This document shows, in pieces, positions 1-64,000 of a DNA stretch of 64,000 nucleotides (positions are counted from its first letter, which is position 1; each line of letters begins with the position of its first letter). This stretch comes from Patiria pectinifera (Eukaryota > Echinodermata > Asteroidea > Valvatida > Asterinidae), in the NCBI GenBank assembly GCA_029964075.1, contig CM057135.1, positions 23,958,863 to 24,022,862 of the forward strand, given 5' to 3'. The translations under genes and the position numbers were made by a program. The notes under the pieces are model-generated. The model was not told the DNA's origin. It ran no database searches and saw only the letters and a program-made list of their open reading frames with translations.

Positions 1-139
1 TGGTTTTTTTTGGTTTTTCCAGCATCTACAAGCCCAAATCGTGAAACAGTCATTTTAACAATATTTGCTATAACATACTAATCCTCCAGATCCATTTATT
101 TCTGAAAATTGCAGCAAAAGCAAATGTTGTACATTCCCA
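1..139 (+). mobile_element. 3' end of a TTAA-flanked MITE (family A)
   Basis: The right end of a ~530-bp non-autonomous DNA transposon that recurs at 34.9, 35.9, 45.2 and 62.7 kb. It includes GCAAATGTTGTACATTCCCA followed by TTAA at 140-143. The left part lies outside the window. Confidence 0.75.
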
Positions 140-143
140 TTAA

Positions 144-540
144 GTACTCTGCAAATAAAGTATTTGCAAACTGACAACATTTCAGTTTTAACAGCCCAGG
201 GTAGACTGTCTCGTAGGGCTGAGCTGAATCTAACCAAATATTTGAAAGTTCGATCATCAACTGAATATCCAAATAACATTTTTGCAATTCAAATATTCAA
301 AATATGTGAGCGATCTCCAGGAGATGACGAAAAAACGAATAAGTAATGTTGAATATTAGCTGAAATTTCTTCTTTAACCCGAACGTCTCAAGGGCTCTTT
401 GGGGGTCAAGGACCAAATACTACAGAATACAACATGTGTTGTGCACACTTGTGTGGAAAGAAATGCATACTACAGGTTACTACTCAGTAATATTTTGTAG
501 CTTTGGGTGAGGTTAGGGTTAAAATCAGTCTAAGCCATCG
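144..540. other. MYCBP2 intron or flank, no feature seen
   Basis: AT-rich sequence without a convincing exon on either strand. The short ORFs are not supported by codon pattern or homology. Confidence 0.5.
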
Positions 541-781
541 CTACCCAATTTCACGGCACTGCTAAGCACAAAAATTTGCTTAGCACAAAAAAGTCTGGCT
601 TATAATAGCAGGTTACCAGCCAAGACTCCATGTGAATTTCATGCTAAGCAAACAACAGCTGAATACTGATCACGAGCAATATACATCACGTGGAGTTTTG
701 GCTGGTCACCTGCTTTTATAAGCCATACTTTTTTGTGCTAAGCAAACTTGTGTGCTTAGCAGTGCCGTGAAACTGGCCCCT
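541..781. repeat. Foldback (long inverted repeat) element
   Basis: TTTCACGGCACTGCTAAGCA at 549-568 is exactly inverted at 752-771, and pairing continues inward for about 100 bp per arm with few mismatches. It is probably a MITE; no clear target duplication was found. From 782 to 1346 nothing further is recognised. Confidence 0.75.
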
Positions 782-1346
782 GGTCTGTATCCTATTTTTA
801 ATAACAAGCTCGTCAATTTTCGACAAGTGCAGGTGAACACAAATCCCTCCTGGCAGCCAATTTTAGGATGGTGCACATTTAACTTGTTCAGTGCATTTCA
901 AAATCACACACTCGAAATCAAATAATTGAATATTCAATCACGTCCAAGCCGTAATGTAATAATTTGGGCATTTCAAAATGCAGTGCGCCACCAAGAGTTT
1001 GGCAAGGAGAATCCATTTCTCAAGTTTACGGTCGACAAAACACGGCCCATTTGAAGCAGTATCAGTAGACAACTTGAGCTAATTTGTTCAGGATTGGGGC
1101 TTAGCGTTCTGCCGCCTTACAAAAACACCATATTGATAAAAAGAAAAGAAAAGGGCAAACAGATACTTGAATCACACGCTTACGAAACTACTGACCGGAC
1201 AACCTAACAATTTCAAATAGACTGCACTGCGAATTGTCAACCATCTCCCACAATGCACTGGGAAAATGAACTCTCCGTGGCAAACTCTTGGTGGTGCACT
1301 ACATTGTAAAACGCCCAAATTGAATAGTTACAGTGATAGTCTTCTG

Positions 1347-2560
1347 TACTCACATTCCAGAATTTGTCCCTGGCGTTTCACAATACGCATTGCTATGTGA
1401 GTTCCCATTCCGATCCCCACCCATCCCCAAACTCCTACCACTTCCATCAATCCCTTGTGAACCAAATGACCAAAATGTACTCACATTCCAGGATTCCTCC
1501 CTCGTGTGCGACGTGAGTTCCCATTCCACTCCCCTCCCATCCCTGAACTCCTACCACTTCCATCAATCCCTTGTGAACCAAATGACCAAAATGTACTCAC
1601 ATTCCAGGATTCCTCCCTCGTGTGCGACGTGAGTTCCCATTCCACTCCCCACCCATCCCTGAACTCCTACAACTTCCATCAATCCCTTGTGAACCCAATG
1701 ACCACAATGTACTCACATTCCAGGATTCCTCCCTCGTGTGCGACGTGAGTTCCCATTCCACTCCCCTCCCATCCCTGAACTCCTACAGCTTCCATCAATC
1801 CCTTGTGAACCAAATGACCACAATGTACTCACATTCCAGGATTCCTCCCTGGTGTGCTTCGTGAGTTCCCATTCCACTCCCCTCCCATCCCCAAAATCCT
1901 ACCATTTCCATCAATCCCTCGTGAACCCAATGACCACAATGTACTCACATTCCAGGATTCCGCCCTCTCCCTGGTGTGCTACGTGAGCTCCCATTCCACT
2001 CCCCTCCCATCCCTGAACTCCTACAGCTTCCATCAATGCCTTGTGAACCAAATTACCACAATGTACTCACATTCCAGGATTCCTCCCTGGATAATATGCA
2101 TTGCTATGTGAGTTCCCATTCCGATCCCCACCCATCCCAAAACTCCTACCATTTCCATCAATCCCTTGTGAACCAAATGACCACAATGTACTCACATTCC
2201 AGGATTCCTCCCTGGATTATATGCATTGCTATGTGAGTTCCCATTCCACTCCCCACCCATCCCCAAACTCCTACCATTTCCATCAATTTCTTGTGAACCC
2301 ATTGACCACAATGTACTCACATTCCAGGATTCCTCCCTGGTGTGCTACGTGAGTTCCCATTCCCCTCCCCACCCATCCCCAAACTCCTACCATTTCCATC
2401 AATGCCTCGTGAACCCAATGACCACAATGTACTCACATTCCAGGATTCCTCCCTGGTGTGCTACGTGAGCTCCCATTCCCCTCCCATCCCTGAACTCCTA
2501 CAGCTTCCATCAATCCCTTGTGAACCCAATGACCACAATGTACTCACATTCCAGGATTCC
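1347..2560. repeat. 116-bp minisatellite overlapping a MYCBP2 splice donor
   Basis: About ten to eleven tandem units of 112-125 bp. Each unit holds, on the minus strand, GGAATCCTGGAATGTGAGTA or a close variant, which is the end of the MYCBP2 exon plus its donor. The unit nearest the exon overlaps it by about 13 nt. The long open frames on the plus strand here are repeat artefacts. Most units carry one of three spacer types (…GTGTGCGACG, GTGTGCTACG, or an ATATGCATTGCTATG insert). Confidence 0.93.
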
Positions 2561-2734
2561 TGCCCGGCTGGAAGGTATTGACGCATGAGTCTCCGTATCC
2601 CGTGCACAGGCCACACAGCGAGCATATCATGCACTGGTCAGCCTTCCACTCATGCTCACACTGCTCATCATCTCGCTCTTCTTCCTCCAGGTCCTCCTCG
2701 GCTCCCGGAGCCAAGATGTCTGCTGCCGCCTCTC
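2548..2734 (-). CDS. MYCBP2: MYCBP2 exon with Cys-rich motif
   Basis: The exon is 187 nt, leaving phase 2. An acidic stretch (EEDLEEEERDDEQ) leads into CEHEW, then QCMICSLCGLCTGYGDSC, the Cys-rich motif that follows the RCC1-like region in MYCBP2. The exon stops inside this motif, so the rest of the Cys cluster is in an exon beyond the window. The donor GTGAGT is the first of about eleven near-identical donor copies in the adjoining tandem array. Confidence 0.95.
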
Positions 2735-5700
2735 CTAAGACACACAAAACAACAAAATTATAACTAGAAAGCACTCGAAGGACGCAACCTCCGCCAATTC
2801 AAAACATTTCTCCGCCGTATTGTAATAAAGGTTTTACCGGCTACTTGAAAACATTTTTCATTCAACTTCACCAACTCTAACATTCAATTTCTTCCGATAA
2901 AAGTTGAACACGCATTTAACAAAACCAATTTAGTCATTTACCATTCAATTTCATAGTTTGGTCACACTCTTTAGTTACAGGGTCGAGGATATTCATCATT
3001 CCAGATCAAATTCGTCTAAGCTGTTGCCGAATGGCAGCATTCAGAGATCAAATCTGTCTCATATAAATCAATTAGAGGAATTTAATTTCTGAATAACAAG
3101 GTGTGGCGTATATGAGACAAAATCAAATACTCCAGGACAAAAACGTGTGCTCATTGTTTGAATTTGTTTAAACTGATTTGAAATTGTGTGACAAAAGACA
3201 AAGTTAGAAAATTGGAAGTGCACTAAATCGATGTTGACGGGTACAGAATTGTCAAGATTTCAGGATGGTGATTTGTGAGTTTTTTTCATTTGGAAAACTG
3301 TATAAATTACAAGTATGCATGGCATTCACTGGTAGATTTATAGTCACTAGTAAAACACATCATATTCAGTGGCCAAAAAAAATCCCAACATTTACAATTT
3401 CTACTTCCATGAACTTATTCTGTGCAACCTAGCTTCATCAGTTGTAATGCATAAAGGCCATTCTAAAGTTTACGGTCCAAAGTGTGACATTTTCCAACCC
3501 CCCCCCCCCTCCCCGTCAATTTTTTTCAAGCTAACCTTCTGCAATGAGCGTTCTCATCAACTGTGCAGCAGCGACGTTGGCCCCCTCACCACCGCCGTTC
3601 CCGCACACATCCTCGGGACTGACCGCCTCCTTCTGAGCCATGTTGGCGTTCTTGCCATCCTTGCCAGCGCCATGCCCGAGGGCCGGTCCACGGCCGCACT
3701 GCCCCTTGTTGTTGATGCCGGCCGTGTGGACAGCCCCGCTGCTGGTCAGGATACAGGTGTGGGCCTTGCCCAGGGCCACCTGGGTGACTTTGACGTTTTT
3801 GAGTTCGGTGTACAACCCTGGAACGCAGCATATATTGAAAGCTAGGATTGAAAATCTAAGTTGTGATCAATGAATTTCACGGGACGACTGACGATCTTTG
3901 GAAACTTTGTACAGGGTGTCCAAAAAAGTTATGCCAGCAACAGGCATGCAACTGGGAATTCAGAGAAGACAAGGTAAGTCCAAATCACACAAGACTTTGT
4001 ACAATGTGTTTCTATTTGTAATGGCATTCATGAGAATAAAAAACGAGGAAATCAGCAGATCCGAGGAAAAGTTGCATGCCTGAAGCAGATATCCTTTAAT
4101 TTCCCAAAAAACTACTTAACATGAGTATTTCATCTTGATGGAGCATATTAATTATACTCTTGTGTATATTCAGTAAAAATGTCATGGAAATCCGTTCATG
4201 CAAACCAGAGATCTGTTAAGGAGAATACACGAGAAAGTGTGGATTCGTAATTTAAGAATTCACGAGGCGCGAAGCACCGAGTGAATTCATAAATTAAGAA
4301 TCCACACTTGCGAGTGTATTCTTCGACTTAAACCATTGTGTCAAAAGAAGTATTGGCATTAACAGTGAGTGGAGATGAAAAGACCTGGGATAAATGTTGC
4401 AACCTGACGCCACTTCCGCGATTGTGTACAAAGTCTATGGAGAGTCAAGAATTTTTTTAAAGTATTTCCTAACAAAATTGGAAATATTTCTCAGTCCCAG
4501 ATTCATGTCTTATCATCATTTTTGCAATGAATGCCCTTCATTGAGATGATACGTATGTGGAGAAAAAAAGTGGCGTCAGGTCGCAACATTTGTCTCGGCT
4601 CCTTCCGTTGACAAATTGATAGTTCAGACGATGATTTCTTTCTGACTGAAGTAGGTTTTACAGTGACGGCGAAGAATCTGACAGGGAAGATGTATTGATA
4701 ATTTCGGAAGGAAATTTTTACGCAGACGGTCCTATTAATGCTCATTGTAGAAAACAATTGTCTGACGTGTTCAAAGAGTGGATTCGTAATTCCGAATCCA
4801 CACTTTACTAAAGATTCTTCGTTCCGAATCCACACTTTGTGACCAGCGTAACAGATTCGTAGTTCCGAATCCACACTTTTAACAATAGTGTGACGTCATA
4901 GCAATGGTTTAAAACAGATTATAAAAGGCTATGGTTTTTCACCCATTCTAATGAGATTTACACAGTTAGTGATATCAGTGCATCAGATATGTCATGGGCC
5001 TTTTTATTCTGATGTAAATGAAGTTAACTGTGTAAATCCTGTCCCAATTGAATGAGTGGAAAACCCACAGCCTTTTATAATTTGTTAGATCTCTTGTTTG
5101 CATGAACAGATTTCCATGACATAAAGTAAATGGTAAAGCTTCAACAATCAGACGAGCACAATTTTATGTCACACAGTGACCAAAGAATGGCCCTAAACCA
5201 GAGACAAAAAAATTTGAGCATACATTTCCTTTTTTCCCAAAATGCATTGTATCCACTGAGCTTTGTTTTTAAGCATGTTAGTTAAGATTCTGAGCGATTT
5301 TGTTGCTTCAAATGACAAAAAAAATGACAAAAAGCAAATGATTGTACGCAACTCTAACTGGATTTATTCCTGAGCTGGTTTGACATTACCTGTGCTACTG
5401 TCAGCATTATGAGTGTCTTTGCCAAACAGATACAGCTCGCCTTCTTTGGTCACCACCGCCGTGCTGCCGTTGTTGCAGGCCACATACACGGCCGTCTTGC
5501 CGTCCATTTTCAGCATCTTCTTGGGTTTGGAGGGCTTGAGTTGCCGGCGTCCCTTCACTGTAAAATAAAAAAAAGGAAAAATATGTTATTCTGAACGAAG
5601 CCTGCTGGTTTAAACCAAATCTCCAACTGATCGTATAAGACCAGCATCCAAATGTTAGTTTCCAGTGCCACAACCTAAATATTCATTTCAAGTTTGTCAC

Positions 5701-8700
5701 ACAAAACAACGTTAATATACGCATACCAGTCAAGGGGAGAATGCAAAATTAAACTGACGGTAACTTGAGGTTTACCTCTAGGTTTACCTCTAGGTTTACC
5801 TCTAGGTTTACCTCTAGGTTTACCTCTAGGTTTACCTCAAGGTTTGCCCCAAGGTTTACCTCAAGGTTTACCTCAAGGTTTGCCCCAAGGTTTACCTCAA
5901 GGTTTACCTCAAGGTTTGCCCCAAGGTTTACCTCAAGGTTTACCTCAAGGTTTGCCCCAAGGTTTACCTCAAGGTTACCGCGAGGTTTATCTCAAGATTT
6001 ACCTTGAGGTTTACCTCAAGGTTTACCTCCAGGTGCTACGAGGCTTAAAAGGGTTTTGTAGGGTACCTCAGGGTAATGCCTTGAGTTGCCACTTGTTTAA
6101 TTTTGCATTTTTCCCTAAGGTCAGTTTGTAGTCCGTCACACGATGGTCACGTCACTGATAAATTTAAAAATGATCGTCCTAAAAGCCTGGATTTGAAATT
6201 TGTCCCTCTAATTCAGCCTGTCCCGATCCCTAACATACAGTCACCCCCCCGTCTTAGCAGCTTGACTGGGTGGACGGTACTATCAACAAGATGAATCAAA
6301 TCCAGTCTTGGGAAATTTGGCTCTCGGGACCCACGAAATTACAAGCATACTTCATATGCTAGTCTGAGTATCACCCACTGTCCAAGGGAGTCCTCTGTCT
6401 CCGGTCCAACATCTAGTATATCTAAGCATGAACATTTATGTGACCCCAGGCGCCAGCTAGTTGGAGCCTACTTTACAAAATCATCACGTCATTTCATTCT
6501 GAAAAGTTGACTAAGCTCTTGATTGTTCAATTTGGATGCCATGTTTTTGTAATAAAACGGTCACTGAAATCTTATAAAACCTACACGACACTGGCTTTCA
6601 AAACTGTTAGCGAAATGCTGCGCGTATAGAATACGGAATGCTCATCATGGGCATGACGTGACCTGCAAGAGGCGAGGGCGTTCGCGAGGCGAGGGCGTTC
6701 CCATTACGCGCGTTATTTAAAATATGATGTGATGATCATTCAAAGCCACAGGACATTTGTTACTTGGCGTTACAAGCCTATGGTTGCTAAATTCACAACA
6801 TGCATGTAAAAGCACATAATAGATGTCATGTCCAAGTTTTATTTATAGATGTCTATGATGATGGGTAACCAAAGACCCGATATAGAAGACGTCTGCTCAA
6901 GACGCACTCTTGTTTTGCATAATTACTCGTCGATCTGCTCCCATATCATAGACCCTTGCTAAGCAGAAGATATTCCATAGACTTTTCATACGCATTTATG
7001 AGTGGGAAAAATGCTAATCCAATCTTAGACTAAGACTAGTAAAAGGGAATGCCACAGTTGTTGTGGCAATTTATCATCCGTCACTAAGAATAGACTTCAG
7101 GAAAACAATCATTGGTGCTGTACCTTGGTCCCCATCCTCTCCCTTCCTGGCCGTCCCGGCAAAGTAGACGTTACCATCCTCCCCTAGTAGGGCCGCGTGG
7201 TAGCCGTCATGTCCCACGCTGCATTGCACTATCTTTGGTGACTTGGTGATGGGTAGCTCAGACCACTTGGTACTGGGCTGACCGGTCTGCTTGATGCCCA
7301 GGCTCTGGGCCTTGCCCATAAACAACACCTGCAACAAGAAAATCACGTCTGTTTGAATTGGCCTTACTTTTGAGCAAACGCAGGCGTAGTCTAGATGTTG
7401 TTAATGGTTTGATACGCTACAGCCCACGGCTGCGATAACCCGCCATCACGAGAGGGCATTATCACGACCAACCAATACCGCCCAGGGACCTGACAGGAAC
7501 AACGTCTAGGGAAACTCGTACTGGTTGTGTAATGCGGGCACACCTGTTTGGCCTAATATATGCAGCGCGCAATTCAAACAATTATAGCAGTTCCAAAGCA
7601 AACTCTCAATTTTCTTCCAGTGCAACAAAAAGATGCGGCAAGACCTTTGCACCACTTCACTGGTCAGCTCTTTTGTTGTGAGTAGTATGTGTAGGACAGA
7701 AAATGGATCGTAATTGCCTGCAGAAGTTGCGCATGCGCACTAGTTTCCCCCATTTTTCGGGGGGAGATTTCAGTAGATTCCCTAGACGTATTTCTGACAA
7801 GTCCGTGGGCGATATTGGTTGGTTGTGATGGCGCCCTCTCGCGGCAGCGGGTTATCACTTTAGTGTGGAGTGCTGTGGCCTCGTGGTTAAGGGCACTGAT
7901 TCGTGGTCTGTGGGTAAAGCTGCAGATCGTGGGTTCGAGTCCTGGCGGGGTCATGGTGCATGTGCCCTTGAGCAAGGCACTTTGTCACTCATTGCTTCTC
8001 TCCACCCAGGAGTAAATGGGTACCTATGAGGGCAGTGATGGTTATTGTGATTGCATTAGCTTCCTTGCGCCTAACAGGCAGCATCGAGCTGTATACTCCC
8101 CAGGGAGCTGAGATGGTATATGGAATGTTTAATTGGCCCAATGATTAGGGGTAATAATAATGTAAAGCGCTTTAATCTTAGTTAAAAGCGCTATATAAGA
8201 ACCTGTTATTATTGTTATTATTATCACGGCCGCGGGTTATCGCATATCAAACCATAACAACATCTAGCCCCTACACTAATGCGGGCGCTGTCATGACGCC
8301 ATTTGAGGATATAAACAGATGCAAATCCAAGGTTACTGATGTCAGTTTACGGTTTGCGACAGCTCAAACATTGCATTTTCTACAATCTTTATTTTTTTTC
8401 TTGACTAAGTAAAGGACCACTTACTTGACTGTTTACAGCAACCAAAGCTAGGATTTTTTTTTTTACGGAATTGTTACGGAATGTTACAATCTGTTCTTCT
8501 GTGGCTTACAATTTGTTCTGGGTTGGGCAGCAAAGTCAAAGCCTGTGAGAGGCCACAATGATATTTTATCCCAAAAGAAACACAGTTTCAAAATATTGCC
8601 GATGAAATTCTCACATACCTTTCCCGAGTTTGTTCTGATTAGAGAGAACTCTTTGCCGGCCGCTACGTACATGCACTCGCTATTCATTCCTGTTTCTGTG

Positions 8701-11700
8701 GGGAGATAAAAGGATGAATTTATCAGAAAAGATATATTATATCTAAAAGGGATAATAAAAGGGAGTCAGGTTGGCGTAGCGGTACTTTCCTCGCCTTCCA
8801 CCGCTGTGACCCGAGTTCGAATCCCCCTGGGCCAATGTGGATTGGGTTTTCAGTCCCTACCTGATTCCATGGGGTTTCCCTAGAATATCATTCTGGGGTT
8901 TTCCTCCCACCACTAAAAGTGCAATTTCTTCTCATTGTCTTCTCTCCAAAGGTTTCTTCAGGCTTGCAAGCTACAGTGTAGTGGGCACCTTTGAGGAATC
9001 CTTGGTTTCATTACCAGAAATAAAAATTGAAAACATCAACAATTCATTTCAATATGTTGCTTTGCAGAGAATTGCAAGTACAGAAATTATCTGCTTAGCA
9101 AGCTAGGTTACCAGCTAAACTGTCATGTAACTGCAGACTGCTGATAACTGCTTCTCAACGGGTTCATGCTTAGCACAGAAACTTGTGAGCAATATTAACT
9201 ATTTAGCAGCTGTACATCTGTACTGACCACAGCATTCTGCACTTATAATCACCATTCTGTGTTAACAGCGCTAATGAAAAAAGTCTGCGCTAACCGCATA
9301 AACACAGGACACTAAGTTACGGGATGGACGCATTTCGGAGCATTCATGTTAGCCAAAATTCATTGCTAATTCATGAAATATGCTAACCGTAAGCAGGATT
9401 TTTTTCCTACGGGTAAGCAGGTATAATTTTTTGCCATCGGTAAGCAGAGACATGAAATGGTGACCCAGGCACTGGTAAAGCAAGTACAATGTCTGGAGGG
9501 GAACGAAAACTGCCAACAAGTCTTCCGTGACAATTTCAGAAACCTCCATTATTAATATAGGAAGTACAGCCAAGGGCTGACACCAGGCCAGCACAGTGTG
9601 TTGTGGAAAAACAACAAGCAGGCACAGTGGTCAAAACTTCCACAAATGTAAGTGGGCAACTAATAGCATTAATCTTTTGGTGCCCCCTTTTTTCATTTTC
9701 ATGCTGTGATGTTACATTGAGTTGAAGTTGTTTTTTGTGTCAACAAAACCCAACTGACATTACTGAATGATGTTTAACACGACGTTCTCTAATTGGAAAA
9801 GGACACGGGTCACGGTCGGAAGTAAATCGCATTGCACTAACTGGCCATACCAAAAGTTAGCATTATCCATAATTCAAATGATTTCTCAAAGAGAAAACTG
9901 TAGAAATTAGGGTAATAATGAAATAAACTCATTCAGACATTAAACAAAAACAAAGGAAAAAGTCAGGTTACTTGCATTTACAACAATTTTTCTTGTCCCC
10001 CCCCCCCCCAGAAAAAAAAAATGGGGGGAAAAGTGGAAACTTTACAATTCGGTTAAGGTTTTTATACTTTAACACTTGTAAGAAAATAGACGGAGTTCAA
10101 ATATAAATACAAATACGTTATTGAATTACAGGAGTGAATTTGGAAAACTCTAAGGCCAAAACAAAATCCTCCGATAAAAGTGTTGGAAAAATTATTTACC
10201 AATCTCTTGTTTCTCCAGATGCAGTTCCTTATCACCGCTGCCTGGCCACGGACCGTAGGCCAGGAGGGATTTCCGGGCCAGTTTGACCGGCAGCTCCCCG
10301 GTCTTCAGCACGGGGGAGCTCTGGGGGTTGAAACTCTGCACCACAAAGGTGTCCTAAGAAGACAAACAAATAAGATATCCACAGAATATGTGATGAGTTC
10401 TGTCAAAGAGCAGGGGCTCCAGTCACAATTCCAGTCGCAAGTCAAGTCGCAAGTCCAGTCGCAAGTCCAGTCGCAAGTCCAGTCGCAAGTCCAGTCGCAA
10501 GTCCAGTCGCAAGTCCAGTCGCAAGTCCAGTCACAAGGCCAGTCACAAGTCCAGTCCAAGTCCAGTCACAAGTCCAGTCACAAGTCCAGTCCAAGTCCAG
10601 TCACAAGTCCAGTCCGTCCAGTCCAAGTCCAGTCGCAAGTCCAGTCACAAGTCCAGTTGCAAGTCCAGTCACAAGTCCAGTCCAAGTTCAGTCACAAGTC
10701 CTGCTTTTGCAACAGTTCACTTGAATAGCTAGTGACTGACTTGAGACTGAAGGACTTATGATGGACTTGTGATGGACTTGTGATGGACTTGTGATGGACT
10801 TGTGATGGACTTGTGATGGACTTGTGATGGACTTGTGATGGACTTGTGAGGGACTTGTGATGGACTTGTGAGGGACTTGTGAGGGACTTGTGATGCACTC
10901 AACAACTGTCGAAAAGCCAAATGTGTGAAACACACAAAACAAGTTTTACGTGCACCAGCCCAAAATGAGTAAACATGTCGGTATTGGCATTTTGTACCAG
11001 TCGGGAAGTTCATGCACACGACCTGGTTGAAATTTGCGTGCATCTATCAAAAATAAAATGGTCAACTGATCCGAATTTGTGTGAACAATGAGCTTTACAA
11101 ATACTAAGAACATGTAGCAATGAGTTTTTTATGTACACTGTAGCTGACAAGCTGATACTTAAAACATTTTAAAGTTAAACATGCAAACTTATACAATTAA
11201 AATGACATCAGGGGCATTTCTCCTCATCTTCTTATTTGACTGCGCACATTTTTGGAATACTCCAGTTGTAAAAAATGCTATCAGGATATTTTGTACATGA
11301 CTAAATATTTGAATATTTGGTAAACTGTACATTGTATATCAAGCACAGCTCTCCAAAGAGCTTGAAATGGAAGTGCAACAAAACAAATTGTGCAAGGGTT
11401 ATTTTTAGGGATATTTCTGTGCGAATTATGTATAATATCTTGTACAAGTTCAGAATGTCATATTGCCACTGAAATTGGATATATCGATAAAAAAATAACT
11501 GAATATTACCCACTATTAACAAGCACAATTTCACCATGGAAAGTTATTTTACTATAATTGAAACTAAGTGTTATGTGAGTTTTATGCCAAAATTATAGCT
11601 TTAGCTTATTAGTGATATTACAAAAATAAATAGAAGTGACCAAAACTTACATCATTTACAGCGGACACACATCCGATGTTATCCCCATCACTGAAAAGGA

Positions 11701-14700
11701 GAGACGCGGCGGTTCCTCCTAAAACAAAGCATAACACTCAATTAATTAAATTGTTCCATGTACATGGACAATAATGTTGGAGGACTCTCTAAAGGGGACA
11801 CTGATCATGAGGAAGCACACACAATATAGATGTACACATGTAGGGCTGACAATATCAAATAAAGAAAAACAAATAAATTGTAATGCTTAGGCCTATATAG
11901 TGCTTTCCATTGTATCAACAATCTCAAAGCGCTTTACAATTATTCCCCCGTTCATCAGGCCACGGGACCACGCGGCAGCCGATATCAGCACACACTCAGT
12001 CCTCGACCCTCACAGGTACCCATTTTTACTCCTGGGTGGAAAGAGGCAATTGTAGTTAGGTGTCTTGGCCAAGGGCACAAACACCATGTTGCTGGCAGGG
12101 TTCGAACCCACGCACCATTGTACATGAGTCAAACACAGTAACTACTGGACCATGGCATTCAGAGGAATGGCAAGACCAATTTGAATGGGGGTGTGTAACA
12201 ACCAATTTCCTGACAGAACATCGGTGTTGGAAGGTAGCAGGGAATTTTTTGCCTGATCGAGAGGTGGGTAGGGGAGGGCTTGACATAACCTTACAAAGTG
12301 TCAAAGTAAATTATCTTTGACACCGACAACAAACACAAGATTTTACCATCCCCCTCCCCCAGGTTACACCCCCAAATCTAGTGATATCCAGGGTCGACTT
12401 TAGTGGGGGCCCGCTAGCCCAATGCTAGTCAAAACAGCACCGGGCTAGTCAAACTATTCCCTAAAGTAGCCCGGCTGGCGAGTCAACAATTATTGGGCTA
12501 CGGCAAAGATGAAAGTACAGGAAGAAATATATCTTTATCATTGGTTCACATTACAACCAACTGCTAACTGAAATTTCCAAAAATGTGTCACTTGACGCAT
12601 CTTTGGAAATGGCCTTCTCTCCTTGTTTTCTTCAAAATGACATCATGTCAGAAAGAATAATTTCACAAGGACTTAATTGCCGTAACTATCTTTAAACCAA
12701 GTAAGTTTTTCAACAATAATTTTGTCAGTTAGTTTTTGGATAGCTGCAAATAATCTACTCTACCTTTAAGTGTTCACCTGGCACACAATGGAAATCAGTA
12801 GCTCATAAGGAGTCTAAATTCCACGCCACACCGCTCGCATATCCACCTACCTATGATGGGGATTTCAAAAGTCCCGATTTCCTTCAGGGACTCAGTGTCC
12901 ACTACGACCGCCTCGCATCCAGCCCCACTATGCTGATCGAGTGATATGTTCTTATATAGCAGCTGGCCCCTGGCGAGGCCCAGCCAGCCTCGCTCGTGGG
13001 GATGAAACTCCCTGTTGGCTGCATAAATATGACCCTGCAACACGGGACAAAAATTGCAACAAACGATGATTACACAAGTAATGCCGTGTCTGAATCAACT
13101 GGCTGTGGCCAGGAGTAACACACACTGTGACCGGCAGTTTATGGGAAGTGGCTATAGCCACAAGCCAGTGGCTTCCATAGGCACTCTTGTTATTCCCAGC
13201 TGCAGCCACAACTTATGGATATTGGGGAAGTGGTTATATCCACAAGCCAGTGGCTTCCATAGGCACTCTTGTTATTCCCAGCCGCAGCCACAACTTTTAG
13301 ATATGGGGAAAATGGCTATAGCCACAAGCCAGTGGCTTCCATAGGCACTCTTGTTATTCCCAGCCGCAGCCACAACTTTTGGATATTGGGGAAGTGGCTA
13401 TATCCACAAGCCAGTGGCTTCCATAGACACTCTTGTTATTCCCAGCCGCAGCCACAACTTTTGGATATGGGGGAAATGGCTATATCCACAAGCCAGTGGC
13501 TTCCATAGACACTCTTGATATTCCCAGCCGCAGCCACAACTTTTGGATATTGGGGAAGTGGCCAGTATCTGCCTGACATGAAGTCTTGGTGCAAGACTGG
13601 ATCTGGATTCTATTCCCCTAGTACAGCAAGTCCCACACATGTAATACAAATAATAATAATAATTTGGGAGGCTAATCATCCTTACTCGCAGCTGAGAAGC
13701 TGAATTGCGAAGGACGCAGCTACAACGTGGTCGAGCCGCTGGCATGTAAAGGCGACTTTGGCAGCCAGCCATACGACCCATGTCAGACCACAGAAGCACA
13801 GCCAGAGGATCGAAAGTGTTTAATTTTTTTCAGAGGGAGGAAAACCGGAGGGCCAGGAGAAAAAACCTTGTGGCACAGGAGAGAACCAACACACAACTCT
13901 ACTTACACTGTACATATTGTCGCGTCGGTGCAACAAGGTCGTAATTCCATTATGCGACAAAGTAGTATCTCGCGCGAATACGCTCTGGCAACCAGGTTGT
14001 ATCTCGACGTCCATTGACTTTGTGTGTATATCCGGGTTATTCTTAGTCAGATATGACCTTTTAACATTCTGAAACTCGCGTTTCATGTACAGCCCATTTT
14101 AAGAGATACGACCTTGTTACATGGACACGACGATAGCCGGGAACGAACCAGGGCCACAGTGGTGTGAGGCAAGCGCTTAATGCACTTGCCACCCATGCAC
14201 CCAATGTTCAATCAAGTCGTCAAGGCAGTAGAGATTACTATGAACAAGATGAATCAAATCCTGTCTTTGTAACGTTGGCAGCGCTACCCCTCACCCCCCC
14301 TCCCTCCCTAAATCAACAATCCATTAACTTACCTTGATTGTGCTGGAGAATCCAGAGCCTATTTTGTACAGGCCTGTGTCTGTGTGTATGTACAGGTAGG
14401 AGCCATCGCTGGCTATTGCACTGTTATTATCACAACACGCATCTGAAAAAGAAAAAAAAAAATTAAGTAAGATTTGAGGCTTTGCATGGTGGAGATACTA
14501 AATAAAGAAAGGTTTGCGGAAACACCATGTGCGAAAACAATTGACAAATCGGCCATTGCCAAACATTCCCACATCAACGACCACAAAGTTGATTGGGAGG
14601 CGGCCGAACTCATCGCACCGATCCAGTTCTGGCATCCAAGACGCATACGGGAAGCCATCGAGATCCGCAAGCACAACACAGTTCCGCAAGACATCGGGTT

Positions 14701-17700
14701 TCACCTCAACGACATCTGGCTCCCACTTCTCCAGACTGATGGGTCTCCTATACCCTAGGTCCTCAGCTACCACCTTAGACTGATGGGTCTCCTATACCCT
14801 AGGTCCTCTCTCCACTGACACAGCAACCCTACTGTTCCACTTCAGTGGGCACCAAGCTTGTTCCAGGATCCTGTCTACTTGGCATCCTCCCAGGATGCAA
14901 CTTCACACTTCATTGACTCCACCCTTTTGCTACTTAAGTATTCCCTTTCTTAGAGTTTAGGCACTCTCCTGAAGACGGTCAGAGCATACTGACCGGAACG
15001 TCGAGTTTATACCTCTGGTTCTCTTCAGAACCATTCTCTTAGTTGAGAAATTATTCGCACATGGTGTTTCCGCAAACCTTTCTTTATTTAAAAAAAAAAA
15101 TGTATGCCATTTAGAAAAAAGGTTTGAATTTAAAGTTTCAGGTAAATTATTTCTCGCAAGCCCGTGGGAAAAATATTGAGTATATAGTGTTTATAAATAC
15201 ATTAGCAAAGGGCAAAATCCAAAATCCAAAATCTCCACGACACAGAGTCAATCTTATGAAAGAATTTCAGGCGACTTTTCTATTAGCTTCATAATGTTGA
15301 AGAGTTGATTATTTTGTTCTCCATTACGAAGTTAACTTTGATGTACATGTATTACTAAACTCTGAAAGAAAACTAAATTTAACATTAAGTGATTCATCTG
15401 TTTTCAGCCCAAGAATGAATGAGTAAACCTGTTATTCCCTTAACCCCTTAAGGACGGGGTGTAATGGGGACATTCCTCCACACATAGAGCAAGTGGCCCG
15501 CATGACTGCACAGCCTTTGTGTGGTAGCGGGACTGCACAAAAGCAGCAGCTGTGGAACTACCCACTAGCCGTGTGCCACGGCATACCACAGCTGGCAACT
15601 GCGTTCCAATGAGGATTAGCGGCCGCGGCCATGACCGCTTCCCGTACGCATGGGGTTAAACCACAAGAATTTTGTAAAAAAAACTTAACAAGAACTTCAG
15701 AAGTAGGGAAACTAACCTATGTCTATATTTTGCACCTCCCAAGAGTCCAGCTGTGATTGGCTGGGAATGCCCGACGTCAGCCAATCAGGGAAGTGTGTTT
15801 TGCCGAGTAGAACGGCATGTACACTGCGCTGTAGACTTGACAAGATAGAAGGAACCTGTAAGAACAAAAACACACAATAATCCAACTTAAATAAAGATAT
15901 CATTTTAGCAACTAGGTACATTACAAACCACAATTCCCATTGTGCGTGTCATTTCCTCTTTACTCACAGAGACAAACACTTAGAATGCACTTGCCATGTT
16001 TTTAAGATCATAAACCCTCCTATGCAAACATACAATCTGTGCAAAGTTGTCATTTCAGTCAAAATCAATCAGGTGACTGTTTTCAAAAGTTAAGAGCTCC
16101 CAGCCTACTTAAAGCAAAATTGACTGGCTGTGACTATTTATGTAACTTGATACAGCTATGCTTTGTAGGTGATTGATAAGCCAGCTGTGCCTACTTCTTG
16201 CCTGCTTTTGTCTGTTGAATTTGACTAGTCACAGTGCTTGCTGGAAATATGATCTGACTGTTGGTGACTAGCCTGTGTAAAAGGCATGGCAGGGGAAGAG
16301 GATTGATCTTCTGACTTTATGCGACTGTTCCAACAGCAGGAGGGATAATGTAAACAGTCTGGAATGACTGATATTTTTCGGACTTATGTCATTTCAGTCT
16401 GAAGCTTTCAAAAACAGAGTTTGTGCTCTTGTAGTACAACGAAGAATGGATGATTAACTGCAAAATGATCTTGGGTTGAACTGTAATGTTAATTCCGCTG
16501 TGCTACTCACTACTATGGTACTCCCATAATTTAAGGCACTCGCACAGCATCAGGATAATTTCACTACGATAGCAAAGGCAGCTACTTACACATATATAAT
16601 TGCATGGTTGTTCAGTGCAAATTGCTAGATCAGTTGCTATGCATGAAGCATGATGATCCATCATCAGGCATCTCATGTATTTTTCAAAGGGGAATTGAAC
16701 ATGTGCAAAATTTCTATAAAATGTTTGTAAAGAAAGCATGCTGAACCCTAACTTTCCCAAATCCTGCAAAATCCTCTTTGCAAAATGGAGGATTTTGCAG
16801 GATTGAGGCTATATGGCAAAAATGTGTGGCTGATTTTGGAGGATGCACTGTGTCAAGTGTGCACTGTTTTAACAACCTTGTGTTGTATATGCTCAGAAGT
16901 GCATAAAATTAGGCCTAGAATTATACTTGAAATCCGCCGCACTGCTCCGGGATGTCATTGGCTTTGCCTCAACTTATTGACAGTGATTGCTGGAGGATTT
17001 TGCAGGATCAAGGCAGTGGTCAACCCTCCAAGGACCACATTCAAGAAATAACAGAGGATTTTGCAGGATTGAGGCTGTATGCAATTTTTACATGGAGGCA
17101 GTGGATAATTTTGCACAATTGAGGTTGCATCCTAGCAAAAATGCCTAAGGAGTCAGGGTTAATCACTAGCACCAACCTTGAAAGCTTGCTGGGAGAGGCT
17201 CCCCGTGCTCATAAGGATGGCCGCTATGCCGGCCAGCATCTTGCCCGTGTTGCCGCTGGCGATGATGAGACTGAGGAGGCAGGCACAGCTCAGGGAGGAG
17301 ATGGAGGGCAGGCCGGGGAGGTTCTCAGGACCTTCCTGCCTGTGGTCTATGGTCAGGTCTAAGAGAAGCTCAAACAGGGAGTCTGCAGCATGAAAAGAAA
17401 ACAAACTCATGAATGAGTTCAGTAAAATTCATAGAGCAGTACTTCAAATCGATGTCCGCATTCTCCTTATTTTGGCAATGTGCACTTGCTTTTGCCATTT
17501 TATGTTCAGTTCAAACGGCACAGAAATCTTTCTTCTTGCTTACTTTTCCCATGTCAAGAAGTTACTTGTACTGGCCAAACTCTGCCCAGTAAAAGTGACC
17601 GGGTCAATTTTCACAAGATGGAAGTCCAGTGCGGACAGTGCAGTATTAGCTGGTATTAGCGAACAACGTTTCATAATGTCCACAGGACAGTCGATCGCGT

Positions 17701-19957
17701 AATACGTTTATGTCTAGCTCGGTTTTCTTATCCACGGTCTTGGTAAATTTTCCAGTCCAAAATCAAAAGTCCATGTGCAGACACTGGTAAAATTTGACCA
17801 TCGTCTCAGCAAAATCTCACAAATAAAACAAGTCCGCTGCAAACAATGCTTTAAATCAATCAAAAAATGGTCAGAAATTCATGGTTGTCAGTGCCTACAT
17901 TACTGACTGTGATAGGAGGCAGAAATCGGTCTACCCCATGAGAACTGAATTCTTGTCGGTCACAAATGAATTTAAATCTCTTTCAAATAATTATTTCATT
18001 ACTATTTAAAAATGATTTTTTTTGTGTGTGTTGCCAGAATTATACAGATTTGATTTCTAGAGTAAAATTTTAAAAAATACCACATGCAGTGCCGAATCGA
18101 AGACTATGCTGAAAGTCAAAATCTAGTGACCAAAATTACAATTTTTGTAAACAAGTGTGAAATGGTCCATTTAAAGACATGTGATCACTGTTTACCAATC
18201 ATGTCATCAGGTTCCTTAGAGAGGCCCTCCGGTGTCTGCCCTTGTAGCATATCCAGCAACGCTTGAAGAGCACGGGCGCACAGCAATGGGTAGGAATTGT
18301 GGGTGTCTCGGATGAGGACAAACACACTACGCAATCCAATACCAACAACCTGTAACAGAATACAAAGACAGATGGAAGATGCATTAGGATACAAATAGGG
18401 TGACTGATTGCTAGCCTTGAATGCAAGGCTACATGTGCTATGTGCTGTAGCTGACCGAGGGCTGAGGGCGTATTTTTTTCTGCAGCATACATCGTACTTT
18501 AATCAATCACATCACCCACCCTAACATGCATATTTATCACGCTTTGTGAATGAATAACACTTAGATTCTCGTAGTGTTTTCCCTTCAATTAAACTTATCC
18601 CAACAAATAAAAATATCTGAAGAAAATTGGCATGAACTCGAACCACAGATCCTGCGATGATACAATCTACAGTTCACTCCTGTATCCACTAGGCCACTGT
18701 GGCAGCTTGAAGAAAGCCGTTCTTTGAAATGCTTTAATGTACATGCATGACTGAGGGATAGCAATGGTGTGACGTCATTGTTATTTTGAAATGAATAAAC
18801 ATCGAACTAGCTGAATAATCATGAGCCATTGACGATGTGTGCTGCAAATAAAAACACCGCGGGCTGAGAAGCTGGCCATTAATGTTGTGAAAACCCAAAA
18901 CTGACCAGACCCGAAATCAACTTTTGGTAGGGTCAGTTTCTCCATCATTTCAGTCGGGTCGGGTCGGTTTCGGTTTTGCCTTTGCGATTTTCGGGTCGAG
19001 TCGGGTCGGTTAAGCCAACTTGTGAAAAACCCAACATAAACCAAAATAAACTGGAAATCAAACAAAAATTCATGCATTGCAATATTATTTAAGAGTTAGT
19101 GTGCCCGGTAGGACCTAGTTCAGGCACAAAAATTGTACACAGTTGCCCAAGCCAGACATTCTTTTTCGTTCGGATCGGGTCAGTTTCGGGTCGGTTTTGG
19201 CTTGAATTTTTGACGGGTTGGGTCAGGTCGGATTAAAGGAGAGTTCAGATCAACTTTGGTTCGGATTCGGTTTGGCCTGGTCAACCCAACCCGATGTACA
19301 TTACTGGGCATATAGCTTACCAGGTTCCGCGTCCACACACACGGCGAAACCCTGATCCAACTGCATACACGAAGCCCACTATAGTATGCACCCGCACTGC
19401 TGGGTCCCAGCCCGTGTACACGTACATGTACATGTACACTTGGGTGTATATGAAAATGTACACATGCGAGTCACCGCCTGGATTATTTTGTAACTTTCAG
19501 GTTGTATGTGTTTCTTTACTAACGTCGGAAATCAAAGATATGAGGGGGGTGTGTGGAATACAAATTATCCATCTGTAAATAATGTATGTTTCTCAACGGC
19601 CAATCACGTCAATGATTGTTTGGTTTAATAACCCAATGTCTGCGTACACGAGACCCAACCTAGGCATGTTTTTAAGGGGGGTGTGGCCCTAACCGTGGAC
19701 AAAAATGTAAAAAAGAAAATCCCTACCTTTGGTAATCTGAGAGCGTCCTCCGTCTTGGCCACCTCCTCCGCCTCGTGACCCGACTCCTCCCTTTTCCCGG
19801 TGGCCGAGTTGGCCCGTATGAGGATCAGCTCCCGTTCCATCATGTCCCGCTCCAGCACGTACTCCCGCACCGTGGCGTAGATGCTGAAGGCCGAGGCGTT
19901 GCCCTGCAGCTCAATGTTGGGAGGCTGGAAGCGGATGGAGTCTGGGCTGACATCCTT
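2548..19957 (-). CDS. MYCBP2: MYCBP2 (PAM/Highwire/RPM-1) E3 ubiquitin ligase, partial gene, 13 exons
   Basis: Partial gene, spliced from 13 exons: 19957-19727, 18349-18196, 17382-17177, 15855-15717, 14442-14333, 13034-12851, 11718-11651, 10353-10200, 8695-8619, 7328-7124, 5557-5390, 3817-3536 and 2734-2548. They give about 721 codons with GT/AG borders and unbroken codon phase throughout. The product matches the N-terminal fifth of MYCBP2, a very large neuronal ubiquitin ligase that controls axon growth, synapse formation and degeneration. The window carries the helical N-terminal part, then the RCC1-like region (GHDGYHAALLGEDGNVYF, VALGKAHTCILTSSG, INNKGQCGRG), then the Cys-rich QCMICSLCGLCTGYG motif. 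The first exon (beyond 19957) was not located. The PHR, RAE1-binding and RING-linked parts lie beyond position 1. The family call comes from recalled homology; exon joins are seen directly. Confidence 0.96.
3536..3817 (-). CDS. MYCBP2: MYCBP2 exon (last RCC1 blade plus divergent linker)
   Basis: The exon is 282 nt. The first half (GLYTELKNVKVTQVALGKAH, AGINNKGQCGRG) is conserved RCC1 repeat. The second half, from GPALGHGAGKDG to LMRTLIAE, is a Gly/Ala-rich linker unlike the acidic vertebrate linker. The acceptor is gcgttccag and the donor gttagc. A C-rich run follows in the intron at 3500-3515. Confidence 0.95.
4179..5122. repeat. Composite foldback element in a MYCBP2 intron
   Basis: Outer inverted arms of about 40 bp (4179-4219 and 5083-5122, beginning ATGTCATGGAAATC) enclose two smaller inverted repeats: 4222-4325 (AATACAC... 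with GGATTC/GAATCC) and 4914-5087 (TTATAAAAGGCT paired with GCCTTTTATAA). Several copies of TCCGAATCCACACTTT lie at 4790-4880. It is likely a non-autonomous DNA transposon. The rest of the intron (3818-4178 and 5123-5389) shows nothing else. Confidence 0.65.
5390..5557 (-). CDS. MYCBP2: MYCBP2 exon (RCC1-like blade)
   Basis: The exon is 168 nt and joins to a carried-over G. The peptide VKGRRQLKPSKPKKMLKMDG then ACNNGSTAVVTKEGELYLFG is a basic loop followed by an RCC1 blade. The donor is gtaatg. A 12-bp minisatellite lies about 210 bp upstream on the sense strand. Confidence 0.97.
5766..6035. repeat. 12-bp minisatellite (AGGTTTACCTCN)
   Basis: About 22 tandem copies of AGGTTTACCTCT, then AGGTTTACCTCA and AGGTTTGCCCCA in an ordered higher-order pattern. 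It lies in a MYCBP2 intron. Repetitive frames give artefact ORFs (RFTS and GLPQ repeats). The remaining intron (6036-7123) shows no further feature. Confidence 0.95.
7124..7328 (-). CDS. MYCBP2: MYCBP2 exon (RCC1-like blade)
   Basis: The exon is 205 nt, phase 0 to phase 1. The peptide holds KAQSLGIKQTGQPSTKWSEL, PITKSPKIVQCSVGHDG and GEDGNVYFAG, nearly invariant RCC1 repeat signatures of MYCBP2. The acceptor is cttgttgcag and the donor gtacag. It is the best-conserved exon in the window. Confidence 0.97.
7389..8269. mobile_element. Foldback DNA transposon interrupted by a SINE
   Basis: The left arm begins CTAGATGTTGTTAATGGTTT (7389) and continues through GCGATAACCCGCC. The right arm ends CATAACAACATCTAG (8269) and carries GGGTTATCGC. 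The arms also share the CCCTCTCG/CGAGAGGG block. The right arm is split by a tRNA-derived SINE at 7859-8220. Confidence 0.8.
7859..8220 (+). mobile_element. tRNA-derived SINE with LINE-like tail
   Basis: The Pol III A box is at 7875-7890 (TGGCCTCGTGGTTAA) and the B box GGTTCGAGTCC at 7932-7942. A central domain (CCTTGAGCAAGGCAC … CTCCACCCAGGAGTAAATGG) follows. The 3' tail AAGCGCTATATAAGAAC then (TTATTA)n resembles an L2/CR1-type LINE end. It is flanked by a 7-bp duplication TTATCAC at 7852-7858 and 8221-8227. Confidence 0.9.
8619..8695 (-). CDS. MYCBP2: MYCBP2 exon (77 nt)
   Basis: With the carried-over G the exon reads ETGMNSECMYVAAGKEFSLI...SGK (26 codons). A second in-frame acceptor six bases downstream (…cccacagAAACAG|GA) would drop ET. 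Family alignment favours the upstream acceptor used here. The donor is gtatgt. Confidence 0.92.
8766..9003 (+). mobile_element. tRNA-derived SINE, second family
   Basis: The A-box-like TTGGCGTAGCGGTA is at 8771-8784 and the B box AGTTCGAATCC at about 8814-8824. A central part contains GGATTGGGTTTTCAGTCCCT and GGGGTTTTCCTCCCA. The same central part recurs inverted at 36.5-36.7 kb. The limits are approximate. 9004-10199 holds only degenerate TTAGC-rich sequence and C/A homopolymers near 10000. Confidence 0.75.
10200..10353 (-). CDS. MYCBP2: MYCBP2 exon
   Basis: The exon is 154 nt, phase 0 to phase 1. The peptide DTFVVQSFNPQSSPVLK and PVKLARKSLLAYGPWPG is part of the RCC1-like region. Two minisatellites sit directly upstream on the sense strand (10408-10700 and 10745-10890), only about 55 bp from the acceptor. 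The donor is gtaaat. Confidence 0.94.
10408..10700. repeat. 12-bp minisatellite (CAAGTCCAGTCG)
   Basis: About 23 copies of CAAGTCCAGTCG or CAAGTCCAGTCA, with occasional deletions, in the MYCBP2 intron 55 bp from an exon. The open frame across it (QVQSQVQS) is an artefact. Confidence 0.95.
10745..10893. repeat. 11-bp minisatellite (GATGGACTTGT)
   Basis: About 13 copies of GATGGACTTGT, which reads TCCATCACAAG on the MYCBP2 sense strand. It is separated from the 12-bp array by only about 45 bp. The same 11-mer forms the array at 50.0-50.3 kb. From 10894 to 11650 the intron holds nothing recognisable. Confidence 0.95.
11651..11718 (-). CDS. MYCBP2: MYCBP2 exon (68 nt micro-exon)
   Basis: This short exon is recognised by phase and homology rather than by length. 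With the carried-over G it reads GGTAASLLFSDGDNIGCVSAVND (23 codons). The acceptor is tttgttttag and the donor gtaagt. It bridges two RCC1-like blades. Confidence 0.92.
11885..12165 (-). mobile_element. tRNA-derived SINE
   Basis: On the minus strand: A-box-like TGGTCCAGTAGTTAC, B box GGTTCGAACCC (about 12095-12105), central domain with CCACCCAGGAGTAAAAATGG, and tail AAAGCGCTTTGAG … CACTATATAGG. It has the same architecture as the copy at 7859. From 12166 to 12850 nothing further is recognised. Confidence 0.85.
12851..13034 (-). CDS. MYCBP2: MYCBP2 exon
   Basis: The exon is 184 nt, entering in phase 0 and leaving phase 1. The peptide GHIYAANREFHPHERGWLGL...QLLYKNISLDQHSG...GTFEIPIIG is RCC1-like region sequence, matching the vertebrate stretch with WLGYAQGYLLYRD. 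An 82-bp tandem array begins about 110 bp upstream on the sense strand. Confidence 0.95.
13141..13560. repeat. 82-bp tandem repeat
   Basis: Five units of about 82 bp sharing CCACAAGCCAGTGGCTTCCA and CCCAGCCGCAGCCACAACTT. It is located in the intron upstream (sense) of the exon at 12851-13034. Unit edges vary by a few substitutions. Confidence 0.92.
14120..14205 (-). mobile_element. SINE head fragment (tRNA-like)
   Basis: On the minus strand GGTGGCAAGTGCATTAAGCG then GGTTCGTTCCC resemble Pol III A and B boxes. No central domain is attached, so it is a truncated SINE or tRNA pseudogene. Confidence 0.5.
14333..14442 (-). CDS. MYCBP2: MYCBP2 exon (start of RCC1-like region)
   Basis: The exon is 110 nt and completes a Gly/Asp-region codon split after phase 1. 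The peptide DACCDNNSAIASDGSYLYIH...GLYKIGSGFSSTIK is the first RCC1-like blade. The polypyrimidine tract is almost pure T/C, and a Penelope-like relic begins only about 57 bp upstream of the acceptor on the sense strand. The donor is gtaagt. Confidence 0.95.
14499..15090 (+). mobile_element. Penelope-like element relic with inverted termini
   Basis: A 37-bp perfect inverted repeat (14499-14535, containing AGGTTTGCGGAAACACCATG, and 15054-15090) encloses a fragment whose plus frame reads KSAIAKHSHINDHKVDWEAA … RRIREAIEIRKHNTV … DIWLPLL. This pattern is typical of the end of the GIY-YIG endonuclease part of Penelope-like retroelements. A 32-bp stretch is duplicated directly (14733-14764, 14777-14808). 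At 14969-15002 there is a hammerhead-like fold. The element is antisense to MYCBP2. Confidence 0.75.
14969..15002 (+). ncRNA. Candidate hammerhead-ribozyme-like motif
   Basis: CTGAAGA (14969-14975) is followed by a perfect 7-bp stem CGGTCAG/CTGACCG with a 6-nt loop, then GAAC and GTC. This mirrors the hammerhead core CUGANGA-stem II-GAA, known from Penelope-like elements. The base after GAA is C rather than the usual A, so activity is doubtful. Confidence 0.4.
15444..15655. mobile_element. TTAA-flanked MITE (212 bp)
   Basis: TTAA at 15440-15443 and 15656-15659. The ends match imperfectly: CCCC then ACGGG six bases later on both sides. Internally GC-rich. Kolobok or piggyBac type by target site only. 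Confidence 0.55.
15717..15855 (-). CDS. MYCBP2: MYCBP2 exon
   Basis: The exon is 139 nt, entering in phase 0 and leaving phase 1. The peptide VPSILSSLQRSVHAVLLGKT...WEVQNIDIG aligns with the conserved segment just before the first RCC1-like blade. The acceptor is gttcttacag and the donor gttagt. A small TTAA-flanked MITE lies about 60 bp into the following intron. Confidence 0.95.
15860..16753. other. MYCBP2 intron, no feature seen
   Basis: Unique-looking AT-rich intron sequence. No exon, repeat array or RNA gene is recognised. Confidence 0.5.
16754..17125. repeat. Scattered copies of AGGATTTTGCAGGATT
   Basis: A short palindrome (AATCCTGCAAAATCCT at about 16759, inverted at 16789-16805) is followed by direct copies near 16993, 17054 and a decayed one at 17107. 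It is close to the donor of the exon at 17177-17382. Confidence 0.6.
17177..17382 (-). CDS. MYCBP2: MYCBP2 exon
   Basis: The exon is 206 nt and completes the split Asp codon from the exon before. The peptide contains DSLFELLLDLTIDH and SISSLSCACLLSLIIASGNT, the helical segment that precedes the RCC1-like domain. It ends QQAFK at a gttggt donor, slightly weaker than the others. A family of AT-rich direct and inverted copies lies just downstream in the intron (16754-17125). Confidence 0.94.
18196..18349 (-). CDS. MYCBP2: MYCBP2 exon
   Basis: The exon is 154 nt, entering in phase 0 and leaving one base of the next codon. The peptide VVGIGLRSVFVLIRDTHNSY...ARALQALLDMLQGQTPEGLS is a helical repeat-like segment that is well conserved in MYCBP2. 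The acceptor is ttctgttacag and the donor gtaaac. Confidence 0.94.
18636..18716 (-). mobile_element. tRNA-like SINE head
   Basis: On the minus strand: A box TGGCCTAGTGGATA, B box GGTTCGAGTTC, about 45 bp apart. A truncated tRNA-derived SINE or pseudogene. Confidence 0.6.
18885..19290. repeat. GGGTCGGGTCGG-rich degenerate repeat
   Basis: Repeated GGGTCGG, GGTCGGTTTCGG and their variants in two blocks (18895-19015 and 19160-19290). It lies in a MYCBP2 intron. 19291-19726 has no feature. Confidence 0.55.
19727..19957 (-). CDS. MYCBP2: MYCBP2 exon (5'-most in window)
   Basis: The exon is 77 codons, phase 0 at both ends. The acceptor follows a ...tattcccacag tract and the donor is gtaggg. The peptide runs from KDVSPDSIRFQPPNIELQ to EDALRLPK. 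It matches the vertebrate region that begins shortly after the basic N-terminal tail, so one or more upstream exons coding the true N-terminus must lie at higher coordinates; I could not find them. The middle (GKREESGHEAEEVAKTED) is acidic linker. Confidence 0.93.
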
Positions 19958-20338
19958 CTGTGGGAATATCAAAAATAAATAAAGGGTACTTTGATAACTT
20001 CCAATGTAAATTTGCATTTAAACTCCACACACAATGATAAGAATGAGAGAGAGATGACAGTAAGTGCTGTATTTTTGTCCATCACAAGTCCATCAAACTC
20101 TGCTCACACATATCACAAGTCGTTTCCCAAATCCAGCCATACATGTAGGTAGCATCCCTCTGAGCAATAACACAGGAATACTTTGGGCTTTGCCGGAAAT
20201 TTGAATATTCCATCATCAACCGAATATCTGCATAGCATTTTCAGCTAACTGTTCTTTATACTACTGGTATTTTAGTACATGTAAGTATGTGACTTTGCTA
20301 AATTTAATTTTGTACACTTTAAGCAAACATTTTAAATA

Positions 20339-20477
20339 AGAGAATAAATGTGTGTTCGGGAGTTATTATAACACTCTGTTTAAGACCAGTGGGAGTCTGG
20401 ATGGGTAATTATCACCTATCCTGACTCCCACCGGTCTTAAACAGAGTGTTTAATACTGACCGAACACATATTTATTC
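20339..20477. repeat. Foldback element (139 bp)
   Basis: GAATAAATGTGTGTTCGG … CTCTGTTTAAGACCAGTGGG pairs with CCCACCGGTCTTAAACAGAG … CCGAACACATATTTATTC. The arms are about 60 bp. It lies upstream (sense) of the 5'-most MYCBP2 exon found. 19958-20338 and 20478-21140 hold no gene; a short TCCATCACAAGTCCATC run sits near 20078. Confidence 0.75.
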
Positions 20478-21149
20478 CCATTCATAAATACCTTTTCGGT
20501 CACAAAAACTAATCTTTTCGGTCCAAAAATCAAAATAATTCAAAATTAGACGTTGCTAACCATTCTGTTCAACAATTTTACTTCATAATTTGCGAAACAC
20601 CCCTCTGACTATAATATGGATTGCCCCTCCGCAACTCGTTACCTTATAAGGACATTGGCATGCGCGTCGCGCGTACTGCGCCATGTCGCGCAAAACGCAG
20701 CTGGGCTGGTGTAGTGTGAATTTCAGACCATGAAATACTGATTCACTGGTAGTATTGCGCATGCCTACGTGAGGAATACGAACGTTCAACCAATGAAACG
20801 TTAAAAGGCACCGGATTTCATGGGAGTCCAAATTTCATGTGACACTGGAAAAGTGTTAAGACGAGCTAGCCATGTCTTTATCATCCGTTTAAGACCGGCC
20901 ACATGAAGGGCTCTCAACAAATAGGAATGTTTTGGTACATGTATTTATAAATACGGTACCATTTAAACGTGTACGTTCAGCCATTTCACAAAGGCCATCG
21001 CCTGCCCATTATATCTGCAGACCAGCACAGTTGACGTGTCATGCCCTCAAGGTCATGGACAATGACTAGGCAATGCTATAGGCCTAATGTTGACGACAAG
21101 AAAGGGGAGGAAACTGACCTGCAAAATATCCAACACAAATCTTTTGAAA

Positions 21150-21890
21150 AGCACCTCCATGTACATGTACATGTACATACATGTACATGTACATACATTG
21201 AATACAGTTGTACACCCACACATGTACATGTACTTGTTCCCTAACTGTGGGGACTACACACGAGGTGTCCCATGGTACTATGGGGACCGAAGACACTGTG
21301 GGGACAGCAGAAAGTCCTCATAACTTGGTCCTAATTTGCCAAACTTGTAATAAAAAAGTTCCCCATAACGCGGTGACGGCTTCACATACACGTACATGTA
21401 CTACATGTATCTTTGACTGTACCCTTCTCCAACTGTATCAAAAATGACATCATGTATCGATGCATTATGTACATTGTAAATGTCACACACTGCACTTTTT
21501 TCTAATGATGTACAAATGTACACTGAATTTTTTTTTTTAAACGCGGTATATGGACATTTGTACAAATTATACATGTATCGGTGCAACATGTACCGGTACA
21601 TACGGTGTGTTGAAGTCCCGTACCCTTCCTAAGTACTGTACTGAAAAATGACATCTTGACAGTAAATGTCACACACTACACTAATCAATCTAATGATGTA
21701 CATGTATGTACATGTTGTACGGTACTACGCTGTGAGCATCTACATGTGTACATGTACGTGTGCATGATGTATGTGGTGTGATTACCTGTACATACATGTA
21801 CATGTATATTACTGCATATTTTCTCAAATTGTGTATTCACATTGATTCATTTTATAGGATGTATCATGTACACAGCATAACGTTATTTGG
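21150..21890. repeat. TGTACATGTACA simple-sequence cluster
   Basis: Many short runs of the self-complementary TGTACA/ACATGT motif. Similar runs recur near 29590, 34280, 34935, 35615, 37650, 38700 and 39440. Confidence 0.8.
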
Positions 21891-21898
21891 ATCCCTGC

Positions 21899-24057
21899 TA
21901 GGCTTGGGACGGTATTGCATTTACTATACCGCGGTATCCAGTGACAAAAAAACCGCGGTATTCACTAAAACCGCGGTATTATGTTAAGTGGGGTATTAGT
22001 TACGTCATTATCAGAAGAAAAAATAACTAACCACCAGACACCACGTGCCGAGTTGATAAGCCGCCGGCGCAGCATAAATCACGCAAATGCTTCACGCCGC
22101 AAATCTCCTAAACTAAAAGTGTCTTGGTTTCAAACTTTCATTATCAGTCCATTTGTTTGTAAAAACAACATATCATTGTAACAGATTATTAAACACGAGA
22201 AGCTTACTTTTTGTGGTATTGCATTTTTCGAATTTGTAAGTCATTGACTTGACAAGGTCCACTAAAAAATAATGCAGATCGTCGACCGATGCCAGAGGCC
22301 GACCACGCAACGATCCCCGGCCCCGAATCCTAGCGAACGTATGCTTTTCAGTTGGTATCCATTGTGGGTGACTCAAAAGGCTCATGCAATTTATGCCGGT
22401 CACCAGCGACTCCTTGCGTGCTTCGCCGGTGTCATGTGAAAATCGGACTCCTACAAAAAATATCGCACTCCTTTTCACGTGATCGGTCCGTGATTGATAA
22501 TAGTAAACATCACAATATTACGCATGCGCAATTGTGGACGCTGTAATATGAAGTTGTCGGTGCCGCGACCTTCATAACGAACGGACCAATCATTCCAAAA
22601 CATGAATGGAAAATGTTTCGAGCGCCGTTTTAGAAGGCCAATCGGCTTGATCCACACAGTGCGTGGGAAAAAGCACGTGCAATTGTGCTTGTGGGCCCAG
22701 CAGGACGGGCGTAGCTTTACGTGTGATCGTGCGGGCATTACGGGGGGTTTCCCACGGTGAGAAATCATGGTTCTTGTATTTACGCTTTCTTTTGGAGTAT
22801 TTTCTTTTCTGGATTTTTATCTGGACGACTCGGCATATTCAGGCGAGTCCCTTCCCTTTGAACGTCGGTACCGATGAATAACTAACGGACCAATCGAACC
22901 GAAACATGAATGAATAAAAATTGTTCCGAGCGTGGATTTAGATGGCCAATCAGATTCTTTTAAAAGGGTGTTTGACCATTTTTCATCTCACCATGTCTCG
23001 GTAAAACCTTCCAAAAAAAGGCGAGTGCGGACACGGCTTTAGATCGATAAATGCAGTGGGTGGGGAAAAACCACGTGTTCCGACATGACCGCCACGCACA
23101 TGACGCACGTAAACACTCAAGTGTACGCTTCCAGATCGTACAAAAGTTTTTACCCACGTTAAGAAATCATTCGTTGGAGAAAAAAAATTCTTAATTTTCC
23201 CGGACGGTTCACACCGCTGCCTCGTATATTCAGGCGAGTCCAGATTTTTGTTTTCCTTTTGCGCGTCGGTGCCGACACTGCTTGATTGTACATTTATTCC
23301 CAAGGCCCATGATAAGACACCATGATGGCTTTGATATTGCGCTTTCCTTGAAATATTTGTTTCTCATTTTCCCCAGATCGGACGGCTCAGCATCGCATGT
23401 GAATCCAGGCGTCCCTTCCCTTTGCACGTGCATCTCGCACGCAGTATAGCACTAGACTGAAGCCTGCAAGTTTTGGCGGTCATATAACCAAGATTGACAC
23501 GGTTTTTTTTCTTGTTGCTGATATTCTTGGGAACTATGTTGTGGCAAAAATTACGCATGATGATATAAGATTTCTCTGAAATAACCACGGAGAAACAATT
23601 AAGACGACCAGTTTTTGTCACGACCGTCAAAACATTCCCATGTGTAAAACATTGTTTGAACTTTCAGCGGAGACACTTTACACACAAAGAAAACCGCAAA
23701 CACGGCGGCGTTAGCAGAACTTCAAAGGCCTTTGTGGTATTGCAGCTGTCGAAGTATCAGGTTTTCTAGTCGAGCTTGACAATTGTGTTCAATCTGTCAA
23801 CGGTAATTGACAATGCAGACATGAAACTGGATGCCTGAAACCACAAAGAATGGAATCAAACATGTCAAAGAGGTTACTTGTCTTTCTGTTTGAAAGGCTT
23901 TTGCGAAGATTCTGAACACTAAGGATGAATACCGCGGTATTGAAATTCCATACCGAGTTCACCGGTGTTTCGGTATTCATGAATCATTAGTCGGTGTTAG
24001 TCGGTTATTAAAAAAAACCTTGACTATCCGGTAATACCGAAATACCGTCCAAGCCTA
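21899..24057. mobile_element. Non-autonomous hAT-type DNA transposon
   Basis: Terminal inverted repeats TAGGCTTGGGACGGTATT (21899) and, inverted, AATACCGTCCAAGCCTA (ending 24057). It is flanked by a perfect 8-bp duplication ATCCCTGC (21891-21898, 24058-24065), the hAT signature. Subterminal ACCGCGGTAT copies occur at both ends. The core has diverged tandem units (22555, 22860 and 23262 share CGTCGGT-CCG and GGCGAGTCC). No transposase ORF remains. Confidence 0.88.
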
Positions 24058-24559
24058 ATCCCTGCCTTGAAGACACTGAGCTTTTTACTATTAATGCAGG
24101 TGAACAGAATTCACAGAAATCTGATACGGAATAAGGGCTTCATGTTGAATGAGTCACATGCACCAGATGAACAAATGTATACATATAGCATGTTTTGCTA
24201 CTGTACACAGATGTGCTAAACTATGCAACATGTACCAGGTATTAACACGTGCACAATGTCATGCATGCATACATAGTAACAGAGGAAATAGATTCCCAAA
24301 TTGAGAAGAGAAATTATAATCCAGAAATAAATTGTTTGTATGCGAACTGTGTGTTACATTGGATGCTTGTACTGAACATGTGCAAAATAAGAAGTCAGTC
24401 AGTCAAATTAATGCATCAGTTGATCACTGATTTTTGTAAGGTTTATCTGATCAGAATATTGAAATCTGTTATTTTTTTAAACTGAAAAGTAATTCCAGTA
24501 ATATACCACCCCAGTACCCAAATCAAAATATGTAACAGTGCCTTTTAATAGCCATGTTA

Positions 24560-24883
24560 GGCCGAATTAAAATAAAACATGTTTCTCGTCCGGGTTTTTT
24601 TTTTTATTTGTTTCAAGATGGCCGCCATTTAAAAATTTCCTGCAATTGTTGATGTTTCCACTGTTCAAAGACACTTTTAAACTGAAAGATAAGTTGGACA
24701 AGAGAACTGAACATATTTAGTGTCATTTAGACTTGTATTGATCTACAATTTATTTTCCGATGAATTTGTGGACTTTTTCAGTGTTTTCTGCATTTTTCAA
24801 CAACAAAAATAATAATAAAATCCAGGCGGCCTCCAAAAAGGAAGCGGGCGGGGACGAGAAACATGGTTTTTTTTTACTTCGCC
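24560..24883. mobile_element. PIF/Harbinger-like MITE (324 bp)
   Basis: The ends are GGCCGAATTAAAATAAAACA and, inverted, TTTTTTACTTCGCC. Both arms reach ACATGTTTCTCGTCC. It is flanked by TTA on each side (24557-24559, 24884-24886), which fits the 3-bp target of PIF/Harbinger. Confidence 0.75.
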
Positions 24884-24886
24884 TTA

Positions 24887-25749
24887 TTGTTAGCATGCAC
24901 TAAAAGTCACTCTGCTTTACCTACATGTATATTTCTTTTTACAACAGTCTTAACATGAAGCAAAGTATTCATTTTTTCCCCCACTTTTTAGAAACAAATT
25001 CTCTGCAGCTTGAATTTAGCACACATGATCAAGTACATGTAGACATGTACAGTACCGATCACAGTAAACAATTCCTGATAAACGGTAAATACGTTCTTCG
25101 TCAATGGGGTTTCAGCTCTGCCCACTACGGAAGGCTGATTATCGGGGATTAAAAAACCACAAACGATCCTGCGGTCAAGCGGCTAGTTGACATCCTTATA
25201 TTGCTGCAGTACACGTTGTTTTGTTTACCAATCAACCACAGGCAGATCTCGTGGCGGTAGTTCGTTTTTATGAGGTCGGCGAACGCTTCTTATCTGCGCT
25301 TAATCCTTAGCAAACACTGCGAGATAATAACATTGTTACCTGGAGTAATTCTGCACTCATACGTGTACCAACAGGCCGCTACACTACAGTACGAGTATGA
25401 TGAGTGGATACCGGTTTTCAGAACATTTCACGAAAACGTTCTACAGTATAGACTGTATAGTACGTACGTATCCATAGAGCGGTCTAAAAAACGACCTATA
25501 TAGTATCATGCGGGGGGGGGGGGGGATCAGGCTTCTTTCTTTGAGAGGCCGCCTGGGTATTTTGGGGGGGGGGGAATACGAAAATGTTAGGAAAAAAAAC
25601 ATTTCCAGAGGCGAAATACAAATAAAGAAGAACTCAATCTTCTGCTTGTGTTGTCAAATATAGTGTCACTGTCACTTCAAGAAAGACATTTTCCAGGCCT
25701 GAGGAAGATCGTTTATTTGTATTTTGTACGTAACGTTCAAGGTCAGATT
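24887..25749. other. Intergenic or intronic sequence, no feature
   Basis: AT-rich sequence with poly-G runs at 25511-25525 and 25564-25573. No gene is recognised. Confidence 0.5.
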
Positions 25750-26885
25750 ATCTTTAAAAAAATTATTAAACGAAATAGAAGCCGCATCTTAGGCCAAAAG
25801 AAAGTTCTGCTTCCGGTTCCCTACCTACCCTATTTTTTTATGGGAAAATGAGAACAAAACACCCGATACCATCAATGTCTACCTTGTGACGCATACGTCT
25901 CCATAATGATCCTACCCAAAAAAATGTCAAAAAAAATTAAAAATACATTCCCTACCTACCATACCTACCATATTTTTGAACGCCATGAAAAAATAATCGG
26001 AAGCAGAACTTTTTGGTTTGTTGCCTTCACAAATGTCCCCAAAGCGTCAGCATTCGAGAAAATAGTCACACCCTCTCTCACATGCAAGATTTTCTGGCTA
26101 CGCAACCGGCAGTCTGGGACATCACAGGGGAGCCTCCCTAGCAACAGTGTCTCTAGGCAACCAGGTTGGAATGTGACAGTTTTGCTGCACCTGCGGCTCA
26201 GCCTAGCAAGGAATTCCAGCCATTGGCCATCAATATCCATTTGAGTGTGGAAGGCGTGTCATATTCATGAAAGCATAAATGGTCCGTGAAGAAAGCAACC
26301 AATGGCGTATTTATTTGCCGGGACCGGCTCATTTAATTGGCTGAGACTGTTCATCAGACACCGTCCTCAAAGTTCGGCGGCGCCTTTTAAATGATGCCAA
26401 ATAGATCTTTGTAACAACAACGAATATGTGTTGTATCAATTTGAACAATGCGGCTATCAATCATTCTGCGGGGAAGGTTTTTTTTGTTATATTTTATCTG
26501 GGCATTTTTTCAAAGGCCATGAAAACTTTGGAAAAAAAATGAGGGAAACTGAAATTTCACCCAGGCCGGTTTTGTGAATATGCACATGGCAAAATAACGA
26601 GTCGGGTAGGGATATTCCAAGTCCCAAAATGAGTCATTAAATGCAGAGAGACCTCCATGTCTTTTTTGATATTATTCTTCGTTTAAAAAAAACACCATAA
26701 CATTGCCTACATTATTTTGTGTAGATGTTACTCTAGAATATATTTTTCACGTTCAGTATTAATAAAAGTTCAAGGGCTGTTGATAATCTTGATTTTATTC
26801 CTTTAAAAATAATAAAAACTAAGCATAATTCGTATAAAATTTTCCCCAGGAATTCACATGAAATTGAACTGACAGTTCAGAATTT
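25750..26885. repeat. ~1.1-kb direct duplication, copy 1
   Basis: About 95 percent identical by eye over 25750-26400 to 30872-31520, less beyond. It contains matching blocks such as GGCCAAAAGAAAGTTCTGCT and CCGGGACCGGCTCATTTAAT. No conserved ORF beyond a shared 74-112-codon frame that shifts between copies. The end carries one unit of the degenerate family at 31.9-33.5 kb (GAATTTAATGGGCTAAGAT). Confidence 0.85.
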
Positions 26886-29778
26886 AATGGGCTAAGATGT
26901 GGGGAAATCAGACAAATTGTAGAAGGCAAATACATTTTACTGGGCGCGACGCGAGCCGCCGCGGCGCAGTGCGGCGCTTATTTCCCAGCTGTTTATTTTC
27001 TCTCTACCCTCGGCGCGGCGCTCAGACCAGACATCAGCTCATTAACTTTCGCTATTGTGCTTGTCCCATTGTTATGTTAATGAACGAGGTCAGTGGAGAA
27101 GTTTTGGTCCACGCATAAAATGCCCCATTACGTGGATGCGATGGACAAAGACCGAGTTCCGTTTATAAAGCTATGTAGTAGGGAGTCCAGTTTTGGGCCG
27201 TAAATGTAACCACGCAAAATTAGTAAATTTCAATCCGTGCTAATAAGTATCAACATGACTCTAAAAAATATAAAAGGTATCCTGATACAAGAAAAATACA
27301 TCCCCATTATTAAAAACAATTCAGAACTTTGCGTTCATTTGGATGGGAAAAAAACGAATTCTCAACTCGCGCTTTCCATATCGACCAATTGCGCCAAACA
27401 TTTTTATCAAAATTATAAATAAAAAGGGCACAGACTAGTATTCTCGTACCCAGAAAGCTCAGACTTTTATTAAAACAGTGGTACAAAAAGAAAGGATTAA
27501 AATCCCTCCGCACCTTTATTCTGCAAAGCATTTATAAAGGTCGGGGTACAGAGGCGATACGAGAGAAATTTGTACAACGGCGAAGCTCACTATGTAACAC
27601 TGCAACCAGACTAATCTACTACTACATGTTGTTTTATGCGGATGGCATTGGTGCCAGACTTACGTGTAGTCTGGCAGGCGGTAACAGTAATAACGCGTGC
27701 GCGCACGTTCCGAGTTGATGCGTTCTGTGGAGCGGAATCGGCCGTTGCCAGACGTTGTCTCGCACGTGGTAACGGTGAGTGGAAACATTGCTCCGTGTTG
27801 CTGCGTTGTGTGGAGCAGGATCGGAACTATACTTTGCCCGTGCGTAACGGCGGGCCATCTGATATTGTCTGGTCTCATCGCGGTGTTTGCTCGGCGCGCG
27901 CCTGGACAGTGCGAAGCCTCCGGGAAAAAAATCGTAACTTTTTTGTTATGAGTGGTCAAAACCTGATTCAAAAATCAACTTATTGTTTATTTGATGGGGA
28001 TTCCTATGATATCAAACACTTCGATAGGTTTCGAAAATAAGATTTATAAAACATGCTAAAAGTAAATGTAGGCCTACATCATACAAAATTGAAACTCAGA
28101 ATTTGGCCATATAGGTTGTTGTTTCTCCAAAATGCAAACATCTATGATGCTGATTCAAACGTCATTGATTTTGTTGTGTAATTCTCTTTTTAGTGATACA
28201 AAACATGCGATTTTTTAATTTAAAAAAATTCAATTCGCTGTACATTATTCATAGTGAATTGAACAAACGCCAGGATGTGAGTGAGGATACAAGGAAGGGA
28301 GGATTGGGTGTCGTCACGATCACGCTTGATTCCACTCCTTGAACGCGTTGCTGTCAAATAGTTCGTGGAAAGTTGTTCAATTTTTGGGGGACACTGATGA
28401 TAGGTGCATCATAACGGCTAGAAAATTGAAAGCTGTGCTACCCTTTGTAATTGACATAATTTCTCTTATTCAACCTTTTGTGCATATTTCTGTTTAGTAT
28501 TTACTCCTGGTTTGTGATTGTAACCAATAGGCTAGAATTGTTAAACTTTTGAAATTACGATAATGAAAATGTACACTTGTAATGACCGCCACTTATCCTG
28601 TAACATTTGTTTTATGTAAAAGGTTGTTTGGATAAAGTACTTTGTATTTAAAGCATTTCGGAGCCGTTTAGGAATTCAATTCTGATAAAAATACTGATAT
28701 TAATTATTGATCACTTAAATGTAATTCTTTTAAAAATGTACACTGTCCTCAGCAGCAGATTAAAATAAGTATTTCCTCTTAAGACCAAACACTGGCTAGA
28801 AGCTTCAACGTTGATGGTCAAATTTTAATGTTGGCATCAAGGGAGATCCCGTAGAAAGGTTTGCAATCCTAAAATGGAAAAGAAAAAAGGTAAGTCTTAA
28901 CAAACGATATATTAATACATTTTATAAAGCCAAGAGAAAAAAATGAAGAATCTTATTCAACCCGGACACCTAATTAATCGGTATTAATTTTTCATGAACC
29001 TAGTCTACTTAATTTATTTCATTTAAACTCTCAATTGCCAAAAGTGAAGAGTTCACCTCGGCCTCGCTTTCTGTTTAATATGACCGACTCATGAATAAGG
29101 CCTTTGCTCATTCACCTGGAAATTTCTTGAATTAAAAAACAAAATATAAGGCCGAAAAAACCAAGCCATGCGCATGGATTGAGTCCAGAGAATTGGACAT
29201 GCAAAATTCTCAATCTAAATGAATTCCAGATATTCTGTTATAACTCAAGTCAACTACATGTATGTACTTACCAAACATCCATATCAAAACACAAGCATCA
29301 GCAAAACATTATCTGCAACTCTAAGCATATAAAAAAAACGATTAAACTTTGATTTAACAATAATATAAAAAAATACCCTAAAAAAAAGGAACACTGCATG
29401 ACAGGAAAACAACACAAAACGGGCCCTAATGAAAATCATGTAATAAGTCGGGCAGCCAGACTCAAAAGGTTTGTCCCCCGATTTGGGTACAGTCTCCCAT
29501 TTGGGAGACAGCGCTAGTTCGCCCGTGTGTTGGCTGCAGTGTAGGCTATTGGAACGTAGCAGCGGTAGTGCTTTACAGCCGCACGTACGTACATGTACAT
29601 GTACATCTGATCCCGTGCACCAGGCCCAGTGATGGGCGAATGTCTGTCTCGTTGCGAAACTGCCGGACATTGGTAGTTGTCCAATCATTTTAATTAGGTA
29701 TCACACAGTCTCCATTCTTAATGGCTTTGTACTGTACTGGTTTCTCGATCTGGTGGCAGGGGGGGGGGGGGAAATATA
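26886..29778. other. No gene seen; CpG-rich dimer at 27.66-27.95 kb
   Basis: Mostly AT-rich. At 27690-27880 two related ~105-bp units share GCGTT-TGTGGAGC-GGATCGG and are rich in CpG; a 134-codon plus frame crosses them without recognisable homology. It could be a promoter-like island or a repeat; I cannot tell. Another GC-rich patch lies at 26943-27025. Confidence 0.35.
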
Positions 29779-30692
29779 CATAGCTGCCAACTTTTCAAAA
29801 TCCCAATTAGTAATCAACCCGCGCGGTCATTTTCAACTTCTCGTTTTATCAAAAGCTTTACCAACATCGAGTACAGGTACATGGTTTACATGTACACATA
29901 CATGTGCATACCCTTCTTGTTGTGAATAATAATGTACTGTAGGCCAAAAGATAATAATAAAAAATAATAAAAAAAAAATAATAATATTTTTTTATTTTTT
30001 TTTATTAATTTTGTTTTAATGTCTGTATTTGTTTGTTGAAGTCAAATAAATAATAACAACAATAACATGTGCGCATATGTTTTTTGAGATGCATGCTATC
30101 GATGTGGAGTTTCGAGTTCGTATCATGTTTTTACACACAATGATTTAGGGCCACCGTATGCAATAGAAATATCCCGCCAACATACCTTGCAAACGCATGC
30201 TGATTTATCTTTTCTGGACGTTGTGACAAACTCAAACTCTATTACCAATTATTCCAACCATACTCTTATTAAATTCCATGATTAAAATCTCGTACTGATG
30301 GGTCTCATCCCGGCAATAAGTGACTAAATGTGCTCACGATCGTCACTGAAAAGTACTCGCATACAGTACACACAACCACACATACACGAGATGCACACAA
30401 ATGACACACCATTGAAAAATATTTTTAGTCTGGTCCTCAAGTACTCCACTGCGCACACTGCATTGATGTCTATTAGGTGCTTGACTGCATTCTTATTAGA
30501 CTTGTCACCAGTCCATCCATTATCGCGACATTTCGCCAGAAGTTTTCGGTCAAAAACGATACTTTACAAGTATTTTTTTTTCGTTAGGTAGAAAATGGGA
30601 AATTCGTAATGTTTTAGTGGCAAATCGTATTTTCGTAATTTAACAAAAAATTCGTAATAATTACGAAAAAATCGTACTAGTTGGCAGCTATG
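29779..30692. mobile_element. TIR element (914 bp)
   Basis: CATAGCTGCCAACT at 29779 and inverted AGTTGGCAGCTATG ending 30692. It is flanked by AATATA on both sides (29773-29778, 30693-30698). It contains an A/T-only tract (29945-30030). No transposase. Superfamily not assigned. Confidence 0.7.
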
Positions 30693-30871
30693 AATATAAA
30701 GCACTTTTCCATTAAAGATTTACCGCTGGAACAGTAATTTTCTGGCCACGAATCTCCTCTTCCGGTCTTTCGACTCGGAGGTGTCCCAGAAAAATGCATT
30801 TTGTTATGAGCGGCATGGAACATGATCTCCGTTGTTTACAGCGACAAATCGATAACCCCACATATTTCATA

Positions 30872-32050
30872 TATCTTTAAAAAAAATATTAAACGAAATA
30901 GAAGCCGCATCTTAGGCCAAAAGAAAGTTCTGCTTCCGGTTCCCTACCTACCCTATTTTTTTATGGGAAAATGAGAACAAAACACCCGATACCATCAATG
31001 TCTACCTTGTGACGCATACGTCTCCATAATGATCCTACCCAAAAAAATGTCAAAAAAAATTAAAAATACATTCCCTACCTACCATACCTACCATATTTTT
31101 GAACGCCATGAAAAAATAATCGGAAGCAGAACTTTTTGGTTTGTTGCCTTCACAAATGTCCCCAAAGCGTCAGCATTCGAGAAAATAGTCACACCCTCTC
31201 TCACATGCAAGATTTTCTGGCTACGCAACCGGCAGTCTGGGACATCACAGGGGAGCCTCCCTAGCAACAGTATCTCTAGGCAACCAGGTTGGAATGTGAC
31301 AGTTTTGTGCACCTGCGGCTCAGCCTAGCAAGGAATTCCAGCCATTGGCCATCAATATCCGTTTGAGTGCGGAAGGCGCGTCATATTCATGAAAGCATAA
31401 ATAGTCCGTGAAGAAAGCAACCAATGGCGTATTTATTTGCCGGGACCGGCTCATTTAATTGGCTGAGACTGTTCATGGGACACCGTCCTCAAAGTTCGGC
31501 GGCGCCTTTAGCTGATGCCAAACTGATCCTTTGTATATAACGAGCAACAGATGTATTGTATCAATTTGAACAATGCGGCCATCAATCATTCTGCTGGGAA
31601 GGTTTTTTTAAAGATTTTATTTGGGCATTTTTTTCAAAGACCATAAAAACTTCAAACAGAAAATGAGGTAAACTGAAATTTCACACGGGCCCCTTTTGTG
31701 AATATGCACATGAAAAAATAACGAGTCGGGTAGGGATATTCCAAGTCCCAAAATAATTCATTAAATGCAGGGCCCTCCATGTGTTTATTTCGGGGCAAGA
31801 CTTTATTCTTCATTTAAACCCCCCATCGACCCCTGCCCCAAACAATCCCCACCCCACCCCACTATGCCTACATTATTCCGTGAAGGCTAGATGTTACTCT
31901 AGAATGTATTTTGACGATCAATATAAAAGTCCAAGGGCTGTTGATAATCTTGATCTTATTCCTTTAAAATAAAAAAAAAACATAAGCATAATTCGTATTT
32001 ACGTTTCCCCAGGAGTTCACAGAAGATTTAACTGAGAGTTCATAATTTAA
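30872..32050. repeat. ~1.1-kb direct duplication, copy 2
   Basis: Second copy of the 25750 block in the same orientation, 5.1 kb downstream. It differs by scattered substitutions and a C-rich stretch at 31820-31860. Confidence 0.85.
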
Positions 32051-33500
32051 TGGGCTAGGACGTTGGAAATCGTTTTATTTTAAAATCAAGCGAATCAGAC
32101 AAATGGTATTAAATTAACCACTTGGTTGTATTCGGCGTCTCTCTCTAAAATAAAATGGCATGGCCTTTTAATAGTTGTATTGTGTAAATATACTTTGACG
32201 TTCAGAATAAAAGTCCAAGGGCTGCTGATAATAATCGTGATGTTATTCCTGAAAATAACAAAATCTAAGTATCATAATTCGTATTAAATTGTCTACAGGA
32301 ATCAACAGGAGATTTAGCGAAGAGTTCGGAATTTAATGGGCTAGGACTTTTGAGTTATTCTGGAAATCGCATTTTTATTGTAACAATCAAGAAATTTAGA
32401 ACCAGACAAATAATATTAAATTAACCACTTGAATGTATTCGGTGTCTCGCTCTCTCTCGCTCTCTCCGAGGCTATAGAAAATAAGACAAAAAAAGTGCGG
32501 TATAAACCAGTCTGTGCATATACACGTACGGTAGCTATTCGCTATAGCGCAGAGCGCTAGCATGGCAGGCCCACGCGGTGCACTGTTTACTGGTCAGTCG
32601 GATTCGACGTCGTAAAAATGCCAAGAAAACACCAATGGAGAAGGAACATTTTTGCAAGTTTATTCACAGAGCTTGATCTCTCTTGTCTGTGTATGTATTT
32701 TCCGTGTTCAAGCGTTCATTTTGAGATGGCACTACTCGTACTTGGAGTGATACGATCCAGCGAGTTTCCCCAAAATTGTCCACAGTAAAAACGAGGTCTG
32801 TCGCCCGCTGGCCACACATGCATTCACTCATGAATTACTGAGTTTTGGCCAGTTTCCAGTCTTGACTAGCGTTAACTTTTTGTGGCATTTTTTGTATAGC
32901 TTTCGTAGTGCAATGGAAAAAGTTCAGTCTAAAACTCCGCATATAATTGAATACCCCATTCAATCAGCATTTAAAAAAAATGGCAAAAAAAATATTCCGA
33001 CCGACCGACCCTATTTTGGAAAAGCATGTAATCAGAAGCAGAAGTATTTTTTGACCTAAATGGGAATGACGATTTTCTTCGTTTATTAAAAAAGAACATT
33101 ACAACAACAACAGCGCACGGCCTATTATTTTGTTTTAATGATACTCTAGAATGTACTTTAGAATATATTTGATTGTTCGATTAAAAGACCAAGGGCTGTT
33201 GGTAATCTTGACCCTTATTCCTTTAAAAAACTTGAGAACAATTCATATTAAATAAAATCACGAATTCGCAGGATTTAACGAGGAGTTCAGAATTTAATGG
33301 GCTGGGATGTAGGGAATTGTTTTGTTTCAAAAATCGAGAGGACCAGACAAATTTGTCTAGAATATATATTAAAAATATTCTTTCAGTTAATGGTCCAAGG
33401 GATGCTGGTTACCTTGATATTATTTGTTAAGAAACTAAGCATAGTTCGTATTAAATGTTTCCCAGAAATCCACAGGATATTTAACGGAAAGTTCGTGTAG
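31910..33500. repeat. Degenerate tandem family (~200-300 bp units)
   Basis: Units recur at about 31925, 32210, 33180 and 33390, with another at 26755. Each has AAGTCCAAGGGCTG, TGATAATCTTGAT and GAATTTAATGGGCT. The units are strongly diverged and interrupted. Confidence 0.7.
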
Positions 33501-34140
33501 GTGTTTGTCGTTGTTTTACTTTAAAAAACGACCAAGCACATTTTTATACATGTTCCCCAATTACAGCCGGGGAATAAAATAGTGTCCTATATATTCTTGT
33601 CTGGAAAGCCATTTCGAGACGATGATTGACAGGCGAACTTCAAAACTTATACATTGTATATATCTTTGATGATAAGCGGCCTTGGAGGTACTTGCACCAT
33701 ACATCGGTCAGCATGCCTTCTTGTAGCTGGAAAGATCGTGGTCAAAAGTTGATACACGATAGCAGATAATTGACCCAAGGATTTTACGACTGCATTATCT
33801 AACCACAAGTGCGTGTACTGGAACAATAAAACGATGTGTAGGCTGCTGCAGGAGGGAACGTTGTTTATAGAATCCATGAACGAAGGCAGGAAGTTTACAA
33901 CCTTAGCCTGACCGCAGACTGTTTACCAATCGGATAAGCATGCCGTTTTGCGGCCTTTCGTCCAAACGCAACGAGATTATCGGGAGGATTATAGGTAACC
34001 ATTGGTTACCGTTAACCGGTGGTAGGTTTACAATGATCGGTACTGTACCGTTTATGTGTAAATGTTTGTGCTACAAGAAACATTCACTGAAAACATGTCA
34101 ATACCATTCACTCTACCCTCAGGTACATGTACAACATGTG
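33501..34140. other. No feature seen
   Basis: Unique-looking sequence without gene, repeat array or RNA gene. Confidence 0.45.
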
Positions 34141-34916
34141 CATATATTGAAATACCTTTATTGTTATTCACATCAGTGATACAATAAGAACATTAAGAAA
34201 TTACATTTACTTATAAATAAAAACATCTACATTTTGTTCATTATCACACAGAAAACGTCAGACATGGACAAATTCAGCACACATACATGTACATGTACAT
34301 ACACCAATGTAGCAGTAGTAAAAAGGAAGAAGGGGGGGACCTAGGAGAAAAGAAAAATATACACAAATGAAGTAGAACCCCCCCCCCTCCTCAAGAAAAA
34401 GAAACGAAAAGAAAAGCAGTTGATTTAAGGGCCAGCGACAATATTTTGTGGGCACAAATCAAAATACATCCACTGCACTGCCTGGGGTTCATACAGAGGT
34501 CATGAGAGAATCCCCATCGCTCTCCCACACACACAGTGCATATGACTCCCTGCATCTCTGATGCGTAAGTAAATCGATGATGCGGCTTCTTTTTTTTTGC
34601 TGATTTTTTTTTTTAACCAAGCCCACGTCCCTAAGGCAATACAAGCAACTATATAGTCTCTCATATATTGCCGGTGCTGGTCGTTCATTCATAATTTTAC
34701 TTTTGGGACACAAACATGTATACAAATGTACATTGTACATCAATGTGTTATGTGTGCTCAAGAAGGAACGCTCACTGCGTGCGCCGGGACCCATATAATT
34801 TGCCCTTTCATTTTTTCAATTCATGCCAATGTGACATTGAAAAGGGTATCCATGGGGGGATTACAGGAACACGTACATGTATACGTGTATTTTATGATTG
34901 ACTTGCAGGAGAAATT

Positions 34917-35446
34917 AGCTGTGTAAAAAGGGAATGTACATGTACATGTACAACATTTGCTTTCGACGCAATTTTCAGAAGTAAATGGATTTGGAGGATT
35001 GTAATATTACATAGCAAATATTGTTGACTTGTTTCACGTTTTGGGCTTGCAGATGCTGGAAAATGCAAGAAAACCGATCATGTTCTTGTAGTCTGGTTCC
35101 CAGACCCCACTTAAGATGAAATGAAGCAATGTGTAGACTTTGGGGAATTGTAAGGTCAGAGAATCAGTCTGGCAGGCTTGTGCCCCTTCACAGGTGTGTA
35201 ATCAATTGCAAAGAAAAGCTAGAATAAATAAATATGAAAAATTAGGAGCAGTTTTTGAAAATATGCCAGTTTTTCCAACCAGCTTTGGAAAAATACAATT
35301 TTTCTCAAAAATGTCAGCGCACAAGGAGCCACGATTTTACAGGATGCTTTAGACTGTCATTCCCTAACAATCCAGTAAGGTACATGTATTTAATGATAAT
35401 TTGATCATTTCGTTGTTGGATGTTTGCAAATGTTGTATATTCCCTT
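34917..35446 (-). mobile_element. TTAA MITE family A, inverted copy
   Basis: Minus-oriented copy of the element at 35876-36393. It shares GACTGTCATTCCCTAACAAT, CAATTGCAAAGAAAA and GTCTGGTTCCCAGACC. The outer end (34917-34945) has been expanded by TGTACA repeats. The 3' limit is AATGTTGTATATTCCCTTTAA. Confidence 0.8.
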
Positions 35447-35879
35447 TAAATTTGTATGCACTGTAGTGTGCAATACGCCTACTGTAAAAATACACAGGTG
35501 ATCTGGCTGCATGTGATTTGTTTGAAGAATGTTTGTCATGCCCTCTTGCCAAAGGGCAACAAAACTATTCTATGAATTCTATTTTTATTGTGAAGGAAAT
35601 CAATCTTTAGAGAACATACATGTACATGTACACGTACTGTACTGTGCAATCGTTTGCCACAATTTTACACAATCGGTAAATAAAATTACCGTACGATTCT
35701 GGTCAACAGGTCAAGACATAATTGTTCCATGTACAAATGTATTTGAAAAAATAATGAGTGACATCAACATTAATAATAAGGTCTAAATTGTGAAATGTGA
35801 ATCGGTCCATGTATTGGACATTGTGTGTATTGTCATTGTCAATGAAAATCACAGAGGAGAGCTCTGAAGACATTTTAAA

Positions 35880-36394
35880 GGGAAGATACAACATTTGCAA
35901 ACATCCAAAAACAAATTATCACGAAATACCTTACTGGACAGTTAGGGAATGACAGTCTAAAGCATCCTGTAAAAGTCGAGGCTCCTGGTGTGCCGACCTT
36001 TTCAAGTAAAGCTGTATTTTTCCAACGCTGGTAGGCCAACCAGCGTTGGAGAAAACTGGCTTTTAAAAAAAAAGTGCTCCTAATTTTCAAATTTAGTTAT
36101 ACCGCATTTTCTTTGCAATTGATTATACACCTGTGAGGGGTACAATCCTCCTAGACTGATTCTCTGACCTTACAATTCCCCAAAAAATATATAAATTGCT
36201 CTGTTTCATCTTACATGTATGTGGAGTCAAGGAACCAGACTACAAGAACAGGATTGGTTTTCTTGGTTTTTCCAGCATCTACAAGCCCAAAACGTGAAAC
36301 AAGTCAGTTGAACAATATTTTCTATAAATACTAATCCTCCAAATCAATTCATTTCTGAAAATTGGAGCAAAAGCAAATGTTGTACATTCCCTTT
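35880..36394 (+). mobile_element. TTAA MITE family A, complete copy
   Basis: Begins AGGGAAGATACAACATTTGC after TTAA and ends GTACATTCCCT before TTAA (Kolobok or piggyBac-type target). It has a central palindrome CCAACGCTGG…CCAGCGTTGG. No ORF. Confidence 0.85.
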
Positions 36395-36469
36395 AACTAA
36401 TGCTCTTCTCACTGACACAATGTTTTATAAATTTATTTCTAGTTATGAAACCAAGAATTCCTCAAAAGC

Positions 36470-36690
36470 AGCCTATTCATATGTACAAGTATGTTGCTGG
36501 CAAGCCTGAAAAAAAACTGGTAGAGTGAAGACAATGAGAAGAAAACACAATTTTAGACATGGGAGGAAAACCCCAGAAGAATATTTTGTGGAAAACTGGT
36601 CTGCGGAAATTACATGTAGGTAGGGACCGAAAAACCCAATCCACATGTGGACCTGCCTGGGCATACTAATGGCCACAAACATTCTTGTTA
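36470..36690 (-). mobile_element. SINE of the second family
   Basis: On the minus strand GGATTGGGTTTTTCGGTCCC and TGGGGTTTTCCTCCCA match the central part of the SINE at 8766. The tRNA head is not clear. A LINE-like tail (GCGCGTTATAAATG then ATT repeats) on the plus strand at 36760-36797 belongs to another insertion. Confidence 0.65.
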
Positions 36691-36799
36691 ATGTTCTTTT
36701 TTTGGTTTTTACTACTATCAGAGGTGTCCTTGGTTGCGATTTGTGACCTTTGGAAAAGGCGCGTTATAAATGTTATTATTATTATTATTATTATTAAAC

Positions 36800-38577
36800 A
36801 ACCCAGGATGTGTTGCAAGAACCAGTAGTATCAAATGTGTATGGTGACCCCTCTGTACAAATGTATACATGTACACTGTACCCATTGTACATATTAAAAC
36901 TGCATTTCCTATGCAAATTTTCTTTGCAACACAATCACAATTCTATCGGTTGTGTACATGGATACATATGCAGTTTCAGTTCCGAATCAATGCATAGAAA
37001 TGATACAGGTTTTGTACCTCATCATACATTGTACAGTATGTACATGTACAGGTTATTTAAGCTTCGGCAGGATCTACAGTAAATCAAATCAAGTTGTACA
37101 ATTCTGAAGTACATCATACTACTTTTTCACTTTTCCCTGTTCACATGGTTCACAGATCATATGCAGCAACACGTAGTACAGTGAAACACCACTATAACGA
37201 ACACAATGTACAATCGCTATAACGAACGACCACTATAACTATAAGGAACATTTTTGTTTTTTTACTCCAAGGCGTTCGTTATAATTATATGGCATCCTAC
37301 AGTATTTAAAATACGTACACGTGTATTTTCAATGTAGTCATTTTATAACAGACTGAGTATTCCTCAAATTTCTCTGTTCCAGGGCACATGCAACAAAATT
37401 AAATAGCTACCGTGCCAACATTCTTTAAAACAAAACTGCCATTAAAACAATTGAAATATGATATGAAATATAATATCAATGCACTAATGCATAATTTAAA
37501 ATAAAATCTCGCCACACTTTCAGCCACGTCTACATTGTATAATTGAGGTACAATGTACACGTTCTCTGTTGGCAGGTCACAAGCTGCGATCACTGATTCC
37601 TACGCCTTTTCTTCTGGCCCTTCCTTAATATGCGAAGAAGCATGTAATACATGTACAGTGTACAATCTACATGTATGAGCTACAATGTATACATTGTCTT
37701 CACGATGTCAAGCTTAAGTACATTTGTACGGTAGGAATCTACGTACATGTGTAAACACCTGCATGTGTGATGCGATCAAGCTAAATGAGTCATTTGTCGA
37801 CACCGGTGAATTTTCTTTTTACTACAGATTTGAAAAGAGCACAATCTCAGCATTACTGCTGTGAAAACCGCATGCTGATACCATCTTTAGTTCAAAAATT
37901 ATGGAAGTCGGAACACCAAGAGATGTGATGAAGTGATGTGATGAAGTGGCCCTATTGTGGCCCGTACATGTACCGGTATCTCCAAATGAAAATTCCTGAC
38001 AAACAACTCATGTAGCTTGATCGCATCACATATTATGCATGAGGACTGCACTTTTATGGCCCAGATGTGGCGGTTGTCTATTAATTAACAAGACAATATG
38101 CATACATGTACTTGTATACACTGACATAAAATGTACATGAAACTATTTTCCTCCTACAACCTTTACGCCCCCACCCTGTACCCCTTCCCATTAAACTGTA
38201 CCATCAGTTTCTTGTAGGTACCAGTAGTATTACTAGCATACTGTGATTTTGACAGCAATATAATGTAGGTGTGGCTACATCCATGTAGTTCTTTTTGTCA
38301 AATAAATTATATCCTACTGCCCTGGGTGCTGAATAATGGAACTTGTACATGTGTAAATATAGTAGCTTCCCTGCCTCGGTCAGTTGCGCACAAGACGGCC
38401 CGGACCCTAAACATGACTTAGTGATTCAGTGATTCAGTCTGAATCACCCTTCTGATGCTCCATTGCACAAGCTTACAAAATTACCGTGGATGTACGACAC
38501 CTGTACTCTGTGTACTGTAAATGTACCATTGTACCGGTACGTATATTTTACATACACAGAGCTGTTATTAGGCCAAG
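36800..38577. other. No gene; TGTACA-rich, possible pogo-like MITE remnant at 37178-37303
   Basis: ACAGTGAAACACCACTATAA at 37178 and GTTCGTTATAA near 37273 look like a decayed Tigger/pogo MITE. The remainder is AT-rich with TGTACA runs. Confidence 0.4.
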
Positions 38578-38580
38578 TTA

Positions 38581-38990
38581 GGGGCCATTCAGAATTGTCA
38601 ATGTTTTAAAATTTCGACTTTTTTTCCAAATTATTTTGACCCACCCCTAATTTCGATTAATAAAAAACTGATTTTTTACGCAGTATTAAAAAACAAAACA
38701 TGTACATGTACATGTACATGCATGCACATCATTACATCCCACTGGCGGGCCTGTGCGGGTTGCGTGTCCTTTCGGAAAAAAATTCCATTCCTGGGCGGAG
38801 GCAAAAGCTGTCTCTTTGCAACTTTTCGACAACAAACAAAAGTCAAAAGATCTATTTTTTTGGTTGTTTTTTTTGCTCTCTTTTTCCATGAAAAGTGAAT
38901 TTTGATTTTAAATTATTTAGCTTGACCCACCCACCCACAATTTGGAAAAATAGTCGAAATTTTAAAACATTGAAAATTCTGAATGGCCCC
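38581..38990. mobile_element. PIF/Harbinger-like MITE (410 bp)
   Basis: Terminal repeats GGGGCCATTCAGAATT, with arms of about 43 bp reaching AAAATTTCGACT. It is flanked by TTA (38578-38580, 38991-38993). No transposase. Confidence 0.85.
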
Positions 38991-39731
38991 TTATGTGTTT
39001 TCAAGTTAGGAGTTTTCAGGTTTTAATGGTTTTAAAGTGTATTGTGTAAATATCAGGACAGTTGGCAGGCCCTTTGACTGATTAGTTTTAAAGGTCTGTC
39101 AACTCATCTTAGATGTGTACAATGTGTGTGGTGGCTTATGTTCGGAATACGCTTAAGCGGTATTAGATTTACAGACCCCATGGTAAGCACCGTGGTTATT
39201 TTGATACTTAATTCGATATTATTTTGATATCGATATTGCCGATAGCAATTTTTTAATATCGAAATATAACTTATAATATAGGCCTATAACTTGTGCTTGT
39301 CACTCAAAACAAAAACATCACGAATTGTGCTCTGCGTTCGCTGGAATTCGCTGGCTCTTGCCCAGACATTGCTGGCCAGTAACGAGCAGATGGATGTGTG
39401 ACGATTCACACTGTGATGAATTTACAATAAGTGGCTGCATACATGTACATATGTACATATGCACATGAATTACAAATGTATGTATGCATTGTAGGTACAA
39501 GTTTTTATTATTATTATTATTGTGGTTTATTAAAACACTGCTTATAGCAGCCCACAGGCTGAATTACAAGTCAGTTTACATACAGATTTCAATAAAAATT
39601 AGATGAGGTTAAAATCACAAAGAGTAAACGGTAAAAACAAAAGAAAATTTTAAGTACAAAAAATATAGTATACATATCAAAATTTGCACAGAAAAACAAT
39701 ACATGTACTATGCTAAAAAGAACCGGTAATT

Positions 39732-42700
39732 TCATTGGGCTGGTGGGAGTGAACTGAGTGCGCTATTAACAAGTCTGTTGAGATATGGGACTGGGCTATT
39801 ATAAAAACGGGTTGTTTTACAAGATGGAACATGAAGTGTTCGTTTGGACCGGAGATTCATAGTATGGGTGCTTTTAGATTTGACAAACCACTCATTGAAT
39901 TTGCTTGAGTTAAAGGATTTCATTGCAAATTTGTTACAAAGGGAGGTTCTGCGCATGTCCAAGGGTTCCAAACCAAAACTGGTCAAAGCTTGTTCATATC
40001 CACTATATTTTTGACCCAATATAATGTGGCACACTCTTCTTTGTATTGATTCCAATAGATTAGAAAGAGTTGTGGTGATGCCCGAGTGCCACAATGGGGC
40101 AGCATATTCTATAACAGGCCTAATATAACCTTTATACACGGCCACAAGCTCTTTGTCAGTTAACCCTGTCATTTTGAGTTTCCTAAGCATGAAAAGTTTC
40201 ATGTTGGCTTTTTAACAATCTCCATGACATTGGCATCCCATTTTAAGTTGTTTTGCAATGTAACACCTAACAACTTCACACTGGGAACCTGTTGAAGATG
40301 AACATTAGAAATGGAATATTGAACGAAGGGAGGATCTTTTTTCCCAAAGTACACCTGCATGGTGTTACATTTAGAAGGGTTCAATTGGATTTTGTTTGCC
40401 AATGCCCAGTCATTGAGATTGTTTAAATCTGCCTGAATCCTGCTTACACCAGTAATGTGTCTATTTTCGCTGAGAGTGAGATCATCTACATATTTCCAGC
40501 ATTTATTTTGAGTACAGTCAACGGCGTTATTAATATAGGCAAGGAATACAACAGGTCCGAGTTTAGTACCTTGGGGCACACCCCCAGAAAGAGTATGCCA
40601 ATCAGAAAATGTTTGTTTATACCTAACCCTTTGTTGACGACCAGTTAGGAAACTAACAATCCATTGCACAATAGCAGGCGATACACCCAACTCCAACAGT
40701 TTGTCAACAGCAATTTCATGGTTTACCAAATCAAAGGCTTTAGTAAAATCTGTGAGCACAAGGGTACTAACATTATTTGGAACACAAGCACCAGAGACTA
40801 GGTTATGATAAACATCAACCAGGCAATGGGTAGTGGAGATTCCTTTCTGATTGCCATATTGCCTTTTATCGACATTGGGTTGGATAGAGTTCATGATCCA
40901 TTTACAAATAAAACCTTCAGCAATTTTTGCCAGTAATGGAGTCAAAGAGATGGGCCTAAGTTTATGTAAAGTAGGCGGGAGTTGCTTCGGTATGGGAACA
41001 ATGTCGGCTTGTTTCCACTGAACGGAACGCTGCATTGACAAAACGATGCATTGATTATTTCAGTAACTGGTGTACTAAGCTCATACGCAAATTCTATGAG
41101 CAATTTGGCTGGCAAATTATCGGGTCCTCCAGATTTACTAACGGACATTCTCTTTAATTCATTGTAAACTTCCCAGGGATGGACCTGAGGAGGTGGCTCA
41201 CGTGATGGTAAGTAAGCTGGCAAATTGTCAAGATTGAGGGGCTCGTGTACTTGTGAGAAACTCGCCAGGTGATTATTTATGACGTTAGCAACGGATTCAT
41301 GATCTGACGGATCAATGTCTGGCACATGTAAAGTGAGGTCACTTTTCTTTATGTTAGCCAGGTTACGCACCTCTTTGTGCCACCTCCCTGGGTCCAGCTT
41401 TTGTAATTTGCGAATCCTACCAGCATAAAAGGAATGCTTAGCTGCTTTTATCGCTCTTATGACTCTGTTACGAATACATCGGAATTGGTGTCTGTTGCCA
41501 TCAACAAATGCTTTCTGTCTCAGATTAATTAGATACTTAATTTGATTAGTAATCCAGGGTTTGTCAGTAATATGAGACTTAATTACCCTGACAGGAAAGT
41601 GATTTGCAACAGCCTGATCCATCATACTATAAAAAGCATCACATTTGGTTTGACAGTCACTGGCAGTTATTACTTCATCCCAGCTTTGGGCCTGTATCCA
41701 TCTACCAAAAGATCTAATACAAGAATCTTTAAGAGGTCTGATAATTTTGGTTATCGCTTCATTGGTGACTGATAGACTTTTCGGAACCCATAAAATACAA
41801 TTGTGATCACTTCTGCCCACAGGTGCAGACACACTAGGACATTTGTATTGATCAGCAAAATTAGTAACAATAAGATCAAGAATTGCATCTTGTCTAGTCG
41901 GCTTGTTAACTACTTGGGTGAGATTGTTACCATTACAAATGGGTCTAATGTCAAATTTGTTGAAGTCTCCAAGCAATACTACTCCAGTACTTGGTTGATG
42001 TGTCAGAAGATAGTCCACTGAACTAATGATGTGTTGCTGTAGAAGATCTTCATATGGGGAATCTGGTGGATTGTACACTGCAAACACTGCAATGGAAGGA
42101 ACAGCTCTCGGGAAATTCGGGTGGTTCAACATTATCCATTCTCCCTCGATTTCAGGTGGAACATTGAGATCATGAATCGGTGAAGCTTTGATGTGATTCT
42201 TTACATACACAGATACCCCACCACCATTTCTATCAAGTCTGCACTTGTTGAAGACATTGTAACCTTCCAGGGAGAATTGCTCAAGAGCAGTATTTGGAGT
42301 GATCCATGTTTCAGTTATTACAGCCACATCTATTTGCTCGTTGTTAAGCTTCAATTCCATCTCGTCAAGTTTGTTCAATATAGAACATGTATTCGTCAGA
42401 AAAAAACGTGGAAGGGTAGCTGCATGGTTTTGGGAGCATGTAGATTGTAGACACTGTCTGATGGGCACTTGTTTGAGGGCCGATTGCTGAATCAGTAGTC
42501 GTGGTCGTAGTCTGGCATGTTGAGACATACGTTGAGTCACTCGGACTGGTATATTGGCCTGTTGGTAATGGGATGATATGCTGGTGTGGTTCCATGATGT
42601 ATTTTGACGTGCGTGTTGCTGTACACGACGGTTGTCGTCCACTCGGCGTTTCCAACTCCCTCTCATTCCAGGCCCACGGTAGCGTAGTAAACCATTCTTC

Positions 42701-43173
42701 TTCAATGTCTCAAAAAGATGGGGAAGGACTCCGTAGCGAGCTGATTTGCCAATCTTAAAAAGTTGGGCTCGGGAGTACTTAATGTTGTCATCGCTGTTTG
42801 CATTTTCTTTGTTGGTCACGGTGCTACAGTGTTTCCAAGAGCCAGGGTCAGCACAACTGCCAGGGCCCGGATTAACTTGAACATCCATGAAAATGGTGAT
42901 ATCAAAGGCTGGCTGGTCTTTAGGTAAAAACAAACATGTTTGCCCATGCTTTGTAACTTTTACCAGCGAAATTCTAATTCGTGAAGAATTGCTGTCATTG
43001 TTTTTTACTGCGATATGCAGCTTACACTGTACAATAGGCAGTACAAAGTCAACTTCAGAGTTTGGATTTTCACACAGATGAGTTACTGGATGGAGTGATA
43101 CATGGTGTAATTGATTAACAAGCATGATCATTGAAATACACAAGTATATCACTCTCCTGGTGGTGGCAGCCAT
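39732..43173 (-). pseudogene. LINE polyprotein: N-terminal 2A-like segment, endonuclease, reverse transcriptase; two frameshifts
   Basis: Three frames abut: 43173-40942 (743 codons), 41041-40199 and 40202-39732, about 1,150 residues in all. Residues 8-20 are hydrophobic (VIYLCISMIMLVN). DVQVNPGP at residues 97-104 is 2A-like. Endonuclease marks: NTCSILNKLDEMELKL, VITETWI, GGGVSVYVK, VLLGDFNKFD, VGRSDHNCI. Reverse transcriptase marks: LRPISLTPLLAKIAEG, FTKAFDLVNHEIAVDKLLEL, GGVPQGTKLGPVVF and the catalytic YVDDLTL. The tail resembles the usual CR1/Jockey end (YIRPVIEYAAPLWHSG). The frame is lost near 41035 and again near 40208 (an A-run on the coding strand). Confidence 0.92.
42862..42885 (-). 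other. 2A-like ribosome-skipping motif in LINE ORF
   Basis: Codes DVQVNPGP, close to the D-V/I-E-x-N-P-G-P consensus but with Gln instead of Glu. Such motifs are known near the N-terminus of non-LTR retrotransposons of sea urchins and other invertebrates. It would release about 103 residues that begin with a hydrophobic segment. Confidence 0.7.
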
Positions 43174-43680
43174 ATTGATTGTACATTACCAGTCACAACA
43201 TCACAGATGATCTTCAAACTTGGCTCAAAAAGTAGATAAAATCACACAGATACAGTCACAAAATGAAGCTCGAATGTGTAGTAGATAGTTTGTAGGCCAG
43301 GAGATAACAAAGAATCAGCGGATGGCTCACTTAAAAAGAGATATTTACAGATTTAAAATTACAGACATCACAGTAAGTTAAAAGTGGCAGCTCACACGAA
43401 GAGCGCCCTCAATTTATATGAATGTACAGGGTACAAGTGTAGTGGTCTTGTATGAAATTGAAATTAAGTTCTCCAAAACCTATTATAAGATGGAATTTTT
43501 GCGTCGGGGTGATATAAATCAAATTAGGTTTTGCCCTTCACCGACGTTTTTTTAAAAAAACGTCGGTGAAGGGCAAAACCTAATTTGATTTATATCACCC
43601 CGACGCAAAATTCCATCTTATAATAGTTTATGCGGTACCCGCTGCTATGTACATCAGATTCGAACCGGCCAACCGATCCC

Positions 43681-43756
43681 GTTAGCTCGGTGGTCGAGTG
43701 GTAAGACATCTGCACTAGAAAGCAGGAGGTCGTGGGTTCGAGTCCCACCCGAGTGA
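43681..43756 (+). tRNA. tRNA-like sequence, unit 1 (probably not a functional tRNA)
   Basis: A box TGGTCGAGTGG (43691-43701) and B box GGTTCGAGTCC (43735-43745). The T arm GTGGG/CCCAC is intact. The anticodon stem TCTGC/GCAGG closes an 8-nt loop ACTAGAAA, one base too long, and the acceptor stem pairs only in part. Best read as a SINE promoter. Confidence 0.55.
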
Positions 43757-43931
43757 TTTTTTCCAACTTTCACTCGGGAGGTAACACACTGAGTATACAG
43801 TGTTTAAAAAACGTCGGTGAAGGGCAAAACCTAATTTGATTTATATCACCCCGACGCAAAATTCCATCTTATAATAGTTTATGCGGTACCCGCTGCTATG
43901 TACATCAGATTCGAACCGGCCAACCGATCCC

Positions 43932-44007
43932 GTTAGCTCGGTGGTCGAGTGGTAAGACATCTGCACTAGAAAGCAGGAGGTCGTGGGTTCGAGTCCCACC
44001 CGAGTGA
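43932..44007 (+). tRNA. tRNA-like sequence, unit 2
   Basis: Same as unit 1 with the same 8-nt loop. It is a copy made by tandem reiteration of the retroposon unit. Confidence 0.5.
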
Positions 44008-44180
44008 TTTTTCCAACTTTCACTCGGGAGGTAACACACTGAGTATACAGTGTTTAAAAACGTCGGTGAAGGGCAAAACCTAATTTGATTTATATCACCC
44101 CGACGCAAAATTCCATCTTATAATAGTTTATGCGGTACCCGCTGCTATGTACATCAGATTCGAACCGGCCAACCGATCCC

Positions 44181-44256
44181 GTTAGCTCGGTGGTCGAGTG
44201 GTAAGACATCTGCACTAGAAAGCAGGAGGTTGTGGGTTCGAGTCCCACCCGAGTGA
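44181..44256 (+). tRNA. tRNA-like sequence, unit 3
   Basis: Same as units 1 and 2, with one difference (AGGTTGTGGG for AGGTCGTGGG) just before the B box. Confidence 0.5.
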
Positions 44257-44886
44257 TTTTTTCCAACTTTCACTCGGGAGGTAACACACTGAGTATACAG
44301 TGTTTAAAAACGTCGGTGAAGGGCAAAACCTAATTTGATTCTCCAAAACCTACCTACATGTACATTGTACATGTACATTTATTTCTCTAGAATCATTAAC
44401 TGAAAATTACTACACAATTTCTTAAACTCGCAACAACAAACATTTGTTTGGGGGGTGATGTACATTTTGGACCCCGCACACATCACCTTGATTGTTCTCA
44501 AAGATTTTGGAATATTTCCTTCCCGCTGTGTGGCATATAACACACGTGCAACTGATAGGCTCTGGGCACAAGGTACACAGTGTACGGCACGCTGGGGCAT
44601 GAGGATATAGTGCATGAGTAACATTAATTTTTTTTATACTAAGACCCACAACAGTTTAAGACTCAAACAGTTGTCAAGAATAATGCCACGATATAAAAAA
44701 ACAACTGTGTGTTGGGATATAGTCCCAAGAGTTTTGTACAACCTCAGGGGGAAATGGTACCCTCAGCTTCACCTCGGTTGCCATTTGCACCCCTCAGTCA
44801 TACAAACGCCAAGGATTAGGACAAAGCAGCCAACAATTGCAGAATGTACAAAGGGACGTGTCACATGATTGCAGTGTAATGAAGTA

Positions 44887-45073
44887 CAGTCGACTCTCGT
44901 TAGTACAAACTCTGTTAATACAAAATTCTGGTTATAACAAACATAAAGCCTTGGTCCCGACTGTGCATTTATGTGCACAATGAATGGTACTGATGTTCCT
45001 CTTAATACAAAATTCTGATATAACAAACAATTTGGCTAGGTCCGAACGAGTTTGTATTAACGAGACTCGACTG
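44887..45073. mobile_element. Tigger/pogo-like MITE (187 bp)
   Basis: CAGTCGACTCTCGTTAGTAC at the left; inverted TTAACGAGACTCGACTG at the right. TA on both sides (44885-44886, 45074-45075). Two internal copies of AATACAAAATTCTG. Confidence 0.85.
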
Positions 45074-45191
45074 TACTGCCAATGCACAACAGTTTGCATC
45101 CTACCCAACTTGCCAAGTTTGCAATCTCGATCTGTTCAGTAATTCTGCATATTACATGTATACTGATTTGTTGTGATCTCTTGCGCTTAAA

Positions 45192-46039
45192 GGGAAGATA
45201 CAACATTTGCAAACATCAAAAAACGAAATGAACCAATTATCACGAAATACCTTACTGGATTGTTAGGGAATTACAGTCTAAAGCATCCTGTAAAATTGTG
45301 GCTCCTGGTGTGCTGACATTTTCAAGAAAATTTTGATTTTTCCAACACTGGTTGGCCGACCAGCGTTGGAGAAAACTGGCTATTTTCAAAAACTACTCCA
45401 TATTTTTTATATTTGCTTATTCCACGTTTTCTTTGCAATTGATTACACAACTGTGAACGGGTACTAAGCAAATTGATACTCTGACCGCACAATTCCCCAA
45501 AGTCTGTAAATTGTTCCATTTCATCTTAAGTGGGACAGGGAACCAGACTCCAAGCACATCATTGGTTTTCTAGGTTTTTCAAGCAACTATAAGCCCAAAA
45601 CGTGAAACAAGTCAGTTTAACAATATTTGCTGTAACATACTATTATTACTATTATTATTATTATTTATTCGGCCAACAAATGAACAAAAGTACAATGACA
45701 AAGCAAAAATATATCAGAAAGTAAACAAAAAATGGAAATTGAAAAGTATGACCAGACAAGACTGAAGAAAGATGCGAGTAGGAATGGGTTGGTGGGAGGG
45801 GGGAGGGAGGGAAGGGAGGGTGGACAGTTTGACAGGGGAGAGGAGATAGAGGGACGGTAAATAAGAATAACATTTCAAACCGGCCAGGGTAACAAAAGTG
45901 TACTTAAACACTGTAGCCCTAAGGCCTGCCTACCCATGCTCGAAATGTCTACACAGAAAATAAATAGAATACAATACTAATCCTCCAAATCCATTTATTT
46001 CTGAAAATTGCAGCAAAAGCCAATGTTGTACATTCCCTT
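45192..46039 (+). mobile_element. TTAA MITE family A, split by a LINE fragment
   Basis: Starts AGGGAAGATACAACATTTGC after TTAA and ends ACATTCCCT before TTAA. It is interrupted at about 45648-45972 by a foreign insertion. Carries the central palindrome around 45340-45375. Confidence 0.85.
45648..45972 (-). mobile_element. 5'-truncated LINE 3' end inserted in MITE
   Basis: Its left end is an (ATT)n tract (LINE tail on the minus strand) and it is bracketed by ACATACTA/CAATACTA, a likely target duplication. It contains a purine-rich stretch at 45785-45860. No ORF is recognised. Confidence 0.7.
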
Positions 46040-46446
46040 TAAGTCCCATTATAACACAGTAATTGCTTATCATGTACAGTATGTAATTGTGAAGTACAGT
46101 ACTACATTGTACAAGTACACGTGTAAATAATAAAACCTGCATCGTATTCGCGACATCCATTGTGTTAAATTTGCGTGCCATTTCCCAATAATTAACAAAA
46201 GTTATGTCACTCTGTATATTAAAGGTCATCACACTTTCACGCTGTAATCTCTTTCATTGTACCGGTACGCCATCTTCGTAGGAAAATCACAAATGCTATC
46301 AGGTGCGTGTGTGCGCGTAGTGTGCAAAATGTTCTAAACAAGCGCGTGTTGCTTAAAATTTCTTCTAAATACGGCGCAGCCTATGCGTGTCACGAAAATT
46401 TGACGGCCAAAATGCCATTGCACGTGACAATCTGTAGGAAGTGGCA

Positions 46447-46946
46447 NNNNNNNNNNNNNNNNNNNNNNNNNNNNNNNNNNNNNNNNNNNNNNNNNNNNNN
46501 NNNNNNNNNNNNNNNNNNNNNNNNNNNNNNNNNNNNNNNNNNNNNNNNNNNNNNNNNNNNNNNNNNNNNNNNNNNNNNNNNNNNNNNNNNNNNNNNNNNN
46601 NNNNNNNNNNNNNNNNNNNNNNNNNNNNNNNNNNNNNNNNNNNNNNNNNNNNNNNNNNNNNNNNNNNNNNNNNNNNNNNNNNNNNNNNNNNNNNNNNNNN
46701 NNNNNNNNNNNNNNNNNNNNNNNNNNNNNNNNNNNNNNNNNNNNNNNNNNNNNNNNNNNNNNNNNNNNNNNNNNNNNNNNNNNNNNNNNNNNNNNNNNNN
46801 NNNNNNNNNNNNNNNNNNNNNNNNNNNNNNNNNNNNNNNNNNNNNNNNNNNNNNNNNNNNNNNNNNNNNNNNNNNNNNNNNNNNNNNNNNNNNNNNNNNN
46901 NNNNNNNNNNNNNNNNNNNNNNNNNNNNNNNNNNNNNNNNNNNNNN
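46447..46946. other. Assembly gap (500 N)
   Basis: Exactly 500 unknown bases, a conventional placeholder for a gap of unknown size. It lies 42 bp upstream of the first SNX25 exon seen. Frames reported through it are meaningless. Confidence 0.99.
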
Positions 46947-46988
46947 ATATGGTAATTTTTTTCATTTTTTTTGCATTTTGCTCCGTAG

Positions 46989-47105
46989 CAAAGAAGAAAA
47001 GAAAGAAAAGAAGAGCATGTTCTCCCTGGCCAGCATCTTCAAGTCCACGGCCGGGGAGCAGGAGGAGGATAGAGGAGGGGACGAGGTGGAGGGAGAAGAC
47101 GAGAG
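46989..47105 (+). CDS. SNX25: SNX25 exon (linker)
   Basis: Begins with the last base of a codon and ends in phase 2. It reads KEEKKEKKSMFSLASIFKST, a charged linker rich in Lys then Glu. Acceptor tccgtag, donor gtgagt. The upstream intron runs into the gap. Confidence 0.88.
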
Positions 47106-50100
47106 GTGAGTAGAGGGAAAAACCATGGCAACAGTATCCATGGCAATACATGTGTTTCTAAAACCATACGCTTTATGAAAGTATGAATTCTGTGTCCAAA
47201 CAGTAAGGGTGAGTAAAAAAAAAACACCCAAATCTTGGGACTATTGTTTTTAGTGAAGTTCTGCATGTAGCACTTTCAAAATCTAGGATATGTAAGCCCA
47301 GTAAGCCTCTGTACTAATGATGTCACACTTTGTTTATATGTGCACTTTCCTATGAAGCCAGTGGGGGCCATGGTCCACTGAGCACCATAGTGGAAAGCAC
47401 ACACGTAAACAAAGTGTAACATCATCAGTACAGAGGCTTATTCAGAAGCTTTCCTTTAGTACAAGAATCATTCAAATCACTCATGTACTTTTTAAGTTAC
47501 CGAATTTTAAACACAACCAGTGCTGTTTTAAAGTTCTGTCCACGGATCACAAAAAAGGTGTGCGTTCTTTCAGCTAAACGAAAACAATACACACACATCC
47601 CGGTATGTCGGCATTGCGGTCAGGTCCCTCCCAGTGGCCTCCCCCAACTTTCCCCTTTGAAAATGTTGATGGGGTATTTGGGCATGTAGTCCATAGTCTG
47701 CTTAGCATCCATATGGAACCTACAACTTTTTTTTTTAAGATGATTTTTTAAGAGGGTACCCCAAACTTCCCTCGCGTGGTAATTACACGAAATCAATTTC
47801 CAAGGTATAGTTCTGTGCACGTTTGTAGGGAGTGTGGCCAAGTGGTTATGGTTCATGACTCACAATCAGAGGGTCAGGGATTCAAATCCAGCTGCTGGCC
47901 ATATGTTGTGTCCTTGGGCAAGCCACTTCACCCCCACTTGCCCCTCTCCACCCAGGAGTATTGATGGGTACCAGCATTAGCTGGGGAGTAGCCTGCAATA
48001 AAATAGCATCCCATCCAGGGAAAATAGAAATATTGTCAGTCGTTCATGCCACTGAAATCGGGGACAAACGCCGGCCTGATTGGCCATATTGGCTTGTGAC
48101 AGACTTTACTTTTACGTTTGTATTGTACTTTTCAACAATCTCTCCAAATTTATTTTGTGACAAGTGCATTTTTCCCTCCCTCTAAGCTGCTCCCTTAAAA
48201 TTAGGAAATTGATGTTTTTTTTCCTGTTTGTAATATTTTTTTTTTAAATAGTACTCAAGACAGGTGGGACTCCACGGCGGAGCCGATCTACGCGTTAATC
48301 AGTGAGGTGTTTGAGCTGCGAGGGATGTTTAAATGGCTGCGCAAGAAGCTCATATTCTTTGTGCAGTCAACTTTTGGCGGCACCATCAACAAGTGAGTTT
48401 CCCTTCTTAAAATCGTTGCATTAAATTGTGAGACAACAGACCATTGTGGATGCTTTGATAATCATGTTGTTTACTCATTAAAACAAGCTTGATCGGATCT
48501 CGGAAGTTGCCGGCCAACTAATGTGTTTTCATGCATGAGTCACGTGATTGTGCCGTGTAATTTCTGGAAGGAGTAGTGTTTTGAGTAAAAAAAATCAGCA
48601 TTTTGACCCCAGTGACCCCATGATGACCTTTGACCCCAGTTTGGTCATGTGACATGTTGGGCCTGGGCTACTGATACTTTTGACAAAGTTTGGTTGAAAT
48701 TGGTCAAAATGTGTTGGAGCAATAGACAGTGTCAACGTTTGTTACTTACTAACTAGCTAAGTAACTAACTAACTAACTAACTAACGGAGAGATTTAGTTA
48801 GTTATGTTTTGTTGAGCTGTTACCTGCAGGTAAAACGGAAGGTAACTTGGCCTTTACTTTTTTAAATCAGTGATGAAATTTCAGTGAGTTGACAAAGTTT
48901 TTGCTGATCCAAGAGGGCCAGCCTAGTTTCCTCTTTGCCTTATGTCATTGACAGACTCACTCACAGACAGTGACAGTAACTTGTGAGCTGGGCAGTGCTA
49001 TTGTATGGGATTACCCTGTTAGGCCAATGAATGGGCTACATCTGGCTCACCTAAATCTGGATCATAAGTAAAAAAACACTGACAGATTTTGCTGGACCCA
49101 GAAAGGGCCAGCGTACAGTCCTCCTTGTACCTGACTGACTGACTGACTCCCCCTCGTGACTTATCCTGGTTGTTTGCTCGTTAAGAGAACCGAGCAGTGC
49201 TGTTGTATAGGAGTACCCTGTAATAGGCTAAATCTGTCCAATTGTTGTAGACCAGATGCATGAAAAGACTTCCAGTGAATAACCATTCTGAATCAATTGA
49301 ATTGAGTTCCGTGTGCTCTGGGACCAGCTTTACTAGGCTGTCCATTGCCCGAGTTACACACTGGAAAGTTATTGTGATCTATTTGACCAGTTTGCGCCGG
49401 GATTATTTTGACAAGAACGGAACGAGGCGCGGGATTACTTTTCACTCGACCTCATGCCAGGCGGGTTGAAGCCATCATCCTCGGGCAGCACACTCATATT
49501 TCTGGCCTCACTCGCTGTGAGCGGGTCAATGACAGATATTTCCAGCCTTACTCCCTGCGTGTTTATCTGTCATCCGTTCTGAATACCGCAAAACTTTTGC
49601 AGGTAAAATGTCATTCGGTGCGAACTGGTTAATTCCTTATTTCATGACACTTTTTCAACTTGTAATTCCTCCTTTGCAGGCAGCTGAGAGAGACGGTTGA
49701 ATGGATCGTGTCAGAGCCCATGATCATCTATTACATACGCACCTTGCAAGAGTCCGTCTGGCCCAAGGGCAAACTGGCGCCCGCCTGGCCGGTGCCCAGC
49801 AAGGAGGAACGAGACAAGATGAAGAAGAAGGCCAGGGAGAAGTTCCTGCAGTACGTCCCAGGTATGCAAACAGATTGCCCTTTTTCTCCAAATGATTCGT
49901 GCAGTAAGTTTGATTTTTTTCAGGGGCCAAGAGTACACTATTTTGGGACCTTCCAAGAGTGGGAGGGGCATGCCCCCAAGTGGAAAAAGTTGGGGGGGGC
50001 ACCACTAGTCCATCACAAGTCAATGACAAGTCCATCACATGACCATCACATGTCCATCACAAGTCCATCGTAAGTCCATCGCATGTCCATCACATGTCCA

Positions 50101-52345
50101 TCACAAGTCCATCACAAGTCAATCACAAGCCCATCACATGTCCATCACATGTCCATCACATGTCCATCACATGTTCATCACAAGTCCATCACAAGTCCAT
50201 CGGATGTCCATCACATGTCCATCACAAGTCCATCACAAGTCCCTAACATGTCCATCGCATGTCCATCACATGTCCATCACAATTCAGAGTCACTATGACA
50301 AAGGAATGTATTATGATATAATTATGCTTTAGTTGACAAAACCATTCTTTCTTGTTTTGTTCTTTAAACTTTTGGTTGTTCTTTTTGTCTTCAGATTTTT
50401 TGCAGTCCCTCCTGGGCAAAACCAACAGTCGGCTAGGTGCCATCAAAGTGTTTGAGGCCTTCCAAGACACAAGAACGAACAAGCATCTCTTATATGTGAG
50501 TAAATATTAAATTCTCATATTTTGTTGTTCACTGTTTCACAATATGCCATAATAAAGCTGAGTGAGATCGTCACTCCCTGGAGTATTGTGATGTAACCTG
50601 GCAGTTAGCCCACACGTTCGTCTCCTTCATTGTAAATATATTTTTAAAAGTAAGTAGAATTAGTTAAAATTTAACGAGATCCAATTCAATGAGGGTTTTA
50701 CAATTTTTTTCTTGCACATTGCAAAGAGCATACTCAACTCTTATTTTGATGTCTCACTCAGTTTGTCTTCATGATGGATATGGAATTAAAGGGCCCATGT
50801 AATGTGATTTTTTAATGCAATCCTTGAAACTGCACCTTCGTGTCCCATTTAACCTTATTTTCAATTTTCGTTTTTGCCACTATGAAAGGTATTTTGGTGT
50901 TTTTTTTTAATTTTTGTCCTAAGCAAATGTCCATATTCATGAGCAAAAGTGTGATGTCATTTCAGGCAGAAAACGCAATGTTATAGCTATTTCAGCACCA
51001 AAAGCTGCCAGAATTTTGAATACTTTTCTGTTGTAAATGTTCTTTTCTTTGGTGATACGTCGTTGTGTCAGTACATGCCAGTAAGCCACTGAGCAAATTT
51101 CTCTCACAATTTTTTTTAATGAGCATGGGCACTTGCCCCCCCCCCACCAGGGAAAAGGGGAAAAAAGGGGGAAAAAGAGGATCTAAGCCATATTGCTGGT
51201 AATTTTATGTGGGGGGTGGGAAAATGTTCCCTGCCCATGCTCCGAAAATGATAAATTGAGAAATTGTTGAAAACGTTAAGAAATGTTGGGGGTGAAATGT
51301 GCTTTGCACCCCCCCCATGCAAATAGTGAACCCAAACTTTGCTCATTGAAAACATTTGTGAGAAAGGTTTGCTCCTTTGATTACTGCCCTGTACTGACAC
51401 AACGTATAACCAAAGAAAAGAAAATTTACAACAGCAAAAAATCCAAAATTCAAGCAACTTTTTGTGCTGAAATAGCTGTAACACTGAGGTTTTTGCCCGG
51501 AATGACATCACAGATTTGCTCATCAATATGGAAATTCGCATTAGCATAAAAACCCAAAAGGCACCAAAATAGGCTTGAAAATGGCAAAACGAAACTTGAA
51601 AATAAGGTTAAATGTGACACAAAGGCATTTACAAGGACTGCAAAAAATACATTACGTGGGGTCTTTAAAGTTGAACAGAGAAATTGACTGGAGCATGCTT
51701 AGAACCTGCAACCACCCTGTATTACCATTCCAGTGCCGTACCAACTGAGATATCCAGACCTATGTTGGCGGTCCCCATTCTGTCAATGTCTTTGTTCAAG
51801 GGTCCGCGTAATTAATATAACTCTCTGCCCTATCTTGGCAGAATCTGATCGAGTTGGTGCTGATCGAGGTCTGCCCGGAGCTGAAGGACCCAAAGCTGCT
51901 GGAGCACCTGGAAGAAGAGGAGAGAAAACTGCAGGAGCAGAGGATGAAGGAGGCCAAGGAGGCGGCGGCGGATGCCAAGCAACGGGGGGAGGAAGACGAG
52001 GAGGGAGATCAAGATGAGGAGACGGAGGAAGAAGGGAGGAGATACGGGAACGACGGGGAGGAGGAAGGGAATGAAATCAAGGAAATCACAGAAGATGAGG
52101 TTGAAGAGGATGGAGATGGTGTTGCCATCGACGATGAAGCTGACGACGATGGGGATGATAACGATGATGATGATGATGATGACAATGACAACGACGAAGA
52201 TGAAGATGACGTAGACGAGGTCGGAGTGGATTCTCTTGAGAATGCCGACACGATCAGAGGACGGACTGAAGCAGCAGTCGGCAAGGAAACAGGAACTGTG
52301 GAGGACTTGGGAGAAAGAGTGGCCGACATGAATGGAGAGGATTAG
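46989..52345 (+). CDS. SNX25: Sorting nexin 25 (SNX25), 3' part, 5 exons
   Basis: Partial gene, exons 46989-47105, 48252-48392, 49680-49861, 50395-50495 and 51842-52345, joined in phase with GT/AG borders, giving about 348 codons. The product carries the C-terminal nexin domain of SNX25, an endosomal membrane protein of the PXA-RGS-PX-nexin family that promotes degradation of TGF-beta receptors. Conserved blocks: FELRGMFKWLRKKLI, TFGGTINKQLRETVEWIVSE, WPKGKLAP, DFLQSLLGKTNSRLGAIKVF, RTNKHLLYNLIELVLIEVCP. The PXA, RGS and PX exons are missing upstream. A long acidic tail follows the domain. SNX13 and SNX14 are less similar. Confidence 0.94.
47290..47445. repeat. Foldback element in SNX25 intron
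   Basis: AGTAAGCCTCTGTACTAATG … CACTTTGTTTA pairs with TAAACAAAGTG … CAGTACAGAGGCTTATT. Arms of about 45 bp. Confidence 0.75.
47826..48125 (+). mobile_element. tRNA-derived SINE, alternative 3' end
   Basis: A box TGTGGCCAAGTGGTTATGG (47832-47850); B box GGATTCAAATCC (47878-47889); central domain CTCTCCACCCAGGAGT. The 3' half (GCATCCCATCCAGG, GGCTTGTGACAG) matches the copy at 58026 but not the copy at 7859. Confidence 0.85.
48252..48392 (+). CDS. SNX25: SNX25 exon (start of nexin C domain)
   Basis: The peptide STQDRWDSTAEPIYALISEV, then FELRGMFKWLRKKLIFFVQS and TFGGTINK, is the start of the nexin C-terminal domain. Phase 2 to phase 2. The donor gtgagt overlaps the Lys codon. Confidence 0.95.
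48393..49679. other. SNX25 intron with short tandem features
   Basis: (CTAA)n at 48757-48784; a diverged duplication at about 48890-49070 and 49080-49250 (GGGCCAGC, GGCAGTGCTATTGTA/AGCAGTGCTGTTGTA, ACCCTGT). Otherwise nothing. Confidence 0.55.
49680..49861 (+). CDS. SNX25: SNX25 exon (nexin C domain)
   Basis: The peptide QLRETVEWIVSEPMIIYYIR … WPKGKLAP … KAREKFLQYVP is the core of the domain. Acceptor cctttgcag, donor gtatgc. The SNX25 intron that follows carries an 11-bp minisatellite. Confidence 0.96.
50006..50290. repeat. 11-bp minisatellite (TCCATCACAAG)
   Basis: About 25 copies of TCCATCACAAG or TCCATCACATG in a SNX25 intron. The same 11-mer forms the MYCBP2 array at 10745. On each gene's sense strand it reads the same way. 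Confidence 0.95.
50395..50495 (+). CDS. SNX25: SNX25 exon (nexin C domain)
   Basis: Completes an Asp codon; DFLQSLLGKTNSRLGAIKVF then EAFQDTRTNKHLLY. Ends in phase 0 at gtgagt. Confidence 0.96.
50790..51664. mobile_element. TTAA-flanked foldback element (875 bp)
   Basis: Inverted arms of about 280 bp (50790-51075, 51387-51664) with many matching blocks, e.g. TGTCAGTACA/TGTACTGACA and AATGACATCA/TGATGTCATT. TTAA on both sides (50786-50789, 51665-51668). The centre holds a C-rich and G-rich non-matching spacer. In a SNX25 intron. Confidence 0.8.
51842..52345 (+). CDS. SNX25: SNX25 last exon with long acidic tail
   Basis: The first 18 codons (NLIELVLIEVCPELKDPK) finish the nexin domain. Then comes a coiled-coil-like Glu/Arg/Lys stretch (EEEERKLQEQRMKEAKEA), then about 100 residues dominated by Asp and Glu, with a run of seven Asp. 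The stop is TAG at 52343-52345. Vertebrate SNX25 ends soon after the nexin domain, so the tail is lineage-specific. Confidence 0.93.
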   Translation, partial: NLIELVLIEVCPELKDPKLLEHLEEEERKLQEQRMKEAKEAAADAKQRGEEDEEGDQDEETEEEGRRYGNDGEEEGNEIKEITEDEVEEDGDGVAIDDEADDDGDDNDDDDDDDNDNDEDEDDVDEVGVDSLENADTIRGRTEAAVGKETGTVEDLGERVADMNGED

Positions 52346-52535
52346 CAAGAGTTGCTACTGGAAGGTCTGATGTTTGCCAACTCAAATAAGTCAACCACGG
52401 ACTGTGAAGAAGTAGTCGATTGTGCTACTGTTCAGTCACTCTGTACATATGCATAACTTTGGGGTACCACTAATGTAGACCTTTATAAACTCCTTACTTG
52501 TGTTTTCCTTTGTTTGCAACTGCAAATTAGGCATT

Positions 52536-53240
52536 ATGCAAATTATGCATATAAAACATGCATCATGCATATTATGCATTATTCAGGTCATGCATTATGC
52601 AGATCATGCATTATGCAGATCATACATTATGCAGATCATGCATTATTCAGATCATGCATTATTCTGATTAGGCATTATTCAGATCATGCATTATGTAGAT
52701 CATGCATTATGCAGATCATTCATTACTCAGATCATGCACATCATGCATTATGCAGATCATGCATTATGCAGATCATGCATTATGCAGATCATTCATTACT
52801 CAGATCATGCACATCATGCATTATGCAGATCATGCATTATGCAGATCATGCATTATGCAGATCATGCTTTATTCAGATCATGCATTATTCTGATTAGGCA
52901 TTATTCAGATCATGCATTATGTAGATCATGCATTATGCAGATCATTCATTACTCAGATCATGCACATCATGCATGATGCAGAGCGTGCATGATGCAGAGC
53001 GTGCATGATGCAGGTCGTGCATGATGCAGGTCGTGCATGATGCAGGTCGTGCATGATGCAGGTCGTGCATGATGCAGGTCGTGCATGATGCAGGTCGTGC
53101 ATGATGCAGGTCGTGCATGATGCAGGTCGTGCATGATGCAGGTCGTGCATGATGCAGGTCGTGCATGATGCAGGTCATGCATGATGCAGATCATGCATGA
53201 TGCAGATCATGCATGATGCAGATTATGCAGTTCATGCATT
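52536..53240. repeat. 16-bp minisatellite, likely in SNX25 3' UTR
   Basis: Tandem units of GCATTATGCAGATCAT to about 52960, then a homogeneous block of GCATGATGCAGGTCGT to 53170, then a return to ..GATCAT. It starts about 190 bp after the SNX25 stop. The CAT/ATG-rich unit is partly self-complementary. Confidence 0.93.
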
Positions 53241-54533
53241 ATGTAAATTATAGATCAGCTCATAGAATACATTACTGAAATGTAATCAAATGTGGTGGCG
53301 GGAGATTTTTAATGGACTTTACTAAGCAAGATATAGAAACTTAAAGTTGTTCTAACCTTGTTCTTCAGCAGTTTTTTTATTTTTTATTTTCTCCTAATGC
53401 ATTTAAACAAATATTTCATTAAACAGCAAAAGGGAATTGTTTTTGTTGTTGATATTTTCAAGCCCATGAAAATATGCTTTTATTTGGGGTTGCTTGTGCA
53501 CCCACAGCGAACAAAATGATGTGCCTGAGTTATTGGTGGCAAATAATTTGAAATTTGTAAAGTAAACTATTTGAGAAAACTTAAGAAGCAATAGAAACTC
53601 ACAGACAGTGGCATAAATCTATGCCCGGGAGTGGGGGGATCATGACCAAAAACTAAGAATTGCTATAAATTGATATAACCCCCCCTCCCCCTCCCCCCCC
53701 CTACCCGGGATTTACGCCCCTGTTATGAACATAACAATTTGGGGTTATGTTTGTATTTCAATGCATCTTATGCCATACATGTATGTTGCATTTTTGTTTC
53801 CTCAAATTGAGGAGTCGAGACCAACATTTAATTATAAATGTACTTGTTTTAACAATGTGTTGGCATTGTAAACATTTTCAAAATGGATCTCACTAAAGTT
53901 TGTGGGGGAGGTATTTTGTTGCAGGGCCTACAGCGTACTCAGTCTTTTGCTTTGTGAAATCTGCACATTTTTCACCTTCACTTATTGTTTACTTTCCATT
54001 GATATTGTCGTGGACTGATATAATTGGGCAGAAATCTGATGTCTTCCCTTTTATACTTCTAGAATGTTACTATTAACACTCTCTGTATTGTAATCATTTT
54101 TTATGTAAAAGCTTACTTCAATTTCAGTTTTATATTTTTTGTAGGTTTTGTACATTTTATACATGGACTTTACCCAGAATGGGTCTCAGTATATTTTGTG
54201 GTACTTGGTGGAACATAATTTTGTATATAATCTTGGTTGCAAGCGATTACAATAGGCATAATTAAAACCCAAGATTCTTTCTTCCAGTACACGTACATGT
54301 ACTGTTGTAAAAATTCCAGCAATTTCACCTTTTCTTCTGGGATTTGCAGGTATTGGAATTACAGATTATGAGGTTTTGATGTGTTTAAACAAGTGCCAAA
54401 AGCAGTGATTTTACAATAACTATGCAATTTCTTGTTTACAAAAGTCAGAATAACAACTGTACAACTTCCAACTTTGCTAAAACAATTTTTTGTTTTTTTG
54501 GTATAGTGATTTTTGGCAGTCAGTAAAGTTATA
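53241..54533. other. SNX25 downstream region, no further feature
   Basis: AT-rich, could include more 3' UTR. C-run at 53679-53702. No poly(A) site can be assigned with confidence. Confidence 0.45.
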
Positions 54534-54534
54534 C

Positions 54535-54990
54535 AGAGTGTGCCAAAAAAGTGCAACATTTCAGAAAACAAATAATTAAAACTGTTTAATTCTTTTTCTT
54601 CAATGAATTACGTATTACCGGTACATTCAAGCCTATTTCTCAATCCACTCCTTTTACCCCGTTCCATTTGGGTCCCTAGATCCAGAAATACAATCAATTA
54701 AGTGAAAGGGTGTTCATTTTACTTGGGCCACTCTCACCTGTGATGTCACCAACTTCAATGCCTATTCAATGCTTAACCCAGATTCAGCATGTCCAGGTGA
54801 GTGGCCCAAGTAAAATTTACACCCTTTCACCTAATTGATTGTATTCTGGATCTAGGGACCCAAATGGAATGGGGTAAAAAGGACTGGATCGAGAAATAGT
54901 CAGGCTTTAATTTTTAGTCAGGTTGTAATTTCATTGAAGAATAAATTGTTTTAATTATTTATTTAAATGCTGCACTTTGGCACACTCTGA
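54535..54990. mobile_element. Foldback, mariner-like MITE (~455 bp)
   Basis: The left end CAGAGTGTGCCAAAAAAGTG and the right inverted end CACTTTGGCACACTCTG match; arms of about 200 bp with loop near 54760. TA precedes the left end, but the right flank reads AA. Confidence 0.8.
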
Positions 54991-55117
54991 ACGTAAAATT
55001 TGGGAACAAAAGGGGATGTTTGTTATATAGACAAGGTTTTGATACGGTGTTTGTTGTAGTGGCGTTCTACTTTAATACTATCCTGGAGGTGTGTGCTTTT
55101 AGGGATATATACATGTA

Positions 55118-55275
55118 CATGAGTGCCGTGGCCTAGTGGTCTGGAGCATTGAATTTGTGGTCTGTGTGTAATTCTGCAGGTTGTGGGTTTGCGTGTGCCC
55201 TTGAGCAAGGTGCATTGTTACTCATTGCTTCTCTCCACCCAGGAGTAAATGCGTACCTGTGAGGGCAGGTTTTTT
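55118..55275 (+). mobile_element. tRNA-derived SINE, truncated
   Basis: A-box-like GTGGCCTAGTGGTCTGG, decayed B box, and the central domain CCCTTGAGCAAGG … CTCCACCCAGGAGTAAATGC. The 3' part is lost. Confidence 0.75.
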
Positions 55276-57545
55276 TTACTGTGAGAGGTTGATTATGGCT
55301 GAATTGATATCGAGATCCTAGAATATTGTTTTACTCTACCTGACATACTCTACCTTTAAAATGAAAAAAATCAATAATTCTTGGATTTGTCCGTGTCAAA
55401 TATGTACAACATCTTGCATGTTAAAATTATTTTAACAAAAATGTGCTTCCTCTGCGGTTTATTAACCCTAACTCCCTAGGGGGTGTGCAAACTCATATTG
55501 AAATTGGAGGATTCAGGACTGTTAGGGCTAAAGTGTTTGACGTGTGCATGTACTTTTGACTGATAAGTGGTTTTACGTTGCAGTGTTTTTTTCTACAACC
55601 ATTCTTTTAAACAGTCATAATTTGGGGGTTTCAAAGGTTAAGTACTTCTCATTAATTCACACCATAAAACACAAGTGTTTTTTGTTTCGACAATCACCTT
55701 TTATTTGACATGATAAAATACCATCACCCTGTTTTTGGAAGTGGAAGCGTCTTATGGCCGTTCCATTTCTCAAATCATGATTTTAAGTAGCTTTTATTTT
55801 TTAATACTGAAATAAGTTAGACAGTGCAGTTCTTTCAGCTAAATGTGTAATAATAATAATAAAAGCTGGGAATATTTTTGAATATTCTTTATGGAAAGGA
55901 AAATGTTAAATAGTTGCTTTGAGTTTTCTGTTGTATTATTACAGCATTATGTCGACAGTGAAGACTTGAAATATGACGAAATCTGTTGGTCCTAAATCCA
56001 ATGCCCTTTGAAACCGTTCGATCCTTAATTGCCACTTGAGCAGGACTCAATTTTTTTTTTTATTTCCCACTTAGCCTCGGGCGCAGCTGGCTCATTTCCC
56101 ATGGTAAGTAGTATGTAAGCAAACCAACAATGACCGAGAGTTTTAATTGAAGGAATCTTTGGTTTTTTGGTGCAAAATAAAAGAAAATGGCAATATGCAA
56201 ATTACACAAACTTGTTGGAACATCCACAGTGTATACTTGTGTAACATGTACAATTACCAGTATTACATTTGGTAATGTGATCTTTCAACCAAAACAATGG
56301 ATGTTTCAAACTGTATTGCACAATAACAATTCACTTGTTCAGTTTCAAGTATTTTAATCATGTTGGTCGCATTTTGCTACACGAATCGTTCGTGGCAAGC
56401 TCACAGAAAAATTCACACGTGAATATGGCACCCCTACATTTAAATGGGCCTTATTCATGAGTTGGCCATTTTTGCCGAGTTCCCTAAATACATTTCATTA
56501 ATTGTTAACAGTTGAATGGGATGGCGTCAGACTATTTATTTTACTGTCATTTTTTTTTTTAAATATGGCTTTAAACATTTGGAAATGTTTAATTACAAAT
56601 TTAAAACTATTTATTGAGGCAGACTGGAATTGAATATACATTAAGTTGCTTTCATTTCTCTTTGCAAGTTAAAAAATTAAGATTTTACCTAACTTTCAAT
56701 TCAATATGGCCGACTCGTGAATAAGGCCCATTAAGGATATGAATATGGAAGATGTTATATAGGACTATCATATTGTTGCTACCCGCAAATTTTGAAATGA
56801 GGTCTATCTCTGTGATAACAACGAGGTGTTTGGACTATAGGAAACATCCAGTTTACATTTCTGGGTAATTTCATAGTTAGACGTTAAACAAGATGAGGTT
56901 ACTAAATAATAAATATGACTTTGCAGTTATGAAAGTGATGTCACAGATTGAACAACCAATCACATTGATTGTCTGGACCCAATAAACCACACTGGTTGCA
57001 TGAAGAGTTGACCAATCCAAATCCTGTAAATGGTTTACAAAACTTCACATGCTACCTGATTGGCTGATCACAAATCCCAAGCAACCAATCAGATGGTTGA
57101 GAGGATTTCAGGAATCCTAACAAATGATAGTAGGGTGATTTTTTACACTGATCGGGAAAGTTGCATGCCCAAGAGTCACGCCAAACCCAAATTACTTCAT
57201 TCCAAAAGTTGGAATTAAGTTTGATGTTTGAAACAACTATACATGAAAGATTGACTTTTGCCGTCATTCAACAACTCCGGAGTCGAGCCTATGGAAAATT
57301 GAGCAGGTCAATTTTCAAGCCTGTCTGAAAATGAATTCTATATCTTGGTTGATTTTAGTCGTTTTCAATTTGGTTCGGCATGACTCTAGAATGCCAGTCT
57401 CTTAAACAAGTGTTATCTTTCAAAACTGCAAAGCCACGAGGAACCATCATTCAAAAAGTGACAAGAACAAAACTTTGCTGAAATCCTAAACTCTCCCTGA
57501 CTAAAAATGCCTGGCATCTTATAATTTTTTGGGTGTTTTTTTTTG
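55276..57545. other. Interval between convergent SNX25 and NME genes
   Basis: AT-rich, without a recognisable exon. It should contain the NME 3' UTR near 57.0-57.5 kb; no poly(A) signal can be chosen with confidence. Confidence 0.45.
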
Positions 57546-57716
57546 TTACTCGTAGATGTAGTCGTAACCAGCTGGCTTCCAGTCCACCAGTTCCTCGTCC
57601 TTGAACCAAAGCTTGATCTCCTTCTCGGCGCTCTCGACCGAGTCTGAGCCGTGGCAGATATTGCGGCCAATGTGGATGCAATAATCGCCACGGATGGAGC
57701 CGGGGAGAGACTTGGC
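57546..57716 (-). CDS. NDPK last exon (catalytic His)
   Basis: Reads [20 protein letters not shown] then [14 protein letters not shown] and ends IYE with stop TAA (57546-57548). Acceptor ctccaaccag. All active-site residues expected here are present. Confidence 0.96.
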
Positions 57717-59331
57717 CTGGTTGGAGGGAAAAGAGAAGAGAAGAAAGTTATGGCAAAATAACAGGCAAAAATGCCTTAAATGACTATGGCCTCTGCGCAC
57801 AAGTACCCCCTCAATAGACCATTATCATGTTGCTGCCATCTTGATTTTTTCCCATTCAGATCAACGTAACCAAAGCGAGGCTGGAAGGAAAAATAGTCTG
57901 GTTCCTTTCTGCACAAAAAACATTATCATTCAGTACTGTTATTGGATACAGGGAACATGACTGAAATGGTGGCAGCATGATAAAGGTCTATGATTAGGAA
58001 TAGACATTTAGGAAGAACCTCGGGAGGGAATATGGCCTAGTGGTGAGGGTTTGTAACTCATGGTTAAAGGTCAGGGGTTCGAATCCAGCTGATGGGCAAG
58101 TTACTTGCCACCCCCACTTGCCTCTCTCCACCCAGGAGTATAAATGCTAGCGGCAATAGCCAAGGAGAACCTTCGATGGACTAGCATCCCATCCAGGGGG
58201 AATAGAAATATTCTCAGTCGTTTGATGTCAGTGAAAGCAGACACATTGGCTTGTGACAGGCTTTACGCAGTCAAGGGACTCTTGACCAAAATTACTCGTG
58301 CATACTTGGTGCCATATGCACACAAACACAAACTCTGTCTTTACTACAAGTATGTCCCCAAAAAAGTGTCTGTTTGACTATTTATGAAATAACTACAAAA
58401 CCATGAAGTCAATTTTGAAAATGTTTGATTGTGCAGAAACTCCTTATCCTTGGCCTAAACCCCTACGAGTTTCACTTAATTTTTGTCACGCCTCGCTGCA
58501 CAATGGTCAATTGATCACAACATTTTTGGCCACTGTGACCAAGTTCCTTGCCTTAATGAGTTTCAGTGCTGTGTTTTGTAAGCTGTGCAAAAGCCTGCAT
58601 GCTATGAAAAAATCATTTGGAATCATTTGCAATCCCCAACTGTAGCCCTTTTCACAACATGCAGGATTTTACACAGCTTACAAAACACGGCACTGAAATT
58701 CATTAGGGCAATTAATTAAGGCATTAAAAAAAAATTGTGTAGTGATGTGTGACTGAAATTAAATGAAACTTACAGGGGTTGAGGCCAAGGATAAGGAGTA
58801 TCTGCACAACCAAACATTTTCAAAATTGACTTCATAGTTTTGTAGTTATTTAAAAAATAGTCAGACGGACAGTTTTGGGGGACATACTGGATACCACTGT
58901 GGACCCTTATCTAGTGGCGTAACTAGGGTTAACTTCTAGCTAGGGGGAACCTGTGTATGTGCCAACTTTTCAAGGCGGGCACTGAAGGCACCTGATATAT
59001 TGTTTTTGTGCAATTCGAGATTTTAAATAGGGGGTGGGGCACCAGGGGGGGGGATCTCATGAGTGATCACAAAGCGGCATCTAATGTTCGTGCGCGGAGT
59101 TCCAAACAACCAAAACACTGCGTTTTGAATCGCACTGCACAAAATGATAGACTTATGAGCTCAACTCACGGGGTCGGTTTCGCCCAGTATTTGACGCCCG
59201 GTTGTTACGATGCCTAGGCCCTCCCACACCATGGGGAAGACAGGGCCCTTGGTGATGAACTCGCAGAGTCCCTTGTAGAACTTCTTGTCCTTCAAATCAA
59301 TGTAGTGCTGCTGGACCAGCTCTGGTGATGG
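57546..59331 (-). CDS. Nucleoside diphosphate kinase (NME1/NME2 type), last two exons
   Basis: Partial gene. Exons 59331-59170 (54 codons) and 57716-57546 (56 codons plus TAA) join in phase 0. NDPK transfers the terminal phosphate between NTP and NDP through a phospho-histidine. Seen: [61 protein letters not shown] (with the catalytic His in NICHGSDS), EKEIKLWF and the C-terminal end GYDYIYE. The length and end fit the ~152-residue group I enzymes. The N-terminal exon(s), with the KPDGVQR-type motif, were not found up to 64000. Which paralogue is unknown. Confidence 0.95.
57817..57988. mobile_element. TA-flanked MITE (172 bp) in NDPK intron
   Basis: GACCATTATCATGTTGCTGC and inverted GCAGCATGATAAAGGTC, TA on both sides. 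Confidence 0.75.
58026..58265 (+). mobile_element. tRNA-derived SINE, alternative 3' end
   Basis: A box TATGGCCTAGTGGTGAG (58031-58047), B box GGGTTCGAATCC (58075-58086), central CTCTCCACCCAGGAGT. The 3' half matches the SINE at 47826. Confidence 0.85.
58353..58884. mobile_element. TA-flanked foldback element (532 bp)
   Basis: TGTCCCCAAAAAAGTGTCTG at the left matches the inverted right end GACAGTTTTGGGGGACA; the arms extend 150 bp or more through GAAGTCAATTTTGAAAATGT. TA at 58351-58352 and 58885-58886. Confidence 0.85.
59170..59331 (-). CDS. NDPK penultimate exon
   Basis: Reads [20 protein letters not shown] … [20 protein letters not shown]. Acceptor ttcttgcag, donor gtgagt. It contains the residues of the nucleotide-binding loop region. 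Confidence 0.95.
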
Positions 59332-59431
59332 CTGCAAGAATAAACGGCAGAAAATCAGTGTTGAAGTACATGTACACGTATATGCATACTCATAGTCATA
59401 GTAGGAAAGTACTGGTACTCATGAAAATGTA

Positions 59432-59903
59432 CACTCAACCAAAAAAGAAAGTCCCCCCCCCTTCCAATACTTTTTTGTCTAACTCAAAAACTACTAAGCA
59501 TCTCTCGCTCAAATAACAACTGATCAGTACAGAAATTCCTTAGCAATCCAACCATACTCTTTATTTGGCCCAAAAGAGTGATAATGTGTACGAATTTATG
59601 CAATTTATGACAAATGATACCGGCGAAAAAAGTTGCACTTTTGCATACGTGCAAGTTGTGGTTCACACTCACCTTGCACGTATACAACAGTGCAACTTTT
59701 TTTCCCAGTACCATTTGTCATAAATTGCATAATTTTGGACACATTATCACTGTTTTGGGCCAAACAAAGAGCATGGCTGGATTGCTAAGGAATTTCTGTA
59801 CTGATTAGTTATAATTGTAACAAGATGTGCCCAGTAGTTTTTGAGTTATAGGCAAAAAAAAGGTATTAATTATTAAAGGATGCCTTTCTTTTTTGGTTGA
59901 GTG
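59432..59903. mobile_element. TA-flanked mariner-like foldback (472 bp)
   Basis: CACTCAACCAAAAAAGAAAG at the left, inverted at the right; TA on both sides. The arms are nearly full length and meet near 59655, with GTTGCACTTTTGCATACGTG inverted. Confidence 0.9.
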
Positions 59904-60237
59904 TACTTGTACTCATGAAAAATGCACTCGAAATCATGAAAATGTAATTGTATTCAAGATCAGCACCCAGTGCGTGGAATAGACTTGATTTTATTCGAAA
60001 TGCACCTTCTTTTTTATCTTTTAAGTCAGCACTGAAAACATATTATTTTTGTCAGGTTTTTTTATTAATATTCCAAGTGATTGTGATTTTTTAGCCTTCC
60101 TGCATATTTTAATTAACTTTTTGAGAAAAAAGATGAAAAATTCCCTTTGGCCTTCACTCATTTTGAATTGTTTGAAAGCCTGATTTTAGCCTCAAAATTG
60201 GTGAACAAATGTTAATACCTAAATTGCACATGTAGAT
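59904..60237. other. NDPK intron or flank, no feature
   Basis: AT-rich, no recognised element besides the AGAT flank at 60234-60237. Confidence 0.45.
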
Positions 60238-61945
60238 GTGTAAGGACACAATACTGGAGAACAAATTAGGGCCTTTTGGATCAAAAATAAAATTGGTTGT
60301 ATTAATTTTGTTTCCCTTTTGTAATGCTCGACCGGCCTTCCCTCAATAGAAAATAATAATGAGAAGATAACTTTTAAAGCATCTTTCCTTTATTAGCAGC
60401 TTTATGTTGGTGATAAAGAGAAAGTTAACGTTAGTTACATGGTGTCCACTTCCTGCTTGTAACCAGACCATAATTGTCAGAAATGGAGATTATTATAGTT
60501 TCTTTATTGCAATATAAGCTATTCATTGCTGAAAATCAAAAATTTAGACGATTTTTTTTTTATATAATATTTTGTCGCAAATTTAACAAGTGGACACCGT
60601 AACTAACGTTAAATAAAATGAGAGATTAAGCTGTTAAACCATTTTAATAGCAGCTCAATTGAAAATTTTATGACCACAGTGTCTCACAGTAAGGACCTCA
60701 GAGGGAAATTCATCCATTAAACATTATGTTCCTTTCACGATCTTATATGGACCTCTTTTGACAATCTCTGTATCAAAATGTTACGTAAGTTACATGTGGA
60801 CACCACATAGGCCTTCATAATTTACATAACTTTATATTATTATTGAGCCCAAAACTGATATTAAATTGTTGTTCTCCATACTACCAAAGGGACCCATTTA
60901 AACTAATAAACAGCAATATTCCACTGGAAAGTTGTTGCTTGGTGATATTAACTATCGTATTATACTAAGTGCACATTGTAACTAATGCAACTTTGGTGTC
61001 CAGCTGTAACTAACGTTAAATCACATGCATGGCATTGGTACTCCTATTGCTCTGGATATCACAGTAAATATTTTAAACTGCTAGATACTCCTTAGAAAGT
61101 AATGTGCTCTTCAAACCATTTAGCTATTATTTACTTTTCTACCCTGTAGCTTTATACTTACGTTAGTTACACCATTTAGTGGACACCATTTAACGTTAGT
61201 TACATAGTGTAGAATGACTGATTTTTTTTATGTAGATCAAATGTCCTAATTGTGATTAGAGATATTGGTACACATGTAGAGTACAACATCACTGTTAGAG
61301 TATTTGGCCTTCCCTCCTAACACATAATGAATTAGGCAATCATTATGTTGAATAAAAGTGGACACCAAAGTGGTGACCCACCCTTAAATCTGAATTAAGG
61401 AAAGGTCAAGTTTAAAAACTTATGTCATTGTGTATAAAGGAACTGATATTATGCTTCTGAAGACTCTATCATCTGAAATTACTGTAGGATATACTACGGA
61501 GGGTTTATAAAGACCCCAGTAAATATGCTAAATAGGTGGACACCAAGCGTAACTTACGTTAAATAGTTTATCTGGCGTCCCTGTGCACAAACCAGAAATA
61601 TTTTGAATACAGGTTAGCTGTATTTGTAAAATTCATTCCATTACTAACAACTTCAATACAATATTCATCTGAGGAAATAAATTGTAATCGTGTTTTTAAT
61701 TCATTAAAAAAGGCTTACTTGTTATGTCCCGTTTTTAAGTGGTATTTCGAGGTAAATTTTCACCAAAATCAAGAATTTTACCACTAAAAAAATAAAATTG
61801 TGGATTTTTAAAAATTTTATTTATCCCTTCATACTTGTACCTAACATGTTAAACCATCAAAACAGACTTTACCCAACTATTTAGTTATCAGGAGTGACAA
61901 CATTGAGTTCCACCCTAAAAGTTAGCCAGTATTGTGTCCTTACAC
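60238..61945. mobile_element. 1.7-kb TIR element with AGAT target duplication and repeated internal motif
   Basis: Perfect 20-bp terminal inverted repeat GTGTAAGGACACAATACTGG (60238-60257, inverted 61926-61945) with AGAT at 60234-60237 and 61946-61949. The interior has at least eight copies of GTGGACACC and a similar number of TAACGTTAGTTAC (or TAA(C/G)TTACGTT), often paired, in both orientations: 60425-60450, 60588-60613, 60781-60808, 60995-61020, 61157-61210, 61357-61370 and 61535-61566. No transposase ORF. Confidence 0.88.
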
Positions 61946-61949
61946 AGAT

Positions 61950-62740
61950 ACGAAGTGCAGAGATTCAGTGGTACAAAACTCATTCAAAAAGGACTAGCAT
62001 TCACTTGAATTTTCCAGCCAACTTCTGATATACAGCCAATCGCCACAAATACTGATTCGCAAGAGTCATTTCAACAGTATTTGTACGATATTTCTTGCCA
62101 AAACCTCATATGTTTCAATACTCTGGGGTGTGCACTGGAGCGTAAACTGTACAACAATAGGCTGTGCACAACAGCCAATTCAAGATGGATGTACATTTTT
62201 GTGGACCCCATCTTGTTCATTGTAGCAATGTTCTCCTCTACCATCTCAGCAGACAAGATCTGTACATGTAGTATGCCTAACATTACGCTTACTTGTAAAA
62301 ATATGCTAACAGTATTTTTCGCTATACTAATAGCACACCGTACTCCTTAAGTATGTTCTAAGCCAGACTGGAATTTGTGATGAGCCAGCACTGATACTTT
62401 TCCAAAATCGTTCTTTCCTTAATTATTGGTAACCATAGCGACAGGCTATTATGGCAAAGAAAGTGTATATGCGAAATAATTAATGAAGACTTTCTAAAGA
62501 GAGGGAGGCCTTTTGAAATAGAAATGTGGATTCAAATCAGGGAATAAATCATTTGTATTTTAAACACATATAAAGCATATATTTAAAACCGGCTCTTGAT
62601 GCAGATAATGGCCCGAGCCAAAAATAGGCTTTAAGTTGAAATGTAGGTTTCAAAAGTATGAAACTGAAGTTAAAAACACAACTGAAAAAGCAGTATCTGA
62701 ACATCATTACATTTGTTTTTTTTAATTGTAATAATTTAAA
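61950..62740. other. No feature seen
   Basis: AT-rich; short ORFs on both strands lack homology. Confidence 0.4.
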
Positions 62741-62741
62741 G

Positions 62742-63258
62742 GGAAGATACAACATTTGCAAACATCAAAAAACGAAATCATCAAATTATCACGAAATACC
62801 TTACTGAATTGTTAGGGACTGACATTCTAAAGCATCCTTTAAAATCATGGCTCCTGGTGTGCTGACATTTTGAAGAAAAACTGTATTTTTCTAACGCTGG
62901 TCGGCCGACCAGCGTTGGAGAAAACTGGCTTTTTTTCCAACACCTGTTGACTGTTCCTAATTTTTCATATTTAGTTATTCCGACTTTTCTTTGCAATTAA
63001 TTAAACACCTATGAAGGGGTACAAAGCCTGCTAGACTGATTCTCCGACCTTACAATGCCCCAAAGTGAATTAATTGCTCCGTTTCATCTTAGGTGGGGTC
63101 GGGGAACCAGACTACAAGAACATGATAGGTTTTCATGTACAAGCCCAAAACGCCCAAAATGTGAAACAATTCAGTTTAACAATATTTTCTCTAACATACT
63201 AATCCTCCGAATCCATTTGTTTCTGAAAATTCCAGCAAAAGCAAATGTTAATTCCCTT
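62742..63258 (+). mobile_element. TTAA MITE family A, copy
   Basis: Begins AGGGAAGATACAACATTTGC after TTAA, carries CTAACGCTGGTCGGCCGACC and AGCGTTGGAG, and ends in a slightly decayed TTCCCTTCAA. Confidence 0.85.
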
Positions 63259-64000
63259 CAAAATTTTTTTGTGACTGCCACAAAAATCAAAACTACATTG
63301 TATGACTGCTCAGCTACCCAACAAACTCAAGAACATCAAACCAAATAACGGAAAGAATGATCCAATACCGAGGCCACTTTGGCCAGTGTGTTTGTTAGGT
63401 GCGATCGGTGAATTGCCCGCTTGCGCTGGGCTATCGGTCATCATTCACGGATGGTTTTGAAATAAGTGGTGGATATTTGACCATAAAATGGCCTCCAATT
63501 TTGTTTTATCACTTTTACCGGCACAGCACTGAAATTAACATGCGCAGTCAGTGTTTTCCGGGGCTAAGAAAATTTTACCATGACGAATATTCGTCAGGTT
63601 TAATGCATTCTTTAGGATATAGATGCTCTTTAGGATATGTATACTCGTGATTACATTAAATGGGTGCATTTTTATATCAGCCATGCGAAGCACGCTGGTA
63701 TACTGTGATCGTCCGATTTCTTTCTTTCTCTCTTTCTTTCTTCGGGCAAATGGTCACGAGACCAATGAACCCCTAAACTAGTTGGCCGATTTCAAACAAA
63801 CTTGGCCAAATTAAACCTTGTCACATGACCTACCTAGCCATGTTTGTAAAATCCGGCCACTGGTCATCCAAGGGTCAATAGAGGTCATTTAATGAATATT
63901 TACAAAATGCTTCATCTCCCACAGTCTTGACCCAATTGATGTAAAACTTGGTCAGTTGTATCTTTGGACCACGCCTCACAAAATTTGTTCACAGAATTTG
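63259..64000. other. Repeat-like sequence, unassigned
   Basis: Contains CTTTCTTTC-type pyrimidine tract (63716-63742) next to GCCATGCGAAGCACGCTGG. The style is that of a dispersed repeat, but no ends are visible. Confidence 0.35.

Follow-up and report, generated by a model that had tools for sequence, protein, structure and literature searches.

We conclude that the insertion at the center of this study belongs to a family of arrays whose outer ends nearly always lie at two fixed sites inside a ~250-bp unit, and that the units and inverted arms of each array most likely derive from one template. The insertion lies in a 64,000-nucleotide stretch of Patiria pectinifera DNA, which we call the window. 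From its sequence features, the element is probably a non-autonomous, retrozyme-like element that is moved by the machinery of Penelope-like elements (PLEs) and that carries a tRNA-like domain, with no hammerhead found.

The three-unit insertion described in the first-pass annotation is real. A head-to-head inverted leader precedes three tRNA-bearing units of ~250 bp, spaced 251 and 249 bp apart, and a partial unit of 33 bases (Table 1). The leader and all of the units lie within one 14-bp target duplication. The annotation's proposal of a single insertion is supported. The edge bases of the duplication also match the unit ends, and its length could be 12-14 bp. Unit positions (u1-u250) are numbered from window position 43556. 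The 71-base leader is the reverse complement of the first ~70 bases of the unit (96% identity over u1-77), and positions 43497-43553 pair with 43554-43610 at 57 of 57 bases, making a perfect palindrome at the junction. The pattern is not a chance arrangement, since the family has at least 386 matches in the genome (40 of 2827 candidates scored; 613,548,705 bases in 1020 contigs).

Table 1. Features of the insertion, in window coordinates.
Feature	Position	Strand	Basis or remark
Target-site duplication, left copy	43469..43482		TTCTCCAAAACCTA; length 12-14 bp, as edge bases also match the unit ends
Inverted arm, primed at site B (outer end u68), extends to u1	43483..43553	-	inverted repeats; mapped ends
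Head-to-head junction (T7/A7) and unit 1 (u1 = 43556)	43554..43806	+	
Unit 2	43807..44055	+	repeat comparison
Unit 3	44056..44305	+	repeat comparison
Partial unit u1-u33, outer end = site A	44306..44338	+	mapped ends
tRNA-like domain, unit 1	43684..43756	+	Rfam RF00005, 49.9 bits
tRNA-like domain, unit 2	43935..44007	+	Rfam RF00005, 49.9 bits
tRNA-like domain, unit 3	44184..44256	+	Rfam RF00005, 49.8 bits
Target-site duplication, right copy	44339..44352		TTCTCCAAAACCTA

Two sets of loci were compared. The first contained 40 loci, the window copy (L001) and the 39 best matches to the whole insert; the second contained 20 loci from the best unit matches outside the first set, of which L055 was dropped because its flanks are those of L054. 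One array was counted per locus, giving 26 two-armed and 14 one-armed arrays in the first set and 10 and 9 in the second. The total of 59 arrays and 95 outer ends thus comes from best matches and is not a random sample, and some ends were scored by eye. End counts exclude L055, matches shorter than 150 bp, short old copies in L009 and L020, and a small insert in L047. Variant counts exclude first-set arrays shorter than 600 bp.

Monomers, dimers and trimers do not appear to be the natural way of counting these insertions, as had been suggested: the 20 loci chosen by unit identity span 286-854 bp with no steps of 250, and insertions reach ~16-20 short units. The annotation had also named a contrary pattern, in which other loci are all monomers and the trimer arose by local duplication that includes flanking DNA, and this did not come true in the examined loci. 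The L054 and L055 pair does look duplicated. These loci have the same insertion and the same flanks, ~31 kb apart on one chromosome, and the segment that contains them seems to have been copied.

Nearly all of the outer ends (90 of 95) are at one of two sites. After the duplication is trimmed, site A is at u26-36 (most at u30-35) and site B is at u58-70 (most at u66-70), with ~35 nt between them; without trimming, the end matches extend a few bases further. Thirty-six of the 59 arrays have two arms, arranged head to head and pointing outward. In 29 of these one arm ends at A and the other at B, two are A/A, none are B/B, and five have other pairings (A/B versus same-site, 29:2, p = 5e-7). The one-armed arrays all end at A (8 of 23) or B (15 of 23), and one of them, L016, has a 6-base stub matching the A end before the duplication. 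Of the A/B arrays, 20 are first-set loci whose duplication was detected by script. In L039 and L047 a 12-bp duplication was recognized by eye, and both arrays entered the target analysis below. The others are the second-set loci L049, L050, L052, L056, L059, L062 and L063, with L050 ending at u62, short of the usual B. For the A/A arrays, L022 and L065, a duplication was looked for and none was found. The other pairings are B/u15 (L032), B/unclear (L026 and L045), u153/A (L061) and B/u3 (L064). Duplications across the arrays are 10-17 bp, most of them 12-14. The 65 inner ends are spread over the unit, with excesses at u1-5 (11 ends) and u226-233 (8 ends) that flank a predicted hairpin. A two-armed insert near L047:745-910, outside the counts, is ~150 bp long, shorter than one unit; its ends are B/A by eye, and its 13-bp duplication has one mismatch.

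The positions of these ends bear on two further explanations. A tRNA-derived SINE moved by a LINE, with twin priming by chance, would account for the tRNA-like domain and the duplication. However, there is no fixed 3' tail (and no poly(A) among the array ends listed), the outer ends are at A or B inside the unit, more than half of the arrays are two-armed, and the target is palindromic (see below). We therefore consider the SINE explanation very improbable. The annotation's twin priming is supported in that both strands seem to have been primed, but the leader is not the kind of accident seen with SINEs, given the number of two-armed arrays and the 29 with two fixed sites. Even less credible is self-primed fold-back of a single cDNA, which could produce an inverted repeat. 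Self-priming on an antisense template is proposed for rotifer Penelope copies in PMC3846280, and the window junction is a perfect palindrome. Fold-back, however, predicts equal outer ends in both arms, in contrast to the A/B pairing in most two-armed arrays, and in most cases the two arms also have different inner ends.

The target is palindromic, as would be expected from cleavage by a pair of similar subunits, one per strand. When arrays are oriented with B to the left and A to the right, AAC precedes and GTT follows a duplication of mostly 12 bp (20 arrays with clear duplications). The base directly after the duplication is G in 24 of 40 half-sites (p = 4e-8 versus 20%). This count excludes L012, L014, L019, L037, L021 and L025, with imperfect or one-armed duplications, and the entire second set.

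Sequence variants indicate that one template was used for the units and arms of an array. Units differ by a median of 0.4% within an array and 2.0% between arrays (167 units, 36 loci). Sites with five or more copies in an array gave 208 variants confined to a single copy, 22 present in every copy, 8 missing from just one copy and 7 of intermediate frequency (41 arrays, with L022 in two parts). For example, L014 has three changes in 11 of 11 copies, and L031 has three changes in 7 or 8 of as many copies. L012 is an exception, with two variants that are common to seven units and missing from one of eight. A private 5-base deletion in L035 is present in all seven units and in the short arm. Fixed variants of the long arm are also in the short arm in 17 of 19 testable cases, compared to 0.53 expected from random template choice; the two that are absent are C131T in L040 and T66C in L045. 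Since the units of an array and both of its arms have private variants in common, both arms were probably copied from the same template. In addition, among 49 fixed alleles in 60 arrays or parts, 38 occur in a single array, and insertion thus seems to involve a bottleneck down to a single unit; for these alleles, presence in all but one of at least five copies was scored as fixed. This pattern points to repeated copying of one monomer and is not explained by a linear tandem transcript of an older array.

The best reading is that the template is one monomeric RNA that is copied repeatedly, from both of the cut strands. The simplest form of such a template would be a closed circle, which it probably is. 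The annotation had proposed a multimeric template, rolling-circle-like or made by read-through. The rolling-circle-like aspect agrees with our results, but the template was probably one monomer, since variants private to an array recur in all, or almost all, of the units of both arms. Units are joined with no bases gained or lost, save for changes in homopolymer runs and one 47-base insertion. In L018 the length of a homopolymer run differs between units without substitutions, and run-length changes between units look like reverse transcriptase slippage in each round. An A-run near u51 varies widely by unit, up to 28 A, in L018:1954-4735 and in L022, where substitutions are absent or few, and this too looks like slippage.

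Other templates could produce some of these features. A linear monomer could be used if the reverse transcriptase, on reaching the 5' end of the 250-nt RNA, jumps to the same or another RNA, with PLE priming at A and B as before. No circle-forming motif was found in the unit, and the excess of inner ends at u1-5 could mark the 5' end of such an RNA. In contrast, the majority of inner ends are elsewhere in the unit, the joins between units are almost free of added or lost bases, and the variants common to all units and both arms would require that the same molecule, or sister molecules from one locus, be used every time. We think that template jumping is unlikely. Less likely still, in our view, is a linear RNA of several units with a genomic array, or an extrachromosomal DNA circle of one unit, as its source. 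Transcribable arrays do exist, a one-unit DNA circle would yield identical units, and PMC11167929 mentions a tandem PLE locus whose transcripts reportedly contain multiple copies. If a genomic array were the source, however, mutations in single units of the parent should stay single, and instead most fixed alleles are array-private. If the six A>G changes that recur throughout both arms of L040 should be RNA edits, they would be hard to reconcile with the DNA-circle version.

The L040 changes raise the possibility of RNA editing. At L040:1985-3109, both arms carry six A>G changes in each of their units, and the arms have no further change in common. Overall, A>G changes account for 15 of 49 fixed alleles versus 43 of 404 single-copy changes (p = 0.0004). 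The single-copy changes show no strand bias, with 43 A>G and 40 T>C, and 69 C>T and 67 G>A. These numbers would fit a sense RNA that was edited by a deaminase before it was copied, which we take as a hint only. We do not use editing as proof of one template molecule: the ratio of fixed A>G to T>C is 15:6 (p = 0.08), the comparison of that ratio between fixed and single-copy changes gives p = 0.14, six of these 15 A>G alleles come from L040 alone, and paired positions of the predicted fold do not predominate among the changed bases.

A tRNA-like domain is present in every unit, with Rfam scores well above the gathering score of 29 bits. ARAGORN reported three tRNA-like genes with an odd anticodon in the window, and units at L022 and L010 were called as tRNA-Ser(AGA) and tRNA-Phe, respectively. 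The loop sequence is CTAGAAA, and we take the domain to resemble a tRNA-Ser(AGA) without the long variable arm. Fixed variants are at 7 of 75 sites inside the domain versus 38 of 167 elsewhere (p = 0.013), a hint that its sequence is constrained. Directly after the domain is a T5-T6 run. Runs of this kind tend to stop RNA polymerase III, and an RNA polymerase III transcript of the whole unit is therefore doubtful. We speculate that the tRNA-like domain may have a role in RNA processing or in circle formation.

The unit is predicted to be highly folded and has no recognizable ribozyme. The predicted circular fold (-78.3) is below those of all 100 composition shuffles (mean -58.8, sd 4.8); the hairpins that were described in the unit are predicted ones. 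The annotation reported that it saw no hammerhead core, and this was borne out by three kinds of search. An Rfam scan up to E = 5 detected no hammerhead in the unit, CTGANGA is absent from both of its strands (there are only two sites with one mismatch), and a relaxed hammerhead descriptor matches a motif in the resident PLE (see below) and not the unit. Rfam alone is not decisive here, since it also misses that PLE motif. The same searches found no other known ribozyme or circle-forming motif in the unit. The sequence CTGAGTA...AAAAACGTC (u234 to u9) was considered as an active hammerhead core and rejected, since by eye it does not have the core bases and it overlaps a predicted hairpin. Many miRNA matches in the Rfam scan were also set aside, as they fall on the perfect inverted repeat.

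A PLE that resides in this genome, or a relative of it, is the likely helper of the unit, as judged from the ends of the two elements. A search for GIY-YIG domains gave at least 144 matches in the genome (150 of 358 candidates scored). One locus, L069, has an 854-aa frame with RVT_1 and GIY-YIG domains in the order found in PLEs, and 12 of 15 loci (L069 and L073-L083) look like members of this family; L070-L072 do not or are unclear. Its ends have the hammerhead-like motif CTGAAGA...GCAACGTC, which Rfam does not report. We examined the outer ends alone at seven PLE sites picked for head-to-head matches (L084-L097). Five of the seven pairs are A/B, with one end just after ...ACGTCAGGCCACATTAATTTTTAGA, the other ~60 bases further, and shared words of 13-15 bp as duplications. 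The remaining pairs are other/B (L090/L091) and A/slightly short of A (L096/L097). Outside the duplications, the first flanking base is G in 9 of 14 half-sites, and the flank starts with GT in 7.

The unit and the PLE also share short sequences around site A. GATTTATA is common to both and spans the site at the same place (GA|TTTATA), and AACGTC is 20-24 nt upstream of the site in each. For a randomly chosen pair of positions, a matching run of 8 bases across them has a frequency of 7e-5, before allowing for 1-2 bases of doubt in the end. A blastn comparison of the unit to the PLE gave nothing significant, the alignment of the region is weak (70 of 1000 shuffles are as good), and the A-B distance is ~35 nt in the unit versus ~60 nt in the PLE. 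The use of A for one end and B for the other may be a general rule for PLEs.

We postulate the following series of events. A transcript in the tRNA sense would give rise to a ~250-nt monomer, most likely a closed circle. The PLE protein, probably acting as a dimer, would cut both strands of the target ~12 bp apart at a palindromic, AAC-N12-GTT-like site, as suggested by the duplications and the site preference. From one of the 3' ends, cDNA synthesis would then begin at A, and from the other at B, which lies ~35 nt beyond A on the RNA, consistent with the fixed ends and their A/B pairing. Both strands would copy the same template, and each reverse transcriptase would go around it for a variable distance, a step that we infer from the private variants common to units and arms. 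Joining of the two cDNAs head to head at variable positions would leave inverted, often multimeric arms in one duplication. Several observations run contrary to this model. Of the two-armed arrays, 7 of 36 are not A/B, nor are 2 of 7 PLE pairs; two long-arm variants (in L040 and L045) and one unit of L012 depart from the pattern of shared variants; the searches of the unit gave no circle-forming motif; the unit and the PLE have little sequence in common and different A-B distances; and the anole enzyme showed no strand difference in start site (see below).

A more specific proposal, which we offer tentatively and regard as possible rather than probable, is that these elements are a class of circular-RNA elements that is free of ribozymes. 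The circle would be formed via the tRNA-like domain, for example if tRNA splicing endonuclease and ligase act on a tandem transcript and excise a single unit that runs from one anticodon loop to the next. This circle would be copied by a PLE dimer whose subunits start at A and B, respectively, so that each side of the same cut is supplied by one of them, and the division between A and B would be general for Penelope retrotransposition.

Several known elements resemble this one in part. tRNA-derived SINEs have a tRNA-like head, as does this unit in its tRNA-like domain, but the unit differs from them in that its ends are at two internal sites, its arms are permuted and inverted, and no 3' tail shared with a LINE was seen. 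Metazoan non-LTR retrozymes also consist of short, non-coding tandem units that are highly self-paired (PMC7229834, PMC7761336), and the ~250-bp tandem units fall within the retrozyme unit size of 150-450 bp. In these two papers, circular RNA is proposed as the template of retrozymes and PLEs as their likely helpers, which matches what we propose here; PMC7761336 reports no conserved motif in retrozyme repeats that points to the helper. Retrozymes carry type I hammerheads, whereas none was found in this unit. It also departs from retrozymes in its tRNA-like domain, the regularity of its head-to-head arms, its pair of fixed start sites and its palindromic target of 12 bp. We file the element neither as a retrozyme, since no hammerhead was found, nor as a SINE, since it does not have the 3' end that defines one. 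Helenus TRIMs resemble it in having a tRNA-like sequence repeated within a short retroelement and are described as having two LTRs, a PBS, a PPT and 4-5-bp duplications (PMC10886601). In contrast, the duplications here are 12-14 bp, the arms are permuted and inverted, and there is no LTR-internal-LTR plan.

In insertion structure, the element resembles PLEs. Anole Poseidon (PMC11167929) and rotifer Penelope (PMC3846280) have head-to-head inverted pieces and tandem copies, two internal start sites for reverse transcription that bound a tail of 30-40 bases, and cutting and extension of both target strands. In PMC11167929, both target strands are cleaved and extended by the anole PLE protein, with reverse transcription beginning at two neighboring internal positions that delimit the tail; no difference in start site was seen between the strands, and later steps of PLE integration are given there as not yet validated. 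A typical Penelope copy has an adjacent inverted pLTR, with a 31-bp tail that is optional at one inverted pLTR (PMC3846280). Unlike PLEs, the unit has no coding capacity, has a tRNA-like domain and can be present many times in one insertion, and the resident PLE has a hammerhead-like motif, whereas none was detected in the unit. Among the titles and abstracts that searches of open-licence literature listed, none describes the A/B pairing, the sharing of variants by both arms or a tRNA-bearing relative that is free of hammerheads.

The arrays provide a natural record that bears on PLE integration. In our view they point to a single small RNA as the template for both strands of the target, with a different start site for each strand, and copying of this kind would account for the tail and inverted repeats seen in Penelope copies. 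They also suggest that such elements can do without a detectable hammerhead and carry a tRNA-like domain instead. The inverted leader in the window is half of a regular two-sided product.

Other features of the window were seen in passing. Long frames on the minus strand at 39732-43185, which by eye resemble the endonuclease and reverse transcriptase parts of a LINE, stop a few hundred bases short of the insertion. There is a run of N's of roughly 500 bases at ~46447-46949, and two near-identical frames on the plus strand (25852-26244 and 30975-31328) represent a repeated segment.
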